Positions 1 to 64,000 of a stretch of 64,000 nt of DNA are shown piece after piece (the stretch's first letter is position 1; every line of letters begins with the position of its first letter). The notes below the pieces were generated by a model. That model was given only the letters and a program-made list of their open reading frames with translations. It was not told where the DNA came from and did no database searches. The stretch comes from Pseudobdellovibrio sp. (lineage in GTDB: Bacteria; Bdellovibrionota; Bdellovibrionia; Bdellovibrionales; Bdellovibrionaceae). The DNA lies in contig JAMPXC010000011.1 in NCBI GenBank assembly GCA_023701385.1, positions 1-64,000 of the forward strand, in the 5' to 3' direction. The position numbers were made by a program, and so were the translations under genes.

Positions 1-77
1 GTCGTTCAGGCCATAACTTTTTTGAATTATTGAAAGAAAAATTAAAATTCGGAGATCGCTATGCTTCAGGAACTTAG
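1..77 (+). CDS. nadK: NAD kinase, C-terminal end (partial)
   Basis: An open frame enters from the left edge (codons from base 3) and stops at TAG 75-77, overlapping the recN start by 17 bases. The visible tail reads RSGHNFFELLKEKLKFGDRY. This resembles the end of bacterial NAD kinases, where a Tyr/Phe-rich helix is followed by a KL-W/F-G motif. nadK immediately upstream of recN is a common bacterial gene order, which supports the call. Only about 24 residues are visible, so the identification rests on the tail pattern and the neighbour. Confidence 0.6.
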   Translation, partial: RSGHNFFELLKEKLKFGDRYASGT

Positions 78-1755
78 AGTTTCTCAGTTTGCTATTATTG
101 ATTCTTTAAATATCGAATTTCAAAACGGATTAAATATTTTATCCGGCGAGACAGGTTCGGGAAAATCAGTTCTGTTAAAGTCTTTAGCGCTTTTAATGGG
201 CGAAAAAGCTTCAGCTGATACAATCCGTACGGGCTGCACACAAGCCACTGTTGAAGGGTCGTTTTATCTAAAAGGCCGTCCTGACTTACAAAAGCATTTA
301 GAATCTTTAGGTATTGAAATTGAAGATAACCAATTGATCGTTCGCCGTATTATTTCTTCTGGCGATAAATCTAAAGTTTACTTAAATGGTGTCTTATCTC
401 CATTAGCGCAATTACGTGATATCGTAGCCCCACTTATTGAAGTGACTGGGCCATCGGCTCCGTTAATCGAAATGACAGGCCAACACGATAACAGAAATCT
501 TTTATCTAAGACTTATCATTTAGATTTATTAGACCAATACGCTGGCCACTGGGATAAACGTTTAACGTTTGAAACCCAATACCAAAATTGGTTAGAGTTA
601 AAATCTCAAATCGCTGATTTTGAAAAAAAAGCTCAGGATAAAGCGCAACGTTTAGATTTTTTAAAGTTTCAATTTCAAGAGTTCGAAAAATTAGATCTTC
701 AACCTTCTGATGCGCAGTTAGATATCGAAATTAAGAAATTAAAAAACTCTTCTAAACTTTTACAATTCGCTGATCTGTGTGATCAGTTAGTTTACCAAGA
801 TGATGGTAGCGTTTCTGCCCGTTTAAAAACGATTCAGAAAAAAGCCATCGAAGTAGCGGCTTTAGATCCTGCACTACAGGATAAAGTTTCGGCTTTAGAC
901 CAAGCGCAAAGCTTGATTGATGATGCGATCTATGCGGTTCGCACTTACGTCAATAAAATCGATGCTGACCCTGAAATGCTTGAAGAAAAAGAATCTCGTT
1001 TAAGCCAAATCAGAAAATTGCAGAAAAAGCATGGCGAAGATTTAACAGCTTTAATGGGTGTGTTTAACCAAATGGCTGGTGAAATTAAAGCTTTAGAAAA
1101 TAGCGATCAACATTTAGAACAGCTTAAAAAACAAGCCGCTATTTTAGAGCTTGAATTAAGAAAACAAGCTTCTGAAATTCATAAAACACGTGCTAATCAA
1201 GCTAAAAAGTTAACTGAAAAAGTAAACCAAGAGCTTTTAGATTTAAATATGAAAGGCGTGCTATTTGACGTTCATATCGCGTCTTTAGAACACCTATCAG
1301 CAACAGGCATGTCAGATGTTGAGTTCTTATCACAAACCTCACCTAAAGACCCTAAGCGTGCCTTAAACAAAGCGGCCAGCGGTGGTGAGCTTTCACGTAT
1401 TTTACTTTCTCTTAAAAAGTCTGTGGGTAAATCTGATTTCCCTCGTACATACTTATTTGATGAAGTTGATACTGGTGTTTCTGGAACGACGGCTGAAAAA
1501 GTAGGTCGCAAGTTAAAAGAAATCGCCCGTGGCCAACAAGTGATTTGCGTTACTCACTTACCACAAGTAGCGGCCTTTGGTGACGTTCACTTTTCAATTC
1601 AAAAATCCACTCTTAAAGATCAGGCAGTGATGACAGTTAACGAACTTAAAAAACAAGATCGTATCGAAGAAATCGCTCGTTTAATCTCGGGAGAGAAAAT
1701 CACAAAAACTTCATTAGCTCATGCACAGGAGCTGATCAAAGAGTGTCAGGCATAA
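61..1755 (+). CDS. recN: DNA repair protein RecN
   Basis: SMC-like ATPase acting in recombinational double-strand-break repair in the cytoplasm. The 564 aa are close to the family length. Walker A GETGSGKS lies at residues 29-36. A long coiled-coil region fills the middle. The ABC signature SGGELSRILLSLK is near residue 437, and Walker B YLFDEVDTGVSG near 462, followed by the CVTHLPQVAAFGD switch. The ATG overlaps the end of nadK, implying translational coupling. One oddity is that the segment APLIEVTGPS (residues 123-132) is repeated almost exactly as APLIEMTGQH at 133-142. This is just at the conserved GQH-type Q-loop, so the protein carries a small in-frame duplication there. The gene converges on and overlaps the next gene by 10 bases. 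Confidence 0.96.
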   Translation: MLQELRVSQFAIIDSLNIEFQNGLNILSGETGSGKSVLLKSLALLMGEKASADTIRTGCTQATVEGSFYLKGRPDLQKHLESLGIEIEDNQLIVRRIISSGDKSKVYLNGVLSPLAQLRDIVAPLIEVTGPSAPLIEMTGQHDNRNLLSKTYHLDLLDQYAGHWDKRLTFETQYQNWLELKSQIADFEKKAQDKAQRLDFLKFQFQEFEKLDLQPSDAQLDIEIKKLKNSSKLLQFADLCDQLVYQDDGSVSARLKTIQKKAIEVAALDPALQDKVSALDQAQSLIDDAIYAVRTYVNKIDADPEMLEEKESRLSQIRKLQKKHGEDLTALMGVFNQMAGEIKALENSDQHLEQLKKQAAILELELRKQASEIHKTRANQAKKLTEKVNQELLDLNMKGVLFDVHIASLEHLSATGMSDVEFLSQTSPKDPKRALNKAASGGELSRILLSLKKSVGKSDFPRTYLFDEVDTGVSGTTAEKVGRKLKEIARGQQVICVTHLPQVAAFGDVHFSIQKSTLKDQAVMTVNELKKQDRIEEIARLISGEKITKTSLAHAQELIKECQA

Positions 1756-2246
1756 AAAACAACCTGAATAAAACACTTCGAACTACCCACCCTAAAGGGA
1801 ACAATCAGATGTTTGATGTTACCTTCAGGGTGTTTTAATTTTGAAGTGTAATTCATTTTAGGTAAAGCCATCATGAACTTATATCCTTGCGGATTTAAAA
1901 TCGCTTTCATGCGGCCATAGACAACTCCAGTTAAAGCACCAATACAATCTAAAGCATCTTCGTTCACCGTCATCGGTGCACGACCTAAAAGTTTAGCCAT
2001 GATGGTTAAGGCAGCCACATCTGAAAAATGTAATTGTAAAAGGCCTTTTTGATCTTCAGAGATTAATTCAACACTGCTCGTAGCATGCCCCGAAGGTATC
2101 CAATGTTGGGCAATGAAGTTTCCTTCAAAATCGCAGGGAAGGCGACACATCTCGTATATGGTTTCTTGCACACCCGCAGTTAAAGCGGTAGCTAAGTTTT
2201 CATCGAAGAAAAAATGTTTTAAATCAGCAGTCGCTGCAGCAGACAT
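1746..2246 (-). CDS. CheX-like chemotaxis phosphatase-family protein
   Basis: 166 aa if started at ATG 2246, which has AAAGGA about 8 bases upstream; a GTG at 2249 is also possible. The fold pattern resembles CheX/CheC-type CheY-P phosphatases. It has a single long helix with DCIGALTGVVYGRMKAIL near residue 100, where CheX has its E/D..G...N..K catalytic helix. The canonical Glu-Asn pair is not clearly preserved, so enzymatic activity is uncertain. Such stand-alone proteins are frequent in Bdellovibrio and Myxococcus. No chemotaxis neighbours are present. It is convergent with recN. Confidence 0.55.
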   Translation of the reverse strand: MSAAATADLKHFFFDENLATALTAGVQETIYEMCRLPCDFEGNFIAQHWIPSGHATSSVELISEDQKGLLQLHFSDVAALTIMAKLLGRAPMTVNEDALDCIGALTGVVYGRMKAILNPQGYKFMMALPKMNYTSKLKHPEGNIKHLIVPFRVGSSKCFIQVVFYA

Positions 2247-2319
2247 CACAAATTCCTTTGCCTATCTACTATCTTATCTAAATATTCTGTTATTTATAAT
2301 TTATTTTAACAAAACTAGA

Positions 2320-3078
2320 TTATTTTTTATTTATCAGGACCTGAATGTTAACGACCTGGACTTGACCTTGGTCGATAAGAAGCGCCAGTGGCTCTACTAA
2401 CCACGTTCCTAAATTGATTGAGCGCGCGCTTTTACCACCAACTGTAAAAGTGTAATCATCAAAAACATGCATATGGCCTGTGACAATCAGATCAAACGGT
2501 TCAACGTTATAAACCTTCATCGCATAGGCTTGAATCATCGCCTTTAATTTATCTGGGTTTTGTGAAGCATAATGGCCGGTTTTTTTACGGCTTTTTTTAC
2601 TTAAACTCTCACCCACACGTTTCCAGAAAGAACCCGGAAGATTGTGCGCAAACCATTCCACCCACGGTTGCCTGATTGATTCACGATAAGCTAAGTAAGC
2701 TTTATCATCTGGATTAATATAATCACCGTGTTCACAGCGAACTTTCAATCCGTCGATTTTAAAAAACGCTTCATTTTCAATAACCGGAATATCTAAATGT
2801 TTTGTCCAAAAACGATCAATGTGAAAATCGTGATTACCTTCAAAATACACTAACTTTCCGCCACCCGATTTAAACTTGCGGATTTCGTCGATCAATTGTT
2901 TATAGTGATTTTGAAAAGTGGCTCCGTCAGAAAGCCAGAAGTCGAAAATATCCCCTAGAAAATAAACTGAATATTCAGAAGGATTTTGATTCAGAAAAAA
3001 GAAAAAGCGCAATAGCAAATTGCCATTGCGCTCATTGATGTCTGTAATATGAAGATCAGAGATAAACCAATGCTTCAT
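2320..3078 (-). CDS. LpxH-like calcineurin-type metallophosphoesterase
   Basis: Probable UDP-2,3-diacylglucosamine pyrophosphohydrolase (lipid A pathway, inner face of the cytoplasmic membrane). The five phosphoesterase metal motifs are visible in order: SDLHI at the N terminus, GDIFDFW, GNHD, CEHGD and GHMHV. The family variant has GNHD rather than the GNRD of E. coli LpxH, so a related phosphoesterase cannot be excluded. I prefer ATG 3078 (MKHWFISDLH) because family members begin there; a GTG at 3087 would add three residues. Neither has a good Shine-Dalgarno. It starts 18 bases after the ftsZ stop, directly behind a strong hairpin, so its expression is probably tied to ftsZ read-through. 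Confidence 0.75.
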   Translation of the reverse strand: MKHWFISDLHITDINERNGNLLLRFFFFLNQNPSEYSVYFLGDIFDFWLSDGATFQNHYKQLIDEIRKFKSGGGKLVYFEGNHDFHIDRFWTKHLDIPVIENEAFFKIDGLKVRCEHGDYINPDDKAYLAYRESIRQPWVEWFAHNLPGSFWKRVGESLSKKSRKKTGHYASQNPDKLKAMIQAYAMKVYNVEPFDLIVTGHMHVFDDYTFTVGGKSARSINLGTWLVEPLALLIDQGQVQVVNIQVLINKK

Positions 3079-3088
3079 TGAAGACACG

Positions 3089-3114
3089 TTTTGATCTAAG
3101 TGTTTAGATCAAAA
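3089..3114 (-). promoter_or_regulatory. Perfect 11-bp hairpin spanning the ftsZ stop codon
   Basis: On the minus strand TTTTGATCTAA is followed by loop ACAC and then TTAGATCAAAA. The stem is 11 perfect base pairs and contains the ftsZ TAG (3096-3098). No U-tract follows, so it is not a classical terminator. It sits 10-15 bases before the downstream phosphoesterase start. It may stabilise the ftsZ 3' end or limit downstream translation (inference). Confidence 0.7.
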
Positions 3115-4712
3115 CCTTGTTTCTTTCTGATAAAAGCCGGAACTTCTAAGATATCGCGAGCCATTTTGCGCGCATCCTCAACTTGGCGTTCTTCAGTCAT
3201 CATAGTTAATTGCTCAGGAGCTACGTTCTTCTCTTCAGCAACTGCTGGTTGTGTTTCGCGGAAAGCGCGAGCTTTTGCTAATAACATATCACGAGCTGAA
3301 GCTGCGTTAGTTGCAACCGGAGAAACAGCCGCAGATAAATCTTGGCCGAATGTTTCGTTAGTTTCTGTATGGGCGTGCATTTCAGGACCTGGAGCAGCTG
3401 GTGCTGCAACCGGAGCTTCTGGTTGGGTGAACGCTTGAACAGACTCTTGTACTTGGGCCATCGGTGGTAAAACCGGAGCTTGTTGCGGAGCTGGAGTTTG
3501 CGGCGGCATCATCATAGATGGTTGCGGCTGAGCAAATTGTTGAGCTTGCATCATTTGAGCGTACATAGCTGCTTGCTGCTGAGCTTGTTGCATTTGCTGA
3601 GCCACATGATTCGGAGCTTGCTGTTGTGGCATAGCGTGAGTCATTGGCTGAGCAAATTGTTGAGCTGGAGCTTGTGGAAGATCAAACATGATTGATGGAC
3701 CAGCATTTAAAAAAGATTGCATGCTGTTCATTTGTGGCATTGCATCCATTTTCTCTTCGCGAGCAAAACCTGTAGCGATAACTGTTACGCGAACTTCGTC
3801 AGTTAAATTAGGATCGATAACTGCACCGAAGATCACTTCAGCATCTTCAGAAGCTGCTTCAGTGATTAACATAGAAGCTTCATTCACTTCATATAATGAT
3901 AAATCAGATCCACCAGTTACGTTGATGATGATACCAGTCGCGCCATCGATTCTTACGTTCTCTAATAGAGGAGAAGAAATCGCTTGCGTCGCTGCTTCAA
4001 CTGCACGGTTTTCACCTTTTGCAGAACCAGTACCCATTAATGCTAAACCTTTATTAGACATAACAGTTCTGATATCGGCAAAGTCTAAGTTGATTAACCC
4101 ACGGATATTAATTAGGTCAGAGATACCTTTAACGGCTTGAAGTAAAACTTCGTCAGCTTTTTTGAAAGTATCTAATAGAGGAGTTTTATCTCCAGAGATT
4201 GATAATAATTTTTGATTCGGGATAACGATTAACGCATCGACGTTTTCTTTTAATTCAGAAAGACCGCCTTCAGCGTGTTTAGTGCGTTTTTTACCTTCGA
4301 ACATGAATGGCTTAGTCACAACACCGATTGTTAATGCACCTAATTCACGAGCTACTTTCGCAACAACAGGAGCCCCTCCAGTTCCTGTTCCCCCGCCCAT
4401 TCCGGCAGTAACGAAAACCATGTCTGAACCTTTTAATTGTTCAACGATTTGGTTGTAAGATTCGATAGCTGATCTGCGGCCTACATCTGGATTTGCACCA
4501 GCGCCTAAACCTTTAGTAAGATCAGCACCTAATTGGATTTTGTATCCAGCTTTAGATGAATTTAAAGCCTGGATGTCAGTGTTAGCTACGCAAAATTCAA
4601 CTCCGGCCATTCCGCCTTCGATCATTGTTGCAATTGCATTCGATCCGCCACCGCCGACGCCGACTACTTTAATATTTGCGCCGATATTTACGTTCTCTTC
4701 TAATTCAAACAT
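3096..4712 (-). CDS. ftsZ: Cell division protein FtsZ with long Q/P-rich linker
   Basis: Tubulin-like GTPase forming the cytokinetic ring. The tubulin signature GGGTGTG is at residues 106-112, and the catalytic T7 loop NLDFADIR is near residue 208. The GTPase core ends near residue 320. It is followed by about 190 residues of low-complexity Gln/Pro/Ala/Met-rich linker, and then the conserved C-terminal peptide [13 protein letters not shown] that binds FtsA. At 538 aa it is much longer than E. coli FtsZ (383), entirely because of the linker. The start has a strong Shine-Dalgarno (GGGAGG, 6 bases before ATG). It follows ftsA by 38 bases. Confidence 0.98.
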
Positions 4713-4750
4713 GGGTTCCCTCCCGAGTGATAAAAATTCCCTTTAAAAAA

Positions 4751-6037
4751 TTAAAATAAATCTGTGAAAAACTTTTTCATCTTAGATGCCACATCTCCGA
4801 TAGAGTCTGACATCGCCTCACCTAATAAAGATGTTGTTGAAAGATCTTGCGTGCTTTGCGCGTAATAATCTTTCTTAGTTTCTAAGGCATGAAACAGTAA
4901 GCCGATAGCTGTTGCAAACTCGCCACCTTTTACTACATCTTTTAAACCACCCACTAAAGCCGGATAACCACGGCGCAGTGGAAGATCGAAAATAAATTCG
5001 CCCATTTCAATCAAACCGTCTAATTGGCTTGATCCACCTGTGATCACTAGGCCTGATCCCAGCAATGGTTGTAAGCCGCTCATTTTAATATCGTGAGCGA
5101 TCATATTTAAAACTTCTTCAGCACGAGCTTCTAGAATGTGAGCTAACTCTTTACGAGGAACTGTGCGTGATTTTCTTCCGCCAACGCCATCAACTTCGAT
5201 TGACTCATGTTCATCAACTAAAGTTGCCAATGCGCAGCCGTGTTTTTTCTTTAAAATTTCAGCTGAAACTTGCGGAGTACGTAAACCTACAGCCACATCG
5301 TGAGTAAAGTGAGCACCACCAACTGGCACCATTGATGTGTGAGCTACAGATCCATTAATCAAGTAAACCATTTTCGAAGCGCCGCCGCCAATATCAGCTA
5401 CACAAACGCCAAGATTTTTTTCATCAGAACTGATCACAGATTTTGTAACCGCTACTTGATCCATCACTAATCCCGCCACGCGAAGACCAGCTTTTTCGAT
5501 ACATTTTGTAAGATTTGAAATCGCAGACTGTGACGCAGTCACGATGTGAACATTGGCTTCTAAACGCACACCCATCATACCGATTGGGTCAGTGATTCCA
5601 TCTTGTTGGTCGATTTTAAATTCACGCGGTAATACGTGTAAAACCATGCGGTCAGCCGGAATCATGATTGCTTTTGCCGCTTCAATGACGCGGTCGATAT
5701 CTTGCTGGTTAACTTCTTTATTTTTAACAGCAACCATGCCTTTAGAATCGAAAGATTGAATGTGGGATCCAGAAACTGAAACCCACACTTCAGAAACTTT
5801 AGAACCTGACATTAATTCAGCTTCTTCTTTCGCGCGACGAATACATTCAGTTGTCGCTTCGATATTTACAACCACGCCTTGCTTGATTCCAGAATTTGGA
5901 ACTAAGCCTACGCCTGTCACTTCGATTTTAGTTTCATTTTTTTCATTAAGAGTTACATGGGACATCACTAGCTTTACAGCTGATGATCCAATGTCTAAAG
6001 ACGCCAGAACTGGTCCAGAATATTTTGAAGCACTCAT
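4751..6037 (-). CDS. ftsA: Cell division protein FtsA
   Basis: Actin-like ATPase that tethers FtsZ to the inner membrane. The 428 aa are of usual length. The phosphate-1 motif LDIGSSAVKLV is at the N terminus, and the 1C subdomain lies between about residues 90 and 170. VADIGGGASKMV is the phosphate-2 loop, and GSGLVITGGSSQL is the adenosine motif. The C terminus ends in an amphipathic stretch, ASKMKKFFTDLF, typical of the membrane-targeting helix. The ATG has GGAG seven bases upstream. The 105-base gap to ftsQ holds a possible promoter region, including the motif at 6106-6115. Confidence 0.97.
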   Translation of the reverse strand: MSASKYSGPVLASLDIGSSAVKLVMSHVTLNEKNETKIEVTGVGLVPNSGIKQGVVVNIEATTECIRRAKEEAELMSGSKVSEVWVSVSGSHIQSFDSKGMVAVKNKEVNQQDIDRVIEAAKAIMIPADRMVLHVLPREFKIDQQDGITDPIGMMGVRLEANVHIVTASQSAISNLTKCIEKAGLRVAGLVMDQVAVTKSVISSDEKNLGVCVADIGGGASKMVYLINGSVAHTSMVPVGGAHFTHDVAVGLRTPQVSAEILKKKHGCALATLVDEHESIEVDGVGGRKSRTVPRKELAHILEARAEEVLNMIAHDIKMSGLQPLLGSGLVITGGSSQLDGLIEMGEFIFDLPLRRGYPALVGGLKDVVKGGEFATAIGLLFHALETKKDYYAQSTQDLSTTSLLGEAMSDSIGDVASKMKKFFTDLF

Positions 6038-6105
6038 CCGTAAGCTCCATTAGTGTTCGCCAATAAGACGAACGTGTTGCAAATTCATTAAGCAGAAAAA
6101 TCATA

Positions 6106-6115
6106 GACTAAGGTC
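6106..6115 (-). promoter_or_regulatory. GACCTTAGTC intergenic motif upstream of ftsA
   Basis: The 10-mer GACCTTAGTC reads in the direction of ftsA, about 70 bases before its ATG. The same 10-mer occurs at 31851-31860 and 52339-52348, also between genes. It is an imperfect dyad (GAC-N4-GTC). A second GACTATAGTC palindrome lies just upstream at 6121-6130. The function (promoter element or operator) is inferred only from position and recurrence. Confidence 0.4.
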
Positions 6116-6142
6116 ATCCCGACTATAGTCCCTTTTTTAAGC

Positions 6143-6910
6143 TTAAGGAGTCTGCTGCAACCTGACAAGAACTTTTTTAGAAAGATTTGCGTCTATGACG
6201 CGTGCTTTAAGATCACGCTTTTCAAGATAATCCATCACTTGAGAAACGCGTGCCGATTTCACAGCGAATTGATCATCGCCCAATTTGATTCTGATATTCG
6301 ATTTTGCCACTTCAACCCAGTAACCTTCTTTGTTGTCAAAGCCGATTTCTGAAATGATTTTGTGAGAGAGTTTTCCTTCTTCAGGAAGAGATTTTAAAAG
6401 CTCAACCGCCGTTTTTCTTTTCGCTTCATCTTTTACAAAAACTTCACCCTTTAACATCGCTAAAGGAGGAGCTTGAGTTGTATCAACTTCAGGTAAAATG
6501 GCGCCGTCATTTGTGACCGGACGCACGAAGCCTTCGGCTAATCTTTTTTGATCAACATAAAGCAAACTTAAGATTTTGGGTTCGATTTCAACGTTGATAC
6601 CGTTTGGCCATGAACGCGAAATACGAAAATCTTTGATCCAACTTTTTGCTTTTAACTTATCTGAAACTTGAGATAAAGACAGTCGCCATAACGACTGCCC
6701 TTTATAAACTGATAACTCTTGATTGAGTTTATCTAAGTACGGCTTAGAAAAGTTTAACTGCTCTGATTTTGTGACCACTCTCATATCGATATCTTCGATA
6801 GCGAAGAAACCGCGTTGATCCAGCGTGTAGACCGACGCAAAAATCGCCGCCGGCACTACTACGAAAATAAAGAACACACGAAAATAAAATCTAAGACGTA
6901 ACCAGTTCAC
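6143..6910 (-). CDS. ftsQ: Cell division protein FtsQ (POTRA, bitopic)
   Basis: 255-aa bitopic inner-membrane divisome protein. It has a short cytoplasmic N terminus, one transmembrane helix at about residues 8-30, then a POTRA-like domain (FAIEDIDMRVV onward) and a periplasmic beta domain ending RVIDANLSKKVLVRL. FtsQ is poorly conserved in sequence, but this topology and the position directly before ftsA and ftsZ support the call. Unusually, no mur, ddl or ftsW gene precedes it. The upstream neighbour, 12 bases away, is an exported protein of unknown function, so the division and cell-wall cluster is interrupted here. Confidence 0.88.
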   Translation of the reverse strand: MNWLRLRFYFRVFFIFVVVPAAIFASVYTLDQRGFFAIEDIDMRVVTKSEQLNFSKPYLDKLNQELSVYKGQSLWRLSLSQVSDKLKAKSWIKDFRISRSWPNGINVEIEPKILSLLYVDQKRLAEGFVRPVTNDGAILPEVDTTQAPPLAMLKGEVFVKDEAKRKTAVELLKSLPEEGKLSHKIISEIGFDNKEGYWVEVAKSNIRIKLGDDQFAVKSARVSQVMDYLEKRDLKARVIDANLSKKVLVRLQQTP

Positions 6911-6922
6911 TAAAATATCCTA

Positions 6923-8902
6923 TTAGTTTTTACCTACAGCTTCAACTTGTAGGCCCATTTCTTCATAACCACATTGTTCATTAACCTGACCAGATGTATT
7001 TAACTTGTGAAGGTAAAGGATAACATCCATTTCACCTTCTAAAGCCGTACCTAAACGGTCAAACGCATGCTCAGAATCTGCTAAGTGATTGGTACCGAAA
7101 GATGTTTCATCAAACCAGTGGTAGTTAAAGTTCACAGGTACTTTATTTTGTACTGAGTGAGTGTTGTACCACTGATCTTTTTTAAGTTTGAATACGAACA
7201 TCCAGTGTTTGCAACCATCTGCCGGAGATTGAACTGTAACACCCGGAGCTGTGAAACCATCAGAAGCTGACATCTCGTAAGAAGAAGCTACGAATGGAGA
7301 ATAAGCTTGGTCACGTGAAATACCGAAACCATCTTCATAACCCGAAGAGTACCAGTCCGTATGACGGTTAACTGCATCACGGATACGCTCGTAAGCAAAA
7401 CCTTTATCAACGTTTTTAGTGCCTAAACCCGTTAATGAGTTGAAACCTAAGTCAGGGCGCTTCCAGAAAACGTCTTTTTGCGCTTCCCAAGATTTAACGA
7501 AGTCAGTGTAAGTTACGTTAGCAGCAGCTACTCTTGCTTCATGTTCTGCTTTTAACTGAGTTTGTTTAGCTTTGTGAGCTTCAACATCTTCAACTGTCAT
7601 AACTTTTTCTTCACCCGTGTTATCATCCCACTTGATGTATTCGCCTTTATCGTTTTGGTATAATTCTTCTTCATAGAAAGAATCTTTTACCGGCATTTTA
7701 AATCCGAACGGACCCGCCACTGGATTTAAATTTGGAATGATGTAAACAGAATCACCTTCTGCAGAGAAAGTAGAATCAAATTTTTGATCACGTAACATCC
7801 AGGTCGCTAAACCGGCACGAGCCGCTGACCAACGGTAAGCAAATGGAGCACTTGCATACTTTTCACAGATATTTGGATCAGAAACTTTATCTTTTGAAGC
7901 TGTTTTAAGAACGTACTTACCATCTTTAGTTCTTGTACAGTTATTCGTGATTGTCGAAGAGTACCAAATCATACCATTTGATTCAGGAGAATTTGGTTTA
8001 AAGTTCGAGTCACCGCGGAAGTCGTAGATATAATCTAAGTCTTCTTGGTTACAACGTGCTTTGAACTTAGTGTACTCTTTTTTGTAAGCCGCAAGCGCGC
8101 TGTTTTTAGCCTGAGCTACGTTACGCTTATTATTTGCATTCGACTTACCAACAGCGCCGTGCTCGTCCATTTCCTCTTCGTCAAAAAATTCTTCTTCATC
8201 AGCGCCGCCAGAACTACGAACGCCAAATAAAGAGTTTGTTTCAACGTATTTTTTGAAGATGAACTTTGTTTCACAAACTGTGAAAGGCTCAATCGGCGTA
8301 TCTTCTCTGTAAGTTCCAAGTTTTACATCAAACTTGCGCGCTTCTCTTTCTTTAGCTCTGAAAATCGCTTTTGAATTTTCGATATAGTTTCTATATGAAT
8401 GCGCAGAAACTTGTGACCATAATTCGTGCTTGATATTAATCGTTTTTTGCGGTGTCGTCGGTAACGTGTACATTCTGTTAACCCAACGGATTTTTTCTTT
8501 AATTAAAGAAGGACGGTCGCGGAATTCACCACAAAGTAAAGTCATAAAAGCGTGCGCGTTTTTACGGCCATTTTTCACTTCTTGGATATTTGCCGGAAAT
8601 TCAGCCGGAACGTCAACTAACTCTTTACCGTTTCTTAAGTTGTAAGTGTAAAGAGGGCCAGAGTAAAAATAGAAGCTGTATGGAGAAACCATCGCTAGTT
8701 TTTTTACTGCAGCTAAAACATCTTTATTTTTGTAATTCGGCATTGGGATATCAGCCGAATTCCTGTTTCCGCCGCAGTACGCTTGCCAGATCGCTTCTGG
8801 ATTAGAACCCGCTGGAATTGGCGGCATGATGTCTTTAAAATCTGCTGCCGATACTATTACTGAACTAACTAATAAGCTTGAAATTAATAATAATTTTTTC
8901 AT
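6923..8902 (-). CDS. Exported protein of unknown function, 659 aa
   Basis: Not recognised. It has a clear cleavable signal peptide (residues 1-19, ending SVIVSAAD), so the product is periplasmic or secreted. There is an acidic cluster (DEEEFFDEEEMDEHG) around residue 240. A handful of cysteines is scattered through the chain, which is rich in aromatic residues. No catalytic motif is evident. It is the third gene of a set with a small lipoprotein (11 bases upstream) and a PLD-fold lipoprotein, and immediately precedes ftsQ. The shared arrangement suggests a joint envelope function with the phospholipase-D-like proteins (inference). Confidence 0.75.
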   Translation of the reverse strand: MKKLLLISSLLVSSVIVSAADFKDIMPPIPAGSNPEAIWQAYCGGNRNSADIPMPNYKNKDVLAAVKKLAMVSPYSFYFYSGPLYTYNLRNGKELVDVPAEFPANIQEVKNGRKNAHAFMTLLCGEFRDRPSLIKEKIRWVNRMYTLPTTPQKTINIKHELWSQVSAHSYRNYIENSKAIFRAKEREARKFDVKLGTYREDTPIEPFTVCETKFIFKKYVETNSLFGVRSSGGADEEEFFDEEEMDEHGAVGKSNANNKRNVAQAKNSALAAYKKEYTKFKARCNQEDLDYIYDFRGDSNFKPNSPESNGMIWYSSTITNNCTRTKDGKYVLKTASKDKVSDPNICEKYASAPFAYRWSAARAGLATWMLRDQKFDSTFSAEGDSVYIIPNLNPVAGPFGFKMPVKDSFYEEELYQNDKGEYIKWDDNTGEEKVMTVEDVEAHKAKQTQLKAEHEARVAAANVTYTDFVKSWEAQKDVFWKRPDLGFNSLTGLGTKNVDKGFAYERIRDAVNRHTDWYSSGYEDGFGISRDQAYSPFVASSYEMSASDGFTAPGVTVQSPADGCKHWMFVFKLKKDQWYNTHSVQNKVPVNFNYHWFDETSFGTNHLADSEHAFDRLGTALEGEMDVILYLHKLNTSGQVNEQCGYEEMGLQVEAVGKN

Positions 8903-8913
8903 CTGGTAGTTCC

Positions 8914-9393
8914 CTATTTAACTTTCTTACCGAAATTGATTTTGCTAGAAAATCTAGGAGCCATTCCGTAAACATTTTTGTTTGCTGTGCATGGATCATA
9001 AGAAGCCTGGTACTTCATGCAAACGTAAGGTTTAGCAGCTTGGTTTTTTTGAACTTTTACCGCAATTTTACGCCAACGAGTAATCCAGCCTTTTTGTGAA
9101 CGGCTGACTTGATTTACAGGAACACCAACAACTAAGTTTTCTTTTTCTAAATCAACAACTTGGTCTTTGTTACAATCAACTTGCAACGAATATAGACGAT
9201 CATCAATTTTTTCTGAGTGATTCACATCAACTGCATTTCTTGCAGTTTCAGTAGAACTTAATAAACCACAACTCATCATTTCAGATGTAGAAGACGGTGC
9301 GCGATCGAACGTAGGGTTGACATTGTCTGCAACCGGATTATGACCACATGATGCAAGCAATGCGATTGCTGCAATAACGTAAATCTTTTTCAT
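8914..9393 (-). CDS. Small lipoprotein of unknown function
   Basis: 159 aa with a type II signal peptide: MKKIYVIAAIALLASC, lipobox LLAS-C at residue 16. The mature part contains four further cysteines (for example around MSCGLL, VDCNKD, YVCMKY and DPCTAN), which could form disulfides in the periplasm. The start overlaps the upstream PLD-like gene stop by one base (TAATG), so translation is coupled. No family recognised. Confidence 0.75.
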   Translation of the reverse strand: MKKIYVIAAIALLASCGHNPVADNVNPTFDRAPSSTSEMMSCGLLSSTETARNAVDVNHSEKIDDRLYSLQVDCNKDQVVDLEKENLVVGVPVNQVSRSQKGWITRWRKIAVKVQKNQAAKPYVCMKYQASYDPCTANKNVYGMAPRFSSKINFGKKVK

Positions 9394-10877
9394 TATTGTT
9401 GTTCTCCGTTTTTCTTAATAATAGGTTGATCAATTAAATATTCACCCACAGCGCCTTTAGCAGGCAGATCAGAAATCGCTGTTGCCAGCTTTTCCCAAGT
9501 ATAAACATAGTGGTCAGCAAATCTGTGAACCACTTCAGGAATAGTTACGTAGTAAGAGTTTTCCCAGTTTTTGTTAAAGCCAGCGCCTGTTAAGTTAGCT
9601 GAACCAGTAAATACTGCTGAGAAGTCATTAGGGTTATCACCTTTAGAATTTTTATCAGCGAAGATTAAATATTTACTGTGGTGTAATTGATGTTCATCAC
9701 CGTTTGTTTCCATGAACTTAAGTTTCGCGCCTTTGGCTGCTAACTTATCCATGTTGTAGTATTCTTGCGGCATTGTATCGCCAACCTGGTAATCAGGATC
9801 ATTGGCTTTGTAATAAGTATCGTCATCACAAATGATTCTCATGTCTGGGCGGTATTTAGAATTCGATGAATTCATACGTTTAGATAAACCGTTGATCATT
9901 TTCGAATAGAAAAATCTGTGGCAAGCTAACCAAATTCTTTTGGCATTTGTGATACCCGGAGTACCCGCTTGCTCATCACCGTATAACATGTAATCAACAG
10001 CTGTTTTCTTTTTCACTCCGAATTCAGGTTCACCTTCACCAGGCACGAAGAAAACTTTGATATCTTTTTCTTCTGGAGCCGTGATCGCTTGGCGGCAGTT
10101 TCTGATTGATTTGATGTATTCAGCACGTGAACGGCCAGAAACTTCATCCCACTCAGCTTTCATCGCACAAATGTGAGATTGGGCAAATTGTGAATTGGCA
10201 TTTGTTGTAATAAAGTTCCAGTTTTCGTGGTGGATGACAGGACCCGAAGTCATGTTACCTGAAGAGAATACAACTTTAAATTCGTATTTAGAATTTGGAT
10301 TGATGATAAAAAATTTGTTATGCGCAAATCCTAAGTCACCTTCCATACCACGTAATTTCATTTCAACGTTTTCAGGAGCACAAGCCACAAGCTCCTGAGC
10401 AACTGTTGTGTCTTCTGTGCTGCTCATAACAAAGCGGATTTTTACGCCTTTTTTAGCAGCTTCACATAAAGCTCTAGTTACAGTTTTGTTTCTGAAAGAA
10501 AGGTATGTGAAGAAAATTTCTTTAACGTTTGATTGGTTGATCCACTCCACTAAACGGTACTGCGGAGATTGTGGACGATCACCAGAACGGCGTAAATCGT
10601 ATTTGTTTTTGCAATACACGTTTTCAGGTTTTTGCTTTAATGTTTTGCCACTTACGCTTTTTACATCTTGCGTGTACGCGTAAACACCGCACTCAGGATC
10701 AGTGAATAACACTTCGTATTTATACGGTTTGTAATCTTGCAGACGATCGAAGTACTTAACTTCTTGATTTTCTTCAGGTTGCTCCTGCGCAACGTTACGA
10801 TCTGATGAGGTAAAAGTTTGACAAGAAAATACCGAAGCCAAACAGATAGCCATCACCGCTTTCTTCCATGAAAACAT
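9393..10877 (-). CDS. Phospholipase-D-fold (HKD) lipoprotein
   Basis: 494 aa. Signal peptide with lipobox SVFSC at about residue 19, so the product is a lipoprotein. Two HKD half-sites are visible. The first is HNKFFIIN near residue 185, with SSGNMT after it. The second is HHSKYLIF near residue 398, with GSANLTGAG after it. The first lacks the usual Asp eight residues on and has SSGN instead of GSxN, so the substrate is unclear; phospholipase, nuclease or phosphatidyl-transferase are all possible. ATG has AAGGAG six bases upstream. It forms an operon with the two downstream genes. A second, larger PLD-like gene lies upstream behind a terminator. Confidence 0.85.
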   Translation of the reverse strand: MFSWKKAVMAICLASVFSCQTFTSSDRNVAQEQPEENQEVKYFDRLQDYKPYKYEVLFTDPECGVYAYTQDVKSVSGKTLKQKPENVYCKNKYDLRRSGDRPQSPQYRLVEWINQSNVKEIFFTYLSFRNKTVTRALCEAAKKGVKIRFVMSSTEDTTVAQELVACAPENVEMKLRGMEGDLGFAHNKFFIINPNSKYEFKVVFSSGNMTSGPVIHHENWNFITTNANSQFAQSHICAMKAEWDEVSGRSRAEYIKSIRNCRQAITAPEEKDIKVFFVPGEGEPEFGVKKKTAVDYMLYGDEQAGTPGITNAKRIWLACHRFFYSKMINGLSKRMNSSNSKYRPDMRIICDDDTYYKANDPDYQVGDTMPQEYYNMDKLAAKGAKLKFMETNGDEHQLHHSKYLIFADKNSKGDNPNDFSAVFTGSANLTGAGFNKNWENSYYVTIPEVVHRFADHYVYTWEKLATAISDLPAKGAVGEYLIDQPIIKKNGEQQ

Positions 10878-10946
10878 AGCAGTCTCCTTCGCTGTTAAAA
10901 CAGACTCTTTCAGAGTAAAGGAGAATATGTTTTTTTAAAATGAAAT

Positions 10947-10974
10947 AAAAAAGTGCTCCACTTCCAGAGCTCAC
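10947..10974 (-). terminator. Putative intrinsic terminator after the 651-aa PLD-like gene
   Basis: Read on the minus strand, GTG(AG)CTC and GAGCAC form a stem with a small bulge, followed by TTTTTT. It lies about 65 bases beyond the stop of the 651-aa PLD-like gene and 70 bases before the next start. The rest of the 162-base gap (10878-11039) holds a weaker hairpin at 10990-11022 and no gene. Confidence 0.6.
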
Positions 10975-11039
10975 ATGTTAAGACGAAGGTACAGGAACTG
11001 GATAATGGTCCAGCCTGTGTTCAGTGTGTCTTGTTGAAA

Positions 11040-12995
11040 TTACTCTTCAGCACCAGCGCCGTCAGCAATTTTGCCCTGGCCAACCAACGAAGACGACGGC
11101 CACATTTTCTCATCGAATTCTTTATTAAATGCTTTCATCACATCTAATTCTTTTCTCTTATTTCTGATCGTTACCATGTTTTCATCGTTAATGTCGTTAC
11201 CAGTTTGCGACCAGTTTTGTGAACCGATAATAATCAATTCAGCTTTATAAGACCCATCTTTTTGTAAGCGAGATAAGGTCGCTGACTTATGATGATTTAA
11301 ACCGTTCCAGTTATTTTTTCTAACTTCAACTGAACCCGTCGGTTTTTTTGCGTACGGGTTTTCTTGCATCAAGTTTCCATCTTTAGCTTTCCACCAAGAG
11401 TTAGCACCAGCACCCGTTAAGTTATCAAATACGATACGGATATTTACACCGCGAGCCACCGCTGCCTGCATAGCGCGAACCATTTCAAATCCGCCACCGC
11501 CGAACATAGAGATTCTTAACAAATCACCTTTTCTAGCAGAGTAAACCATCGGTAATAGTACGCGGTGTTCACCATCATCTGTCGGAGAAAAGTGAACGCG
11601 TGCTTCAGTACCATCAGTGAATGTAAAATAACGTTGCGTGTTCGGGCGTTTTTTATCATGGAATGCACCCGTTAATAACGTTTTGGGCTTTGAAGCACTG
11701 TCATTTTGACCTTGGTGCATTTCTGTAAACTCAGCTAAGAACGCATTAGCAATCGTGCTGTTCTTGATAAGAATAGCTAAGTTTGAATTTGATTCATCAC
11801 CCATACAAGTACGGGCTACGTTTGTTGTACCTGACCAAACAGAACGTGAACCGTCGTTTTTTTCAAACACGACAAATTTATTATGCATGATACCTGTAAA
11901 TGGGAATTCGATACGGGCACGCGCTTGCTCATTTGTTTTTACCGTTGAATTCAGTAAACGTAAAACTTGTAAGCTGTTTGCGTACTGGAATGGCGTACGA
12001 GATAAAGTCTCTTCATAGTTTGATAAATCTTTGTAAAGACCAATCCAAGTTAAGTCAGCCACTTGTAAATCATAGATTTTTGTCGTTGCAGGTGGCTTGA
12101 TAAACATTTCTTTTTGTAAGTATTTACGTAAATCAAATTGTTTCATTGATTTAGCAAGCACAGCTACATCTGTTAAATATTGTTTGGCCCAGCTTGGTGG
12201 TAAAAAAGCCGCGTTGTCTTTATCTGTCGGGTTAATATATGAATAATCTAATTCTACTTTTTTATTACCTAAAGCGTATTTGCCATCTGGCATTTTAGCC
12301 ATATTATAATCACGCGGGAAAGAATTCGCCTGCGCCTCATCAGACACATCTAATACGGCGTACGTCGCTACGCCGGCTTTTACTCTATCGGCAATCGCAT
12401 TAAATACTGAAGCCATTGTGTCTTGAATATCATCAATACCATATAAGGCTAAAAACATTTTCTTTTCACCTTCAATTCTGATTTTCTCAGCCAAGATTTC
12501 AGCAACAGTCGTTTCCGGAATAATAAAATTTTCGCGTTTATTAACAAAATTATCATACCAACCATTCGTGAAGAAATACTCAAGCTCTAATGAATCCCCG
12601 GCTGGCACTGCAGTCCCTAAATTAGGGTACACTTCTTGACGCATTTTAGATTTAGGTTCAACTGTAGCCTTAGCTTCTAAGCATGACCAGTCTTCAACAT
12701 CGTCACAGAATAAAAACTGTGTGGATGAGTTTAATAAACGGGTTACTTGAAATTTAAAATTAGATTTATCTGGCGTTAAACCAATCGAAACTAGATATGA
12801 GGCGATTCTTTCGACCTTATCAGCTGAAACCTTCGGTAAGGACTTTTTAATCGCAGCTTTAGTGACCTCTACACGCTGATCTTCAGCCTTAATCTCGCCT
12901 AAAAAAGTGGGGCGCGCAAAACCAGGTTGGGCGATCATTTGTGTTAAAGTGAGACACGCTAAACCGATACTTAGTTTGTTTTTAAGGTTTTTCAT
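11040..12995 (-). CDS. Exported phospholipase-D-fold protein, 651 aa
   Basis: Signal peptide at residues 1-27 (ending QPGFARP) without a lipobox, so periplasmic or secreted. Two HxK half-sites are present. The first is HNKFVVFEK near residue 369, followed by WSGTTNVA. The second is HHKSATLSR near residue 566, followed by IIIGSQNWSQTG. The second half is a near-canonical PLD superfamily GSxNWS site. The N-terminal third is unlike known PLDs. It is paralogous in architecture with the 494-aa neighbour but in a separate transcription unit. The 186-base upstream gap is shared with the divergent cell-wall hydrolase. For a predator, an exported PLD could act on prey phospholipids or DNA (inference). 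Confidence 0.85.
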   Translation of the reverse strand: MKNLKNKLSIGLACLTLTQMIAQPGFARPTFLGEIKAEDQRVEVTKAAIKKSLPKVSADKVERIASYLVSIGLTPDKSNFKFQVTRLLNSSTQFLFCDDVEDWSCLEAKATVEPKSKMRQEVYPNLGTAVPAGDSLELEYFFTNGWYDNFVNKRENFIIPETTVAEILAEKIRIEGEKKMFLALYGIDDIQDTMASVFNAIADRVKAGVATYAVLDVSDEAQANSFPRDYNMAKMPDGKYALGNKKVELDYSYINPTDKDNAAFLPPSWAKQYLTDVAVLAKSMKQFDLRKYLQKEMFIKPPATTKIYDLQVADLTWIGLYKDLSNYEETLSRTPFQYANSLQVLRLLNSTVKTNEQARARIEFPFTGIMHNKFVVFEKNDGSRSVWSGTTNVARTCMGDESNSNLAILIKNSTIANAFLAEFTEMHQGQNDSASKPKTLLTGAFHDKKRPNTQRYFTFTDGTEARVHFSPTDDGEHRVLLPMVYSARKGDLLRISMFGGGGFEMVRAMQAAVARGVNIRIVFDNLTGAGANSWWKAKDGNLMQENPYAKKPTGSVEVRKNNWNGLNHHKSATLSRLQKDGSYKAELIIIGSQNWSQTGNDINDENMVTIRNKRKELDVMKAFNKEFDEKMWPSSSLVGQGKIADGAGAEE

Positions 12996-13046
12996 ATAAA
13001 GGGTTTAAAGCAGACCTGATGCCACCCCTAACCAAATATAGGTTTT

Positions 13047-13060
13047 TTAAGCGCGCTTAA
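13047..13060. promoter_or_regulatory. 14-bp perfect palindrome in divergent promoter region
   Basis: TTAAGCGCGCTTAA is a perfect palindrome, preceded by six T, in the 186-base divergent region (12996-13181) between the PLD-like gene and the SleB-like gene. It could be an operator or a short hairpin. No other gene is seen in the gap. Confidence 0.35.
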
Positions 13061-13146
13061 CTGGATACGAAATAGACCCTCTACGTAAATTGGCACTCAC
13101 TGTGTTTTAGAGTGAGACGAAAAACACAAAAAACACGTTAAAAAAG

Positions 13147-13174
13147 TCAAAATTGCCTCCCGTTTTACCGATAA
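13147..13174 (+). promoter_or_regulatory. FliA (sigma28)-like promoter candidate
   Basis: TCAA, 16 bases, then ACCGATAA. The -10-like box and the spacing match the pattern seen before both fibre genes (TAAA-N16-YCCGATRA), with one mismatch in the -35. The box ends 7 bases before the GTG of the hydrolase, so initiation would give an almost leaderless mRNA. That closeness weakens the case. Confidence 0.3.
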
Positions 13175-13181
13175 AGGTCTG

Positions 13182-14306
13182 GTGAAAAGATATGTATTAA
13201 CGACCTTTTCCATGGGTCTTTTATTTACCTTTTTTAGTCGGGCGCAAGCTGACAAAACTGTTTACCTGTCGACGCTCGAAGGCGACGATAAGGCTTCTGT
13301 GTATTGGTGTAAAAACGGCCAATGCGGCGAAGGCCATCTCAAATTGGATCGCTCGACCGAGATTACCATTACGGGCAAAGAGTTTCAGGCTCAGACCACA
13401 GACCCTTTTGATGATTCAAAGACCAATGAAGTTTTTGTTCCCGTGAAGTTTAAGGATGGCGAAGGTTACCTTCCACTTTATTTATTAACTGAAAAAAGAT
13501 TAGAAGCTTTTTATTCTGATGAAGGCAACAGCCGTATGCCAGCTGCTGTTGGCAAAGGTGGAAAAAAATCACCGAACACTTTAAAAGCCGCCACACAAAT
13601 TTATGATTTGGTCGGCGAATGCCCGCTGAAGGACCCAACCGTTATGCCGACCAAACTACCTTCGGATAATGTGTTTGATGCGTATGTTTTGGGTCGTTTG
13701 AAAAAACAAAAAATTCCACTTCTTGTGAATGAACAAATGAAGCCTATGACATCTGAAGACTTAGTTAATATCGATTCTTTAGCACGCACTATTTACGGCG
13801 AAATGGGTAAATGTTTTCGTAAAGGCTTACAATATCCAATCGCTGCAGCGCTCGTTGCCGTAAACCGCTTTGATAACAAATCACGTTTTAAAGAATGGAC
13901 GAAGTCACAAGTTAAACGTAAGGTCGCAAGCCTTCCGCCACTGGCACGAATAGTGACAACGCCTGAAAAATTTAATGTTTGGAAAGTTTATGCAAGCGGA
14001 AAAGTAAATGGCCCGCTTCATCACAGTTTATGCCCCGCACGTGCTGTGAATAAACCGTTCTGGAAAACTAAACGCGCCAGCCAAGCTGAAGTTGATATCT
14101 GGAAAAACGCTGTACGCATCGCTACTGAAGCGGTGATGTTTCCTTCGCGTTTTAAAGCCAGGTCGCCGGCAATGAAAAATATTAACTTTTACACTTCAGG
14201 AATGGGCCAATACCAAGATTACATGCAGGTTTTTCCATTCGTAAATGACCGCCCGCTTGAACACTTTGAGTGTATCGAGATGTGGAAAGAACCTGGCCGC
14301 CGCTAG
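13182..14306 (+). CDS. Exported SleB-like cell-wall hydrolase
   Basis: 374 aa. A signal peptide (residues 1-23, ending RAQADK) targets it to the periplasm or beyond. The C-terminal half fits the SleB/CwlJ hydrolase (lytic transglycosylase-like) fold. LARTIYGEMG carries the expected catalytic Glu (E207), followed by A..VAVNRF, then a FxVWK..SG segment and INFYTSG near the C terminus. The N-terminal ~150 residues may be an SH3-like wall-binding region (VPVKFKDGEGYLPL) (inference). It starts with GTG, with AAAGG a few bases upstream. It is convergent with apt at only 4 bases' distance. For a predator such an enzyme could remodel its own or prey peptidoglycan. Confidence 0.75.
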   Translation: MKRYVLTTFSMGLLFTFFSRAQADKTVYLSTLEGDDKASVYWCKNGQCGEGHLKLDRSTEITITGKEFQAQTTDPFDDSKTNEVFVPVKFKDGEGYLPLYLLTEKRLEAFYSDEGNSRMPAAVGKGGKKSPNTLKAATQIYDLVGECPLKDPTVMPTKLPSDNVFDAYVLGRLKKQKIPLLVNEQMKPMTSEDLVNIDSLARTIYGEMGKCFRKGLQYPIAAALVAVNRFDNKSRFKEWTKSQVKRKVASLPPLARIVTTPEKFNVWKVYASGKVNGPLHHSLCPARAVNKPFWKTKRASQAEVDIWKNAVRIATEAVMFPSRFKARSPAMKNINFYTSGMGQYQDYMQVFPFVNDRPLEHFECIEMWKEPGRR

Positions 14307-14310
14307 AAAT

Positions 14311-14817
14311 CTAATACTGAATTAAAGATTTGATCGGTTCGTTTTTAAACTTCATTTCATTCAGAAATGTCAGATTAATTAAAACTAAAACATCAGAAAC
14401 TTTATAACCCGCTTTTTCACAAAGGCTAATTGAAGCTTTTAATGTGCCACCAGTTGCTAAGACGTCATCAACAACAACGGCACGTAATGGCTTTTGTGTC
14501 GGTGCAATTTCTAAAGTGGCTTCACCGTATTCAAGTTTGTAAGATTCTTTGATTGTTGGCGGCGGAAGTTTTCCCGCTTTTCTTAAAGGTAAAAAGCCTT
14601 TGTTGAAATGCGCAGCTAACGCTGTACCAAAAATAAATCCGCGTGATTCGATACCAACAAAGACATCAACTTCATCTAAGTTAATTAATTTTCTGAAATC
14701 TTCAGTCACTTGTTTAAATGCTGTTGCATCTTTAAGTAACGGCGTTACATCACGAAACATTACACCTGGAATTGGAAAATCAGCGACATCACGAATTAAT
14801 TTTTGATAGGATTTCAT
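14311..14817 (-). CDS. apt: Adenine phosphoribosyltransferase
   Basis: Converts adenine plus PRPP to AMP (purine salvage, cytosol). The start at ATG 14817 gives MKSYQKLIRDVADFPIPGV and 168 aa, matching the family. A longer upstream reading overlaps the kinase gene and lacks homology. Visible motifs are IPGVMFRDVTPLL, GIESRGFIFG and the PRPP loop VVVDDVLATGGT. The last gene of the long minus-strand series; it follows the histidine kinase by 22 bases. Confidence 0.95.
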   Translation of the reverse strand: MKSYQKLIRDVADFPIPGVMFRDVTPLLKDATAFKQVTEDFRKLINLDEVDVFVGIESRGFIFGTALAAHFNKGFLPLRKAGKLPPPTIKESYKLEYGEATLEIAPTQKPLRAVVVDDVLATGGTLKASISLCEKAGYKVSDVLVLINLTFLNEMKFKNEPIKSLIQY

Positions 14818-14839
14818 AACCTCGGACAGTAGTCGATTT

Positions 14840-16168
14840 TCAATGCTGAAGCAAGTCAGATCCCAGAGGTAACCACGCCGTAAAGGTTGATCCCAGGCCC
14901 TCATCACTTTTAACCGTGATATCACCGCCGTGGGCTTTTAAAATATTACGAGAGATATAAAGACCCAATCCTAAGCCCCCGTAATTGATTAAATTCGCGG
15001 CTCTTTCAAAGCGCTCGAAGATCTTTTTCTGATTTTCTTTAGATATTCCGATACCTTGGTCGACGACTTCAAATTCAATCTGGCTGACTCCATTTTCACC
15101 GGCTTTCAGCTGCAAAGTCATATGCAGTGGTTTATTTAACCCATACTTAATTGCATTCGAAATCATGTTATTAAAAACCTGCTCGATGCGAATTTTGTCG
15201 CACAAACAAATGATTTCATCATCGATCTCGACATCTACTGCGTAACCTAAATTTTTAAACTCAACCTGATGCCGCTCAATTAACTCACGGACTAGCGCCG
15301 AAATATTCACCAGTTCTTTTTTTAAAATTAAGCGTTCGGCAGAAATACGAGAAGCATCTAAAAGATTTTCAACCAAACGCAAATAACGGTTAAATTGCTG
15401 TTCTGTTTTTTCAAATAAGTTCATTACAAATTGTACTTGTGGAATTTTATCTGAAATCGAATTAAGACAGCGTCTTGTCAGCTGAAAATTCAAAAGAATC
15501 GGCGTTAATGGTGATCTCAATTCGTGCGAAGTAATTGAAATAAAATCATCGCGCAGGATAATTGATTTTTCAGCTTCCAGGCGTGCGGCCATTTCTTTTT
15601 GCAGTGAATTTTCTAAATTCGTTTCACTTAATTTTAATTTCTCTTCAATTTTACGGCGAATGACAGCATAAGCCACTAAATGCGCAATGGCCACTGCAGA
15701 TTCAATCTCTTGCTTAAAGTGATATGGCACACGCGAATACAGCATAAACTTACCGATTACCTTTGATCGGTACAACAGCGGAATAAAAGCTAAACCACGC
15801 ATGCCTTCAGCTGAAAAAACCGGATAATACGGAGTTAATTCTTTATCTTCAAAAATATCATAAGTCACAATCGGCGCTGGGTTTACGTCTTCCTGGCTCC
15901 ACGGCGTGTGACCTTCAACAGATTTACGGTATTTATCTGACAAGCCCAACCACGCCTTAAAGCGCATAACTCCGTCGGGATCAAAAAGTAAAATCGAAGC
16001 GCGCTCAACACCCGTCGCTATTTTTAAACTGACTAAAGCTTGTTGGTAAATTGTTTCTAATCCAGTAGCATCTTCAGGAATATTAGTAATAGCATCTATC
16101 AGCTGGCGCAAAATCGCTGACAAGTCTGGTGCAGAGATTGCGGGCAATGACGATTCAGATTCCAACAT
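14840..16168 (-). CDS. Soluble GAF-domain sensor histidine kinase
   Basis: 442 aa with no transmembrane segment, so a cytosolic sensor. A GAF domain occupies about residues 25-170, followed by a short coiled coil. HisKA has SITSHELRSPLTP (phospho-acceptor H215). The HATPase has N-box NMISNAIKYG, G1 DQGIGIS and G2 GGLGLGLYIS. It lies 9 bases behind a single-domain receiver gene, forming a natural pair. The input signal is not evident. It sits downstream of rpoN in the same strand run. Confidence 0.93.
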   Translation of the reverse strand: MLESESSLPAISAPDLSAILRQLIDAITNIPEDATGLETIYQQALVSLKIATGVERASILLFDPDGVMRFKAWLGLSDKYRKSVEGHTPWSQEDVNPAPIVTYDIFEDKELTPYYPVFSAEGMRGLAFIPLLYRSKVIGKFMLYSRVPYHFKQEIESAVAIAHLVAYAVIRRKIEEKLKLSETNLENSLQKEMAARLEAEKSIILRDDFISITSHELRSPLTPILLNFQLTRRCLNSISDKIPQVQFVMNLFEKTEQQFNRYLRLVENLLDASRISAERLILKKELVNISALVRELIERHQVEFKNLGYAVDVEIDDEIICLCDKIRIEQVFNNMISNAIKYGLNKPLHMTLQLKAGENGVSQIEFEVVDQGIGISKENQKKIFERFERAANLINYGGLGLGLYISRNILKAHGGDITVKSDEGLGSTFTAWLPLGSDLLQH

Positions 16169-16177
16169 AAAATTCCT

Positions 16178-16600
16178 TTACCCGTGTTCTTTTCTGCAAA
16201 ATTGATGAGTGATATTTAAAAGCTGATTAAGATTAATGGGTTTAGAAAGTGTTCCTCGGGCATGCGCAGAGCTAAGACGACTAGTAAAAGCACTAACTAC
16301 GACAACAGGAATTTTTGCTAATTCAGGATCTTTTTCGACAACACTTAAAAATTCGTTGCCATTCATTACGGGCATCATTAAATCTAAAAAAATCACACAA
16401 GGTTTTAGCGGCATGGTCCGAAGCTGTTCTAACGCTTCACGTCCGTTGGCGGCGGTAAAAACATGATACCCTTCAAGATCTAGGGCAACTTGGAACGTTT
16501 CACGAATATCAGCGTCGTCTTCAACAATCAGAGTATTGCGTTCAGTATCGCAAGCTTGATTCACACTGCCATAACTCGAGTTTAATTCGATGAATTCCAT
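16178..16600 (-). CDS. Single-domain response regulator (CheY-like receiver)
   Basis: Receiver domain only, no output domain. Acidic pair EDDAD, phospho-acceptor Asp in VIFLDLMMPVMNG, switch Ser in VVVSAF and the conserved Lys in LSKPIN are all present. I take ATG 16600; a TTG at 16612 would add four residues. Neither has a strong Shine-Dalgarno. It is paired with the downstream GAF histidine kinase, so it probably acts as a phosphorelay or protein-interaction module rather than a DNA binder. Confidence 0.9.
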   Translation of the reverse strand: MEFIELNSSYGSVNQACDTERNTLIVEDDADIRETFQVALDLEGYHVFTAANGREALEQLRTMPLKPCVIFLDLMMPVMNGNEFLSVVEKDPELAKIPVVVVSAFTSRLSSAHARGTLSKPINLNQLLNITHQFCRKEHG

Positions 16601-16650
16601 ATCAGTATTCAAGCAATTAAAAGACCAGCAGCATCTGTGGCGTAATGCCC

Positions 16651-18102
16651 CTAGAACATCTTTTTACGTTGTGAGGAAGGTAAGATTTTGAGTACTTCGC
16701 GGTATTTAGCTACTGTACGACGGGCGATATCTACGCCGTCTTTTTTTAGTAAATCTACCAGCTTTTGATCTGATAATGGTTTTTTGGGATCTTCTTTCGC
16801 AACAAGCTCTTTGATTTTAAGCTTAACGGCTTCTGAGGCTAAGGCGTCGCCGTCTGTTGACGCGATACCTGAGTTGAAGAAATATTTTAATTCGAAAATA
16901 CCTTGTGGGGTGTGCATGTATTTCGCTGTAGTTACGCGCGAAACTGTTGACTCATGCATGCCGATGTCAGCTGCGATATCACGTAAGATCATTGGTTTTA
17001 AGAACGCTGTTCCTTTTTCGAAGAATTCGCGCTGATGTTTTACGATTGAATCTGACACCTTATAAATTGTTCTTTGGCGTTGGTGAATTGATTTAATTAA
17101 CCAGACTGCCGATTTTAATTTTTCAGAGATAAAATCAGCGGCTTTTGCGTCTCCTGTTGGAGTTGCTCCGCCTTTTAACATATTACGGTAGTAATTTGAG
17201 ATTCTTAGTTTTGGTAAACCGTCTTCGTTTAACGATACACTGAAATCATCGCCCACTTTGTACACGTACACATCTGGTGTTACGTAGTGTGTGTCGTTAC
17301 CTGCGTACGCGCGGCCAGGTTTTGGGTCCATCGCGTAGATGATTTTGCACATGTCGATCACTTCTTCCATTGGCTTTTGTAAAGCTTTGGCAATGGCGTC
17401 GTAATTCTTTTTCTCTAAATCTTTTAAGTGATTATTGATTAACGTCACTAAATCCGTTGTATCTTCTTCGATGTGTTTAGCTTGAACCAATAAACACTCT
17501 TTAAGATCACGGGCACCTACACCGGCCGGGTCAAATTCGTGGATTAATGTTAGAGTGTCTTCTAATAATTGCAGATCAATTTTTTCTTCTTCAGCAATTT
17601 GTGCCAACGGCGTTTTAATATAACCTTCGTCATCGATATAAGCGATTAACGCATCAGCGGCTAATTCTTCTTCAGAAGAAAAACCGGCCATTTTTGCTTG
17701 CCAGTATAAATGATCGTGCAACGTTTGTGTTGTTGAGATCACGTTTTCGTAGTTCATGATCTCTTCAGAACCTGAACTCGCTTCACGTGGCATTTTATGT
17801 TGGATTTCTAAGTAATTTTCCCACTCGAACTCGTCTTGTTTTTGCGGATCTTGCGCTTCAGCTGTTTGAGCTTCAGTGCTTGCACCTTCGCTACCGTCAA
17901 CTTGGGCTGCGGCTTCTTTAGTACGTTCGAAGTCTTCTTCTTTTAAAACTTCAGCTTCTTCTAGGATTGGATTTTCTTCTAACTCATTACGAACTTGTGA
18001 TTCAAGTTCTAAGCGCGACATCTGAAGCAACTTGATCGCCTGCTGTAATTGCGGCGTAATTACCAAGCCCTGACTTAAATTCATCGTTTGCTTCATTGCC
18101 AT
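16651..18102 (-). CDS. rpoN: RNA polymerase sigma-54 factor
   Basis: 483 aa. The N-terminal activator-interacting region I is Gln/Leu rich (LVITPQLQQAIKLLQMSRLEL). An acidic region II (Glu/Ala-rich, about residues 45-80), the core-binding domain and a helix-turn-helix follow. The RpoN box ARRTVAKYRE is at residues 460-469. It recognises -24/-12 promoters and needs AAA+ activators such as the one at 37574. As in many Proteobacteria it follows lptB, 48 bases downstream. Confidence 0.97.
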   Translation of the reverse strand: MAMKQTMNLSQGLVITPQLQQAIKLLQMSRLELESQVRNELEENPILEEAEVLKEEDFERTKEAAAQVDGSEGASTEAQTAEAQDPQKQDEFEWENYLEIQHKMPREASSGSEEIMNYENVISTTQTLHDHLYWQAKMAGFSSEEELAADALIAYIDDEGYIKTPLAQIAEEEKIDLQLLEDTLTLIHEFDPAGVGARDLKECLLVQAKHIEEDTTDLVTLINNHLKDLEKKNYDAIAKALQKPMEEVIDMCKIIYAMDPKPGRAYAGNDTHYVTPDVYVYKVGDDFSVSLNEDGLPKLRISNYYRNMLKGGATPTGDAKAADFISEKLKSAVWLIKSIHQRQRTIYKVSDSIVKHQREFFEKGTAFLKPMILRDIAADIGMHESTVSRVTTAKYMHTPQGIFELKYFFNSGIASTDGDALASEAVKLKIKELVAKEDPKKPLSDQKLVDLLKKDGVDIARRTVAKYREVLKILPSSQRKKMF

Positions 18103-18150
18103 TTGCTAACTCAATTCCTTGTTTATTTAACGTTCTAACAATTCAATAAA

Positions 18151-18888
18151 TTATAATTTAAAATTCTCACCCAAATAAAACTTACGAGCTGTTTCTGAAT
18201 TGGCGATTTGTTCAGAATTTCCGCTCACTTGGATGATTCCATCCTTTAAAATATAAGCATAATCGCAAATCCCTAAAGTCTCACGCACGTTGTGGTCAGT
18301 GATCAAAACTCCTATACCTTTGGCCTTAAGATCACGAATGATATTTTGGATTTCACCGACGGCAATAGGATCAATACCTGCGAATGGTTCATCCAACAAC
18401 AAAAAATGCGGTGAACCAGCTAATGCGCGGGCGATTTCTACTCTGCGACGCTCACCGCCGGATAAAGCATAACCAAAAGATTCGCGAATATGATTGACTC
18501 GGAAATCTTGTAAAAGACTCTCTAATTTTTCGCGGCGCTCCTGAGGGTTGTAACCATGAGCTTCTAGGGCCACTAAAATATTGTCTTCAACCGTCATACG
18601 GCGAAAAATACTCGGCTCTTGCGCTAAATAACTAAGACCGGCACGCGCACGTTTGTACATCGGGTATTCTGAAATTTCTAAAGCGTTTAACAAGATCGAA
18701 CCTGAATCGGATTTAACTAAACCCACCACCATATAGAAGGATGTGGTCTTACCCGCCCCGTTGGGGCCTAACAAGCCAACAACTTGTCCTGATTGCACTT
18801 CAAAAGAAACATCTTTAACGACTAAACGCTCACCATATTTTTTTGAAATATTTTTGATGGTTAAGATACTTGTTGCGTTTTCAGCCAT
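18151..18888 (-). CDS. lptB: LPS export ABC transporter ATPase LptB
   Basis: Cytoplasmic ATPase powering extraction of LPS by LptFG. 245 aa. Walker [10 protein letters not shown] at residues 41-49, signature [15 protein letters not shown], Walker [14 protein letters not shown] and switch His in [10 protein letters not shown]. The FAGIDP and DHNVRETL motifs are typical of LptB rather than other ABC ATPases. It is preceded by the lptC-like gene by 9 bases and followed by rpoN, the classic lptC/A-lptB-rpoN order. Confidence 0.96.
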
Positions 18889-18897
18889 GGAATCTTT

Positions 18898-19920
18898 CTA
18901 CTGCAGTTTTTTAGAGTCGATTTTTACCTTATTTATCTTAACTTTTTTTCCGCCTTCTAGGAAGACGATTTCTTCACCTTGAATTTCATCCTCGCCCATC
19001 TGGACTTTCGGATGACCACTCAAGGTCATTGTATCTTCGATCAGATTCATCAAAAGCTGCTGACACACAGCGCTCTTACCTTCATCTTTAAGAACCACTT
19101 GGTCCTTCAACAAAATTGATTGTAAGGCCTTCTGCTTTTCTGAATATTTAAAAAAAGCCTGAGGGGCTGTCACTTTTGTTTTATCAAAACTCATCTTCAC
19201 GCTACCAGAAAACAAAGCTTCTTGGCTTTTATTCGAAAATTCAGCTGAGTTTGATGTCACATGAAAATTTTTGCTATCCATCGTCTTACTGGCTTCGATG
19301 TTTGACTCGATATACATTTTGTTCGACACAAGGTCGATTTTAAACCCGTTACCTGTCAGCTTAAAACCGGCGCCATTTTTATCATCGGGCCCAAGCATAC
19401 TTACCGGGCTATCGCTGACAAGTTCTTTATCATCAGCCACATACTTTAAATCATTCGTTTCGAATTGATAGCCGTTCGATGATTGTGTGACCACTTGCCC
19501 GCGGATCACCATATTTTTAGTTTGCCCATTGATTTCACCGACATCGCCTGAAACCACGAAGCTTGATTCATTTTCGTTAAAAAATTCAACTTTTACTTTT
19601 TTTAAAACCCATAACTCATCGCTTGAACCTGTGGCTTCGTCAGCATGAAGTTCCCACCCTTTTGAGTTATTTGAATTTTCAACTAAATGTACACCAACCA
19701 TCTTTTGTTCGACGGCTTTGCGTTTAGGTGGCTCGATTGGATTTTTTTTCTTTTCAGCTTCTTGTTCGGCTTTTTCTTTTTCAGCTATCTGCTTGGCGCG
19801 TCTGATTTCGGACGGAGAAATCTCTTGGGGTGCCATTAATAAAGCCTGAATAAAGATCAGGCCAATCACCACAAAAAGAAAGATAGAAATTTTATTGAGT
19901 TTTAACTTCCTGAGTAGCAT
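18898..19920 (-). CDS. LptC/LptA-like LPS transport protein
   Basis: 340 aa. One N-terminal transmembrane anchor (about residues 11-29), a Lys/Glu-rich stalk (about 38-70), then a beta-jellyroll region resembling LptC (VHLVENSNNSKGWELHADEA), and further OstA-like repeats (KLTGNGFKIDLVSNKMYIES and on). It is longer than E. coli LptC (191 aa), and the C-terminal part could replace a separate LptA; no lptA is visible nearby. It starts inside the ExbD gene upstream, a 29-base overlap, implying tight coupling with the TolQ/ExbD genes. Confidence 0.82.
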   Translation of the reverse strand: MLLRKLKLNKISIFLFVVIGLIFIQALLMAPQEISPSEIRRAKQIAEKEKAEQEAEKKKNPIEPPKRKAVEQKMVGVHLVENSNNSKGWELHADEATGSSDELWVLKKVKVEFFNENESSFVVSGDVGEINGQTKNMVIRGQVVTQSSNGYQFETNDLKYVADDKELVSDSPVSMLGPDDKNGAGFKLTGNGFKIDLVSNKMYIESNIEASKTMDSKNFHVTSNSAEFSNKSQEALFSGSVKMSFDKTKVTAPQAFFKYSEKQKALQSILLKDQVVLKDEGKSAVCQQLLMNLIEDTMTLSGHPKVQMGEDEIQGEEIVFLEGGKKVKINKVKIDSKKLQ

Positions 19921-20500
19921 TTTTATTTTCTGCTTCTTTTGCTACTGCAAAATTAATTGGGCCTCCGCCGGCCTCATAGATTGAATACATTACTTTTTTC
20001 AAAGTTAAATAATCCATATCTTTATCCGCTTGTAAAGTGACTTTTCTCCAAGCGTTCGGATCTACCTCTTCGTTACCCACAGTTTTATCAACTACATTAC
20101 GAATTTTATTCTGTAATTTAGCTTCTTGGTCAGATTTTGCTTTTTCAAGAAGTACACGCACCTGGTCACGCAAATTCGGAATAACCCAGTCTGTTGAAGC
20201 TTGCACTTCAGCAAATGTCGCAACAGAAGTTCTGTCGATCAAAACTTCTTTTGCTGACACAGTAACCACAACCGCTGGTTTTAATTCATTCACTCGAGCC
20301 GCTTTTGGAAGAGTTACTTCTTTCGGGATATAAAGAATTTCACCTGTCGAATTATAGTTCTGTAATAAGAAAATAACTAACACGGTGAACATATCGACCA
20401 TCGCTGTTAACGATAAAATTGCTGTAACAGAACGTTTTCCGCCACGGCGTTTTAAAAGTCTGTGATAGCGATGTCTTTGACCGGGTTTTTGAATTGCCAT
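19892..20500 (-). CDS. ExbD/TolR-family proton-channel subunit (AglS/AglQ-like)
   Basis: 202 aa. Basic N terminus, one transmembrane helix (about residues 28-45) carrying the conserved Asp in MVDMFTVLVIFLLQNY, then a periplasmic domain. This family forms proton channels with TolQ/MotA-like proteins and energises envelope machines. Second of two ExbD paralogues after a TolQ-like gene, as with AglQ and AglS after AglR in Myxococcus. Its start overlaps the previous stop by one base (TAATG). Confidence 0.88.
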   Translation of the reverse strand: MAIQKPGQRHRYHRLLKRRGGKRSVTAILSLTAMVDMFTVLVIFLLQNYNSTGEILYIPKEVTLPKAARVNELKPAVVVTVSAKEVLIDRTSVATFAEVQASTDWVIPNLRDQVRVLLEKAKSDQEAKLQNKIRNVVDKTVGNEEVDPNAWRKVTLQADKDMDYLTLKKVMYSIYEAGGGPINFAVAKEAENKNATQEVKTQ

Positions 20501-20970
20501 TAGTTATGTCCCCCAGTTAATAATTCCGGAGCAAAACCTGCGCGTAACCCTAAATCCATAGCTGTTACGACATGTTCATATTTAATTTCATTTTCGATGG
20601 CCATTTTAATGCCACCTTTGTCAGGATACATTTGCTTAACTTTTTCTAAATCAGCAACTAAGGCTTCTTTATCGTATTCACCGTTTAACATCGGGATGGC
20701 ACGCACATCTTTACCAACATAAAGAACGTATCCTGTAGCTTTGATATCCAAACGTAAAACTAAATCTTCAAGAGGTGGAGGAGTAATCACCTCTTGATTT
20801 GGATCTTTCGGCGAAGCAAATGAAGCTCCCAATTGAATCATCGAAACTTGAGTCCATACGGCTGAGATCAATAGAAAGGTGATCAACACTGACATTAAGT
20901 CAATGAACGGAACTAAGTTCAGATCAAAATTTTTACTTCGTCCCCGGCCACCGGTTTCAATATGTGCCAT
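20500..20970 (-). CDS. ExbD/TolR-family proton-channel subunit (AglQ-like)
   Basis: 156 aa. NLVPFIDLMSVLITFLLIS contains the functional membrane Asp, and the rest is periplasmic. Glt/Agl systems use two ExbD-like subunits with one TolQ-like subunit, which is the arrangement here. It sits 25 bases after the TolQ-like gene and overlaps the second ExbD by one base. Confidence 0.88.
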   Translation of the reverse strand: MAHIETGGRGRSKNFDLNLVPFIDLMSVLITFLLISAVWTQVSMIQLGASFASPKDPNQEVITPPPLEDLVLRLDIKATGYVLYVGKDVRAIPMLNGEYDKEALVADLEKVKQMYPDKGGIKMAIENEIKYEHVVTAMDLGLRAGFAPELLTGGHN

Positions 20971-20995
20971 ACGTTACCTCGAAATATTAAATCAA

Positions 20996-21673
20996 TTAGT
21001 CTTTCATTTTATCGCGATTAGCAGCTACTAAGTTCATTAGTGACATGCTTGTCTCGATCATTTCGTTCTCAGATTTTTGGATCATGTGCTGGAATAAACC
21101 GTAAGCTACGATAGCTACGATTGAAACCGAAAGACCAAAACCCGTACAGTTTAAGGCATGCGAGATACCTTGAGAAAGTAATGTCGCTTTCGTTGCAGGA
21201 TCTGCTGAAGATACCGCGCGGAACGAACCAATCATACCTAAGATTGTACCTAATAAACCCGCTAACACGGCAATGTTACCGAATACCGCTAAGAATGAAG
21301 TCCAACCTTCTAACTTTGGCATTTCGCGCATGACTGCAGCGTCCATAGCTACTTGGATTTCTTCATCTGGGCGTTTATTTAAAGCGCCAACTAAACCTGC
21401 TTTAACTGTGTTAGCAAGTGGTGTTGGGCGAGAATCACAAAATGAAATTGCTTGTCTGATATCGCCACCAATGATCATACGAAACACTTGGTCTGCGAAT
21501 TCTTTTTTATCCACGCGTAATGATTTTAAAGTCATGAATCTTTCCACAACTAAAATCAAAGTTAATACCGCGATGAATGCGATGATGTACATTACGCTTC
21601 CACCTTCGGTGAACGCACGCACGATCGGATTCACGTTATCTGCTGTTGCTACTACTGCTGCTGTTGGTTCCAC
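20996..21673 (-). CDS. MotA/TolQ/ExbB-family proton-channel protein (AglR-like)
   Basis: 225 aa with three predicted transmembrane segments (about residues 25-45, 115-140 and 160-185) and a cytoplasmic loop between the first two, as in TolQ and AglR. GTILGMIGSFRAVSSADPATKATLLSQGISHALNCTGFGL matches the signature region of the last two helices (only pattern cited). Forms the motor channel with the two ExbD-like proteins. The order FHA protein, TolQ, ExbD, ExbD supports a Glt/Agl-type motor rather than a plain Tol-Pal system; no tolB or pal is nearby. Confidence 0.92.
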   Translation of the reverse strand: MEPTAAVVATADNVNPIVRAFTEGGSVMYIIAFIAVLTLILVVERFMTLKSLRVDKKEFADQVFRMIIGGDIRQAISFCDSRPTPLANTVKAGLVGALNKRPDEEIQVAMDAAVMREMPKLEGWTSFLAVFGNIAVLAGLLGTILGMIGSFRAVSSADPATKATLLSQGISHALNCTGFGLSVSIVAIVAYGLFQHMIQKSENEMIETSMSLMNLVAANRDKMKD

Positions 21674-21691
21674 TATACTCTCCTCGTATAA

Positions 21692-23728
21692 TTATCTTTG
21701 CCCCTGAAACAAGAACGGATAAACGGCTTCAGCCATTGCACCCGGAGGTGGTTCAGGGAATCTTAATGTCATTAATCTTGCACGTACACACTCTTCAACC
21801 GATGAATTGCCCAGTGTTGATTTGTCTTTAAGTACGCGGGCATTTTTTGCGATCCCTTTTTCATGGATTTCCCACGAGATCACAACTTTACCTTCTAACT
21901 TAGTATCTTTTTTGTATTCACGGTCGTAACAAGCTTTGAAAGATAAAAGCGCTGATCTTACGGCACGGCGAACAGCTTCTTTATCGATGGAACCGATAAA
22001 TTCTTCTTCTGCTCCACCCGCTTGAATCGCGACTGAATCTTTGTTGCCAAAACCTGAGCCACCAGTTCCTGTACCGTAACCAGAACCACCTTTAGTTCCC
22101 ACTCCGGCGATACCTTGAGTAGCCGTTCCTTTACCGCCCGCTCCTGTATCTTTGAATTTTGAACCTAAATCATTTCCTGCACGGTTTTCGTTAAAGCCTG
22201 AAGCACCCGTTGCTTTTTCACCGGCACCTAACGCTTCACCAGAACCTGAGTAAGCTTTATCTAACTGAGAACGTGCTCCACCTGAACCGAACGCTGAAAG
22301 AAGACCCGCATTTGTCGGATCTGGTTCTTTCGATTGTGCATTTGCTCCTGCTTTAGGACCTGTCTTAACAGCTCCACCTTGCTTAGTTGAAGTGAACATT
22401 TTCGTTTTAAGCTTAGAATCTTTTGGTTTAACTTCGCTTGCGCGCCCAGATGATGAAGCCACTTGAGCTTTTTGCTCTTGCTTATTCGGATCACCTTTCG
22501 TTTTAACCTCTTGCACCTTATCAGTGATAGCCACTTTTTTCGGTGGTTCAGGTGGTTTCGGTGGCGGCGGTGGTTGCACTTCTGGCGGTTTAGGCGGAGG
22601 TACAGGAATTGTCGGTGGCGGAATTGGCTTCGGAGGTGCATTGAAAATAACTTGCGCTACACGCTGAACCTCTTCCTCTTGTTCGTTTGCCTTAGGAGCA
22701 AGTACCGACATAATTAAACTTAACAACACCGCAAAGATCGATGCCGCTAAAATTCCTGTGAACTCTGAAGATGTTAAAATCAACGGAGAATCTAGAGGAA
22801 CCAGTTTAGTTTTTGGCGCAAAACGAATCGCTAATTGCATACCGTTTGGTAACTGCACGAATAAAACTTCATTTTGTTGTAAGCGGTAATTTGATTCTGA
22901 TAACACCATGATGTCTTCAGCACGGTGAACTTCAGATTTCATATCTTGAGTCATGCGAACAACAACACCAGATGAGCAATCTAACATCACCCAGTCTTTA
23001 GGAGCTGCGCCCAGTGGTAACTGGATCGCCTGATCAGGACCCGATCTATATTGGCCAGTGGGCTCGAAGTGGTGAGTCGATAAAACACGCTCTTTCCACG
23101 AAACGATCACTTGCACTAAACTTCCTTGGCCCGGCTTAATGAACTCATTTAAGTTCTGATGTTCACTGCTTGGTGCGAAAGTTTTTTGATTTTTAGATTT
23201 TTTAATACGTGCATAAGCTGCGCTCTTGTTCACGGCACGTTGACCCACGAAAGCCGCATTGATTGTTGGCTTAGCCTGAGTTGGGGCTGGAGGAACCACG
23301 GCCACAGCCGGAGCTGGTGGTGGTGGAACAACAGCTCTTACCGGTGGTTCAGTCGGCTTAGCCGATGCAGAAACCACAAGTTCAGAACTTGTCTCTTGAT
23401 TGTGAACAGGTTTTGGTACACCCACAAAGAACACGACTTTAAATGGACCAACTTGAAATTCATCGTTGGTATTAAGTGCTTCATCAAGAACCACTTGGCC
23501 ATTTTTGTACGTGCCTTGCGATGAGCCTAAATCACATAGGTAAAATTGTGAGCCGCGCTTTTCCACCAAACAGTGGATCGCCGACACTTCTTTTGATTCT
23601 AAATCCACATCGACTTCGGCACCAGAATCTAAGCTGCTACCGAAAACAATTTGATCTTTATCGATAAATTGTTTTACGAAGTGAATTTGATTGTTCTTGA
23701 ATACTCTAAATATAATCGGAGATTTCAA
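21692..23728 (-). CDS. FHA-domain, TonB-like C-terminal envelope protein (GltG-like)
   Basis: 678 aa. A cytoplasmic FHA phosphothreonine-binding domain is N-terminal (about residues 20-105), with core motif GSSQGTYKNG. A Pro/Val/Ala-rich linker and a middle domain follow. A transmembrane helix is near residue 330 (ILAASIFAVLLSLIMSVL), then a Pro/Lys-rich periplasmic span and a Gly/Ser-rich region. The end (about 590-678) is an AgmX/PglI-type TonB-C-like domain with IDKEAVRRAVRSALLSFKACY. The architecture fits GltG of the Myxococcus gliding machinery: it spans the periplasm and is energised by the adjacent proton channel. It overlaps the preceding small gene by four bases. Confidence 0.88.
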   Translation of the reverse strand: MKSPIIFRVFKNNQIHFVKQFIDKDQIVFGSSLDSGAEVDVDLESKEVSAIHCLVEKRGSQFYLCDLGSSQGTYKNGQVVLDEALNTNDEFQVGPFKVVFFVGVPKPVHNQETSSELVVSASAKPTEPPVRAVVPPPPAPAVAVVPPAPTQAKPTINAAFVGQRAVNKSAAYARIKKSKNQKTFAPSSEHQNLNEFIKPGQGSLVQVIVSWKERVLSTHHFEPTGQYRSGPDQAIQLPLGAAPKDWVMLDCSSGVVVRMTQDMKSEVHRAEDIMVLSESNYRLQQNEVLFVQLPNGMQLAIRFAPKTKLVPLDSPLILTSSEFTGILAASIFAVLLSLIMSVLAPKANEQEEEVQRVAQVIFNAPPKPIPPPTIPVPPPKPPEVQPPPPPKPPEPPKKVAITDKVQEVKTKGDPNKQEQKAQVASSSGRASEVKPKDSKLKTKMFTSTKQGGAVKTGPKAGANAQSKEPDPTNAGLLSAFGSGGARSQLDKAYSGSGEALGAGEKATGASGFNENRAGNDLGSKFKDTGAGGKGTATQGIAGVGTKGGSGYGTGTGGSGFGNKDSVAIQAGGAEEEFIGSIDKEAVRRAVRSALLSFKACYDREYKKDTKLEGKVVISWEIHEKGIAKNARVLKDKSTLGNSSVEECVRARLMTLRFPEPPPGAMAEAVYPFLFQGQR

Positions 23729-24000
23729 CGTCCCCCCCGAAGTCGCTGTATGTCTTCAGATGTTTTTCTCATTTCGGGTAAAAAGTTTTCTCTAAGTTTA
23801 ATTAATCGCGTGTAGTTGAAATTCTTCTTTTGGAAAAGATAGAATAATTCCGGCTTCTGCGCCGAACCTTCAACTAACTCGTCTTCGAAATTTAACGTTT
23901 GTTTTTGACCTGCGCGCAATTTGTAATTCTGTGCCATAGACACATTCGCAACCAACAAAGTTGCTAAACCTAAAATTAACGCAAGATGTGATCGGAACAT
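23725..24000 (-). CDS. Small exported protein in Glt-like cluster (possible GltF equivalent)
   Basis: 91 aa from ATG 24000, chosen because GAGG lies six bases upstream; an ATG at 24015 has no ribosome site. Signal peptide ends near ANVSMAQN. The mature part is basic and short (about 65 residues), with LFYLFQKKNFNYTRLIKLRE in the centre. It has no recognised domain. Its conserved position between the TPR lipoprotein and the FHA protein matches that of the small periplasmic GltF protein, but sequence identity could not be tested. Confidence 0.7.
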   Translation of the reverse strand: MFRSHLALILGLATLLVANVSMAQNYKLRAGQKQTLNFEDELVEGSAQKPELFYLFQKKNFNYTRLIKLRENFLPEMRKTSEDIQRLRGGR

Positions 24001-24016
24001 AAACGACCTCGTCATA

Positions 24017-24877
24017 CTATTTTAAACCAGCTTTTGCCTTTGATTCCAAATCTTTTATTAGATTTCTGGATTCAGAGGGCGCACCTACAAACTTTAGTCT
24101 ATTAAGAAGATCTAAGCCTTCACGATATTTTTGTTTATGATCAATCAATAAGATTGAATAGTTTAACATAATATCACGCTGTCCAGGATTATCCTTCATT
24201 AACTTTTCATAAACTTCTTCAGCTTTGTTCGCTTTACCCGTGCCTGTTAAGGCAATGGCATAGTTACTTAAAGTTTTGCTATCTTTCGTGCCTTTACGGT
24301 ACGGAATTTCTAATGCTAATTCAGCTTTAGAATAATCTTTTTCTTTCACGTAAATCGAACCAAGGTTTGCACCTATCACGGCGTCTTGACTGTTTAATGA
24401 TAAACCTTTGCGAAAAGCTTGAATTGCTTCACGCTTTTCACCTTGAGCCATTTTGATTAAACCTAAGTTCGAATAAAGTTCTGCACGATCGTTATCAATC
24501 GCCATAGCTTTATTTAAAAGATATTCAGCCGCTTCAAAACGACCGCGTTTGTAGTACACCATAGCCAGTGCATTTAAAGCGCGTACATCTTTCGGATTTG
24601 CCGTTAAGATCTCAGTTGTTGCTTGTGAGATCGCTTCATCATTTTGCGCACGCACAGCTTCTGTTAAACGTTCGCTGGCTGTAGCCCCAGTCACCGTTCC
24701 ATTTTTCTTAACACTTGGCGAATCAACATGATGACTTTGTACCGACACTTTGCCAGAGGCTGCATCAGTCACTTCAACCGCATCTGATTGCTGTTGTTTT
24801 TCTGAAGACGCACACCCAACGATTAAAGTCATTGGTAAGGCGATCACAAGTGTCGGAATTAATCTTTTAAGTTTCAT
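24017..24877 (-). CDS. TPR lipoprotein (GltE/AglT-like)
   Basis: 286 aa. Lipobox LIVGC-ASS near residue 22, then a linker and about five tetratricopeptide repeats (for example ALNALAMVYYKRGRFEAAEYLL and AELYSNLGLIKMAQGEKREA). Likely anchored to a membrane facing the periplasm. Position and architecture resemble AglT/GltE. Overlaps the stop of the 1044-aa TPR gene by one base. Confidence 0.85.
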   Translation of the reverse strand: MKLKRLIPTLVIALPMTLIVGCASSEKQQQSDAVEVTDAASGKVSVQSHHVDSPSVKKNGTVTGATASERLTEAVRAQNDEAISQATTEILTANPKDVRALNALAMVYYKRGRFEAAEYLLNKAMAIDNDRAELYSNLGLIKMAQGEKREAIQAFRKGLSLNSQDAVIGANLGSIYVKEKDYSKAELALEIPYRKGTKDSKTLSNYAIALTGTGKANKAEEVYEKLMKDNPGQRDIMLNYSILLIDHKQKYREGLDLLNRLKFVGAPSESRNLIKDLESKAKAGLK

Positions 24878-27800
24878 TATCTATCCCCCACCCATTGGAT
24901 CAGGCGTGATTCTGAAGAAAGCTCTGAACCTGAATAAAAATTCTTACTATCTTTAGCCGCTACTTGCGAAAGCGCGTGTTTATAGCCGTCATTATAAACA
25001 TCTAAGTCACGACCGCGTTCAACCGCAGCTTTATAAGAATCATCCGATTTTTTTAAGAACGGATCTGCGATTTTTTGGATACCGGCCATGTACTGTTTCT
25101 TTTGATCATCATTAAAGCCCGCTGGAAGTGGAGCATTCATGATCGCAGAACCCATGTGTTCATTCGTAGCACCTAATAAATCTAAAGATGATACGATTTC
25201 ATCTGCCGAATCTAATTTGATAGTTTCAGTTAAAATTTCACCTAACTTAGTGACTAAGGCTAACTTTCTATCAACCACAGCTTTTTGTTTTTTCGGATCA
25301 GCCGGAATTTTTAATCCTACTAATTCGTTATACTGTTCGCCGGCATTGCGAAGTTTGATTTTTGCAATGTATTTAGCCGCTTCAGAACGCTCTGATTGTC
25401 TTAGTTTATTAAACACCGCAATCGCTTTATTTTCGTGATCACGACCCGCCCAGTAGAAAGCAGCCACGCGTTTAGCGCTGTCATTTGATGATTCAGCGTA
25501 TTCACGGTACTTCGCTTGCCAACCTGGCGTGCTCGATTTACGCATAAGTTCAGCCAAGTTATAAAGTGTTTCAGCACTTTCTTTACCTGACTTATTCACT
25601 TTTAAAAATTCGTTGTAAGTGCCAATCGCTTCTTTGTTATTACCTAAAGCTTCATACATGACTGCGGCATTAAATAAGTAGTTCGGCATTAATGGATCAC
25701 TTGGATTATCATTAGCGGCTTTTTTGAAAAGCTTAGCTGATTCTTCAAACTGACCAGCATCTTGATAAAGTTTAGCTAAAAGTTTTTGTGCTTTTGGCTT
25801 AACTGCTGCCGAATTTTTGTCATTTGTAGACATTGTTTTTTTATAGTTTTGAATCGCCTCAAAGTTTTTACCCGAACGCTCAAAGTTAACACCGGCATTA
25901 AATAACGCCATTGAAACTAACTCTGATTTCGGGTTTTGTATCGCGAAAGCCTGGAACTGCTCAGCAGATGCTAAATAGTTTTTATCCCCTTCTAAATCTT
26001 GCGCTTTTTTAAAGCTTGCGCGTTCTAAAACATTACGGATATCCGCACCGGCTTTTGACTGAGAAATTGATTCATTTTGTAGTAACTCAGTTCCCATTTT
26101 TTCTAAACCTACGAAATCTTTTTTAAGATTGTAGATATCCAGTAAAAGATTCGCTGAATACTCTGAGTATTTTGTTTTAGGGTATTTCGCTACGATCTCT
26201 TTAAAGAGCACTTCAGCTTCATTAAAGTGGTTCGATTGATAATACAAACGACCCATACGGAATTTAATTTCAGCCATTTTTTCAGAGTTCGGGAATTTCT
26301 CTGTGTACCACTGCGCTGATTTTAAGAATTTTTCAACTCTTGGATCAAGTGGCATTGGTTCAATTGAATCACCCTTACGTTTTGCCAACTCTTCATCTTT
26401 AGGTAAGGCTTTTTCAATCGATAATAATAAGTTTTGTGCTGATTTCGCACCGTACTTACTTTTCGGAGCATTTTCAGCCACCCATAGGTAATGCGTTGAT
26501 GCTTCTTCAAACTTATTCATATCGTATAAAAGTTCGGCGTAGAAGAAGTGCATATCAGCCACTTGCTCTGAATCCGAGAACTCTTGAAAGTAAATTTCGT
26601 AACCTTCTTGAGCTAACTTACGAGAATACGGAGCACGTGAATTTTGTGCTGTTTGATGCTGTTGTAAGATGTAGTTTCTTAAAGTTTGTTCACGTAATTT
26701 GTACGCGTTATCTAAGAAAGCTTGGTCACCTTTATTACGTTCAGCCCATTGTGAATCTTTTTTAAAGTTATTGATCCAGTTATAAAGCTCTTCTTTAAAT
26801 TGTGGAGAATTTTTCGAGTAGAAGTAATTCTGCACGATTTGGTATTGGTATTCGAAAGCTTTTTTAGATGCTGGATCATCGTTGATTAACAAACGGAAGA
26901 CGTCGCGTGAAGCATCTTTTCCGCCTTTATCAGCGTAATAATAAGCTAATTTTTCAATGTAGTTATTCGCATCAGGAAGACCTAAGCTTCTGAAGTAATT
27001 AACCGCACGTTTTGTATCAACGATATCTGAAAAGAACACCACGATATCACGCAAAGCTTCGTTTTCAAGTTTCGTTCTGCGAATCGATTTTTTACGAGCC
27101 GAACTATCATCTAATTTAATGATAAAGTCTAAGTATTTAATCGCTTCTTCTGTTCTGCCAAGGCGGTATAAACACCAGCCGCCTTTATATAACGAGAATG
27201 AATGTAAACGATGACGTTTATCTTTGATCAGTCTTGAATACTCTTTATAAGCATCAGCCCATTTTTCGTTTTCAAAATAATATTCACCTAAAGCAAAGTG
27301 CGCTTCACCCACGAACGGAGAATTCGGGTAACGTTTAGTTAACTGGTCATAATAACCAGCGCCTTTTGCAGGTTCATTTAATTCAAAGTAGTTATACCCT
27401 AAGAAAAATAAAGCCTGGCTTACTTTTTCATCGTTCGGGTAATCACGTAAAAACCATTCATATAACTGAATCGCACGGCGGTTATACTGATGTGATTCTT
27501 TTGTATCTAATCTTGGTTTAACTTTAGCTTTACCCTCTTGAAATTTACGTAATTGATCGTCGTACTGATCTTGTTTGCGCGCATCCACTAATGTTGATTT
27601 CTCAACATAAAGTTCAGCTAAACGTAACCAAAGCTCACCGCGATTGGGGCTATTTTCGAACTTTTTCGTTAATTTATAAAGTTCTTGAATCTGGCGATCT
27701 AACGTTTTTTCATATTCTGCCTGATCATCACCTGGTTCAAATTTTAAGATTTCAGTTGAACGTGGTGGTTTAACTGCAGATAAATTGGTTTGCGGTTGCT

Positions 27801-28011
27801 GTTTAAAACTAAACTGAGCATCCGGAACTGACGTATCATTTTTCTGCATCGACTGGATTTTACCGCCGCGGCTGTCTTCGCGAACTTTACTTAAAAGCTC
27901 ACCCACGGTCATTTTTTTAGCTTTTGATTGCGCGTGCGCGATCTCAGCTTTGGCTACAAGAATCCCAATCGTTGCAATAAAAAATATTAGCCATTGAATC
28001 ATTTTCTTCAT
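24877..28011 (-). CDS. Large periplasmic TPR protein (GltD-like)
   Basis: 1044 aa. N-terminal signal peptide or anchor (about residues 1-27, ending EIAHAQSK), then many tetratricopeptide repeats through the whole length, such as ALFFLGYNYFELNEPAKGAGYY, AHFALGEYYFENEKWADAYK and ALFNAGVNFERSGKNFEAIQ (each 20-22 residues, cited in part). Expected to be a periplasmic superhelical scaffold. The size and neighbours match the ~1200-aa GltD (AgnA) of Myxococcus. It lies 3 bases after the next TPR gene. Confidence 0.86.
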   Translation of the reverse strand: MKKMIQWLIFFIATIGILVAKAEIAHAQSKAKKMTVGELLSKVREDSRGGKIQSMQKNDTSVPDAQFSFKQQPQTNLSAVKPPRSTEILKFEPGDDQAEYEKTLDRQIQELYKLTKKFENSPNRGELWLRLAELYVEKSTLVDARKQDQYDDQLRKFQEGKAKVKPRLDTKESHQYNRRAIQLYEWFLRDYPNDEKVSQALFFLGYNYFELNEPAKGAGYYDQLTKRYPNSPFVGEAHFALGEYYFENEKWADAYKEYSRLIKDKRHRLHSFSLYKGGWCLYRLGRTEEAIKYLDFIIKLDDSSARKKSIRRTKLENEALRDIVVFFSDIVDTKRAVNYFRSLGLPDANNYIEKLAYYYADKGGKDASRDVFRLLINDDPASKKAFEYQYQIVQNYFYSKNSPQFKEELYNWINNFKKDSQWAERNKGDQAFLDNAYKLREQTLRNYILQQHQTAQNSRAPYSRKLAQEGYEIYFQEFSDSEQVADMHFFYAELLYDMNKFEEASTHYLWVAENAPKSKYGAKSAQNLLLSIEKALPKDEELAKRKGDSIEPMPLDPRVEKFLKSAQWYTEKFPNSEKMAEIKFRMGRLYYQSNHFNEAEVLFKEIVAKYPKTKYSEYSANLLLDIYNLKKDFVGLEKMGTELLQNESISQSKAGADIRNVLERASFKKAQDLEGDKNYLASAEQFQAFAIQNPKSELVSMALFNAGVNFERSGKNFEAIQNYKKTMSTNDKNSAAVKPKAQKLLAKLYQDAGQFEESAKLFKKAANDNPSDPLMPNYLFNAAVMYEALGNNKEAIGTYNEFLKVNKSGKESAETLYNLAELMRKSSTPGWQAKYREYAESSNDSAKRVAAFYWAGRDHENKAIAVFNKLRQSERSEAAKYIAKIKLRNAGEQYNELVGLKIPADPKKQKAVVDRKLALVTKLGEILTETIKLDSADEIVSSLDLLGATNEHMGSAIMNAPLPAGFNDDQKKQYMAGIQKIADPFLKKSDDSYKAAVERGRDLDVYNDGYKHALSQVAAKDSKNFYSGSELSSESRLIQWVGDR

Positions 28012-28014
28012 AAA

Positions 28015-29616
28015 TTACTCGCAGCTTTGCTTTCCAAGATAGTGATAGTTACCAACTTCATCTAACCAGTATTCACCTTGGAACGGATAGTATTCGTAAC
28101 CATTTTGCACGTAGAAAGAACGGTCTTGCTTATCGTCGACTTGAAGATCAGTTAAATCTTTACCAGCGATACGTTTTTTGATCGTTTCTTTTTTACCGTT
28201 AATCATTTCGTACCTGATAAGGCTTGCTTGTTCTTGCAAATCTTTAAGCTCGGTGTTCATGTTTTCTAAGTGAGCTTTAACCATATCACCTGTTAAATCT
28301 TTTGCACCTTTGATACGATTATTTAAGATTTTAAGAGCGTATTGGCCCACAGCTGAACTGCGAAGCGCCGGGTTTTCTTCGATTAATCTTCTCTCTTCAA
28401 CCACTTTTTTGATGTAAGCTAAAGAACGGCGAACGTTACCTTCTTGAGAGATTTTGTTCACCACTTTTAAAGGAAGAGTCGTTTTCTTAACTACGTCTTC
28501 TTCTTTTCTCATGATATAAGCTTTTTCAACTTCAGAGTAATAACTTACCGAAGCGGGATTAGTTCTTAAGAATTTTTCAATACTCGATTGAACCGGACCA
28601 TATTGCTTTTCATATAGGCTTAATACTTTTTCGATCTCGTCGTACTTACAGATGTATAAGTAAACGATAGATCTTAAAAGTAATGATTCTGGAATAAAGA
28701 AGTCTTCATAGTAGCTAGAGTGTAATGACTGGAAGTTTGATAATGCCGAACGAAACCGGGCTGCACGTAACATCGCCCAGCTTTTTTCAAACATCGCATC
28801 ATGCCACATCACATGATCACGGGGGATTTTTGAATACATATCAATCGCCCCTTCAAAGTCTTTTTTCTGATACATTGAACGCGCAATACCCATCATCGCA
28901 GCCACTTTATTTGTGTCTGTTACTTTAGCGTTATCACGTACATTTAAAAGTTTTTTGAATGTACCGATCGCTAGTTCAGGTTGTTTTGCTTCAGCTTGCG
29001 CCAAACCTAATTCATATAAAGCGTTAAAGTAATAACGGCTTTGTGGACCTACTTTTGCAAATGATTGAGCAGCTGCTGAGAAATCACCGTTGGCTGATTT
29101 AATTTCGCCCAAACGGTAGTAAAGCATTTCACGGTGTTGGTTAGGAACACTTGATACGTCAATTCTTTGAATCGCGTAGTTTAATAATGTTTCATCACCT
29201 AATCTGTCAGTTACGATTAATAATTTTTCAATCGCTTGGCGGGTAAAACGGCCATCACCTGATTTAATTAAATCAACGAACTGAAAAGCTGCCGTTTGAT
29301 TGAGGTTCATCTCCATTAAAGCTTCACCTAAATACAGACGTAATTGCGGGCGTTCAGCTAATAAATCATTGCGCTTTGTTAAAGCGTATAATGTGTTAGC
29401 AGCTGATTGGTAATTCCCGTTTTTAAACTGGGTAATTGCCGCCTGAATTTGATTTCTGGCATTGTTATTTTTTGTATCCGAATATACTTTTGGCGCTGGT
29501 TTACGCTGAAAAGATTTCGGAATCGCTTTTTTCTTAGTTTGGGCTTCAGCTACATTTACGGTAGAAAAAGCCATCGCTAGAGCTAGAAATAATGAGGTTG
29601 TTTTTAAAGTAATCAT
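28015..29616 (-). CDS. Periplasmic TPR protein (GltC-like)
   Basis: 533 aa. Signal peptide (residues 1-25, ending VAEAQTKK), then TPR units from about residue 50 to 310 (AITQFKNGNYQSAANTLYAL, AMMGIARSMYQKKDFEGAID). The C-terminal part is alpha-helical and charged, ending with a Cys. It resembles GltC in position, next to the OM barrel genes. Four-base overlap with the upstream barrel gene indicates coupled translation. Confidence 0.84.
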   Translation of the reverse strand: MITLKTTSLFLALAMAFSTVNVAEAQTKKKAIPKSFQRKPAPKVYSDTKNNNARNQIQAAITQFKNGNYQSAANTLYALTKRNDLLAERPQLRLYLGEALMEMNLNQTAAFQFVDLIKSGDGRFTRQAIEKLLIVTDRLGDETLLNYAIQRIDVSSVPNQHREMLYYRLGEIKSANGDFSAAAQSFAKVGPQSRYYFNALYELGLAQAEAKQPELAIGTFKKLLNVRDNAKVTDTNKVAAMMGIARSMYQKKDFEGAIDMYSKIPRDHVMWHDAMFEKSWAMLRAARFRSALSNFQSLHSSYYEDFFIPESLLLRSIVYLYICKYDEIEKVLSLYEKQYGPVQSSIEKFLRTNPASVSYYSEVEKAYIMRKEEDVVKKTTLPLKVVNKISQEGNVRRSLAYIKKVVEERRLIEENPALRSSAVGQYALKILNNRIKGAKDLTGDMVKAHLENMNTELKDLQEQASLIRYEMINGKKETIKKRIAGKDLTDLQVDDKQDRSFYVQNGYEYYPFQGEYWLDEVGNYHYLGKQSCE

Positions 29617-30443
29617 CTGTATGAAGCCTCCGGAAAGAAGAAACTGATTCCCGCAGATAAGATTAAGTCATTGTAATTGCTTTTTTCTGGGCTGCCTGAA
29701 GTTGCTGTTGCAACTGGAGTTGCCGAGAAAGTGTTAAAGCTGTAATCCCAGCGAAACGCCATTGATTTCGAAATCGCGAAGATTTGTCCTAAGCCCACAT
29801 GAATTGTAGCGTTGCTACCCTCTTGTGAGTTTGTCGAAGATGTACCACCGCCTAAAGAGAAGTACATATCAAAAGGAACAATCGTATCATCCAGAGAAGA
29901 AATTTTTCCGTAGATCGGACTCCAGACTATATCAAGACCCACATAGCTTTTTGTGTAAATGAACTGTTCAGCTAATAAGTTGTGAGCTTCTTTGATTTCT
30001 TTTGTCGACTCACGCTCAGAGTTTGTTAAAAACATCGAGTTGATTTCTAAACCAAAAGATTCAGTGAAGTTGTATGAAAGATTAAGCTTTGCACCAATGT
30101 TGTTGTACCAAGGTGTATTAGTCATCACCGTGCCGGCTGCGAACAACTGAAAACGCTGAGTTTTTGGCATAAACTTCTTTTGAATCACTGAAACTTCGCT
30201 AAACGGGGCTAAACGATTAAGATCTTTTAAATCTTTCACTTCAGTCTGTTGTTGCTGGTTAGTTTGTTTTAATTGTGATGGCAGAGCTTCGTTTTCCTGC
30301 TTAGTTTCTTTAGCCGGAGGTGTTGAGTACATGCCCTCAACACTTACGATATCGTCGTCATCTAAAGATTGTTGTGCCAGCAATGCTTGAGGTGCCGCCA
30401 ACAATGCTACAAAAATTAAATGTAAGTAAGAATTTAATTTCAC
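29613..30443 (-). CDS. Outer-membrane beta-barrel protein (GltA/GltB-like)
   Basis: 276 aa. Signal peptide ends near QALLAQQS. About 70 residues of charged, Gln-rich periplasmic segment follow, with (Q)n around residue 62. Then comes a beta-barrel with alternating aromatic strands ending in LSAGISFFFPEASYR. In Myxococcus the small OM barrels GltA and GltB pair with periplasmic TPR proteins, and a second barrel gene lies just upstream here. Both are separated by about 10 bases. Confidence 0.82.
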   Translation of the reverse strand: MKLNSYLHLIFVALLAAPQALLAQQSLDDDDIVSVEGMYSTPPAKETKQENEALPSQLKQTNQQQQTEVKDLKDLNRLAPFSEVSVIQKKFMPKTQRFQLFAAGTVMTNTPWYNNIGAKLNLSYNFTESFGLEINSMFLTNSERESTKEIKEAHNLLAEQFIYTKSYVGLDIVWSPIYGKISSLDDTIVPFDMYFSLGGGTSSTNSQEGSNATIHVGLGQIFAISKSMAFRWDYSFNTFSATPVATATSGSPEKSNYNDLILSAGISFFFPEASYR

Positions 30444-30453
30444 TTGATCACCT

Positions 30454-31194
30454 CTAGAATAAATAATTTAAGCCGACTTCTAAGTTTGTCGTGTAAGTAA
30501 TGCGTTCTTCAAATTGCTCAAACGCTGGAGCTGTTGTTCCCGTCGTGCCGTTTGAACCGTCTGTCATACCTGTGCCGTTTTTAGCTTTGAAAAATGGAAT
30601 CGGCGCCTGATGCACAAATAAACGCAAGTCAGCTTTTAACGATAAAGATTTGTTGAAATAAAATCTTTCACCGATACCTAAAGCAATCGCTGGAAATGAT
30701 TTATGTTCGTAAGCCACCATGCCGGCTGCGGCTGAGCCATAGATTGTCGTGTTAATTACGGCTAATTTAGATAATGATAGTTTTCCGTAATACGGCTTCC
30801 AGTTGTAATCTAACATCATGGTGTTTTTTGGTTTCGGTGCACGGTTAAAATCAAGACCGTTATTGTCTTTTAAACCTTGGCCATCTTTAGAAAGACCTGT
30901 GCTGTTTTGGCTGAATAAAGCGCCTAACGAATGTAACTCAGAGAAGTGATAGTTCGCGGCAACACCGAATTTTGCTGTGTCGTAAATTGGTTCCGTTAGG
31001 GCGTAACCACCGAAAAGACCCACATCAAGGCGGCCTTTTGTAGCCACGTTACGGTTTTTCACACTTTGTGGGTGATCAAATACCGGATAAACCGACTCTT
31101 GCGCTAACTCATCCATTGGAACTTCCACCGGATCAGCGGCCATCGCCAGGTTTGTGAATAATAGAACAAACATCATGTTTACTATTTGCTTCAT
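30454..31194 (-). CDS. Outer-membrane beta-barrel protein (GltA/GltB-like)
   Basis: 246 aa from ATG 31194, which has GGAG five bases upstream; the longer reading frame to 31242 runs through hairpin repeats. Signal peptide (ending LAMAADP), a short acidic N-terminal stretch, and then barrel strands ending with TTNLEVGLNYLF, a typical C-terminal Phe. Paralogous in layout to the next barrel, so likely forms the outer-membrane part of the same machine. Confidence 0.82.
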   Translation of the reverse strand: MKQIVNMMFVLLFTNLAMAADPVEVPMDELAQESVYPVFDHPQSVKNRNVATKGRLDVGLFGGYALTEPIYDTAKFGVAANYHFSELHSLGALFSQNSTGLSKDGQGLKDNNGLDFNRAPKPKNTMMLDYNWKPYYGKLSLSKLAVINTTIYGSAAAGMVAYEHKSFPAIALGIGERFYFNKSLSLKADLRLFVHQAPIPFFKAKNGTGMTDGSNGTTGTTAPAFEQFEERITYTTNLEVGLNYLF

Positions 31195-31203
31195 TGTTAC
31201 TCC

Positions 31204-31272
31204 GCGCGTCTCCGACACGACTTCTCCGCATGCTTTCTGCATGACTGTTTATTGCGTGCCTCCAGCACGACT
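31204..31272 (-). repeat. Cluster of three 19-bp REP-like hairpin repeats
   Basis: On the minus strand: AGTCGTGCTGGAGGCACGC (31254-31272), AGTCATGCAGAAAGCATGC and AGTCGTGTCGGAGACGCGC (31204-31222). Each is AGTC followed by a short hairpin. The first lies within the 3' end of kdsC and encodes its C-terminal SRAGGT. Further copies are at 46906-46924 and 50484-50502. The consensus is AGYCRTGYNRRAGRCRYGC. They occupy the kdsC to barrel junction, in the direction of transcription. Confidence 0.75.
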
Positions 31273-31794
31273 TTTTGTAAAATCCACACGACTTTCTTTC
31301 GAGTAAAAACCGTAATTTAAAATAAAATCTGCTACTTCTCGAACAGCCCCGTTACCAGCTGGGCGTTTAGTAATGTATTGAGCTACTTCTAAAACTTCTT
31401 CCATCGCATCTGGAACTGTTGCTGCAAAACCAACGGCTTTCAGTAAGGGAACATCGAAGTAATCATCTCCCATGTAAGCCATTTCAGAAGGTAAAATTCC
31501 TGATTGTTTTTGCAGATCTTCAAACGGCGGTGTTTTATTTAAAGCGCCTTCGTAAAAGTATGAAATTCCTAACATCTTAGCGCGGGAACGAACGTCTTCG
31601 GCCGTAGCACCGGTAATGATTGCCACCTTGTAACCGTTTTCCAGTAAGGCTTTAATGCCCACACCATCACGTACAGAGTAAATTCTTTTCCACTGCCCGT
31701 TGGAATCCATCCATAAACGGCAGTCGGTCAAAATCCCGTCAACGTCTAAAACTAACATCTTAATATTCTTTAATTTTTGTACATCTATTCCCAC
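31249..31794 (-). CDS. kdsC: 3-deoxy-D-manno-octulosonate 8-phosphate phosphatase
   Basis: HAD-superfamily phosphatase that converts KDO-8-phosphate to KDO, third step of KDO synthesis for LPS. 181 aa, normal length. Nucleophile motif VLDVDGILTD (D17, D19), then IITGA, and MGDDYFDVPLLKAVG for motif IV. The C terminus (SRAGGTQ) is encoded by a REP-like hairpin repeat and is probably not conserved. It is the first gene of the long minus-strand series. The other KDO genes (kdsD and kdsB) lie 2-5 kb upstream in a separate operon. Confidence 0.94.
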   Translation of the reverse strand: MGIDVQKLKNIKMLVLDVDGILTDCRLWMDSNGQWKRIYSVRDGVGIKALLENGYKVAIITGATAEDVRSRAKMLGISYFYEGALNKTPPFEDLQKQSGILPSEMAYMGDDYFDVPLLKAVGFAATVPDAMEEVLEVAQYITKRPAGNGAVREVADFILNYGFYSKESRVDFTKSRAGGTQ

Positions 31795-31850
31795 TCTTTA
31801 ATTGTTAAAAATAAAAGCGTCACGGGCAACTGCCGCCATTCGAGTGAGGC

Positions 31851-31860
31851 GACCTTAGTC
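31851..31860 (+). promoter_or_regulatory. GACCTTAGTC intergenic motif
   Basis: Exact second copy of the 10-mer, in the 184-base divergent gap between kdsC and the plus-strand exported protein. It is 118 bases before the latter's start and 57 bases from kdsC. No other element in the gap was identified besides the plus-strand Shine-Dalgarno (AGGAG). Confidence 0.4.
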
Positions 31861-31978
31861 CTGCGAACAAGACTTATGTAACAATGTTTATTAAACTAAC
31901 TAGACGATTGTCTGCGGTTATTTTTTTAATTCCCAATAAATCGGGCGTCTTGCACAATGAAAAAATCAGGAGAATGTC

Positions 31979-32668
31979 GTGAAAAATATTTCAGTAATCA
32001 CAACAATTATGTTTCTATGTGCTTCTTTCGTTGAAGCGCAACAACTTAACGTTATTCAGGTCAAAGGAAATCGCGCAATTGTCGAAGTGCAAACCGGCGA
32101 AAAATTAAAAGTTGGCGAAAGCTACGCTGTCGGAAAAGTTGATGGCGAAGTTTCACTTGATCCGGTAGCTGCAGGTAAAGGTTCGCGCAATTACTTAGTG
32201 GGGTTAAGTCTCGTCTTATCAAATACCAAAGCTGATACTGCGGGCGCTCAAAGTAATATCTTAATTGATACAACAGCAAGCTTTGGTTGGAATAAAAAAC
32301 AATATGAATACGGCCCCATAGCGTCTTTTAGATACACCAAAACAGGTTCTACAAACACCGAAACTACTTTCGGAATTGGTGCCTTCGGCGCATACAACTT
32401 TCAACCTAACATCATCGGCACTGATCTTATTTTTTCTGGAGATGCAGACTTCACTTACAACAGCATCTCTTCAGAGACGTTAGGAATTAAATCATCTTCA
32501 AACTCTATGGAAATGAACGTAGGTCCTTTTGCGAAATGGTACGGAATCAGTGACGATCATTGTATCCGCGGCGGCGTAGTTTTCGCTTGGGAAAAAGCCA
32601 GCGGCGGTGGTAACAGCGTAACAACAACAGGAGTAAAAGCCGTCGTCGGCATCTCAACCTACTTTTAG
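31979..32668 (+). CDS. Exported protein with outer-membrane barrel-like C terminus
   Basis: 229 aa. GTG start, with AGGAG six bases upstream. Signal peptide (residues 1-20, ending SFVEAQQ). N-terminal ~40 residues look like a small beta domain (VQVKGNRAIVEVQTG style). The rest alternates hydrophobic and polar strands and ends in GVKAVVGISTYF with a terminal Phe, typical of OM barrels. No family recognised. The stop codon TAG is the first three bases of the left repeat of the RAYT cassette. Confidence 0.7.
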   Translation: MKNISVITTIMFLCASFVEAQQLNVIQVKGNRAIVEVQTGEKLKVGESYAVGKVDGEVSLDPVAAGKGSRNYLVGLSLVLSNTKADTAGAQSNILIDTTASFGWNKKQYEYGPIASFRYTKTGSTNTETTFGIGAFGAYNFQPNIIGTDLIFSGDADFTYNSISSETLGIKSSSNSMEMNVGPFAKWYGISDDHCIRGGVVFAWEKASGGGNSVTTTGVKAVVGISTYF

Positions 32669-32705
32669 GTAGGCCGTTACTTTTTGAAACGCGGCAGGTC
32701 GAAAA
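32666..32705 (+). repeat. Left REP copy of the RAYT cassette (40 bp)
   Basis: Begins TAGGTAGGCCGTTACTTTTT and continues for 40 bases. It is repeated in inverted orientation at 33411-33450 with only two mismatches. It contains GTAG followed by an imperfect GCCG...CGGC hairpin with a bulge, the usual architecture of REP sequences cut by RAYT enzymes. Confidence 0.85.
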
Positions 32706-32710
32706 TCAAG

Positions 32711-32745
32711 ATCCGATAAGTCAATTCGCTTATCGGATTTTTTTG
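32711..32745 (+). terminator. Intrinsic terminator after the 229-aa gene
   Basis: Ten perfect pairs (ATCCGATAAG and CTTATCGGAT), loop of eight bases, then TTTTTT. It lies directly behind the left REP copy and before the RAYT gene. Confidence 0.85.
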
Positions 32746-32795
32746 CTCTTTTTTTTGAAGCTGTTACAGGAATCAGTCGTGCAAAACAAACTTCA

Positions 32796-33439
32796 ATGGC
32801 ACGAAAGTTATTAATTCGCACATCCCAATCCCCGTATCACATAACTGGAAGATCCAATAATAAAGAATTCTTCTATGTCGATCTCGAAACTCTCTGGGAA
32901 ATTTTTCTACAAGCTATGGAAAGCGCAGAAAATCTATTTAGCTGTGACTTTCATGCTTTTGTTCTGATGTCGAATCATTACCATCTGTTAATCAGCACAC
33001 CTTTAAGCAATATTGATAAAGTGATGGAGCATATACAACGTGAAGTTGCCAAAAAAGCTAATCGAAAATCCGCAAGAATTAATCATTTTTTTGGAGGCCC
33101 ATATAAATGGTCTCTAATATACGAAGAACCCTATTATTGGAATGCGGTTAAATACATATTTCGCAATCCTGTAAGAGCTGGTCTTTGTAGCGACGTATTA
33201 GAGTATAAATACTCCTCACTAAATGCTAGAGGTGATCAAAAAATCGAATGGAAAATGGCGACTTTTTTTGCGATAAAACAAAGCTAATTACATTAGATTA
33301 TAGTTGGCTAAATGAACCTTTTCTTAATGAGACAGAAAAAGAACTTCGACTTGCTTTACGAAGAAAAGAATTCAAAATTCCGCGCAACAGTAGTAATTGT
33401 CGGCAAATCGTTTTCGACTTGCCGCATTTCAAAAAGTAA
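32796..33439 (+). CDS. REP-associated tyrosine transposase (RAYT), frame broken at T7
   Basis: Y1-family HUH single-strand transposase. HUH motif in MSNHYHLLI (H61, H63) and catalytic-type Tyr in VKYIFRNPVRAGL (Y120). The first frame (32796-33287) stops after 163 aa. The typical C-terminal part (LDYSWLNEPF, ALRRKEFKIPR) continues in the -1 frame to TAA 33437-33439. The switch falls at seven T (33263-33269), which reads T TTT TTT in frame, a classical -1 slippery heptamer. The joined product would be 214 aa. Either the shift is programmed or the gene is a recent pseudogene or a base is missing in the homopolymer. It is flanked by 40-bp inverted REP copies. Start ATG 32796 has no clear Shine-Dalgarno. 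Confidence 0.85.
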
Positions 33440-33450
33440 CGGCCTACCTA
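33411..33450 (-). repeat. Right REP copy of the RAYT cassette (40 bp)
   Basis: Inverted copy of 32666-32705, two mismatches in 40. Overlaps the end of the RAYT C-terminal frame and ends one base before the kdsD stop codon. Next to it a short tandem CTACCTAA repeat (33444-33460) is visible. An extra hairpin, CGGCAAATCG-TTTT-CGACTTGCCG at 33401-33424, overlaps its inner edge. Confidence 0.85.
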
Positions 33451-33451
33451 A

Positions 33452-34429
33452 CTACCTAACTTTGGCGGCTAATAGATCTGGGTAGATGAGCATGCCTACT
33501 GGTTGAAGTGGTTTTGCCGAAGTTTTGTCTAACACCACTAACATTTGGATTCTGAATTGCTCCATTAAGAACAAGGCCTTTTCAGCTAGCTCTGAAGCAT
33601 CTATCGTTTTTGGATTGTGCGACATCACATCTTTGGCCAAAGCTTGAAATGGATTTTGGTTTTTTTCTAAGAAACGACGGATATCACCATCTGTGATAAT
33701 ACCTACCAGATTTTGATCGGCATCAATCACCCCCGCAGCTCCACGAACACTTTGATGAGTCATCTTCGTTAAGATTTCTTTCATCGTTGTATCAGGAGTA
33801 ACAAACGGTAATGCCGCACCTGTTTTCATTACGTCTTTTACTTTTAATAATTTAGCGCCTAAAGAACCTGCCGGATGAAATTCAGCGAAATTTTCAGATT
33901 TAAAACCACGCATTTCTAATACCGCCATAGCTAAAGCATCACCCATCGCCAGCATCGCTGTCGATGAAGATGTCGGAGCTAAATTTAACGGACAAGCTTC
34001 ACGCTCCACAGCCACACTGATCATCACTGTTGCCGCTTGTGCTAATGAACTTTCTGGTTTTCCGGTCATAGCGATCATCTTGATATCACGACGAGAAATA
34101 AAATTAAGAACATGATTTAACTCTACTGTTTCGCCACCGTAGGATAACGCGATCACAAGATCTTGATCACCGATCACACCTAAGTCACCGTGGCTTGATT
34201 CTGCCGGGTGTAAGTATAATGCCGGAGTTCCAGTGCTTGAAAACGTTGAAGCCATTTTACGGGCGATTTGGCCTGATTTACCAATACCTGTTACAACGAC
34301 TTTACCTTTGCAGGCTAAGATCATCTCAACAGCTTTTTCAAAATCACCGTTAACTTTAGAAACTAAATTCAAAATACTTTCAGCCTCTAGTTTTAAAACA
34401 TGTTGGCCACGTTCAGTAATTTTTGACAT
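33452..34429 (-). CDS. kdsD: Arabinose-5-phosphate isomerase (SIS + CBS)
   Basis: KpsF/GutQ family. Isomerises ribulose-5-P and arabinose-5-P at the start of KDO synthesis. A SIS domain is N-terminal (GKVVVTGIGKSGQIARK), with AESSHGDLGVI and LNLAPTSSSTA. Two CBS domains follow (from about KVKDVMKTG). I take ATG 34429 (MSKITERGQ, 325 aa) because it begins one base after the pyrG stop, with GGAAA upstream. The longer reading overlaps pyrG. Last gene of engB-kdsB-pyrG-kdsD. Confidence 0.93.
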   Translation of the reverse strand: MSKITERGQHVLKLEAESILNLVSKVNGDFEKAVEMILACKGKVVVTGIGKSGQIARKMASTFSSTGTPALYLHPAESSHGDLGVIGDQDLVIALSYGGETVELNHVLNFISRRDIKMIAMTGKPESSLAQAATVMISVAVEREACPLNLAPTSSSTAMLAMGDALAMAVLEMRGFKSENFAEFHPAGSLGAKLLKVKDVMKTGAALPFVTPDTTMKEILTKMTHQSVRGAAGVIDADQNLVGIITDGDIRRFLEKNQNPFQALAKDVMSHNPKTIDASELAEKALFLMEQFRIQMLVVLDKTSAKPLQPVGMLIYPDLLAAKVR

Positions 34430-34430
34430 A

Positions 34431-36062
34431 TTATCTGCGCTTTCCACTGCTCGCTTTAACGAAAGCGGCAAATAATGGATGTGGATCTAAAGGTTTAGAT
34501 TTAAATTCCGGATGAAATTGCACACCGATAAACCATGGGTGATTCGCATTTTCGATAATTTCAATTAAATTACGGTCTGGATTAATACCCGTCGCACGTA
34601 AACCATTTTTGTAAAATAAATCTAAGTATTTATTATTAAATTCAAAACGGTGACGGTGACGTTCTTGAACAACGTTTTTCTTGTACACACGGTTCGCTAA
34701 TGATTTAGGAAATAACTTACAAGCAAAAGATCCTAAGCGCATTGTGCCGCCTAAATCTTTAATGCCGCGTTGTTCAACCATAGAGTCGATGATCACGTTA
34801 CCACCACGAGCCCCTTCACCGATAAACTCGCGCGAAGTGGCATCATGTAAACCGCAAACGTTACGGGCGAATTCAATCGCCGCTAATTGCATACCGAAAC
34901 AAATACCGAAGAAAGGAACTTTCTTTTCACGGGCATATTGAATCGCTGTGATTTTACCTTCAACACCACGAGTACCGAAGCCACCAGGAACTAAAATTCC
35001 TGAAACATCGCCTAATTCTGACTTAACATTTTTAGAAGTTAATTTTTCTGAATCAACGTACTTGATATCAATTTTAACTTGATTCGCTAAAGCACCATGA
35101 ATCAATGATTCATGTAATGATTTGTACGATTCTTTAAGATCCACATACTTACCCACAACTGCAATTTTAACAGTCGCTTTAGGGTTGTTCTGAATCTTAA
35201 CGATTTTCTGCCAACCAGTAACATCAGCTTTTGTTTTCTTTAAAGCTAACTTCGCACAAACTAATTCATCTAATTTTTCAGAGAATAATTTAATAGGAAC
35301 TTCAAAGATTGATTTTGAATCTTGCGCTGAAATTACATGATCTTTATTGATCGAGCAAAATAAACCGATTTTCGCCTTTAAATTCTCATCAATTTCTTTT
35401 TCAGAACGGCAAACTAAGAAATCGGGTTGTAAACCAATTTGACGTAATTCTTTAACCGAGTGCTGCGTAGGTTTTGATTTTAACTCACCAGCCACTGCAA
35501 TGTACGGAACATACGTCACGTGAATTAGAGCCGTGTTTGATTCGCCTAAATCTAAACGTAACTGACGAATAGCTTCAAAGAAGGGTTGGGCTTCGATATC
35601 GCCCACAGTTCCACCGATTTCAACAATCGCAATTTCACTGCCCTGAGCCGCTTCGTAGGCACGAGATTTAATTTCATCTGTAATGTGCGGGATAACCTGA
35701 ACAGTTCCACCTAAGTAATCACCTTTACGTTCGCGCGTGATCACAGAATCATAGATCTGACCGGCACTCACTGAGTTAGCACGTTGTAAAGTCACATTTG
35801 TAAAACGCTCGTAGTGACCTAAATCTAAATCAGTCTCAGCTCCGTCATCTGTTACAAACACTTCGCCGTGCTGTAACGGAGACATCGTACCTGGATCGAC
35901 GTTTAAGTATGGATCAAATTTCATGATCGTTACTTTAAAACCACGTGATTCTAATAATGATCCAAGGCTTGCTGCTGTTAAACCTTTACCAATCGAAGAA
36001 ACAACCCCGCCGGTTACAAAGATAAATTTTTGGTTTCGTTTTTTTGCTTTTGTCATTTTCAT
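34431..36062 (-). CDS. pyrG: CTP synthase
   Basis: Makes CTP from UTP, ATP and glutamine. 543 aa, normal length. Synthetase domain starts KFIFVTGGVVSSIGKGLTAASLG. Glutamine amidotransferase domain has GGFGTRGVEGK, the nucleophile Cys in FFGICFGMQ and the final catalytic His-Glu in GVQFHPEFKSKP. CTP is the co-substrate of the KdsB reaction encoded by the neighbouring upstream gene. Confidence 0.97.
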   Translation of the reverse strand: MKMTKAKKRNQKFIFVTGGVVSSIGKGLTAASLGSLLESRGFKVTIMKFDPYLNVDPGTMSPLQHGEVFVTDDGAETDLDLGHYERFTNVTLQRANSVSAGQIYDSVITRERKGDYLGGTVQVIPHITDEIKSRAYEAAQGSEIAIVEIGGTVGDIEAQPFFEAIRQLRLDLGESNTALIHVTYVPYIAVAGELKSKPTQHSVKELRQIGLQPDFLVCRSEKEIDENLKAKIGLFCSINKDHVISAQDSKSIFEVPIKLFSEKLDELVCAKLALKKTKADVTGWQKIVKIQNNPKATVKIAVVGKYVDLKESYKSLHESLIHGALANQVKIDIKYVDSEKLTSKNVKSELGDVSGILVPGGFGTRGVEGKITAIQYAREKKVPFFGICFGMQLAAIEFARNVCGLHDATSREFIGEGARGGNVIIDSMVEQRGIKDLGGTMRLGSFACKLFPKSLANRVYKKNVVQERHRHRFEFNNKYLDLFYKNGLRATGINPDRNLIEIIENANHPWFIGVQFHPEFKSKPLDPHPLFAAFVKASSGKRR

Positions 36063-36073
36063 ATCCGTACCCC

Positions 36074-36796
36074 TTACGACAGCATTTTCTCGAGTTTGGC
36101 CAAATCTTCTGGTGTATCCACTCCTTGGATTGGCTTTTTCACTGATAACACTTTAATCTTCGCCCCCAAATGCAAGGCGCGAAGTTGTTCTAAACTTTCA
36201 GCTTTTTCAATCGCTGATTGTTCAGATGCACAAAATTTATTTAAAAAGTTTTTTGTGTAACCGTACAAACCAATATGTTTTTCACACACCGGAGTGCCAG
36301 CTACTTTCTCTCGCGAATATGGAATCGCAAAGCGTGAAAAATAAATTGCTTCGTGATTTGCATTCTTAATCACTTTAACTGCATTTAGATTTTCAATATC
36401 TTCTAAAGCAATTGGATGCGCTAGTGTCGCCATATCTAATGACGGCTGATCGATAAACGCTTTAGCTAACAGATCAATGTATTCGGCAGTAATTTGTGGT
36501 TCATCACCTTGAATGTTTAACACCACATCAAAATCTAATTTTTGGGTAGCTTCATAGATACGATCAGTTCCCGTTGGGCATTCTGATCTGGTCATAAGAC
36601 ATTTTCCACCGGCTGCTGTGACTGCGTCTGCGATTCTTTGGTCATCGGTGGCGACATAAATTTCAGAAACTAATTCTGCAGACTTTGCTCCCTCGATAAC
36701 CCATTGAATAAGTGGCTTACCTTTTAGTTGAACCAGGGGCTTACCCGGAAATCGCGTTGAACCATAGCGCGCCGGAATGACTGCAATAATTTTCAT
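36074..36796 (-). CDS. kdsB: CMP-KDO synthetase
   Basis: 3-deoxy-manno-octulosonate cytidylyltransferase; activates KDO with CTP for LPS inner core. 240 aa. N-terminal VIPARYGSTRFPGKPL nucleotidyl signature, IQGDEPQ and ARF.IPYSR patterns and a C-terminal IQGVDTPEDL motif. Starts one base overlapping the engB stop and is followed by pyrG. Confidence 0.96.
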   Translation of the reverse strand: MKIIAVIPARYGSTRFPGKPLVQLKGKPLIQWVIEGAKSAELVSEIYVATDDQRIADAVTAAGGKCLMTRSECPTGTDRIYEATQKLDFDVVLNIQGDEPQITAEYIDLLAKAFIDQPSLDMATLAHPIALEDIENLNAVKVIKNANHEAIYFSRFAIPYSREKVAGTPVCEKHIGLYGYTKNFLNKFCASEQSAIEKAESLEQLRALHLGAKIKVLSVKKPIQGVDTPEDLAKLEKMLS

Positions 36797-37389
36797 TAGT
36801 TCTTAATCCATTCCTTATAAATGTAATCTTCCATCACATCATAACCTTGTTCTTTGGTACTAGAGACTGGAAATAGTAAACTTGTGTGCGCATGCTGTTT
36901 GATCGCAGCTAAACGCTCTTTTAATTCTTTTTGATTTAACCGATCAATTTTAGTCATCGCAACCACAACAGGAAGACCGATCTTATTTGCAAAACGCATT
37001 AACATCTTTTCTTCTTCTTCCCAGTCACGGCGAACATCCATCACTAAAACTAACCCCGCTAAACATTCGCGTTGGTCTAAATAGTTTTCGATGGATTGAG
37101 TCCATTCACGAATTTCATCCCCGCTACGAGCCGCAAAGCCGTAACCTGGCATATCCACTAAAACATAACTCTCACCGAAGTTAAAAAAATTGATTAATCG
37201 AGTTTTTCCCGGCGTTTGACTGACTTTAGCGACATCACTGCCGGCCAAAGCATTAATCAACGAAGATTTTCCAGCGTTGGATCTTCCAACGAAAGCGACT
37301 TCTTTCTTTTTATGAACGGGATAATCAGGGGGCAGGAAGGCACTCTTAATATAGGTGACTTTGTGCTTTTTCTTTTTCTGAACGGGCAT
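36796..37389 (-). CDS. engB: Ribosome-biogenesis GTPase EngB (YsxC)
   Basis: 197 aa. G1 GRSNAGKSSLIN, G2 TPGKTR, G3 DMPGYGFA, G4 TKIDRL and G5 VSSTKE are all present in order. Acts in late large-subunit assembly. First gene of the operon; divergent from the FHA-sigma54 gene across a 184-base region. Confidence 0.95.
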   Translation of the reverse strand: MPVQKKKKHKVTYIKSAFLPPDYPVHKKKEVAFVGRSNAGKSSLINALAGSDVAKVSQTPGKTRLINFFNFGESYVLVDMPGYGFAARSGDEIREWTQSIENYLDQRECLAGLVLVMDVRRDWEEEEKMLMRFANKIGLPVVVAMTKIDRLNQKELKERLAAIKQHAHTSLLFPVSSTKEQGYDVMEDYIYKEWIKN

Positions 37390-37511
37390 GATCTATATTA
37401 TGTCTAAATATTTAATTTCTCAAATCTTAGATTTTTTTGACCGGATTTTTAAAAAATAGGAAACCCCGAAAGCTCTACTCAAATTTAAGGCATTTTTAGC
37501 TAATTCCCTGT

Positions 37512-37527
37512 TGGCGTAGCCTTTGAA
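37512..37527 (+). promoter_or_regulatory. Sigma-54-like promoter candidate
   Basis: TGGCGTAGCCTTTGAA has the -24 TGGC and -12 TTGA elements at the correct spacing; the consensus is TGGCAC-N5-TTGCW, so the -12 C is replaced by A. It lies 46 bases before the ATG of the FHA-type sigma-54 activator, so it may be autoregulatory. The remainder of 37390-37511 is AT-rich, without a gene. Confidence 0.3.
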
Positions 37528-37573
37528 ATAGGCCATTCGCGTATTAATCAAACCATGTTTAAGAGGGGGAATT

Positions 37574-38848
37574 ATGAAATATGCATTAGAACTACAAGAT
37601 GGCTCAAATCAACGCTGGGAAATCGAAAACTATGTAACCGTTGGAAGCGATGACAGCTGCCCGATTCGTGTTCAAATGCCCGGTGTTTCCGGCCGTCATT
37701 TCCGTATCGAAGTTAAAAACGAAAAACTTGTTGTGCGTGATTTGATGTCGACTGAAGGCACTTTTGTTAATAGCGCTCAAATTTTAGAAAGTATTTTATC
37801 TGACGGTGACCTTATTTCTGCGGGTTATGCCGACTTCGTTGTTCACGATCTTGAAAAAGCAAAAAAACAATTTCCATTAAGTTCAAAATCAGAATTCTGG
37901 AGCCAACAATTACAAACTTTAGGGTCAGTGGCTGAAACCAACCACCCGGTTTTATTATTAGGCCCATCGGGAACCGGTAAAGATGTTTTAGCTAAAAATT
38001 TACATGAAGCTTCTTTAAGACAGAAAGCGCCTTTTTTAAGTGTGAACTGCTCAGCCCTAACTGAAACATTAATTGAAAGTGAATTATTCGGTCACGTGCG
38101 CGGAAGCTTCACCGGTGCTATTGCAGATCGTAAAGGGGCTTTTGAAGCTGCTCGTGGTGGTACTTTATTTTTAGATGAAATCGGAGATTTATCTTACGGT
38201 TTACAAGCTAAACTCTTACGTGCGATTGAAAATGCCGAGATTCGCCCGGTAGGTTCTGACCGCACGATTAAAACTGATGTCCGTATCATTGCGGCCACTC
38301 ACCAAAATATTATCCAAAAAATCGAAGAAGGCACATTCCGTTCAGATTTATACTATCGTTTAAATGTAATTACGGTCAGTGTTCCCCGCTTAAAAGATCG
38401 TATTGAAGACTTTGACGAATTACTTTTTTCATTCGCGCGCCAGATGAAGGTTCGCTTTTCTTACAACGCCATTGCGCGCTTACGCAAACATGATTGGCCA
38501 GGCAATATTCGTGAATTAAAAAATTTAGTGGCCCGCGCTTCAGCTTTATATCCGAAAGCCTATATCACTGAAGAGCATATAGATATTTTATTAAATAAAC
38601 GTGACCGTTTATCTTCTGTGACAACGGTTACTCCGGGTGTAAGTGACGGCAGATACGTTATTCCGCAATCAGTAGGCACGCAGTCATTATCAGTCATTCG
38701 CGAAATCGAAAAACAAATGATTATGAAACGATTAGCCGCTAATCACGGTAATCAAAAATTAACGGCACTTGATTTAGGAATGCCAAAATCAACATTACAT
38801 GATCGTATTAAAAGTTACGGCATTGATGTGAAACAGTTTAAGACGTAG
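37574..38848 (+). CDS. FHA-domain sigma-54-dependent transcription activator
   Basis: 424 aa. FHA domain at about residues 1-95, phosphopeptide motif GVSGRHF and STEGTFVN, replaces the usual receiver. AAA+ domain at about 105-345 has Walker A GPSGTGKD (130-137), GSFTGA sigma-54 contact loop (177-182, a variant of GAFTGA), Walker B GTLFLDEIGD (196-205) and WPGNIRELKN. Fis-type helix-turn-helix at the C terminus (KLTALDLGMPKSTLHDRIK). FHA control implies input from Ser/Thr kinases, as in Myxococcus. Strong AGGGGG upstream of the ATG. Confidence 0.93.
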   Translation: MKYALELQDGSNQRWEIENYVTVGSDDSCPIRVQMPGVSGRHFRIEVKNEKLVVRDLMSTEGTFVNSAQILESILSDGDLISAGYADFVVHDLEKAKKQFPLSSKSEFWSQQLQTLGSVAETNHPVLLLGPSGTGKDVLAKNLHEASLRQKAPFLSVNCSALTETLIESELFGHVRGSFTGAIADRKGAFEAARGGTLFLDEIGDLSYGLQAKLLRAIENAEIRPVGSDRTIKTDVRIIAATHQNIIQKIEEGTFRSDLYYRLNVITVSVPRLKDRIEDFDELLFSFARQMKVRFSYNAIARLRKHDWPGNIRELKNLVARASALYPKAYITEEHIDILLNKRDRLSSVTTVTPGVSDGRYVIPQSVGTQSLSVIREIEKQMIMKRLAANHGNQKLTALDLGMPKSTLHDRIKSYGIDVKQFKT

Positions 38849-38853
38849 TTGCC

Positions 38854-39654
38854 TTATGGTTTTAGAACGAAGTTCTTATAATAAACTTTGCGGATCTGGC
38901 CGTCGGTTAGGTTCGCATTGATTTTTGCTAAGATCGCATCACTTAATTCTTGTTTGCCAGTGGCTGTTTCAAGAGCGTCGTAAGAAAAATCTTCGGTCAC
39001 ACGTAAGATCAAATCACGAAATTCAGCTTCGCGGTCTTTAATTTCAACGATGGGATCGTTTGAAACTCCGTGAATCACAATTTCAAAAGAAATCATGGGA
39101 TTATTTGAAGAACTTTCTGAAGGACGTAAATTAGCTGTCATTTTAACTAACGACATTACATTTTTTGAAAAGCGAACGTTATCGTAGTAAGGTTCAACTT
39201 TCTCTAACATGTCGTAATCATGTGGGTGCACACCAAGATCGGCATACGATGTTAAAAATAACTTTGTTTCGTCATGCCAAAAGTGCGCTTTGTATAATTT
39301 AAAAATACCAAAACCAAGCCCTGCAAAAACAACCCAAAAGCCAATCGCTTGTTTCGGGTACTTATGAACCATCAAGGGTTTTAACAGCAACCCAAAAAAT
39401 GGTGATTGCATAAGTCGCGCACTAAATAATGAACCATAGAATTTTTTTAAACCTGTTGCCGCTTGTGCTGTTGAAGATCCCGGCAATGAGTCATCGACTG
39501 CGGCGTTCTCAATACTGATATCGCCCACGTTTTTCATGAACTCCGGGTCTTCTTCTTTTAAAACTTCTTCTAGAAACTGCAGATTTTCGGCTGACTTTTG
39601 TTCGTCTTCGGCCTCGAGGTGTTTCTCAAATTTTAGTTTAAAAATATCCAACAT
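38854..39654 (-). CDS. FliL-like membrane protein
   Basis: 266 aa from ATG 39654 (MLDIFKLKF); the longer frame has no homology or ribosome site. A cytoplasmic N-terminal half (Glu-rich), one transmembrane segment near residues 120-140 (AIGFWVVFAGLGFGIFKL), then a periplasmic domain. The C terminus, IVEIKDREAEFRDLILRVTE... to RKVYYKNFVLKP, matches the pattern of FliL, which stabilises flagellar motor stators. No flagellar genes are nearby, so it may be a FliL-like protein serving another motor. Convergent with the sigma-54 activator. Confidence 0.6.
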   Translation of the reverse strand: MLDIFKLKFEKHLEAEDEQKSAENLQFLEEVLKEEDPEFMKNVGDISIENAAVDDSLPGSSTAQAATGLKKFYGSLFSARLMQSPFFGLLLKPLMVHKYPKQAIGFWVVFAGLGFGIFKLYKAHFWHDETKLFLTSYADLGVHPHDYDMLEKVEPYYDNVRFSKNVMSLVKMTANLRPSESSSNNPMISFEIVIHGVSNDPIVEIKDREAEFRDLILRVTEDFSYDALETATGKQELSDAILAKINANLTDGQIRKVYYKNFVLKP

Positions 39655-39765
39655 GTCCCATAGGTTACATTTGGATCTTTTCAAAAGCCAGCAACCCTCT
39701 AACCTTCGTCCAGAAAAATGAAAAACCAAGGCATGATGCCCCCAGATATTTTAAGATAATAGAGT

Positions 39766-40437
39766 ATGAAAAACTCATTATTATTGGGCTTAATTGTCGT
39801 TGGATTACTATCACTTTCTTCATGCGCTGGCTGGTTAAGAACCGCTTCGCGTCCTGAACTGGCCGAGACTGAAAAAGAACGCGTAAGCCGCCAAACGGAA
39901 AAAGCTGATCCGACCAAAGATCCCGACAAGCTATCTGATAAAGATTTAGAAAAATATGCCTACGAACTTGGTTTAGACCCTAAAAAACCATTAACTGAAA
40001 CTGAACAAAAAGAAGTGATGAACCGCAGACGTCTTCGCCAACTTGAGCGCGGTTTAGATTCTCCGAAAGAGCGCGTGAATTATTCGAAAGTTTTACCGCT
40101 TTTTGCCAATGACCAAGAAAAAATTGATTATTTATCGATTCCATCTTTAGAGGGCCGTCAGGCTTGGGTAAACCGCAATAAACTTTGGAACCGTGATAAA
40201 ACAAATCCAGATCTTATGGCCGTAGCCGAAGCCCAAGATATCACTCTAGGAATGTCACAAGAATTAGTACGTAAAAGCTGGGGCGAACCGACTCAAGTTG
40301 AACACAGTGGTAATCCGATTTACAAAAACGAACGCTGGAAATATGTTCGCGACCTTCCAACAACAAGTGGTTACAAACGCGAACGTCGGTATGTTTATTT
40401 CGAAGGTGGCCGCGTGGTGGGATGGGAGACGGAGTAG
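39766..40437 (+). CDS. Lipoprotein of unknown function, 223 aa
   Basis: Lipobox LSLSSC-AG at residue 20, highly charged mature part. The C-terminal part has LGMSQELVRKSWGEPTQVE, a pattern seen in small SmpA/OmlA-type envelope lipoproteins (GMS..V...G.P). Not otherwise recognised. Divergent from the FliL-like gene across about 110 bases. Confidence 0.7.
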   Translation: MKNSLLLGLIVVGLLSLSSCAGWLRTASRPELAETEKERVSRQTEKADPTKDPDKLSDKDLEKYAYELGLDPKKPLTETEQKEVMNRRRLRQLERGLDSPKERVNYSKVLPLFANDQEKIDYLSIPSLEGRQAWVNRNKLWNRDKTNPDLMAVAEAQDITLGMSQELVRKSWGEPTQVEHSGNPIYKNERWKYVRDLPTTSGYKRERRYVYFEGGRVVGWETE

Positions 40438-40450
40438 TAACGACCGCTGC

Positions 40451-40498
40451 GCTGGTTGGCTTTTCTAGCCAGCCTTTCTGACGGCAGGAAGCCGTCAG
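40451..40498. terminator. Two adjacent hairpins between convergent genes
   Basis: First GCTGGTTGGC-loop-GCCAGCC-type imperfect hairpin (about 40451-40474), then a perfect 8-bp stem CTGACGGC-AGGAA-GCCGTCAG (40478-40498). They separate the lipoprotein gene from polA in converging orientation. No T-run follows, so Rho-independent function is uncertain. Confidence 0.5.
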
Positions 40499-40502
40499 AG
40501 TA

Positions 40503-43106
40503 TTAGTGAGCCTGATCCCAGTTTTCGCCGATAGATGAGTTTACTTTTAGTGGCACTTTAAATTTCGCCACATTTTCCATGATCGCGCGAATGCGGGCGG
40601 CATTCATCTCTAGTACTTCTGGTAGACCTTCAAAGATCAACTCATCGTGCACTTGTAATAAAAGATTAACTTCGATTTTATCCTGCACAACGGCTCGTTG
40701 CACATCAATCATTGCCATCTTCATTAAGTCACTGGCTGTACCCTGAATAGGCGCATTGATTGCGGCCCGTTCACCGAATTTTTTAACCATCGCGTTTGTT
40801 GAATCAAGTTCATTTAAATAACGACGGCGGCCAAATAACGTTTCAACGTATTTTTTCTGGTGCGCTTCTTCAATCGTGTTTTCGATATAATCTTTAATAC
40901 CGCTGAATTTTTTAAAATAACGATCGATAATATCTTTTGATTCGGTACGTGAAATTCCAAGTGTTTCAGCTAAACCGTAAGCCCCTTGGCCGTAAGCAAT
41001 ACCGAAGTTCACCGCTTTGGCGATACGACGATGTTCTTTGGTCACAGCATTTACCGCGACTCCAAAAACTTCAGCCGCTGTAGCCGCATGGATATCTAAG
41101 TCTTCTTGGAAAGCTTTGATTAACCCTGGATCGTTAGAGATATGTGCTAAGACTCGTAACTCGATTTGTGAATAATCCAGCGATAATAATTTTTTACCTT
41201 TATCAGCGATAAAGGCTTGGCGCACCTTACGGCCTTTTTCAGTTTTGATCGGAATATTTTGTAAGTTCGGATCAACACTTGAAAGACGACCCGTGGCTGT
41301 ATAGGCCTGATTGAAATGCGTATGTAATCTTTGGTGGTTATCAACCATTTCAGGTAAAGCATCAACGTAAGTTGATTTTAATTTTGATAATTCGCGGTAG
41401 TTCATTAATAACTGTGCGATCGGGTGATTTAGTTTTTCTAAAACTTCGTTATCTGTTGAATAACCAGTTTTAGTTTTTTTAATCACTTCTAAACCTAAAC
41501 GTTCGAATAAAATAACACCTAATTGTTTAGGAGAACCGATATTAAATTTTTCACCAGCAATACCGTGAATTTCTGTTTCTAATTTACTTAAGTCGTCTGC
41601 TAATTCTTTAGAAAAAACAGCTAGTTCGGCTGTATCTAGTTTAATTCCCGTTTTTTCCATCACGTATAAAATTGGAATTAACGGCTTCTCTAGTTTTTCA
41701 TAAATCGTCAGTAAATCTTTTTCGCGGATTTCTTTTTGCACCACAATTGAGAGCTGCACTAAAGCATCCACCAGTTTTACGATATCTACCGGTTGTTTAG
41801 CTTCTGGTTTTAAATCGATCTCTAAAAAATCTTTTACCACCTCAACCGGATCAAGCATGTCTTGTGATTTTAAGCAGTAAGCTAAAAGCATCATGTCCCA
41901 GTCGATTTGCGCTGTTAGCGCGTCTTCAACCGTTAGATTAAGATCAGCCCAGACTTTTTTGATATCAAAACCTGACCATGTTAAATTTTTGTAATCAAGT
42001 TTGGCGTCGGCCACTGGAGCGATAAAATAATCAAAGTTATTAAAGCAGAAACAAATCTGTTCGTTCGCTGTAAAAGCAAAAAATTTTTCGTTTTTAATAC
42101 GATGCTGAACGATTGTTGCATCCCAAGTTTGCGCTTTTAATTCGCCTGCGACACTGCTGTTTGAAGAAACTGTTGGGCCTGGTGCAGCCGGAGTTGCAAA
42201 TTTTGGTTCTGCTCCCGTGATTTTGTGACCATCGCCTTTTTTCATATTCGTTTGGCCATCACCTAAAAGATTTTTTTCGAAAGATTTGAAATTTAAATCT
42301 TGTAAAAATGCGCGCAGCTCTTCGGTTTTAAAATCTTTGATGACGTAGTCGTCCATTGTTTTTCCGGTTTTTACATCGGTCACAATCGTCACTAATTTTT
42401 TTGAAATAAAAGCATCGTCTTTTGATTTAATGAGCTTTTCTTTAACACCTGCCGGAGCGACTTTATCAATATTTTCATATATCTGCTCAAGCGTACCATA
42501 GGTTTCAATTAATTTTTGCGCGCCTTTTGGGCCAATACCCGCCACACCTGGAACGTGATCTGATGTATCGCCCGTGATCGCTAAGAAATCGATAAATTGG
42601 TTTGGGTAAACACCGTGCTTTTCTTTAACGGCATCAATTGTGTAAACGAACTCTTTCATCGTGTCGTAAAGAAAAATGTTTTCGTTTACCAACTGGCTAA
42701 AATCTTTATCACCACTCACGATATAAACTTGATAGCCTTCACCTGCCGCTTGTTTTGCGATAGTCCCAATTAAGTCATCAGCTTCATAACCGGCGACTTC
42801 GATATCGGCGATACCGAATAAATCGGCTACCTGTTTTAAGTAAGGCATTTGCACTTGTAAATCGTCAGGCATTTCAGTGCGGTTAGCTTTATAATCTGTG
42901 TAAAGATCTTTTCTAAATGACGGTTCTTTTCTGTCGTAACAGAACACCATGTGATCAGGATTTTTTTCTTTGAACAGTTTTACGATCATTGAAATAAAAC
43001 CGTAAACCGCATTGACCGGAACACCTTTTGTCGAAGACAAAGGGCGGATGGCGTAGAACGCGCGAAAAAACATAGAGCTCACATCAACAAGGTAGATTTT
43101 CTTCAT
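40503..43106 (-). CDS. polA: DNA polymerase I with degenerate proofreading domain
   Basis: 867 aa. N-terminal 5'-3' exonuclease (to about residue 290) with YKANRTEMPDDL and GYEADDLIG. Polymerase motif A LLSLDYSQIELR (about 637-650), B RRIAKAVNFGIAYG (about 693-706) and C QVHDELIFE (about 816). In the middle domain the E. coli exonuclease signature DxE is not seen: the strand reads FFAFTANEQICFCF, so 3'-5' proofreading is probably absent, as in Taq and Bacillus stearothermophilus PolI. Convergent with the lipoprotein gene. Confidence 0.96.
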   Translation of the reverse strand: MKKIYLVDVSSMFFRAFYAIRPLSSTKGVPVNAVYGFISMIVKLFKEKNPDHMVFCYDRKEPSFRKDLYTDYKANRTEMPDDLQVQMPYLKQVADLFGIADIEVAGYEADDLIGTIAKQAAGEGYQVYIVSGDKDFSQLVNENIFLYDTMKEFVYTIDAVKEKHGVYPNQFIDFLAITGDTSDHVPGVAGIGPKGAQKLIETYGTLEQIYENIDKVAPAGVKEKLIKSKDDAFISKKLVTIVTDVKTGKTMDDYVIKDFKTEELRAFLQDLNFKSFEKNLLGDGQTNMKKGDGHKITGAEPKFATPAAPGPTVSSNSSVAGELKAQTWDATIVQHRIKNEKFFAFTANEQICFCFNNFDYFIAPVADAKLDYKNLTWSGFDIKKVWADLNLTVEDALTAQIDWDMMLLAYCLKSQDMLDPVEVVKDFLEIDLKPEAKQPVDIVKLVDALVQLSIVVQKEIREKDLLTIYEKLEKPLIPILYVMEKTGIKLDTAELAVFSKELADDLSKLETEIHGIAGEKFNIGSPKQLGVILFERLGLEVIKKTKTGYSTDNEVLEKLNHPIAQLLMNYRELSKLKSTYVDALPEMVDNHQRLHTHFNQAYTATGRLSSVDPNLQNIPIKTEKGRKVRQAFIADKGKKLLSLDYSQIELRVLAHISNDPGLIKAFQEDLDIHAATAAEVFGVAVNAVTKEHRRIAKAVNFGIAYGQGAYGLAETLGISRTESKDIIDRYFKKFSGIKDYIENTIEEAHQKKYVETLFGRRRYLNELDSTNAMVKKFGERAAINAPIQGTASDLMKMAMIDVQRAVVQDKIEVNLLLQVHDELIFEGLPEVLEMNAARIRAIMENVAKFKVPLKVNSSIGENWDQAH

Positions 43107-43168
43107 CCGACAAATCTAACCTTGAGCTGTGGCTATGTCATTTTAGTTATTTTTTTAAAGCGGTGAGC

Positions 43169-43396
43169 CTATTGTTTGATGGGTTCTGCAGATTGAAGAT
43201 TTCGTTGATAGCGATCAAATTGTTCATGGTTTTTTAATTCTGTCCATGAATCACATAAAGCATCTAATTTAAGATTTTCTGAGTATTCGCTAACCTGTTT
43301 GTTTAAAATTTGAGGATCGATTTGGCCTAATTCCATGCGACGTTTTAATTCAGATTTTGTAAGGCCTAAAACTAATGATAAGTGTTCTAATTTCAT
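43169..43396 (-). CDS. Small cytosolic protein, 75 aa
   Basis: Not recognised. Soluble, mostly helical, with LGLTKSELKRRMELGQID at the N terminus, which could be a helix-turn-helix-like or kinase-associated helix pair. It starts with ATG 43396. A GNRA-type hairpin lies in its leader (43408-43423). Confidence 0.55.
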   Translation of the reverse strand: MKLEHLSLVLGLTKSELKRRMELGQIDPQILNKQVSEYSENLKLDALCDSWTELKNHEQFDRYQRNLQSAEPIKQ

Positions 43397-43407
43397 AGGA
43401 CCTACAT

Positions 43408-43423
43408 TAGAGCTTTCGCTCTA
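43408..43423 (-). promoter_or_regulatory. Hairpin with GAAA tetraloop in leader of the 75-aa gene
   Basis: TAGAGC-GAAA-GCTCTA on the minus strand is a perfect stem with a GNRA loop, 12 bases before the ATG. It may control ribosome access or be an RNA processing site. No U-tract. Confidence 0.45.
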
Positions 43424-43454
43424 GATTATGACAAGACCTAACACGCTGTTACGC

Positions 43455-43474
43455 AAAAAGGTACGGCCTACCTA
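43455..43474 (-). repeat. Solo REP copy related to the RAYT cassette ends
   Basis: TAGGTAGGCCGTACCTTTTT on the minus strand; 18 of 20 bases match the outer end of the RAYT repeats (TAGGTAGGCCGTTACTTTTT). It lies between the putative ftsB and the 75-aa gene, 10 kb from the RAYT. It is followed by GCGTAAC, which can pair with GTAC as in a REP hairpin. Confidence 0.7.
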
Positions 43475-43489
43475 TTTTTAGCTTAAAAT

Positions 43490-43795
43490 TTACTCAGGGA
43501 ATACGAAAATAAGGTCATGATCGCCCACCAGATCCATTTTATCGCGAGCTTGGCGTTCGATGAATGTTGTATCAGTCGCTTGGCTAATTTGTTTATCGAT
43601 CACACGCATCTGCGCTTTGGCTTCTAAAGATTGGCTTACAATCGTGTTTTGATCGCGGTACAAACCCCACAATTTCCAAAGCGTTCCATTCAAAAAAAGT
43701 GTCGCGATTAATACCATCACACACGTAAAGAAAACTTTTTGTGGTTGGCTTAACCATCTTTGAATTGCGAAGGCCATGTTGCGTAGTTGATCCAT
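43490..43795 (-). CDS. Putative FtsB/DivIC-like septum-formation protein
   Basis: 101 aa from ATG 43795; a TTG at 43879 would add 28 residues, and neither has a strong ribosome site. One transmembrane helix (about residues 21-43) followed by a coiled coil (EAKAQMRVIDKQISQATD) and a short C-terminal domain with IERQARDKMDLVGDHDLIFVF. That KMDLV..GE-type ending is the FtsB/DivIC hallmark. ftsB usually lies next to eno, which here is about 2 kb upstream. Small and divergent, so the family assignment is only moderately certain. Confidence 0.7.
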   Translation of the reverse strand: MDQLRNMAFAIQRWLSQPQKVFFTCVMVLIATLFLNGTLWKLWGLYRDQNTIVSQSLEAKAQMRVIDKQISQATDTTFIERQARDKMDLVGDHDLIFVFPE

Positions 43796-43948
43796 GCAAC
43801 TAGTTTCTATTTTTTTACGATTTTTGGGTACAGCAGTTGGTCTAGTTTTGTCTGAGAAATAAGGGCTTACGACCGCCAATATTTACCAGCGAAGACTTCC
43901 CTTGTTTATGCTTTTAGATTTTGTACGTAAGGCGATCTAAAAAACAAA

Positions 43949-44080
43949 CTAGAACGGAAAATGTTTAAAAAGGCTCAACAGCTTTTCTAAAATCACTAAG
44001 ATTTTAAAAACTAGACTAAGCACCTCTTTAAATCGCAGCTTCTTATGTCGATACTTCATTAACGGGATGAAATTCGGCAT
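43949..44080 (-). CDS. Small basic membrane-active protein, 43 aa (unlisted ORF)
   Basis: ATG 44080 is preceded at seven bases by AAAGGAG, one of the best Shine-Dalgarno sites in the region, and the frame stops at TAG 43949. Product: basic N-terminal part (MKYRHKKLRFKEV), then an amphipathic or hydrophobic helix (LSLVFKILVILEKLLSLF), ending HFPF. It fills the 371-base gap between the methyltransferase and the putative ftsB. No homologue was recognised. Its strong ribosome site and the terminator that ends the upstream gene (44118-44151) suggest its own promoter. Could be a small inner-membrane protein or a toxin-like peptide (inference). Confidence 0.55.
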   Translation of the reverse strand: MPNFIPLMKYRHKKLRFKEVLSLVFKILVILEKLLSLFKHFPF

Positions 44081-44117
44081 TCGAACGCTCCTTTCCGGGA
44101 AGCTTTCTTAAGCCCAT

Positions 44118-44151
44118 AAAAAGCGAGACGGCGTAAGCATTCTCGCTTTTT
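44118..44151 (-). terminator. Intrinsic terminator after the methyltransferase gene
   Basis: AAAAAGCGAGA, loop of 12, TCTCGCTTTTT: 11 perfect pairs, with a T-run on either strand. It lies 15 bases beyond the methyltransferase stop, so it ends the eno operon before the small ORF. Confidence 0.88.
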
Positions 44152-44166
44152 GCATTTTAGAGACCA

Positions 44167-45009
44167 TTAATTCTGAGTAAATCTATTTTTTAGATCGTCT
44201 AAACGAAATTCTGTAAGAAGCGCTTGTAAGCGCTCTTTCGCCTGGCGCACCTGATGATTTTTATCTGGATTATTATGCTTTGAAGCTACGATCAATTCGT
44301 TTTTCATCGAATGTTCAAAACCTACAAGCTCTGTCACTGTCACATCGTAGCCTGCAGCCGTTAGTTCTAACACGCGAAGTACGTTTGTTAAGTGCGAACC
44401 AAATTCACGCGTGTGAAGCGGTTGACGGAACAACTCTGACATTGGATTTGCTAAAAGTTTTGCTTTATTACCACGTAAATGCGTCGCAACTTCAGCTTGG
44501 CAGCACGGAACCAGCACAATGTGCTTAGCGTTCTTTGCTAGGGCAAAATGAATCGCATCGTCTGTGGCTGTATCACAAGCGTGTAACGCTGTTACGATTT
44601 CTACTGATTCAGGTAATTTTTTAGTTGTGATTGAATCAGCTACCGTTAAATGAAGAAAATCCATGTGCGGGAAGTTTAATTTCTCCGCTAGCTCTTTAGA
44701 TTTTTTCACTAGCTCTTCACGAAACTCGATACCAAAAACTTTGTTTGGCATTGATAACGATTTAAAAAATAAATCGTAGATAATAAATCCTAAATAAGAT
44801 TTACCGGCTCCGTGATCAACTAAATTAATTTGCTGAGCATTTTCTTTAAGGTCTTTTAATAACGGCTCAATGAAATGATACAAGTGATAGACTTGTTTTA
44901 ACTTACGACGCGAATCTTGGTTCAGTTTTCCGTCGCGAGTCAGAATATGAAGCTCTTTTAAAAGTTCTATCGACTGACCGGGCTTTAAATCAAGTTCTTG
45001 GTGTGCCAT
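44167..45009 (-). CDS. Class I SAM-dependent methyltransferase (Methyltransf_32-like)
   Basis: 280 aa, soluble. SAM-binding motif LVDHGAGKSYLGFIIYDL, then FGIEFREELV. ALHACDTATDDAIHFALA and the VPCCQ motif, both typical of the TRM13/GSTCD-related methyltransferase group. Some relatives modify RNA, but the substrate is not evident here. It is three bases after the 200-aa exported protein gene, in the eno operon. Confidence 0.75.
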   Translation of the reverse strand: MAHQELDLKPGQSIELLKELHILTRDGKLNQDSRRKLKQVYHLYHFIEPLLKDLKENAQQINLVDHGAGKSYLGFIIYDLFFKSLSMPNKVFGIEFREELVKKSKELAEKLNFPHMDFLHLTVADSITTKKLPESVEIVTALHACDTATDDAIHFALAKNAKHIVLVPCCQAEVATHLRGNKAKLLANPMSELFRQPLHTREFGSHLTNVLRVLELTAAGYDVTVTELVGFEHSMKNELIVASKHNNPDKNHQVRQAKERLQALLTEFRLDDLKNRFTQN

Positions 45010-45012
45010 AGA

Positions 45013-45615
45013 TTATTTCTTTTCACAACGAAGGGTTTCTTCGAACTTAACTTGCAACTGCGATGATTCTAGGTTTGAGTATTTACGAACCTGTTCGATA
45101 TTTTCTTCAGTTACTTTTTTTAAAGTTTTTAAATAGCTTTGCGCCGTAGGCTCTTCATTTTTAATTAATTCAGCATCAGTCACGCCCCAATCTTTTGGAG
45201 TCGCGGCTGTGCAAGACAGTTTTAATAACAACAAAGCGAATTCAGTCTGTTTTTTATGTGATTCTAAACTTAAATCTGAATTTGAAAGCTTTGGATTGGC
45301 CGCTTTCTTTTTATTTTTTTCAATAATGATTAGCTGCTTACCCGCAGGTAATGCCGTCACTAAACCATGAATCGAAAGTTTATCCTTGGCATTCATAGCT
45401 AGAAGCTCGCGCTGAAAACATTCAAACACTGTTTCAGTTTTTTTACACATTTCAATTTTTACAGTCTGAAATTTGTAATTAAAAGCGACAACTTTTTGAT
45501 ATTCTTTTACAGTACGATCTGCAAACTTAGAATAATCTAATGCTGCTGAATCTTCGGTTGCAAAAACTGCAACCGAAAAATTGACCGCAAAAACAAAAAG
45601 CAAAAACTTAATCAC
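45013..45615 (-). CDS. Exported protein of unknown function, 200 aa
   Basis: Signal peptide (residues 1-20, ending VAVFATED). The rest is Lys-rich and helical; it contains four cysteines in the mature part. No family recognised. Start overlaps the eno stop by one base; may be coupled to it. Confidence 0.65.
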   Translation of the reverse strand: MIKFLLFVFAVNFSVAVFATEDSAALDYSKFADRTVKEYQKVVAFNYKFQTVKIEMCKKTETVFECFQRELLAMNAKDKLSIHGLVTALPAGKQLIIIEKNKKKAANPKLSNSDLSLESHKKQTEFALLLLKLSCTAATPKDWGVTDAELIKNEEPTAQSYLKTLKKVTEENIEQVRKYSNLESSQLQVKFEETLRCEKK

Positions 45616-46883
45616 TACCTAAAGCCCGCTTTATCCCAGTAAACGCCCATACCACCAAGATCTTCTTCAATTCTTAGTAATTGGTTGTACTTAGCAGTAC
45701 GTTCACCGCGGCATAATGAACCCGTTTTGATCTGGTGGCAGTTTAAAGCCACCGCTAAGTCTGCAATTGTAACGTCTTCCGTTTCACCAGATCTGTGTGA
45801 CATTACAGTTTTCATTTTATGACGTTGAGCTAAGTTAACCGCTTCGAATGTTTCAGTTAATGTACCGATTTGGTTTACTTTAACTAATAAAGCGTTCGCT
45901 GCTTTTTTCTCTAAGCCCATACGTAAACGTTTTGGGTTTGTTACGAATAAATCATCGCCTACTAATTGCACGTGGTTACCCATAGCTGCCGTTGCAGAAA
46001 CCCATGAATCCCAGTCATCTTCAGAAAAACCATCTTCGATAGAAACTAATGGATATTTTTCGCTCCATTTTTTGTACACGTTTTCTAATTCTTTACCAGA
46101 GATTGTGTTTTTTTCCCAAGTGTAGTTGCCTTCTTTAAATAATTCTGTTGCAGCTACGTCTAATGCTAAAAATACGTTTTGACCCGCTTCATAGCCAGCT
46201 TCACCGATCGCTAACATTAATAACTCAAGCGCTTCTTCATTTGATTTTAAAACTGGAGCAAAACCACCTTCATCACCAACGGCTGTTGATAAACCTTTTT
46301 TATTTAAGATTTTTTTCAGAGTGTGGAAGATTTCAGAACCAGCACGTAAACTTTCTGCGAAAGAATTGTTTACTGTTGGAACGATCATAAATTCTTGAAT
46401 ATCTAAACCGTTGTTCGCGTGCGCGCCACCGTTTAATACGTTCATTAACGGAACTGGTAAACGGCAAGCTTGTGAACCACCTACGTAGCGGTAAAGTGGA
46501 AGACCAGCATCTTTAGCTGCTGCTTGAGCTACTGCTAAAGAAACACCTAAGATCGCGTTTGCACCTAAATTAGATTTATTTTCTGATCCGTCGATGTCAC
46601 GCAAAACTTTATCAATGTAAACTTGTTCAAAAACGTTAAGACCAACGATTTCAGGAGCGATTTTTTCGCGAACGTTATCAACCGCTTTGAAAACGCCTTT
46701 ACCTAAGAAACGTTTTTTATCGCCATCACGTAATTCGTAAGCTTCGTGAGCGCCTGTTGATGCTCCTGATGGAACAGCGGCACGGCCCATGTTGCCTGAA
46801 GCTGTTTTAACTTCAACTTCGATAGTTGGGTTACCACGGCTGTCTAAAATTTCGCGACCTTGAACACTTACGATTTCTGACAT
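45615..46883 (-). CDS. eno: Enolase
   Basis: 2-phosphoglycerate dehydratase of glycolysis (cytosol). 422 aa. N-terminal [16 protein letters not shown], active-site acid motif [10 protein letters not shown], metal ligands in [10 protein letters not shown].. and ISIEDG..EDDW and catalytic loop [10 protein letters not shown]. It starts two bases after the 334-aa gene stop. Confidence 0.98.
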
Positions 46884-46885
46884 GT

Positions 46886-47890
46886 CTAATTATCCTTTGT
46901 TGTCTGCGCGCCTTCGGCACGGCTTGCTTCTTCTTCCGAATCAGGTTTGTTCATCTTTTTTAAAATTTCGATACTTTCAAAAATAATTTGCGGGTATTGG
47001 CTTTTTACTAAATCCCAATCCACTTTGTGAAACATCGCCTTCATAGCTGGCGTTGCTTTTTGCCCTGCAGTTAATAACGTCACTAACTGGTGCGCACGAA
47101 CCATGTAATCATGCAAGCGTGCTAAGTTCTGCGCCACTTGGTGTGTGGGTTTTCTGATAAATTCAAATTGCGCAAAATCATTTGGCGAAAGCTGAACGGC
47201 CTCTAACTTATCTTTTGAAGTCCATTTTTGTTCAGCTAAACGTTGTAATTCTTCATTACGACGTTGTAACTCACGATTTTTTTCTTCGAGATCACGCGAG
47301 CTAATTTGAAGTTGATTAATCACCTCTTGCATTAACTGCGGTGAAACTTGGTGATGCTCTTGTTCATCCAAGATCGTGTCTTGGTAACCTGGCCAATCAA
47401 GTTCAAAGTGCACTTGTGTCCAACGGCATTGCCCCGGAGTTAAGCCAACATAAATCGGCAGCGCTTCGAACGCGGCTTTTAAGTAAGTTGTAACTAATGG
47501 ATACTGTTCTGCTGGAAGTGGAATATCAAAACTGATTCCCGCATCAGTGCGGATCACATTTTCAATCGGTGGTTCTGGAGAAATAAAATAACCTAAGAAT
47601 TTTTCCGGCTGATGAAAAATTTCTTGTGGACGAGGCATCATACGAAGAACTGAATCAAGCACACCCCACACACGAAGTTTTGGTGTTAAGTGGCCGGCAC
47701 GTTCAATTTGTTCTTGCTTAGTGATGATACGTTCTAAGAACGCTTCCATATCGGGAGCGTACATCCAGTTTGAAGGATCTTTTAAAAAATCCCACGGGAT
47801 GTCGGATTCTGAAAAAAACGCATTCAGATCAACCTTTTCGGTTTCCAAATAAGTCAAAATTGAATTCGTAATTTTACAGCTAAAATGCAT
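46886..47890 (-). CDS. Protein of unknown function with C-terminal coiled coil, 334 aa
   Basis: Not recognised. About 190 residues of globular domain (cues such as [18 protein letters not shown] and [21 protein letters not shown]) are followed by a long Gln/Glu/Arg-rich coiled coil (about 195-245: [18 protein letters not shown]). The N terminus resembles in pattern the sensory N-terminal domains of some bacterial regulators. The C terminus is encoded through a REP-like repeat (residues SRAEGAQ). Start ATG 47890 directly follows a poly-T hairpin and has no Shine-Dalgarno. Confidence 0.6.
46906..46924 (-). repeat. REP-like hairpin repeat (AGYC family)
   Basis: AGCCGTGCCGAAGGCGCGC, one of five copies of the AGYCRTGYNRRAGRCRYGC family. 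It is inside the final codons of the 334-aa gene, 20 bases before the eno start. Confidence 0.7.
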
Positions 47891-47893
47891 CCG

Positions 47894-47935
47894 AAAAAAA
47901 AGGTAGCTTTCCCCTCTGGGAGTTTCAACCTTTTA
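47894..47935 (-). terminator. Intrinsic terminator after the polysaccharide deacetylase gene
   Basis: AAAAGGT ... ACCTTTTTTTT on the minus strand, with an inner CCC-AGAG-GGG helix. It lies 31 bases beyond the deacetylase stop and just before the ATG of the 334-aa gene. Confidence 0.7.
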
Positions 47936-47965
47936 TAGAGTGCAAAAGTAAGAAAAATACGATTA

Positions 47966-48982
47966 TTAAGGTTTTGTGTTCATCGTATCAGTCACCGAGT
48001 TCCAAACTCGGTTCAAATCTGACCAATTTGCATTGATTTGTGGCTGAATTTCGAGCGCTTTGTACAGTAAAACCAAGCCAGAGAGCTCATTGCCGTTTCC
48101 GTGAACAAGTACAACTGACCCATTTTTAATCTTTTGCCCCTTACCTAACCACGCATTTGAACCCAATGGTACAAGACCCCAGGCTTTAAGTTGGCTGATC
48201 AGCTTGTCACTAGAAATCAATCCCGGAAAACGAAAGAACACCGAAGGCACTAACCCTTGGCTTAACATCACTAATTCGTTACCCAAAACTTCGCGGGTAA
48301 AATCAACAGCTGGTGATAATAAGAAATTTTCTTCGATGCCTTTTGTTTTATCGTACGGATGAGTTAACGAGTGGTTCACCCACGTGATTTTAATTTTTTT
48401 CTGATCTTGAAGTTGTAATAAATAAACAAATTCATCGTGATGATTTTTAATCCAGTAACCTGAAACCGCTAACGCCACCGGAACATTTGTCATATAACCG
48501 CTTTGAATTTTTTCGAAAATTTCAGTCTGCAATTTTTTAGATGATGGGCACAGATCAACTGTTAAAAATTTTTCTGTTGTTTGCTCTTTAGCTTTTTGAA
48601 TTCCCGCACCGGCTGTTGGTGATGGCACAATCGTAGCTTCTGTTAAAAGATCGGCGTATTTTGTGTCATTAGCCGCTTGAAATGTGTGGCAGCCTTGAAG
48701 ACATTTTTGTGGAACTAATGCTGTTTGCAAAGTCTTACTGTTCACTACCCAGTTAAATAATTCACCGCGCATTTTAAAACTTCTAAGACTTACCACATCG
48801 GTTGAATTCCCTTTCGGGTCAATGTGCGTGCAGGAATCCATGGTGACTTTGTAAGTGGCTTTATCAAGGTCGTTACCCGTTACTAAAAAGCGATTCGTAA
48901 TAGGGGTACAGTCGCTGGCCTGAGCCATTGAAGTTAATAATAAAGCGCCTAAAAATGAGGTTATAAAAGTCATGTTTTTCAC
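47966..48982 (-). CDS. Exported polysaccharide deacetylase-like protein
   Basis: 338 aa. Signal peptide (ending SMAQASDC). C-terminal NodB-homology region: LTVDLCPSS (the first Asp of the D-D motif kept), the metal-binding WVNHSLTHPY motif, FFRFPGLISS and VVLVHGNGNE. The second Asp of the TFDDGP motif is changed to Leu here. The N-terminal half is unlike known deacetylases. Such enzymes modify peptidoglycan or chitin-like sugars; for a predator, prey- or self-wall deacetylation would make sense (inference). Confidence 0.75.
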   Translation of the reverse strand: MKNMTFITSFLGALLLTSMAQASDCTPITNRFLVTGNDLDKATYKVTMDSCTHIDPKGNSTDVVSLRSFKMRGELFNWVVNSKTLQTALVPQKCLQGCHTFQAANDTKYADLLTEATIVPSPTAGAGIQKAKEQTTEKFLTVDLCPSSKKLQTEIFEKIQSGYMTNVPVALAVSGYWIKNHHDEFVYLLQLQDQKKIKITWVNHSLTHPYDKTKGIEENFLLSPAVDFTREVLGNELVMLSQGLVPSVFFRFPGLISSDKLISQLKAWGLVPLGSNAWLGKGQKIKNGSVVLVHGNGNELSGLVLLYKALEIQPQINANWSDLNRVWNSVTDTMNTKP

Positions 48983-49056
48983 AAGGCTTTATAGAGCAAG
49001 GCCGCCTCCAACACAGAGAGCATTTTAAGGAGTTTTAACGGTTAAAAACTGTCTAA

Positions 49057-49368
49057 TTGTTTTATACCCAGCCGCTTGTGGCCAACACCCCTAAACAGGC
49101 CCTACCTGTAATTCCTGTTGGCCAAAGAGTGAAATTGCAACTGCTTCCCAGTCCCGAAAATGAGTTCAATGGGTTTGTAAAATTTGAAATTTCGGTTTCT
49201 GGTACTTACGTGATCGCCACTGATGCTTACGTTTTGAATTTAATGAGCCTCGCCAATTCTTTTGGAGTTCTTGCGCCGCAAAAGTGCAATCTTAAATTTT
49301 TTAATTCGGCGTTTAAATTAAAAAGCCAGGCACTACCCGGCTTTTTTAGCTTTTTGGAATTTCGATAA
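49057..49368 (+). pseudogene. Possible remnant of a small exported beta-domain gene
   Basis: Open frame beginning TTG immediately behind an in-frame stop. A good AAGGAG at 49027-49032 lies too far upstream. The middle (NEFNGFVKFEISVSGTYVIATDAYV) looks like a small beta-sandwich protein family with KFE-type strands, and a later APQKC fits its C..LRK pattern. The 3' end runs into the tadA terminator and stop. Looks like a degenerate gene, but a real short protein is not excluded. Confidence 0.3.
49320..49347 (-). terminator. Intrinsic terminator overlapping the CpaF stop codon
   Basis: AAAAAGCC ... GGCTTTTTT with inner AGG/CCC pairing. The stem contains the stop codon TAG at 49333-49335. Palindromic, so it could also act for the plus strand. 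Confidence 0.8.
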
Positions 49369-50472
49369 CGGGAAGTTAATCTTGTTATCGATAACTTCTT
49401 GATAGAACGACGGCACGTTGCCTGTAGGCTCGATACCACCAATTAACTTACCATCTGGTGCACGTGTTAAATTTTGAATTTCAAAAATAGGTACAACGAT
49501 ATATTTACCTTCTTCATCAATACCGCGCACTTCAGAAATAGCCCCGATTTTACGAGAACCATCTGAGTAACGAGAAATCTGAACGATAATTTCAATCGCT
49601 GAAGCCACTTGTGATGTTAAAGCTTTTTCTGAAAGCTTCGCATCACCGCTGGCCGCTAAGGCTTCAAGACGGATAATTGCATCTTCAGGCGAGTTCGCAT
49701 GCACCGTACCCATTGAACCTTTGTGACCCGTATTCATGGCATTAATTAATTCTAAGGCTTCGCTTGAACGAACCTCACCCACGATAATACGGTCTGGACG
49801 AAGACGTAGAGCTGATTTTAATAAATCTTTAATCGTTACTTCACCTTTACCCATAAGATCGGCTTGGCGAGTTTCAAAACGCACAACGTGTTCGTATTCA
49901 ACCTGTAACTCGGATGAATCTTCGATGATTAATACGCGTTGGCCTGCTGGAATACGTGAACACATGAGTGATAACAATGTGGTTTTACCTGAACCAGTAC
50001 CACCGCTCACCACGATGTTTTTACCTAAGAACATGCACAGATCAATAAACTGCCAGGCATCAGGACTGATTGTTCCGTATTTGATATAATCATTCGGCGT
50101 GATTTTCGACGCCGTGAATTTACGAATAGAAATAACCGTTCCCTGACGAGAGATCGGTGGCAGAACCGCGGCAATACGCGATCCACTGGCTGGAGAACCT
50201 TCAATAATTGGAAGACGTGCATCTAGGCGTGGTTCTTCTTTATTGATACGACGGCCAACCGATTGCGCGATCGAATTGATCGCAGCTTGTAAATTATCTT
50301 CATCCGGAAACTTAGCCGGAGTTAATTCTAATTTACCTTTTCTTTCGACGAAAATTTGATTGGGTCCATTGATAAGAACTTCTGAAACTCCTGGATCAGC
50401 TAAATACTCTTCAACGGGTCCTAAAGCCCGTTGAATTACTTCTTTAAAATTTGAGTTATCGTCAGAAGCCAT
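49333..50472 (-). CDS. cpaF: CpaF/TadA-type secretion ATPase (orphan)
   Basis: 379 aa. Hexameric type II/IV secretion ATPase that powers Tad pilus assembly. Walker A GGTGSGKTTLLS, Asp box LIIEDSSELQ, Walker B RIIVGEVRSSEALELINAMNTGHKGSMGTVHANS (cited by motif only). N-terminal all-alpha domain is short. No cpaB-E, tadB/C or pilin genes lie next to it here, so the pilus genes must be elsewhere or the ATPase is orphaned. Confidence 0.88.
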   Translation of the reverse strand: MASDDNSNFKEVIQRALGPVEEYLADPGVSEVLINGPNQIFVERKGKLELTPAKFPDEDNLQAAINSIAQSVGRRINKEEPRLDARLPIIEGSPASGSRIAAVLPPISRQGTVISIRKFTASKITPNDYIKYGTISPDAWQFIDLCMFLGKNIVVSGGTGSGKTTLLSLMCSRIPAGQRVLIIEDSSELQVEYEHVVRFETRQADLMGKGEVTIKDLLKSALRLRPDRIIVGEVRSSEALELINAMNTGHKGSMGTVHANSPEDAIIRLEALAASGDAKLSEKALTSQVASAIEIIVQISRYSDGSRKIGAISEVRGIDEEGKYIVVPIFEIQNLTRAPDGKLIGGIEPTGNVPSFYQEVIDNKINFPLSKFQKAKKAG

Positions 50473-50483
50473 TTGTTGCCTTC

Positions 50484-50502
50484 GCGTGTCTGTGACACGA
50501 CT
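50484..50502 (-). repeat. REP-like hairpin repeat (AGYC family)
   Basis: AGTCGTGTCACAGACACGC, intercistronic between the cupredoxin-like gene and cpaF. The stem GTGTC/GACAC is perfect. Confidence 0.7.
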
Positions 50503-50511
50503 GTATCTTTC

Positions 50512-51111
50512 TTACTTTAGTGAATCATCACCGTTAAAAACGCTATTGTCTGTAGGGAGGGACGATGCTTTAACTTGATTTTCAACTTTTTCCTGATTTT
50601 TTTGCGCAGGAATTTTTTCAGATGCAATTTTTCTGACCGTATCTGGTGTGATCACCACTTTACCTGAGAAACCTGTTTCAGGGCTTTGGAAAGAATAAAC
50701 ACCTTCGATTTTTGGTTGGATCGTAAATGTTTTAATGTTTCCGTAAACCGTGTTATGTGATTGCGAAAACGCATCCATCACGAAACTTACGTTTTTCTCT
50801 TTAAGATTTAAATTCACCACGTGAATTTTATAAACGTCGTTCTTTTTTAAATGGATCATTTCTGGCACGAAGCCTTTTTCAGTTTGTAACACCACGATTT
50901 CCTGAGATGGTTCAACCGGATTTACAACTTTTTTCAACGCCTCTAAAATATCTGCATCAGTTGCTTTTGCAGGTTCAAAATTTGTTGAAGCCGGCATTCT
51001 TTGGTTTTCAATACGGTTGAAATCCGTTTGACGGCGAGTTAAATCGATATTCCAGTCAGCATGAACTTTAACTTGCATGAAGAAGAATAACGAAAATAAA
51101 AAAGCTTTCAT
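50512..51111 (-). CDS. Exported cupredoxin-like protein, 199 aa
   Basis: Start ATG 51111 (MKAFLFSLFFFMQVKVHAD) gives a clean signal peptide; the longer reading frame overlaps the upstream gene. The region VVLQTEKGFVPEMIHLKKND to ETGFSGKVVI follows the beta-sandwich pattern of EfeO/cupredoxin-type domains, with a likely Cu site absent (no Cys-His-Met cluster). C-terminal tail is Lys/Gln rich. Function unknown. Confidence 0.6.
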   Translation of the reverse strand: MKAFLFSLFFFMQVKVHADWNIDLTRRQTDFNRIENQRMPASTNFEPAKATDADILEALKKVVNPVEPSQEIVVLQTEKGFVPEMIHLKKNDVYKIHVVNLNLKEKNVSFVMDAFSQSHNTVYGNIKTFTIQPKIEGVYSFQSPETGFSGKVVITPDTVRKIASEKIPAQKNQEKVENQVKASSLPTDNSVFNGDDSLK

Positions 51112-51148
51112 GAATGTATAACCATCGAACGGAGTTCGAATAAATGTT

Positions 51149-51427
51149 TTAGTGTAGTTCTTTGCGGTCTTGAAATTCGCTGAATTCACGAGCCACCTCC
51201 AGTGCTACGAACGAAACAGATTGTTGATCCATTCCTAATAATGCTTCGATAATTTTCTTACGATCACCAGAACATGAGTTAATCGAGTGGCAAATATTGT
51301 GGACTTGTCTTGGATTAGCGTTCATTTCGCCGTTAATCTTTTCCCAGTCCGCTTGCAATACAGGATCAATCGCGCCAATTGAATAAAGTGCGTCGAATAC
51401 TGCTTGTAAATCGCCTTGAATAAACAT
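51149..51427 (-). CDS. Small cytosolic protein, 92 aa
   Basis: Not recognised. Compact helical protein with two Cys (CHSINSC). ATG preceded at seven bases by the perfect Shine-Dalgarno AGGAGG, implying strong expression. Hairpin GCATCA-CTGA-TGATGC at 51454-51469 lies upstream. Overlaps the 3' gene region only in the extended reading of that gene. Confidence 0.65.
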   Translation of the reverse strand: MFIQGDLQAVFDALYSIGAIDPVLQADWEKINGEMNANPRQVHNICHSINSCSGDRKKIIEALLGMDQQSVSFVALEVAREFSEFQDRKELH

Positions 51428-51575
51428 GTTGTAACCTCCTGGTAGTCGTTTTTGGCATCATCAGTGATGCACAATAAACCTATCGGAGGGTTGTTAAGGG
51501 AACTTGAGTCGTTATGAGACAATTTGAGAAATTCTGGACGGAAGATGAGCTTCCTGATTTATATGACCGCCGCGC

Positions 51576-51599
51576 TAGCTATCCTTCCTTGGACAGCTA
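51576..51599 (-). repeat. Imperfect hairpin, 9-bp stem, downstream of a lipoprotein gene
   Basis: TAGCTGTCC-AAGGAA-GGATAGCTA on the minus strand: nine pairs with one mismatch, loop of six. Lies 5 bases after the lipoprotein stop without a T-run. Might be a repeat element or a weak terminator. A plus-strand frame from ATG 51514 runs through it, too short to call. Confidence 0.4.
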
Positions 51600-51604
51600 C
51601 GTAA

Positions 51605-52267
51605 TTAGCCTTTTTTCTTTTTTTCAGCTTCGCGCTGTTCTTCTAGTTTTTTGTTTTTAATCTCTATCAGCTTTTGGGCCAGTTGTGATGGCGTTAAACC
51701 TGACTTCATTTGGTTTAACTTTTTCTCCTGCACCGCTTGTTTAGAAAAGCGTACATCCGAAGCTGCGATGCGTTCGATGATTGAGGTTTCAAAACCTCCA
51801 CTTTGGTACTGCTTTGTAAACATCGGTTTAAACTCTGAAAGAACATTTTCTAAAATTACAGACGCTGTCACTTGGTCTGTTCCAGATGATGAGTCTGATT
51901 TCAGATTCTGAACTGACTGCCCCACCATCTGTTCAACAGTCGCTTCCCACTCACCTAAATCTTCTAAGGGGCTACGCACAATAGAAATGATTTTATCTAA
52001 AATCACTTCTTCGTTCGGGCGAGAAAATGCAATCATTACCCCTTCACGAAGAGCCTGTACGCGGTTATTTCTTTTATAATCATTGGCTTTTTCATAAAGA
52101 AGATCAGTCATCTGGTCTAAATCTAATAACTTTAATGATTTATAAGTTTGATCAATCTGAATTGTTTCAACCATGTTAAAAGACGAATTTGTTGAGCTCG
52201 ATGGCGAGCTTGAGCAAGCAGAAAGAACAAAAGCTAAAAGGCCTGCGATGATGATATTTTTATGCAT
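51605..52267 (-). CDS. Lipoprotein of unknown function, 220 aa
   Basis: Lipobox LSAC-SSSPSSS at residue 18. Predominantly alpha-helical and charged, ending in a Lys/Glu-rich tail (KKLEEQREAEKKKKG). No domain recognised. Divergent from the DsbA-like gene across 142 bases. Confidence 0.7.
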   Translation of the reverse strand: MHKNIIIAGLLAFVLSACSSSPSSSTNSSFNMVETIQIDQTYKSLKLLDLDQMTDLLYEKANDYKRNNRVQALREGVMIAFSRPNEEVILDKIISIVRSPLEDLGEWEATVEQMVGQSVQNLKSDSSSGTDQVTASVILENVLSEFKPMFTKQYQSGGFETSIIERIAASDVRFSKQAVQEKKLNQMKSGLTPSQLAQKLIEIKNKKLEEQREAEKKKKG

Positions 52268-52338
52268 AAATAAAGTTCCTTTGACTCATTATACCGAAAA
52301 TAAAAGCGAAAAAGTACAGCTCGTGCTGTCAATAGCCA

Positions 52339-52348
52339 GACCTTAGTC
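52339..52348 (+). promoter_or_regulatory. GACCTTAGTC intergenic motif
   Basis: Third exact copy of the 10-mer, 61 bases before the start of the DsbA-like gene, in the same orientation as the gene. Confidence 0.4.
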
Positions 52349-52409
52349 TTAGGTTGCATTTTAGGAGAGCTATGTCACACTAATTTGGCTAACAAACAAG
52401 GAGAATCTC

Positions 52410-53201
52410 TTGAAAACCATTAAGTCAATCAAACTAGCTTTAGCAGCTTCGGTAGTATTAGCTATCACTGCTTGTGCACCTTCAGCTAAACAATTAAAAG
52501 AAGCTGTAGAAAAAGATCCATCAATCGTATTTACAGCGATTGAAAAACATCCAGATAAATTCATCGAAGTAGTGATGAAAGCTCAACAAGAAGCACAAAA
52601 AGTTGCCGGCGAAAGAGCTCAAGAAGAAGAGAAAAAACAACGTGACGAAGAGTACGCTAACCCTCTTAAACCAGAAATCGATGAAACTCGCGTTATTTTC
52701 GGGAACAAAGCAGCTCCGATCACTATCGTAGAATTTTCTGATTTCCAATGCCCATACTGCTCTCGTGGTTACCAAACTATGCAACAAGTTCGTAAAGAGT
52801 ACGGCGATAAAGTTAGAATCGTTTTCAAACACTTACCGCTTGATTTCCACCCACTTGCAATGCCTGCAGCCAAATACTTCGAAGCTATTGCTCAGCAAAG
52901 CCCAGAAAAAGCTGAAAAATTCCATGACATGGTTTTCGAAAACCAAGGCATGTTAAAAGACAAAGGCGAAGCTTACTTTGCTGATGTAACTAAAAAAGTT
53001 GGCGCTGATCTTAAAAAAGTTCAAGCAGCTTTAAAAGACGAAAAAATTCAAAAACGTATCGATGCTGATATGGAAGAAGCTCGTAAATTCAACATGAGCG
53101 GTACTCCAGGTTTCATCATCAACGGTGTTTCTTTACGTGGTGCTTACCCATTCCCAGCATTCAAAGAAATCATCGACAAACACTTAGCATCTGCTAAGTA
53201 G
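52410..53201 (+). CDS. DsbA-family thiol-disulfide lipoprotein
   Basis: 263 aa. TTG start with AAGGAG six bases upstream. Lipobox ITAC-AP at residue 22. A helical linker is followed by a thioredoxin-like (Thioredoxin_4/DsbA) domain: active site SDFQCPYC (C114, C117), cis-Pro loop SGTPGF. Periplasmic, anchored to a membrane; oxidises or isomerises disulfides. Comparable to DsbG/BdbD-type lipoproteins in predatory bacteria. Followed by a strong terminator. Confidence 0.88.
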   Translation: MKTIKSIKLALAASVVLAITACAPSAKQLKEAVEKDPSIVFTAIEKHPDKFIEVVMKAQQEAQKVAGERAQEEEKKQRDEEYANPLKPEIDETRVIFGNKAAPITIVEFSDFQCPYCSRGYQTMQQVRKEYGDKVRIVFKHLPLDFHPLAMPAAKYFEAIAQQSPEKAEKFHDMVFENQGMLKDKGEAYFADVTKKVGADLKKVQAALKDEKIQKRIDADMEEARKFNMSGTPGFIINGVSLRGAYPFPAFKEIIDKHLASAK

Positions 53202-53254
53202 GCCCTTAGCAGAGAGATCTAGCTAAGTAGTTTTTAGAGACGTCTCTGAAAAGC

Positions 53255-53284
53255 AAAAAAGGCAACCTTCGGGTTGCCTTTTTT
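53255..53284 (+). terminator. Intrinsic terminator of the DsbA-like gene
   Basis: AAAAAAGGCAACC-TTCG-GGTTGCCTTTTTT: long perfect stem with a stable UUCG loop and a T-run. Preceded by a small palindrome AGAGACGTCTCT at 53236-53247 and a GCTAAGTAG direct repeat. Confidence 0.93.
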
Positions 53285-53310
53285 ATTTGGTCCATCTTAA
53301 ACTTCTAGTT

Positions 53311-53838
53311 ATGAAAAAGTTTTTAGTTTTAGCGATTGCCCTTTTATCAACTCTTCCTGTTTCTGCCACTGAATATCTGCGCTCTTGTTATGATGATAAT
53401 TCAGACTACCTCCAAACCCTGGTAAATCTAAATAATTCTGAATGGATGATCACTTACACGGCTTTTGAAGACCGCAGCTGTGAAACACCGTATTTGCATT
53501 ACGAAGTGAAATACCAAACGCAGCAGTCAGCCAATAATATCGATATGATAGCCACTGAAGTTTCTTATACGGCTTTATCTGAGCTGGTAGGTGAAGTGTT
53601 AAATCAAATTAACTACTGCGGCTTTAATAACTGGAAAGCTTTCGAGAAAAAAGTTGTGACCGGCAAAGTTTGTGATGAATTTCAAACACCCAAGGCGAAC
53701 GAAGTTTTATACAGTATTTTTGAATTAAAAAATGACGGTACAGAGTTATTTCTAGGAATGCCTTCTGGTGACTTCAACGGTAAAAGCCCTGAACGCCGTC
53801 ATCAAAGTTTAGATCCTCTGGGATTTACCCTTCAATAA
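53311..53838 (+). CDS. Exported protein of unknown function, 175 aa
   Basis: Start ATG 53311 (MKKFLVLAIALL) gives a signal peptide ending PVSATEY. Mature part has about six cysteines (for example LRSCYD, DRSCET, NYCGFN, KVCDEF), so likely disulfide-bonded. No family recognised. Weak ribosome site. Confidence 0.6.
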   Translation: MKKFLVLAIALLSTLPVSATEYLRSCYDDNSDYLQTLVNLNNSEWMITYTAFEDRSCETPYLHYEVKYQTQQSANNIDMIATEVSYTALSELVGEVLNQINYCGFNNWKAFEKKVVTGKVCDEFQTPKANEVLYSIFELKNDGTELFLGMPSGDFNGKSPERRHQSLDPLGFTLQ

Positions 53839-53862
53839 CTTCAAACCAAATTTAAACGTAGT

Positions 53863-53910
53863 AAAAAAGGCCTGGCACCCATTTATAAAAAAAGGCCTGG
53901 CACCCATTTA
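53863..53910. repeat. Tandem 23-bp repeat at the cyclase stop codon
   Basis: Two copies of AAAAAAGGCCTGGCACCC (plus ATTTA) in direct order at 53863-53885 and 53887-53910. The second covers the stop codon of the adenylate cyclase. On the minus strand each is GGGTGCCAGGCC followed by six or seven T, which could help terminate transcription from the cyclase side although no hairpin forms. Confidence 0.7.
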
Positions 53911-55701
53911 ACTTAAAACTTTATATAATCTTAGTGGAAGTGTTTTACCTTTCACTTCGATGTCACCAGCTAAATCAAACTTAAATGGTGATTCAGTTTG
54001 TGCAACCGCCACTGAACCATCTGCTGTCACTTCTTGTGTTGTGACCGGTTGTGATAAACGGTTAAAGACTTCATCGCTGACTAATAAATCTACTTCAAAG
54101 TGCTTCGTTGAAGATTCGATACGCGAAGTCACGTTCACGGTATCACCGATCACGGTAAATTCCATACGTTCTTCTGAACCGATCGTTCCTGAAATCGCAG
54201 CACCAGCATGTAAGCCCATACCGATTTGAATTTCTGTTAAGCCACGTTCACGGCGTGAAGCATTTAAAGTAAATAAAGCTGAACGCATTTCTAAACACGC
54301 TTTTAAAGCGTTTTCTGTATCACGGTCGCTGCCTGCTGGTACGCCCCACACAGCCATGATCGCATCACCGATAAATTTATCTACGACGCCACCATGACGG
54401 TTAATGATTCCCACCATCACAGCGAAGTATTCATTTAACATCGATACAACTTCTTCTGGCGTATGACCTTCTGAGAATTTTGTAAAACCACGAATATCTG
54501 AGAAGAAAACGGTTACTTCTTTTCGCGTCCCGCCAACGCTGACTTCTTGTTGTAATAAGTTTTCGGTTACGCTTGATCCGTGGAACTTATTAAATAAGTT
54601 TTTCACTTTATCACGCTCTTTTAAACCTTCGGTCATGTGGTCAAAGGCCGCCGCCAAGTCACCCACTTCATCATGAGATTTAACTTTTTTACGGGCTGAA
54701 ATATTGAAATTTCCTTTAGGAATTTCTTTGATTAATTCAGCCAAGACCTCGATCGGTTTACTTAATGTTAATGAGAATAAGAATACCGCAAACAGTGCAA
54801 AACTTAGTACGATACCTGAAATAAAGATCGCTTTGCGTTGTACCTCTTGCGCTGGTTCGTTCACAATACTTAACGGAGTTTGTGCAAGTAACACTGTTCC
54901 CCAGAAGCTACTTTTTACGAAGGCACCGATATAGGCTTTGCCTTTTTCGTTTTTAAACGTTAATTGTTTTGAATTTGTAGCATCAGCTAGAGCTTTTTGA
55001 ACGAAGTTTTCGCCTTTGATATTCTTACCTTGGCGAAGTAATTCTTCATTTTGATGCGCTAATAAAAAACCATTACGGTCAATGAGGAAGAATTCACGTT
55101 CACTGTCATTGGAAAATAGACTTTGGATCATTTCAGAGTTAAATGCTGCGATCACGAATGTATTTACCTGGTTTTGCGCATCACGGCTGTACGGAAAGCC
55201 AATTGAAACCACGCGAACACTTGGGTTTACTTCAGCAAATTGCAGTTCAATATTTTTTTGCATAACCGACGAGATCGGAAATGGTTTTTTCTGACGAACC
55301 TGATCAACGAAGTCTGGCGTTAGTTTATTTTTAATTAAGAAGTCTTCTTGAACTTTTTTAACATAAAGCTGCGGTTTACCGTCGACAACTTGATAGATCT
55401 CAATACCCACTAAGTTTTTATCTTTAGGTAATTTGTATTGACCAAGGCCTTCAAAAGTTTCTTTTAATAAAATTTGTGACAAGTTTCTGGCTTTATCTAA
55501 TGAACCGTCTAAAATCGTTTCAACCTGTTTTCCGCGCAGTGAAGCCTCGGTAAAGTTCGAAAACTCTTCCCGTTGGGTCATAACCTTTCTGAAGAACTCA
55601 GAACTTTGTTTGGTGACCAAAACCATCGCGGTTAAGATAATGAAAGTCGTTACACCAATGATTTTAGCTGAAATCGGAATTCGCATATTTTTCAGTTTCA
55701 T
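53908..55701 (-). CDS. Membrane class III adenylate cyclase (HAMP)
   Basis: 597 aa. N-terminal TM (about residues 11-30), extracytoplasmic sensor domain with a PAS/Cache-like fold (about 31-285), second TM (about 290-312), HAMP linker, then the catalytic domain. VTVFFSDIRGFTKFSEG and VDKFIGDAIMAVWG carry the two metal Asp; the Lys before FIGD and the Thr in EFTVIGDTVN indicate ATP specificity, NVTSRIE the transition-state residues. It makes cAMP in response to an envelope signal. Overlaps the upstream barrel gene stop by four bases. Confidence 0.92.
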   Translation of the reverse strand: MKLKNMRIPISAKIIGVTTFIILTAMVLVTKQSSEFFRKVMTQREEFSNFTEASLRGKQVETILDGSLDKARNLSQILLKETFEGLGQYKLPKDKNLVGIEIYQVVDGKPQLYVKKVQEDFLIKNKLTPDFVDQVRQKKPFPISSVMQKNIELQFAEVNPSVRVVSIGFPYSRDAQNQVNTFVIAAFNSEMIQSLFSNDSEREFFLIDRNGFLLAHQNEELLRQGKNIKGENFVQKALADATNSKQLTFKNEKGKAYIGAFVKSSFWGTVLLAQTPLSIVNEPAQEVQRKAIFISGIVLSFALFAVFLFSLTLSKPIEVLAELIKEIPKGNFNISARKKVKSHDEVGDLAAAFDHMTEGLKERDKVKNLFNKFHGSSVTENLLQQEVSVGGTRKEVTVFFSDIRGFTKFSEGHTPEEVVSMLNEYFAVMVGIINRHGGVVDKFIGDAIMAVWGVPAGSDRDTENALKACLEMRSALFTLNASRRERGLTEIQIGMGLHAGAAISGTIGSEERMEFTVIGDTVNVTSRIESSTKHFEVDLLVSDEVFNRLSQPVTTQEVTADGSVAVAQTESPFKFDLAGDIEVKGKTLPLRLYKVLS

Positions 55702-57317
55702 AGTTGGTACTCCAGAAATAGATTTAAATAATGACCTTTAAGTGTAGCTGAGTTTTTATCGGCCGCAGGATTCGGAAATGTCGAAGTCGGTGCGGTTTTA
55801 TATTCCATCTTATCCGTGCGGTACGCGTAGCCGCCCAATGTCGTTAAGTTTTTACTCCAACGATAGCTAATTAAAAAACCAGCCTGCACAGATGTGCTTG
55901 GCACAAAGGCCTGACCATTCGTTGTTTTTTGTCCTGCGATTAACGGAAAGATATGAGCATTGGCTTGTAAACCTAATTTCGGTGTCATCGCATGCCAGTA
56001 TTCTACACCATAACGAAGACCTAAAGCGGCTATCGCTGACGTGTTTTTAACTGTGCCCGCAAAGTTCGTCGTCAAATCAGGAAGCTCTTTGTACACAACA
56101 CCGGCCGTTTGACGAAACTCACCGGCATCATTCGGTTTCATTTTAAAAAATGAATTTACTTCAAACATGTTGTACTTAATATCGCCAAAGCCATCGACTT
56201 TAAGCGTACTTGCTTCAGCGGCTAAGTAATAACCCCATGGGTTTTTCATTGTCACATAACCAACGCCAGCACGCAAAGTTCCACCGATGGCATTGTATGT
56301 CGTTTGTGTACCTGTTAAATCATAATTTAAATTTTGATATTCAACTGAGTTAACTAAATAGCTGGCAATACCAAACCAACCCGATAAACGTTCAATCGAT
56401 TCACGTAAACGTGCTAAGGCTTCAGCGCGCTCTGTACGATCACCTTCTTTGGCCGTAAATTTTAAAGAAACGGCTTCAGATGATGGGCGATAACTGGCAA
56501 TGGATTTTACCGTTACACGGTATGTTCCACCCGGATATTCTTTTTTAAATGGCATGGCTTCACCACGAAGCTCTTTACCTTCTTCAACCACATTAAATTT
56601 TTGCGATTTCGCATCCATTTTTTCTAATGTATAACTGTAAGCTTGCGCGAACTCTGGTTTGTTCCATTTAACTTCACGCACGAATAAACTTTCAGGCTGA
56701 ATAAGTTTTGGAGCCGCTAGCTTTTTACCACTCACCACGAATTCTACGACACGATCTTTTTCAGGGTTACTTGTTAAAACTTCATTGGCTGCACGAATCG
56801 TCGCCATAAATTTTGTTGCCACCGGAAGTTCCATCGTAGCTTTTTCATCGGTTAACTCGATTTGTTTACGGAATGTGGAGTCTAACCCTTGCACATCAAG
56901 GGTATATTTTTTTCCAGCAAAAACTTTTTTCCATTTGAATGTCACGTTTTGGACATCGTTGTTTGCAGAAGCAACAATAGAACCACTCGTTGGGTTCACA
57001 AATTCCGGAGAAGCTAAGAAAACTTTGAATTCTTGGTATTCCGACCACTCACCCGGAACACCCCGTTTATCACGGGCCCGGATTCGCATCTTAAAAAAGC
57101 CTGGCGATAAACGACCGGCCCAGATGGCTTCTTTGGTTTGAAATTTAAAAGTATTTTTTGTCGATTTAACTTCAAGGTCGTAAGATTTGGCATTTTCAAC
57201 ACCTTCCCACTCAAGCTCGACATTACTTTCTGCACTTAAGGCAAATTTTGGATAAAGCACAGCCGCAAAAAAGAAAAATGCTGCTAAAATCAGGTTGCGG
57301 TGTGTTTGTGTCATCAT
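55698..57317 (-). CDS. Exported protein with FN3-like repeats and C-terminal barrel
   Basis: 539 aa. Signal peptide (residues 1-28, ending KFALSAES). About three Fn3/Ig-like repeats (VELEWEGVENAKSYDLEVKS, VTFKWKKVFAGKKYTLDV), then a helical segment and a C-terminal beta-barrel with Gly/aromatic strands ending LNLFLEYQL. Likely an OM protein with a periplasmic or surface stalk. Four-base overlap with the cyclase implies co-translation; the pair may form a sensing unit. Confidence 0.75.
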   Translation of the reverse strand: MMTQTHRNLILAAFFFFAAVLYPKFALSAESNVELEWEGVENAKSYDLEVKSTKNTFKFQTKEAIWAGRLSPGFFKMRIRARDKRGVPGEWSEYQEFKVFLASPEFVNPTSGSIVASANNDVQNVTFKWKKVFAGKKYTLDVQGLDSTFRKQIELTDEKATMELPVATKFMATIRAANEVLTSNPEKDRVVEFVVSGKKLAAPKLIQPESLFVREVKWNKPEFAQAYSYTLEKMDAKSQKFNVVEEGKELRGEAMPFKKEYPGGTYRVTVKSIASYRPSSEAVSLKFTAKEGDRTERAEALARLRESIERLSGWFGIASYLVNSVEYQNLNYDLTGTQTTYNAIGGTLRAGVGYVTMKNPWGYYLAAEASTLKVDGFGDIKYNMFEVNSFFKMKPNDAGEFRQTAGVVYKELPDLTTNFAGTVKNTSAIAALGLRYGVEYWHAMTPKLGLQANAHIFPLIAGQKTTNGQAFVPSTSVQAGFLISYRWSKNLTTLGGYAYRTDKMEYKTAPTSTFPNPAADKNSATLKGHYLNLFLEYQL

Positions 57318-57325
57318 GTTGCTAA

Positions 57326-59113
57326 TTATTTCACTTTTAACTTCTTAATTTTTGGAGCCCCTAAGCTACTAATTTCTGGTACATCTATTGTACGAACGGC
57401 CACGTGGCCTGTTCTACCTAACATATCAACGCCGGCTAATTCTAAACGATATTTTCCTGGCATTAAAGAAGAGAAGTTCATCGAATCAGTTTGCGCTGAT
57501 TCAAGTAAACGCCCTTCAACTTGTTGGCCCATTTCATCAAGCACGCGGATTTTATATTTATAAGCTCCGTTAGCTAAATTCCATTTAACAGTTAAATCGC
57601 CATCACGGTTCGCTTTAAGAATTTCTTCACCTAAAATCACCGGCGCTTTAACCATGTCTAATTCTTTAATTTCAAAAAATCTTTTTTGTGAGTTCGCGAT
57701 TACGTTTTCACCTTGGTCTACACCTTGGATACTGGCGATATAACGGCCCGGTTTAAAAACTTTGGCTTTGGTCGCTAAATCACGACTACGCACTTCTTGC
57801 GCTGGCGCATACGGATCATCGCTGTTTTGTAATTTAATACGGAATTCAGCCACTTTTTTACCTAATGAGGTAGCCCACGTCATCGCAAGCTCAGGCTGCT
57901 CGATAAAAAATTGCTTTTCAGCATCGTTACCCCAAGTGATTAAGTTCACCCCGATTGTCGAAGGATCGATCTTACGATTTAAACTGATCGTAAATTTTTC
58001 GATTTTGCCTGAGACAGGTTTTGTTTCGCCATCAAATAAAGCTGACATACGTGTATAGTATTCGCCTGGCGAAAGCTCAAATTCAAAACCAGCTTTTTTA
58101 TCCATAGCTTGGTTGATTACTTTTTTCTGCAAACTGCTGTCAACAGCTACTTCGATTAAATATTTAGTAACAAATTCACCTTCAGTCCAATCGAATAACA
58201 TTTTATACTTCGGATTAGCTGATTGATTCACGATTTGAATAAATTGATTTGCCGTAGGACTTACGAAAACCGGAAATTTACGTTCGTTGATTTTTAAACG
58301 TTGTAATTTTGATTCACCCACCACTTGGCCCGTGGCTGGGTTTGTAAAATACAATTTATAGAAATAGAAACCACTTGGTAATTTTAAAGCAAACTGAAAA
58401 TTATCTGTTTCAAAAGTTTGGTTTAAGTTACTTCTTTCAGTACCAATCGCAATTTTAGTTTTAAAACCAGCAGGCACGCCTGACCATGACATATCAACTT
58501 CAGGTTTATTTTCATCAATCAGCACACTTTTGTCTTTGGCTGGTTGAACCATTTTAAATCCCGCTAAACGGTTGTCGTTCATGATGGCGAAGAATGGGTT
58601 TCCACCAGCGCCTGAATCATCACTTTGGATTTCTAAGCCACCAGTGCCTGATTTAGAAAGTGTTGCAGCCCCTTTTAAAGCAACAGTCTTACCATTTTGG
58701 ATAAGGTTGAAACCACCGGCACCCTCTTTGTCGGCAATAACGGAAGCTCCCCCTTCCATAAGATCAAGGGAGAATTCTTTATTTGCACTTTGTAAGATCA
58801 TCACGATTGATTCTGGTTCGATATCAATCGAGCGGCTACCATCTAAGAATTGAATTTTAACTTCGGAGCCCTTAGCGGTACGAATCGCTTCGCCAGAATA
58901 AACCACTTCACCGTTGGTGATTGACTGCCAGACTTGGCGTTTAGCAGGTCTGCGGTCAACTTCTTCTTTAATTTTTTTTACGACAGCAATAGGTTGTTGA
59001 TTTGTAACGTTTCTATTTTCTGGTGCAGAAAAATAATACCACGCTAAGACTAAGCCGAAGCTTGTCCCCGATATCATCCCTGCCATTATAAAACGTCGCA
59101 TTTGTTCGTTCAC
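57326..59113 (-). CDS. FecR-domain membrane protein with Fn3-like repeats
   Basis: 595 aa. I choose GTG 59113, which has AGGGA six bases upstream, over a TTG at 59158. One TM near the N terminus (MAGMISGTSFGLVLAWYYF). A FecR-like domain at about residues 60-150 (NGEVVYSGEAIRTAKGSEVKI, FLDGSRSIDIEPES), then several Fn3-like repeats. FecR domains often sit in OM signalling or structural proteins in Bdellovibrio. First gene of the three-gene operon with the barrel and cyclase. Confidence 0.75.
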   Translation of the reverse strand: MNEQMRRFIMAGMISGTSFGLVLAWYYFSAPENRNVTNQQPIAVVKKIKEEVDRRPAKRQVWQSITNGEVVYSGEAIRTAKGSEVKIQFLDGSRSIDIEPESIVMILQSANKEFSLDLMEGGASVIADKEGAGGFNLIQNGKTVALKGAATLSKSGTGGLEIQSDDSGAGGNPFFAIMNDNRLAGFKMVQPAKDKSVLIDENKPEVDMSWSGVPAGFKTKIAIGTERSNLNQTFETDNFQFALKLPSGFYFYKLYFTNPATGQVVGESKLQRLKINERKFPVFVSPTANQFIQIVNQSANPKYKMLFDWTEGEFVTKYLIEVAVDSSLQKKVINQAMDKKAGFEFELSPGEYYTRMSALFDGETKPVSGKIEKFTISLNRKIDPSTIGVNLITWGNDAEKQFFIEQPELAMTWATSLGKKVAEFRIKLQNSDDPYAPAQEVRSRDLATKAKVFKPGRYIASIQGVDQGENVIANSQKRFFEIKELDMVKAPVILGEEILKANRDGDLTVKWNLANGAYKYKIRVLDEMGQQVEGRLLESAQTDSMNFSSLMPGKYRLELAGVDMLGRTGHVAVRTIDVPEISSLGAPKIKKLKVK

Positions 59114-59235
59114 AACATCCCTATTTATTCCGTTAAATAAATTCTTTAATTTTCTCAATATGATATCGGCTGGAATCTAAATGTTTTGAATTGGGTCAAC
59201 GTCTAGAATAATCAGTCTAGATCTGACTAAAGTGT

Positions 59236-59263
59236 TAAACATTTAGACCTTTTATCCCGATGA
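59236..59263 (+). promoter_or_regulatory. FliA-like promoter candidate before first fibre gene
   Basis: TAAACATT-N12-CCCGATGA. The same element with the same spacing, TAAACATT-N12-TCCGATAA, precedes the second fibre gene at 62453-62480. The -10-like box overlaps the first ATG, so the transcript would start near the second ATG (59272). Confidence 0.45.
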
Positions 59264-61818
59264 ATGTATTGATGATTTCACGTTTCAGGACCGCTTATTT
59301 TGCAAAACAATTTGCGACAGTTTTTCTGTCGTTATTACTCTGTCAACCAGCGTGGTCGCAATCTACACAAAATCAGATGATGTCATTTGAAGGTACACTG
59401 ACTGATACGGGCGGAAACGCCGTCGATCTACAGGGCCAACAGCTTTATTTTTATATTACAGCGAACGATTCATTCGGAAAAAAATGTGTGCTTTTTGCGG
59501 AGACGTCTTCAAGTGCTGGCTCTGCTGACGGAAGTATTTTACATCAGTTCGGAAATGGTTCTGCCGTTACCTCTCCGGTTTCTTATAACAACATTCTTTC
59601 AGCTTCGGTTTTCAGCGGTATTGCTAACGGTAAGTTAGCGGATGGCACTGGCACGGCCTGCTCGGTTGCCGTTAATGCCACCCGCTTTGCCGATGTTTAT
59701 TCAATGCTTTTAAATGTCACAGCAACTGTCACTCTTGGTTCTGTGCCCTACTCTCAATATGCAGCGAATGCCGCCTTACTCAATGGAAAATCAGATGCTG
59801 ATTTTCTTTTAGCTTCAAGTGTCAGTGGCGGTACCATAGGCCAAGTGTTAAGTCGCAGTGGATCTGGTTTTTCTTGGGTGAATTTACCGGCGGCCGCAGG
59901 TGGAGTTTCTTCAATTGATTTAGGTTCTGCCTCAGCTACGGGAATTTTAGCTTCGGCGCGTTTGCCATCTTACACTGGCGATGTTTTTTCAGCTTCCGGT
60001 TCGACAACAATGACCGTGACCCGTCTTCAAGGAACTTTACTTTCTTTGGTGGCACCCGTCTCGGGCCAAGCTTTAGTTTTTAACGGCACTTCATGGATAC
60101 CGACAAGTGTTCCTACGCCACTTATTCCCGCTTTAAATTTAAGTGATGTCGCAAGCGCGGGCGTAGCCCGAGCTAATTTAGGTTTAGGAGCTTTAGCTAC
60201 GCAAAATTCAGTGAATCTTTCAACGCAAGCTACAGGCATGTTACAGGAGTTTAATCTTCCAGCCTTTAATGGCGACATTGTTTCGAATGCTGGTGATGAC
60301 ACCCTGAAAGTTGTGGCTATTCAAAACAAACCGGTAGCTGCAACATCTCCGGCTTCGGGACAAATTATGAGTTACAACGGAAGCCAATGGGCGCCAACTA
60401 CCGCAAACTTCGTTCGCAGTGGTGGTGATGTTCTTTCTGGTTTTTATACTGTCGATGGTGGGTTAAACGTTGTTTCAACAACAGCAACAAATGCTGATGT
60501 AATTCCGTTATTTGCAATTCGTCGTCAAACATCAAATGCAGGTAATGGCGCCGATAACTTTGGATCGATGTTTTTATTTGATGCTGAAAATGCATCAGGA
60601 ACTATGGTTAACCAAGCCGGTATTATTTCGCGCTGGATAGCCGCTTCAGGTGAACAAAGCCAACTCGAATTTCAAACAAAATCTAACCCGGGCAATATGG
60701 CCACACGCATGACGATTACCGGAACTGGTAAGGTAGGTATCGGTACAAATTCACCGAATGCAATGCTTGATGTACAAGGTACAATTAAGCTTGGAACAAA
60801 TGGCGCAGCCACAAGCTGTAGTGGAATTGAGCTAGGCGTGCTTCGTTATAACAACAATAATAATCATCTGGAAACGTGCAATGGAACCATCTGGCACCCT
60901 GTGGGGTTTTGGACAAAAGATGGAAATAACGGTCTTTACAACACTTCAAACATTGCGATCGGTACATCAATTCCAGATCCATCGTACCGTTTATTAATTG
61001 AATCAACGGCAAGTCATTTAGCTTATTTAAGACAAGATAGTACAAATCATGACGGCTTATTAATTGAAACCAATGGTAATAATCCGGGTAATTTCGGCCT
61101 TTCGGTCAATGGAATAAATGGCGTAAACTTCATCGTTAAAAATGACCGTCGTGTCGGTGTGAACGTATTTTTACCACAAGCTAACTTTCATGTTTCAGGT
61201 ACTACAATTCTTGGCGGCAATACGGGAGTAGATGGAAGTATCGCCGTGAGTGGTGTGATCCAGTTACGAAGCCCTGCTGCTTTACCGATTGGGTGCACAA
61301 CAGCTGAAGAAGGCGCGCAACGTTACAATAATGTTGTGAAAGCCATGGAATATTGTAACGGTACAAGATGGCTGGGCGTAAATGGTCTTACCTCTTGTGA
61401 TTCAGGTTATACGATGGTTGGCACTGCTGGTACGCCTTCGGCATTTTGCATGAGTACAAATGTTAATACCCCGCAAACAGTGACCAATGCCAGCAATATG
61501 TGTCGTAACGCCGTAATTAGTACAGGTACGAAAGCCCGCTTGTGTACGACTGTGCAGCTAGATTTAGCCTGCGAAAATTATAATAACGTTACTCCAACTT
61601 TTATAAATTTAAACAATAGTATTTACCACTGGACTTCAAACTCTATCCCGGTCGGTGGCACGTCGAACTATCCGAAAAATATTTATGTTTCTTATTCTTC
61701 AAGCAATGGATCGACTTGCCATATAGAACCTAATACCGGTGCTGCACCTTACAATGGCCGTGTTACTGACGCCGATTACATTAACAATTCCAAAAACTAT
61801 CGCTGCTGTTATGAATAG
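59260..61818 (+). CDS. Tail-fibre-like surface adhesin (MAT-type), 852 aa
   Basis: Signal peptide (to about AWSQSTQNQ). N-terminal head with SFEGTLTDTGGN. Then repeated fibre units of the form LPxxxGDVxSxxGxxTxxV and GQxLxYNGxxWxP. A tail-fibre shaft motif (KVGIGTNSPNAMLDVQGTIKLG) near the middle. The C-terminal ~110 residues are Cys-rich (SCDSGY, AFCMS, NMCRNA, RLCTT, ACEN, CHIE, RCCYE), probably a disulfide-stabilised tip domain. This matches the layout of the trimeric phage-tail-like fibres (MAT proteins) that Bdellovibrio uses to recognise prey. The first ATG is 59260; ATG 59272 is a possible alternative given the promoter candidate. Confidence 0.82.
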   Translation: MNVLMISRFRTAYFAKQFATVFLSLLLCQPAWSQSTQNQMMSFEGTLTDTGGNAVDLQGQQLYFYITANDSFGKKCVLFAETSSSAGSADGSILHQFGNGSAVTSPVSYNNILSASVFSGIANGKLADGTGTACSVAVNATRFADVYSMLLNVTATVTLGSVPYSQYAANAALLNGKSDADFLLASSVSGGTIGQVLSRSGSGFSWVNLPAAAGGVSSIDLGSASATGILASARLPSYTGDVFSASGSTTMTVTRLQGTLLSLVAPVSGQALVFNGTSWIPTSVPTPLIPALNLSDVASAGVARANLGLGALATQNSVNLSTQATGMLQEFNLPAFNGDIVSNAGDDTLKVVAIQNKPVAATSPASGQIMSYNGSQWAPTTANFVRSGGDVLSGFYTVDGGLNVVSTTATNADVIPLFAIRRQTSNAGNGADNFGSMFLFDAENASGTMVNQAGIISRWIAASGEQSQLEFQTKSNPGNMATRMTITGTGKVGIGTNSPNAMLDVQGTIKLGTNGAATSCSGIELGVLRYNNNNNHLETCNGTIWHPVGFWTKDGNNGLYNTSNIAIGTSIPDPSYRLLIESTASHLAYLRQDSTNHDGLLIETNGNNPGNFGLSVNGINGVNFIVKNDRRVGVNVFLPQANFHVSGTTILGGNTGVDGSIAVSGVIQLRSPAALPIGCTTAEEGAQRYNNVVKAMEYCNGTRWLGVNGLTSCDSGYTMVGTAGTPSAFCMSTNVNTPQTVTNASNMCRNAVISTGTKARLCTTVQLDLACENYNNVTPTFINLNNSIYHWTSNSIPVGGTSNYPKNIYVSYSSSNGSTCHIEPNTGAAPYNGRVTDADYINNSKNYRCCYE

Positions 61819-61825
61819 GTAAAAT

Positions 61826-62407
61826 ATGAATTATTTAAAGTTAACTAACGTTTTATTCTTTACAAGTTTACTCAGTTTGATGTCATGTCAACCCGGAGCC
61901 CCTGTTGTGACCGTGCTTGGTGAAGTGGGTGGTTTTGAAATCAGCGAAAGCACACAAATTCTAAAAAGCAAAACCAGCAAATCGATTTTTTATATTTCTG
62001 GAAAATGTCAGGGTTCAATTAAAGATATTCACGTAAGTTTTGATAGTGGGTCAAACTACACGCCATTAAGCCAATTTGCTGAAAGCTATACGCTGGATTG
62101 CAGTGGCTCTGGAACTTATTCTTATAAAATTAATCCAAACAACACAGTCGCCTTTGATATTCCGGTAGAGGCTTCATACCGCGATTTTAAATTACGTGGA
62201 ATCAGTGATTTCGGCAACACGCTTGTGTTAAATCTTCGTCGTATGGTGACTAATAGTAGTGATTTACAAATTACCGCCGGAAGTGTTGCCGCCAATGCCA
62301 CAACGGCTTCGGGCACACCTGTCATTTTACGTGCGCGCGTTATATCTTCAGCCGGCACAACAACTGGACCAGGCTTTAAATTTAAAGGTGCTATTCGTAT
62401 CAAATAA
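61826..62407 (+). CDS. Lipoprotein between the two fibre genes, 193 aa
   Basis: Lipobox LSLMSC-QPG at residue 21. Rest is an all-beta, Ser/Gly/Thr-rich domain resembling the Fn3/Ig fold, with two Cys in CQGSIKDIHV and DCSGSG. Lies 7 bases after the first fibre gene, likely co-transcribed. It may serve as an OM anchor or chaperone for the fibre (inference). Confidence 0.7.
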   Translation: MNYLKLTNVLFFTSLLSLMSCQPGAPVVTVLGEVGGFEISESTQILKSKTSKSIFYISGKCQGSIKDIHVSFDSGSNYTPLSQFAESYTLDCSGSGTYSYKINPNNTVAFDIPVEASYRDFKLRGISDFGNTLVLNLRRMVTNSSDLQITAGSVAANATTASGTPVILRARVISSAGTTTGPGFKFKGAIRIK

Positions 62408-62452
62408 GAGCGACGTTCTCTCATTCTGAAACAAAAAACTCCACCAAACTGT

Positions 62453-62480
62453 TAAACATTTATTCGGGTAAATCCGATAA
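62453..62480 (+). promoter_or_regulatory. FliA-like promoter candidate before second fibre gene
   Basis: GTTAAACATTTATTCGGGTA then AATCCGATAA: TAAACATT-N12-TCCGATAA. It shares 11 of 13 bases of the upstream box with the first fibre gene (TGTTAAACATTTA). Distance to the ATG (62508) is about 28 bases. Confidence 0.5.
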
Positions 62481-62507
62481 ATACTATGAATGAATCTAAG
62501 TACGGGG

Positions 62508-64000
62508 ATGACTAATTTTACTAAGAAATTCACAGCGATAGCTTTGTCTTTGCTATTATGTCAGCCTACGTTTGCACAATCTTCTGAAAACCAGCAAATG
62601 GCCTTTGAAGGAAATTTAACCGATACCAGCGGTAATCCTATCAACTTAAGCAATGTGGCTTTAACTTTTTATGTTTCAGCTAACGGCTGTTATCTTTACA
62701 ACGAATGGTCTGCGGCCGCAGGTGATAATCAGGGAAACATCTCTCATCGCATAGGAAATGGCACTCTCGCAGCGGGTTCTCCAAATTCTTTTTCGCAAAA
62801 CTTATTTTTTGGAAACGTAAGCGGTAAATCTATTGCGACTGATAGTCCTTGCTCGGTAACAGCAGCAGATACACGCCTCGTGCAAGTGTTCTACCCCACC
62901 GAAAGTATCACGGCGACTATTAAACTTGGCACTGTACCTTACGCGCAAAATGCAACAATGCTTTCTGGAAAATCTGTAACTGATTTCGTTCAGGTCAGTG
63001 CTGATACGAACACGATTTTTTATGGCGGTGCTGCCGGACAATACTTAACAAAGTCAGCTTCTGGTTTAACTTGGTCAACAAACACTTTAACTTCTGCGCA
63101 AATTTCCAGTGCTTTAGGTTACACTCCGGTAAACAGCGCGACGTTAGGTACGCTAGCTACGAAAAATAGTGTGAGTCTTTCCAGTGTTGATGTCACAGGT
63201 ACGCTATCGGTTACCCACTTGCCAAGTTTTTCAGGCGACGTCTCAACAGCCGCTGGCTCATCGACTATGACGATTCAAAGTTTTAGAGGTGTGCCATTAG
63301 CAGCTACAGCGCCAGTATCTGGACAAGTTCTTTTATATAATGGTTCTACTTGGTCTCCGACAACAATTCCTGCAAACATTGGAACTGTCACAAATGTTTC
63401 TGCAGGAACAGGTTTACTGGGTGGATCAATTACTTCATCAGGAACTCTTTCGGTAAATTTTGGTGCATCAGCTGGAACAGTGGCCGCAGGTAATGATTCG
63501 CGCATTGTCGGTGCTTTGCAGGGTGTGAATAATTTAAGTGAGATCACCTCAGCAACGATGGCTCGTAATAACTTGGGCTTAGGAAATTTAGCTACAAAAT
63601 CAATCGTCACTTTAAATAGTGCTGATGTAACTGGTATTTTACCGATGGCTAACGGCGGATCGAAATGGAGTCTAGGTGCTGGTGGAATTTACACAGTTAG
63701 CAACACAACCATCGGCTCTTCGACGACTTTTTCGAATACCGCATTATATGTGGCTGCTCCGATCAGTGCTTCTTCAACTGTAGCCGCTTCGATTAATAAT
63801 CCGAACGCCAACGGCTACGGATTAAAAATTAATACCGAAAATGCCAATGGTTCTTATTACGGTTTAAGAGTTTCAGCTTTTGATTCAACTAGTTTTATCG
63901 TCCTTAATAATGGCAATGTGGGTGCGGGTGTACCAACCCCAACAGCACGCTTACATATTGGAGCTGGTGGCACGTCGTTACCTGGTTTAAAATTAACAAG
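62508..64000 (+). CDS. Second tail-fibre-like surface adhesin (MAT-type), partial
   Basis: Runs off the right edge; 497 codons present. It begins ATG 62508 (an in-frame stop lies just upstream). Signal peptide (to about PTFAQSSENQ), then SFEGNLTDTSGN-like head, closely matching the first fibre gene (QQMAFEGNLTDTSGNPINL). Fibre repeats of the form LPSFSGDVSTAAGSSTMTI and GQVLLYNGSTWSP follow, then GGSITSSGTLSV. Near the end it has the tail-fibre shaft pattern NGNVGAGVPTPTARLHIG. The Cys-rich tip is not yet reached. Paralogue of 59260, so a tandem-duplicated adhesin locus. Confidence 0.82.
   Translation, partial: MTNFTKKFTAIALSLLLCQPTFAQSSENQQMAFEGNLTDTSGNPINLSNVALTFYVSANGCYLYNEWSAAAGDNQGNISHRIGNGTLAAGSPNSFSQNLFFGNVSGKSIATDSPCSVTAADTRLVQVFYPTESITATIKLGTVPYAQNATMLSGKSVTDFVQVSADTNTIFYGGAAGQYLTKSASGLTWSTNTLTSAQISSALGYTPVNSATLGTLATKNSVSLSSVDVTGTLSVTHLPSFSGDVSTAAGSSTMTIQSFRGVPLAATAPVSGQVLLYNGSTWSPTTIPANIGTVTNVSAGTGLLGGSITSSGTLSVNFGASAGTVAAGNDSRIVGALQGVNNLSEITSATMARNNLGLGNLATKSIVTLNSADVTGILPMANGGSKWSLGAGGIYTVSNTTIGSSTTFSNTALYVAAPISASSTVAASINNPNANGYGLKINTENANGSYYGLRVSAFDSTSFIVLNNGNVGAGVPTPTARLHIGAGGTSLPGLKLT

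Follow-up and report, generated by a model that had tools for sequence, protein, structure and literature searches.

Gene content of the fibre locus

At the 3' end of the window, that is, the entire 64,000-nucleotide stretch of DNA that was analysed from Pseudobdellovibrio sp., a relative of predatory Bdellovibrio, lies a gene cluster in the order fibre 1, lipoprotein, fibre 2, fibre 3. Fibre gene 1 (59272..61818, + strand; longest ORF from ATG 59260, 852 aa) codes for a signal peptide, a head of the mosaic adhesive trimer (MAT) type, a shaft, and a Cys-rich tip. The lipoprotein gene (61826..62407, + strand; 193 aa, lipobox LMSC) starts 7 nt after the stop of fibre gene 1, as had been noted from the sequence before, and both genes are probably located on one transcript. 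Fibre gene 2 (62490..65624, + strand, of which 62490..64000 falls into the window; 1044 aa) likewise combines a MAT-type head, a shaft, and a Cys-rich tip, and is followed after 71 bp by fibre gene 3 (65696-67906, corresponding to L003:8697-10907; 736 aa, with its own promoter box). On the contig, fibre gene 2 extends past the window end, and fibre gene 3 lies outside the window. The sequence-only reading had proposed a tandem pair of paralogous fibre genes; the paralogy is confirmed (36.7 % identity over 392 aa of head and shaft, 3.8e-58), while the pair is in fact a trio.

The Cys-rich tip of fibre 1 (61297..61815, + strand) contains 10 of 15 cysteines within residues 679-850 and follows the pattern C..G..FC..A..C..RLCT..Q..AC....RCC. 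It had been noted for the first fibre; fibre 2 also ends in a tip of the same type and pattern (34 % identity). Sequence matches to the tip were found neither in Pfam nor in the PDB, and a single-sequence AlphaFold2 model was too low in confidence to be used (pLDDT 38). The spacing RLCT..Q..AC....RCC is suggestive of a C-type lectin or FGE-like tip, as in Bd2740.

Assignment of the fibres to the MAT superfamily

All three fibres carry a signal peptide followed by a conserved head of ~150 aa. The proposed reading as MAT-type fibres is borne out by matches of fibre 3 to the solved MATs Bd2133 (8OND, E=1.3e-6) and Bd3182 (8OJN, E=1.8e-4), as well as by homology of the local heads to those of fibre proteins in relatives and in Bdellovibrio sp. 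contigs. Fibre 1 reached 8OJN at E=0.029 only, and fibre 2, for which no match among the solved MAT structures was obtained, shares 56 % identity with fibre 3 over 493 aa. The MAT superfamily head is β-rich and spans ~130 aa. A head profile retrieved six further fibre genes in the same genome and detected heads in 18 of 40 related genomes; the majority of the sampled same-genus genomes, in turn, contain neither the heads of the trio nor the lipoprotein.

Comparison of orthologues and paralogues furthermore revealed a mosaic organization with a conserved N-terminus and exchanged C-terminal tips. In the fibre 1 orthologues, the head (61 %) and the tip (57 %) are shared, whereas the shaft connecting them is unrelated; the tip of fibre 2 is swapped in the same-genus genome G013, and the lengths of the fibre 3 orthologues, in which shaft units are repeated, are 736 vs. 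1878 aa. The S74 motif SDxxxK is absent from all six proteins (the three fibres and their orthologues), which are thus filed as a non-S74 class. The fibres gave no Pfam match above cut-off. Taken together, these data support their membership in the MAT superfamily, a known adhesin family; trimerisation and surface display may be expected.

B. bacteriovorus displays MATs on its cells, and these have been connected with entry into the prey (Caulton et al. 2024, PMC10769870). The local fibres resemble them in the signal peptide, the conserved N-terminal domain directly behind it, the several paralogues per genome, the repetitive shaft that shares sequence with Bd2133 and Bd3182, and the exchanged C-terminal tips. 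They differ by the tandem arrangement of their three genes, every one of which has a FliA-type box of its own, by the Cys-rich tip without Pfam or PDB match, and by the lipoprotein gene located between the fibre genes, a partner that is absent from the B. bacteriovorus study (PMC10769870).

FliA-type promoter boxes

Fibre gene 1 is preceded by a FliA (sigma28)-type candidate promoter, TTAAA-N17-CCGATGA (59236..59263, + strand), and fibre gene 2 by TTAAA-N17-CCGATAA (62453..62480, + strand). Both boxes are located where they had been placed originally, and the 3.18-Mb genome contains no copies of their common pattern TAAACATT-N12-YCCGATRA besides these two (reversed control: 0). The box of fibre gene 3, TTAAC-N16-CCGATAT, has a spacer that is one nucleotide shorter. 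With spacers of 16-17, the local boxes match the FliA −35/−10 elements at 10-11 of 11 positions, and a box is present at 3/3 local fibre genes and at 3/3 orthologues in a congener.

The FliA-like nature of the boxes, likewise suggested earlier, is corroborated by a genus-wide promoter class (TAA-N16/17-CCGATA), a FliA gene in the genome, and other genes that carry the same box. Upstream of 1457 ORFs (background counts drawn from 1.6 Mb of G013), TAA[AGC]-N-CCGAT[AG] peaks only at spacings of 16 (9 cases) and 17 (15 cases), as compared to a mean of 2.7 elsewhere. The FliA gene (TIGR02479, 274 bits vs. a cut-off of 189.6) adjoins a fleN-type ATPase gene, and the box genes of this genome include fliL, a T2SSE/CpaF-type ATPase gene, and at least 8 MAT-type fibre genes. 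As in the Bdellovibrio FliA regulon (PMC3627812; PMC5430801), TTAA-N-CCGATA elements thus coincide with an encoded cognate FliA and with surface-protein and T2SSE/CpaF-type genes as members. Compared to the B. bacteriovorus consensus TTAAG-N16-CCGATA (Karunker et al. 2013, PMC3627812), in contrast, the two boxes in the window contain one extra spacer base, which is the commonest spacing in the genus. Based on sequence, transcription of the fibre genes by FliA appears plausible.

FliA has been described as global attack-phase master regulator in Bdellovibrio (PMC3627812; PMC5430801), and a fliA deletion was unobtainable in B. bacteriovorus (PMC5430801). The earlier term "motility-linked" is therefore better replaced by "attack-phase", which is for the same reason preferable to "phase-variable". 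Phase variation itself, if this was meant by "phase-linked" in the sequence-only reading, finds no support: tandem repeats, nearby inverted repeats, and an invertible segment were not found at the locus, where just two weak long-range inverted matches 2.8-5 kb apart were detected.

Start codons close to the −10 element

If the boxes are indeed promoters, the ATG at 59260 would lie inside the −10 element, so that the starts initially assumed at 59260 and 62508 move to 59272 and 62490, respectively. The ATG at 59272 then sits 8 nt behind the −10 box, in agreement with the usual distance of 6-9 nt. Among the 1457 ORFs, box and start at 6-9 nt were encountered 44 times, as compared to 7-17 times in other 4-nt offset bins. 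Over 61 genomes, this geometry was found 679 times vs. 205 with a reversed-pattern control (20 vs. 3 in the genome studied here), while displaced offsets yielded 396 vs. 196 (4 vs. 2). From this arrangement we predict that the mRNAs are leaderless and that the box genes may be translated accordingly. No Shine-Dalgarno sequence is visible ahead of the six starts of the three fibre genes and their orthologues. The papers on the Bdellovibrio FliA regulon (PMC3627812; PMC5430801) mention neither starts 6-9 nt behind the −10 element nor leaderless mRNAs, and the arrangement appears to be undescribed in the literature searched.

A conserved lipoprotein neighbour

A homologue of the lipoprotein is encoded directly 5' of a MAT gene in 13 other contigs, stemming from 11 genomes of the family and two metagenome-assembled genomes labelled Bdellovibrio sp. 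All 13 contigs feature a box with a score of at least 9/11 located 5-11 nt ahead of the start. The lipoprotein is hence a conserved MAT neighbour across genera, although the gene order differs, with the fibre preceding the lipoprotein at the local locus and the lipoprotein preceding the fibre in Bdellovibrio. Pfam gave no match above cut-off, PDB profile matches were weak and chiefly covered a short stretch of sialidases, and the AlphaFold2 model (pLDDT 35) was too low in confidence to be used. As a MAT partner, the lipoprotein seems not to have been described in the literature searched. According to Caulton et al. (PMC10769870), the surface component by which the invariant MAT head is retained is still to be identified. 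We infer that the lipoprotein most likely anchors MAT heads in the outer membrane or assists in their assembly.

Interpretation and significance

We consider it probable that the cluster encodes non-S74 MAT-type surface fibres, with each gene under the control of its own attack-phase FliA promoter and with a start near the mRNA 5' end. FliA, active in free-swimming cells, would transcribe the fibre genes along with the rest of the attack-phase programme, and the mRNAs would be translated from a start codon at or a few nucleotides from the 5' end. Once exported via their signal peptides, the fibres would be retained on the cell surface through the conserved N-terminal head, while the shaft, presumably a trimeric β-structure, projects a variable tip that may bind to surface chemistry of the prey or of another surface. 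Recombination could exchange tips and shaft lengths among paralogues, and the co-encoded lipoprotein would act as dedicated fibre partner, most likely in the anchoring or assembly role outlined above. A function in prey recognition is conceivable.

Alternatively, the same fibres and FliA promoters might serve general surface attachment or biofilm formation, with the lipoprotein being a merely co-regulated surface protein. Unrelated envelope proteins also belong to the FliA class of this genome, in line with such a scenario; however, the homology to MATs that are linked to prey entry in B. bacteriovorus (PMC10769870) and the non-random placement of the lipoprotein specifically at MAT genes render it rather unlikely. 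Even less convincing is the idea that the boxes are duplication relics or chance likenesses and that another sigma factor acts from further upstream to give ordinary leaders. Boxes 1 and 2 do lie within a 40-nt upstream repeat (73 % identity) and exceed the B. bacteriovorus consensus by one base, and the three local boxes, as partly paralogous copies, do not constitute independent evidence. Yet, the box elements were retained while the spacer diverged, both between paralogues and same-genus orthologues, and the genus-wide spacing peak, the start-codon geometry, the boxes at fliL and the T2SSE/CpaF-type gene, and the six starts devoid of a visible Shine-Dalgarno sequence all argue against relics. 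Finally, a remnant of a prophage tail-fibre module is hardly credible, as the likeness to phage tail fibres (T5 L-shaped fibre, S74 tailspikes) comprises shaft-type VGIGTxxP repeats and weak profile matches of fibre 3 to phage tail proteins (phrog_1197, 1.2e-8) such as expected for fibre shafts, whereas these exported cellular proteins with signal peptides lack the S74 motif and a phage neighbourhood, the flanking FecR-domain gene, sfsA, and argS are cellular and keep their order in G013, and no related locus was found in the viral contigs scanned.

The attack-phase MAT reading also allows for a more far-reaching and tentative proposal, which we regard as possible rather than probable, namely that the FliA attack-phase regulon of the Bdellovibrionaceae is largely leaderless and that the MAT-linked lipoprotein is the surface element holding the invariant MAT head. 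MAT fibres are the best candidates for prey recognition by Bdellovibrio-type predators, for which both attachment to the cell and timing had been open. Sequence evidence from the locus connects these fibres, in several genera, with the attack-phase sigma factor, and the lipoprotein provides a concrete candidate for anchoring or assembly that can be tested. Leaderless attack-phase translation can be tested on existing 5'-end maps of B. bacteriovorus HD100; if it holds true, cells entering the attack phase would employ a distinct mode of translation initiation besides the sigma factor.

Layout and family affiliation of the fibre genes

The pair of fibre genes described in the sequence-only reading is real but incomplete in number, as inclusion of the sequence 3' of the window end reveals a tandem trio, fib1-fib2-fib3, on contig C20 (79,163 bases, of which the window takes up the initial 64,000; the genome comprises 3.18 Mb in 96 contigs). 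The fib1 gene has an ATG at 59260 (852 aa) or 59272 (848 aa) and is followed after 7 nt by a lipoprotein gene (61826–62407, 193 aa), then by fib2 (62490–65624, 1044 aa, ending beyond the window) and, outside the window, fib3 (65696–67906, 736 aa). A FecR-domain gene lies upstream on the opposite strand, while sfsA, a small exported protein and an arginyl-tRNA synthetase-like gene are encoded 3' of the trio. The same-genus genome G013 has, in this order, fib1, the lipoprotein gene, fib2, an RCC1-repeat gene (L069:10684–11910; absent from the window genome) and fib3. The window also carries genes for a CpaF/TadA-type secretion ATPase (49333–50472, minus strand) and a dCache-HAMP-adenylate/guanylate cyclase receptor (53908–55701, minus strand), the latter adjoining FecR-domain and outer-membrane-protein-like genes. 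Viral-contig scans yielded no viral relative of the locus, and a prophage origin was rejected.

Mosaic adhesive trimer (MAT) fibres of Bdellovibrio combine a signal peptide, a conserved domain of ~130 aa, a fibre shaft and a variable tip, with 13 members containing S74 and 8 lacking it (Caulton et al., PMC10769870). Alignment of the heads, which had been read as shared by the first two fibres, showed all three to be ~50 % identical to one another. Fib1 and fib2 share 37 % identity over 392 aa (3.8e-58; tips 34 % over ~200 aa), and fib2 and fib3 share 56 % across 493 aa. Fib3 matched the solved MAT fibres Bd2133 (8OND, 1.3e-6) and Bd3182 (8OJN, 1.8e-4); in this search, fib2 matched no solved MAT structure, and fib1 matched 8OJN weakly (0.029). 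Judged by sequence, the trio belongs to the known MAT family and, because SDxxxK is absent from all its proteins, is filed with the non-S74 kind. A search with a three-head profile added 6 further heads, diverged in sequence, within the window genome and detected such heads in 18 of the 40 related genomes, including the syntenic trio in G013. AlphaFold2 models of the tip (pLDDT 38) and the lipoprotein (pLDDT 35) were too low in confidence for use.

Between the two genomes, conservation of fib1 covers the head (61 %) and the tip (57 %) and leaves out the shaft; that of fib2 covers head and shaft, with an unrelated C-terminal tip in G013, and that of fib3 head and tip (736 vs. 1878 aa, with repeated shaft units in G013). 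Such chimerism is the trait that gives the MAT family its name. The tip pattern RLCT..Q..AC....RCC may hint at C-type-lectin/FGE-like domains; tip searches against Pfam and PDB gave no match. This reading would parallel Bd2740, a MAT with a lectin tip (Caulton et al., PMC10769870). Phase variation, one form of the previously suggested phase linkage, gained no support, as no corresponding repeat or invertible element was found.

Elsewhere in the genome, a fleN-type ATPase-fliA group is followed by a 147-aa exported protein and a MAT-type fibre gene with a GTG start (L041/L070, C44). A second MAT-like group of the TTYQAKI.KPDG type (L238, C17; L250, C63; L251 and L252, ~11 kb apart on C69; L258, C79) mostly uses GTG starts 6–7 nt 3' of a FliA-like box; L245 and L258 have identical promoter sequences.

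FliA-type promoters and predicted leaderless transcripts

The element TAAACATT-N12-YCCGATRA occurs at only two sites in the whole genome, before fib1 and fib2, and TTAAC-N16-CCGATAT occupies the same position before fib3. The G013 orthologues carry TTAAACATT..CCGATGA (fib1), TTCAACCTT..CCGATAA (fib2) and CTAAACTT..CCGATAT (fib3); for all three genes, the spacer letters have diverged while the box elements are kept. The mapped attack-phase consensus of B. bacteriovorus, TTAAG-N16-CCGATA, was attributed to FliA (PMC3627812). Experiments in E. coli placed the TAD-operon and flagellin promoters of B. bacteriovorus and B. exovorus under FliA control, and deletion of B. bacteriovorus fliA was not achieved (PMC5430801). 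Scanning for TAA[AGC]...CCGAT[AG] upstream of 1457 ORFs (1.6 Mb of G013) revealed enrichment only at spacings of 16 (n=9) and 17 (n=15), with a mean of 2.7 at others. The window genome encodes one FliA above the curated cut-off, adjoining a fleN-type ATPase gene, and its genes with a box and a near start include fliL, a T2SSE/CpaF-type ATPase, a PilZ protein, a subtilase, lipoproteins and at least 8 MAT-type fibre genes, fib1–fib3 among them. Consensus, spacing peaks, the encoded FliA and these fliL, T2SSE/CpaF-type and MAT genes together show that the FliA-like boxes of the sequence-only reading belong to a genuine class of FliA-type promoters, and we infer that the promoters bearing them would depend on FliA. 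The known MAT family and the known FliA regulon type are clearly joined at this locus.

In all 6 fibre genes of the two genomes, an in-frame ATG or GTG lies 7–9 nt 3' of CCGATRN, and none of the starts is preceded by a visible Shine-Dalgarno sequence. In G013, a box (≥9/11 positions) with a start at 6–9 nt is found at 44 of 1457 ORFs, compared with 7–17 ORFs (mean 10) in five other four-base offset bins. Across 61 family genomes, TTAA-N17/18-CCGAT-N8-10-RTG occurs 679 times vs. 205 for the reversed pattern (396 vs. 196 with the start moved by four bases); the window genome alone gives 20 vs. 3 (4 vs. 2 when moved). The P values assume independent genes, which paralogues and orthologues are not; the enrichment counts themselves are more reliable. 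Sigma28 promoters usually initiate transcription about 6–9 nt behind the −10 element. Since the start codons lie at this distance, box-driven transcripts are expected to have little or no leader. The same geometry makes the ATG at 59260, which falls within the −10 box, an unlikely true start of fib1. Leaderless FliA-class transcripts were not described in the literature searched. In a toolbox study, an optimised ribosome-binding site put in place of the native upstream sequences of FliA-type promoters increased expression in 3 of 4 cases tested, which is compatible with leaderless transcripts but no proof of them.

A MAT-linked lipoprotein

The lipoprotein (lipobox LMSC) has a counterpart of 67 % identity at the same position in G013; among 61 family genomes, 18 contain distant homologues. 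In 11 of these 18, and also on L202 and L203, two contigs with the title Bdellovibrio sp., a fibre gene directly follows the homologue, usually overlapping it by 4 nt; the lipoprotein-MAT pairing therefore spans genera. The adjoining heads are of the same kind (TYEGVLTD..GTPI; TYEGQIIKPDSNPLE in L196), and a FliA-like box (≥9/11) lies 5–11 nt 5' of the lipoprotein start in 13/13 pairs. While the lipoprotein gene follows the fibre gene in the window, the order is reversed on the 13 other contigs.

The lipoprotein domain is also found N-terminally in long proteins of about 1290–1516 aa (L188, L192, L195, L198), and CCGATAG precedes the ATG in L188 and L195. Upstream of the lipoprotein gene in the Bdellovibrio-type loci L185, L186, L191 and L197, a recurrent GTCTCRTTYTRA-like element sits just 5' of the −35 box and is perhaps an activator site.

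According to Caulton et al., the element to which the invariant MAT head binds at the cell surface has yet to be identified; no lipoprotein is mentioned there (PMC10769870). In the simplest reading, it would serve as an outer-membrane anchor or assembly factor. To a known fibre family and a known type of regulon, the locus adds two points that merit attention: putatively leaderless transcripts of the FliA class and a lipoprotein linked to MAT genes.
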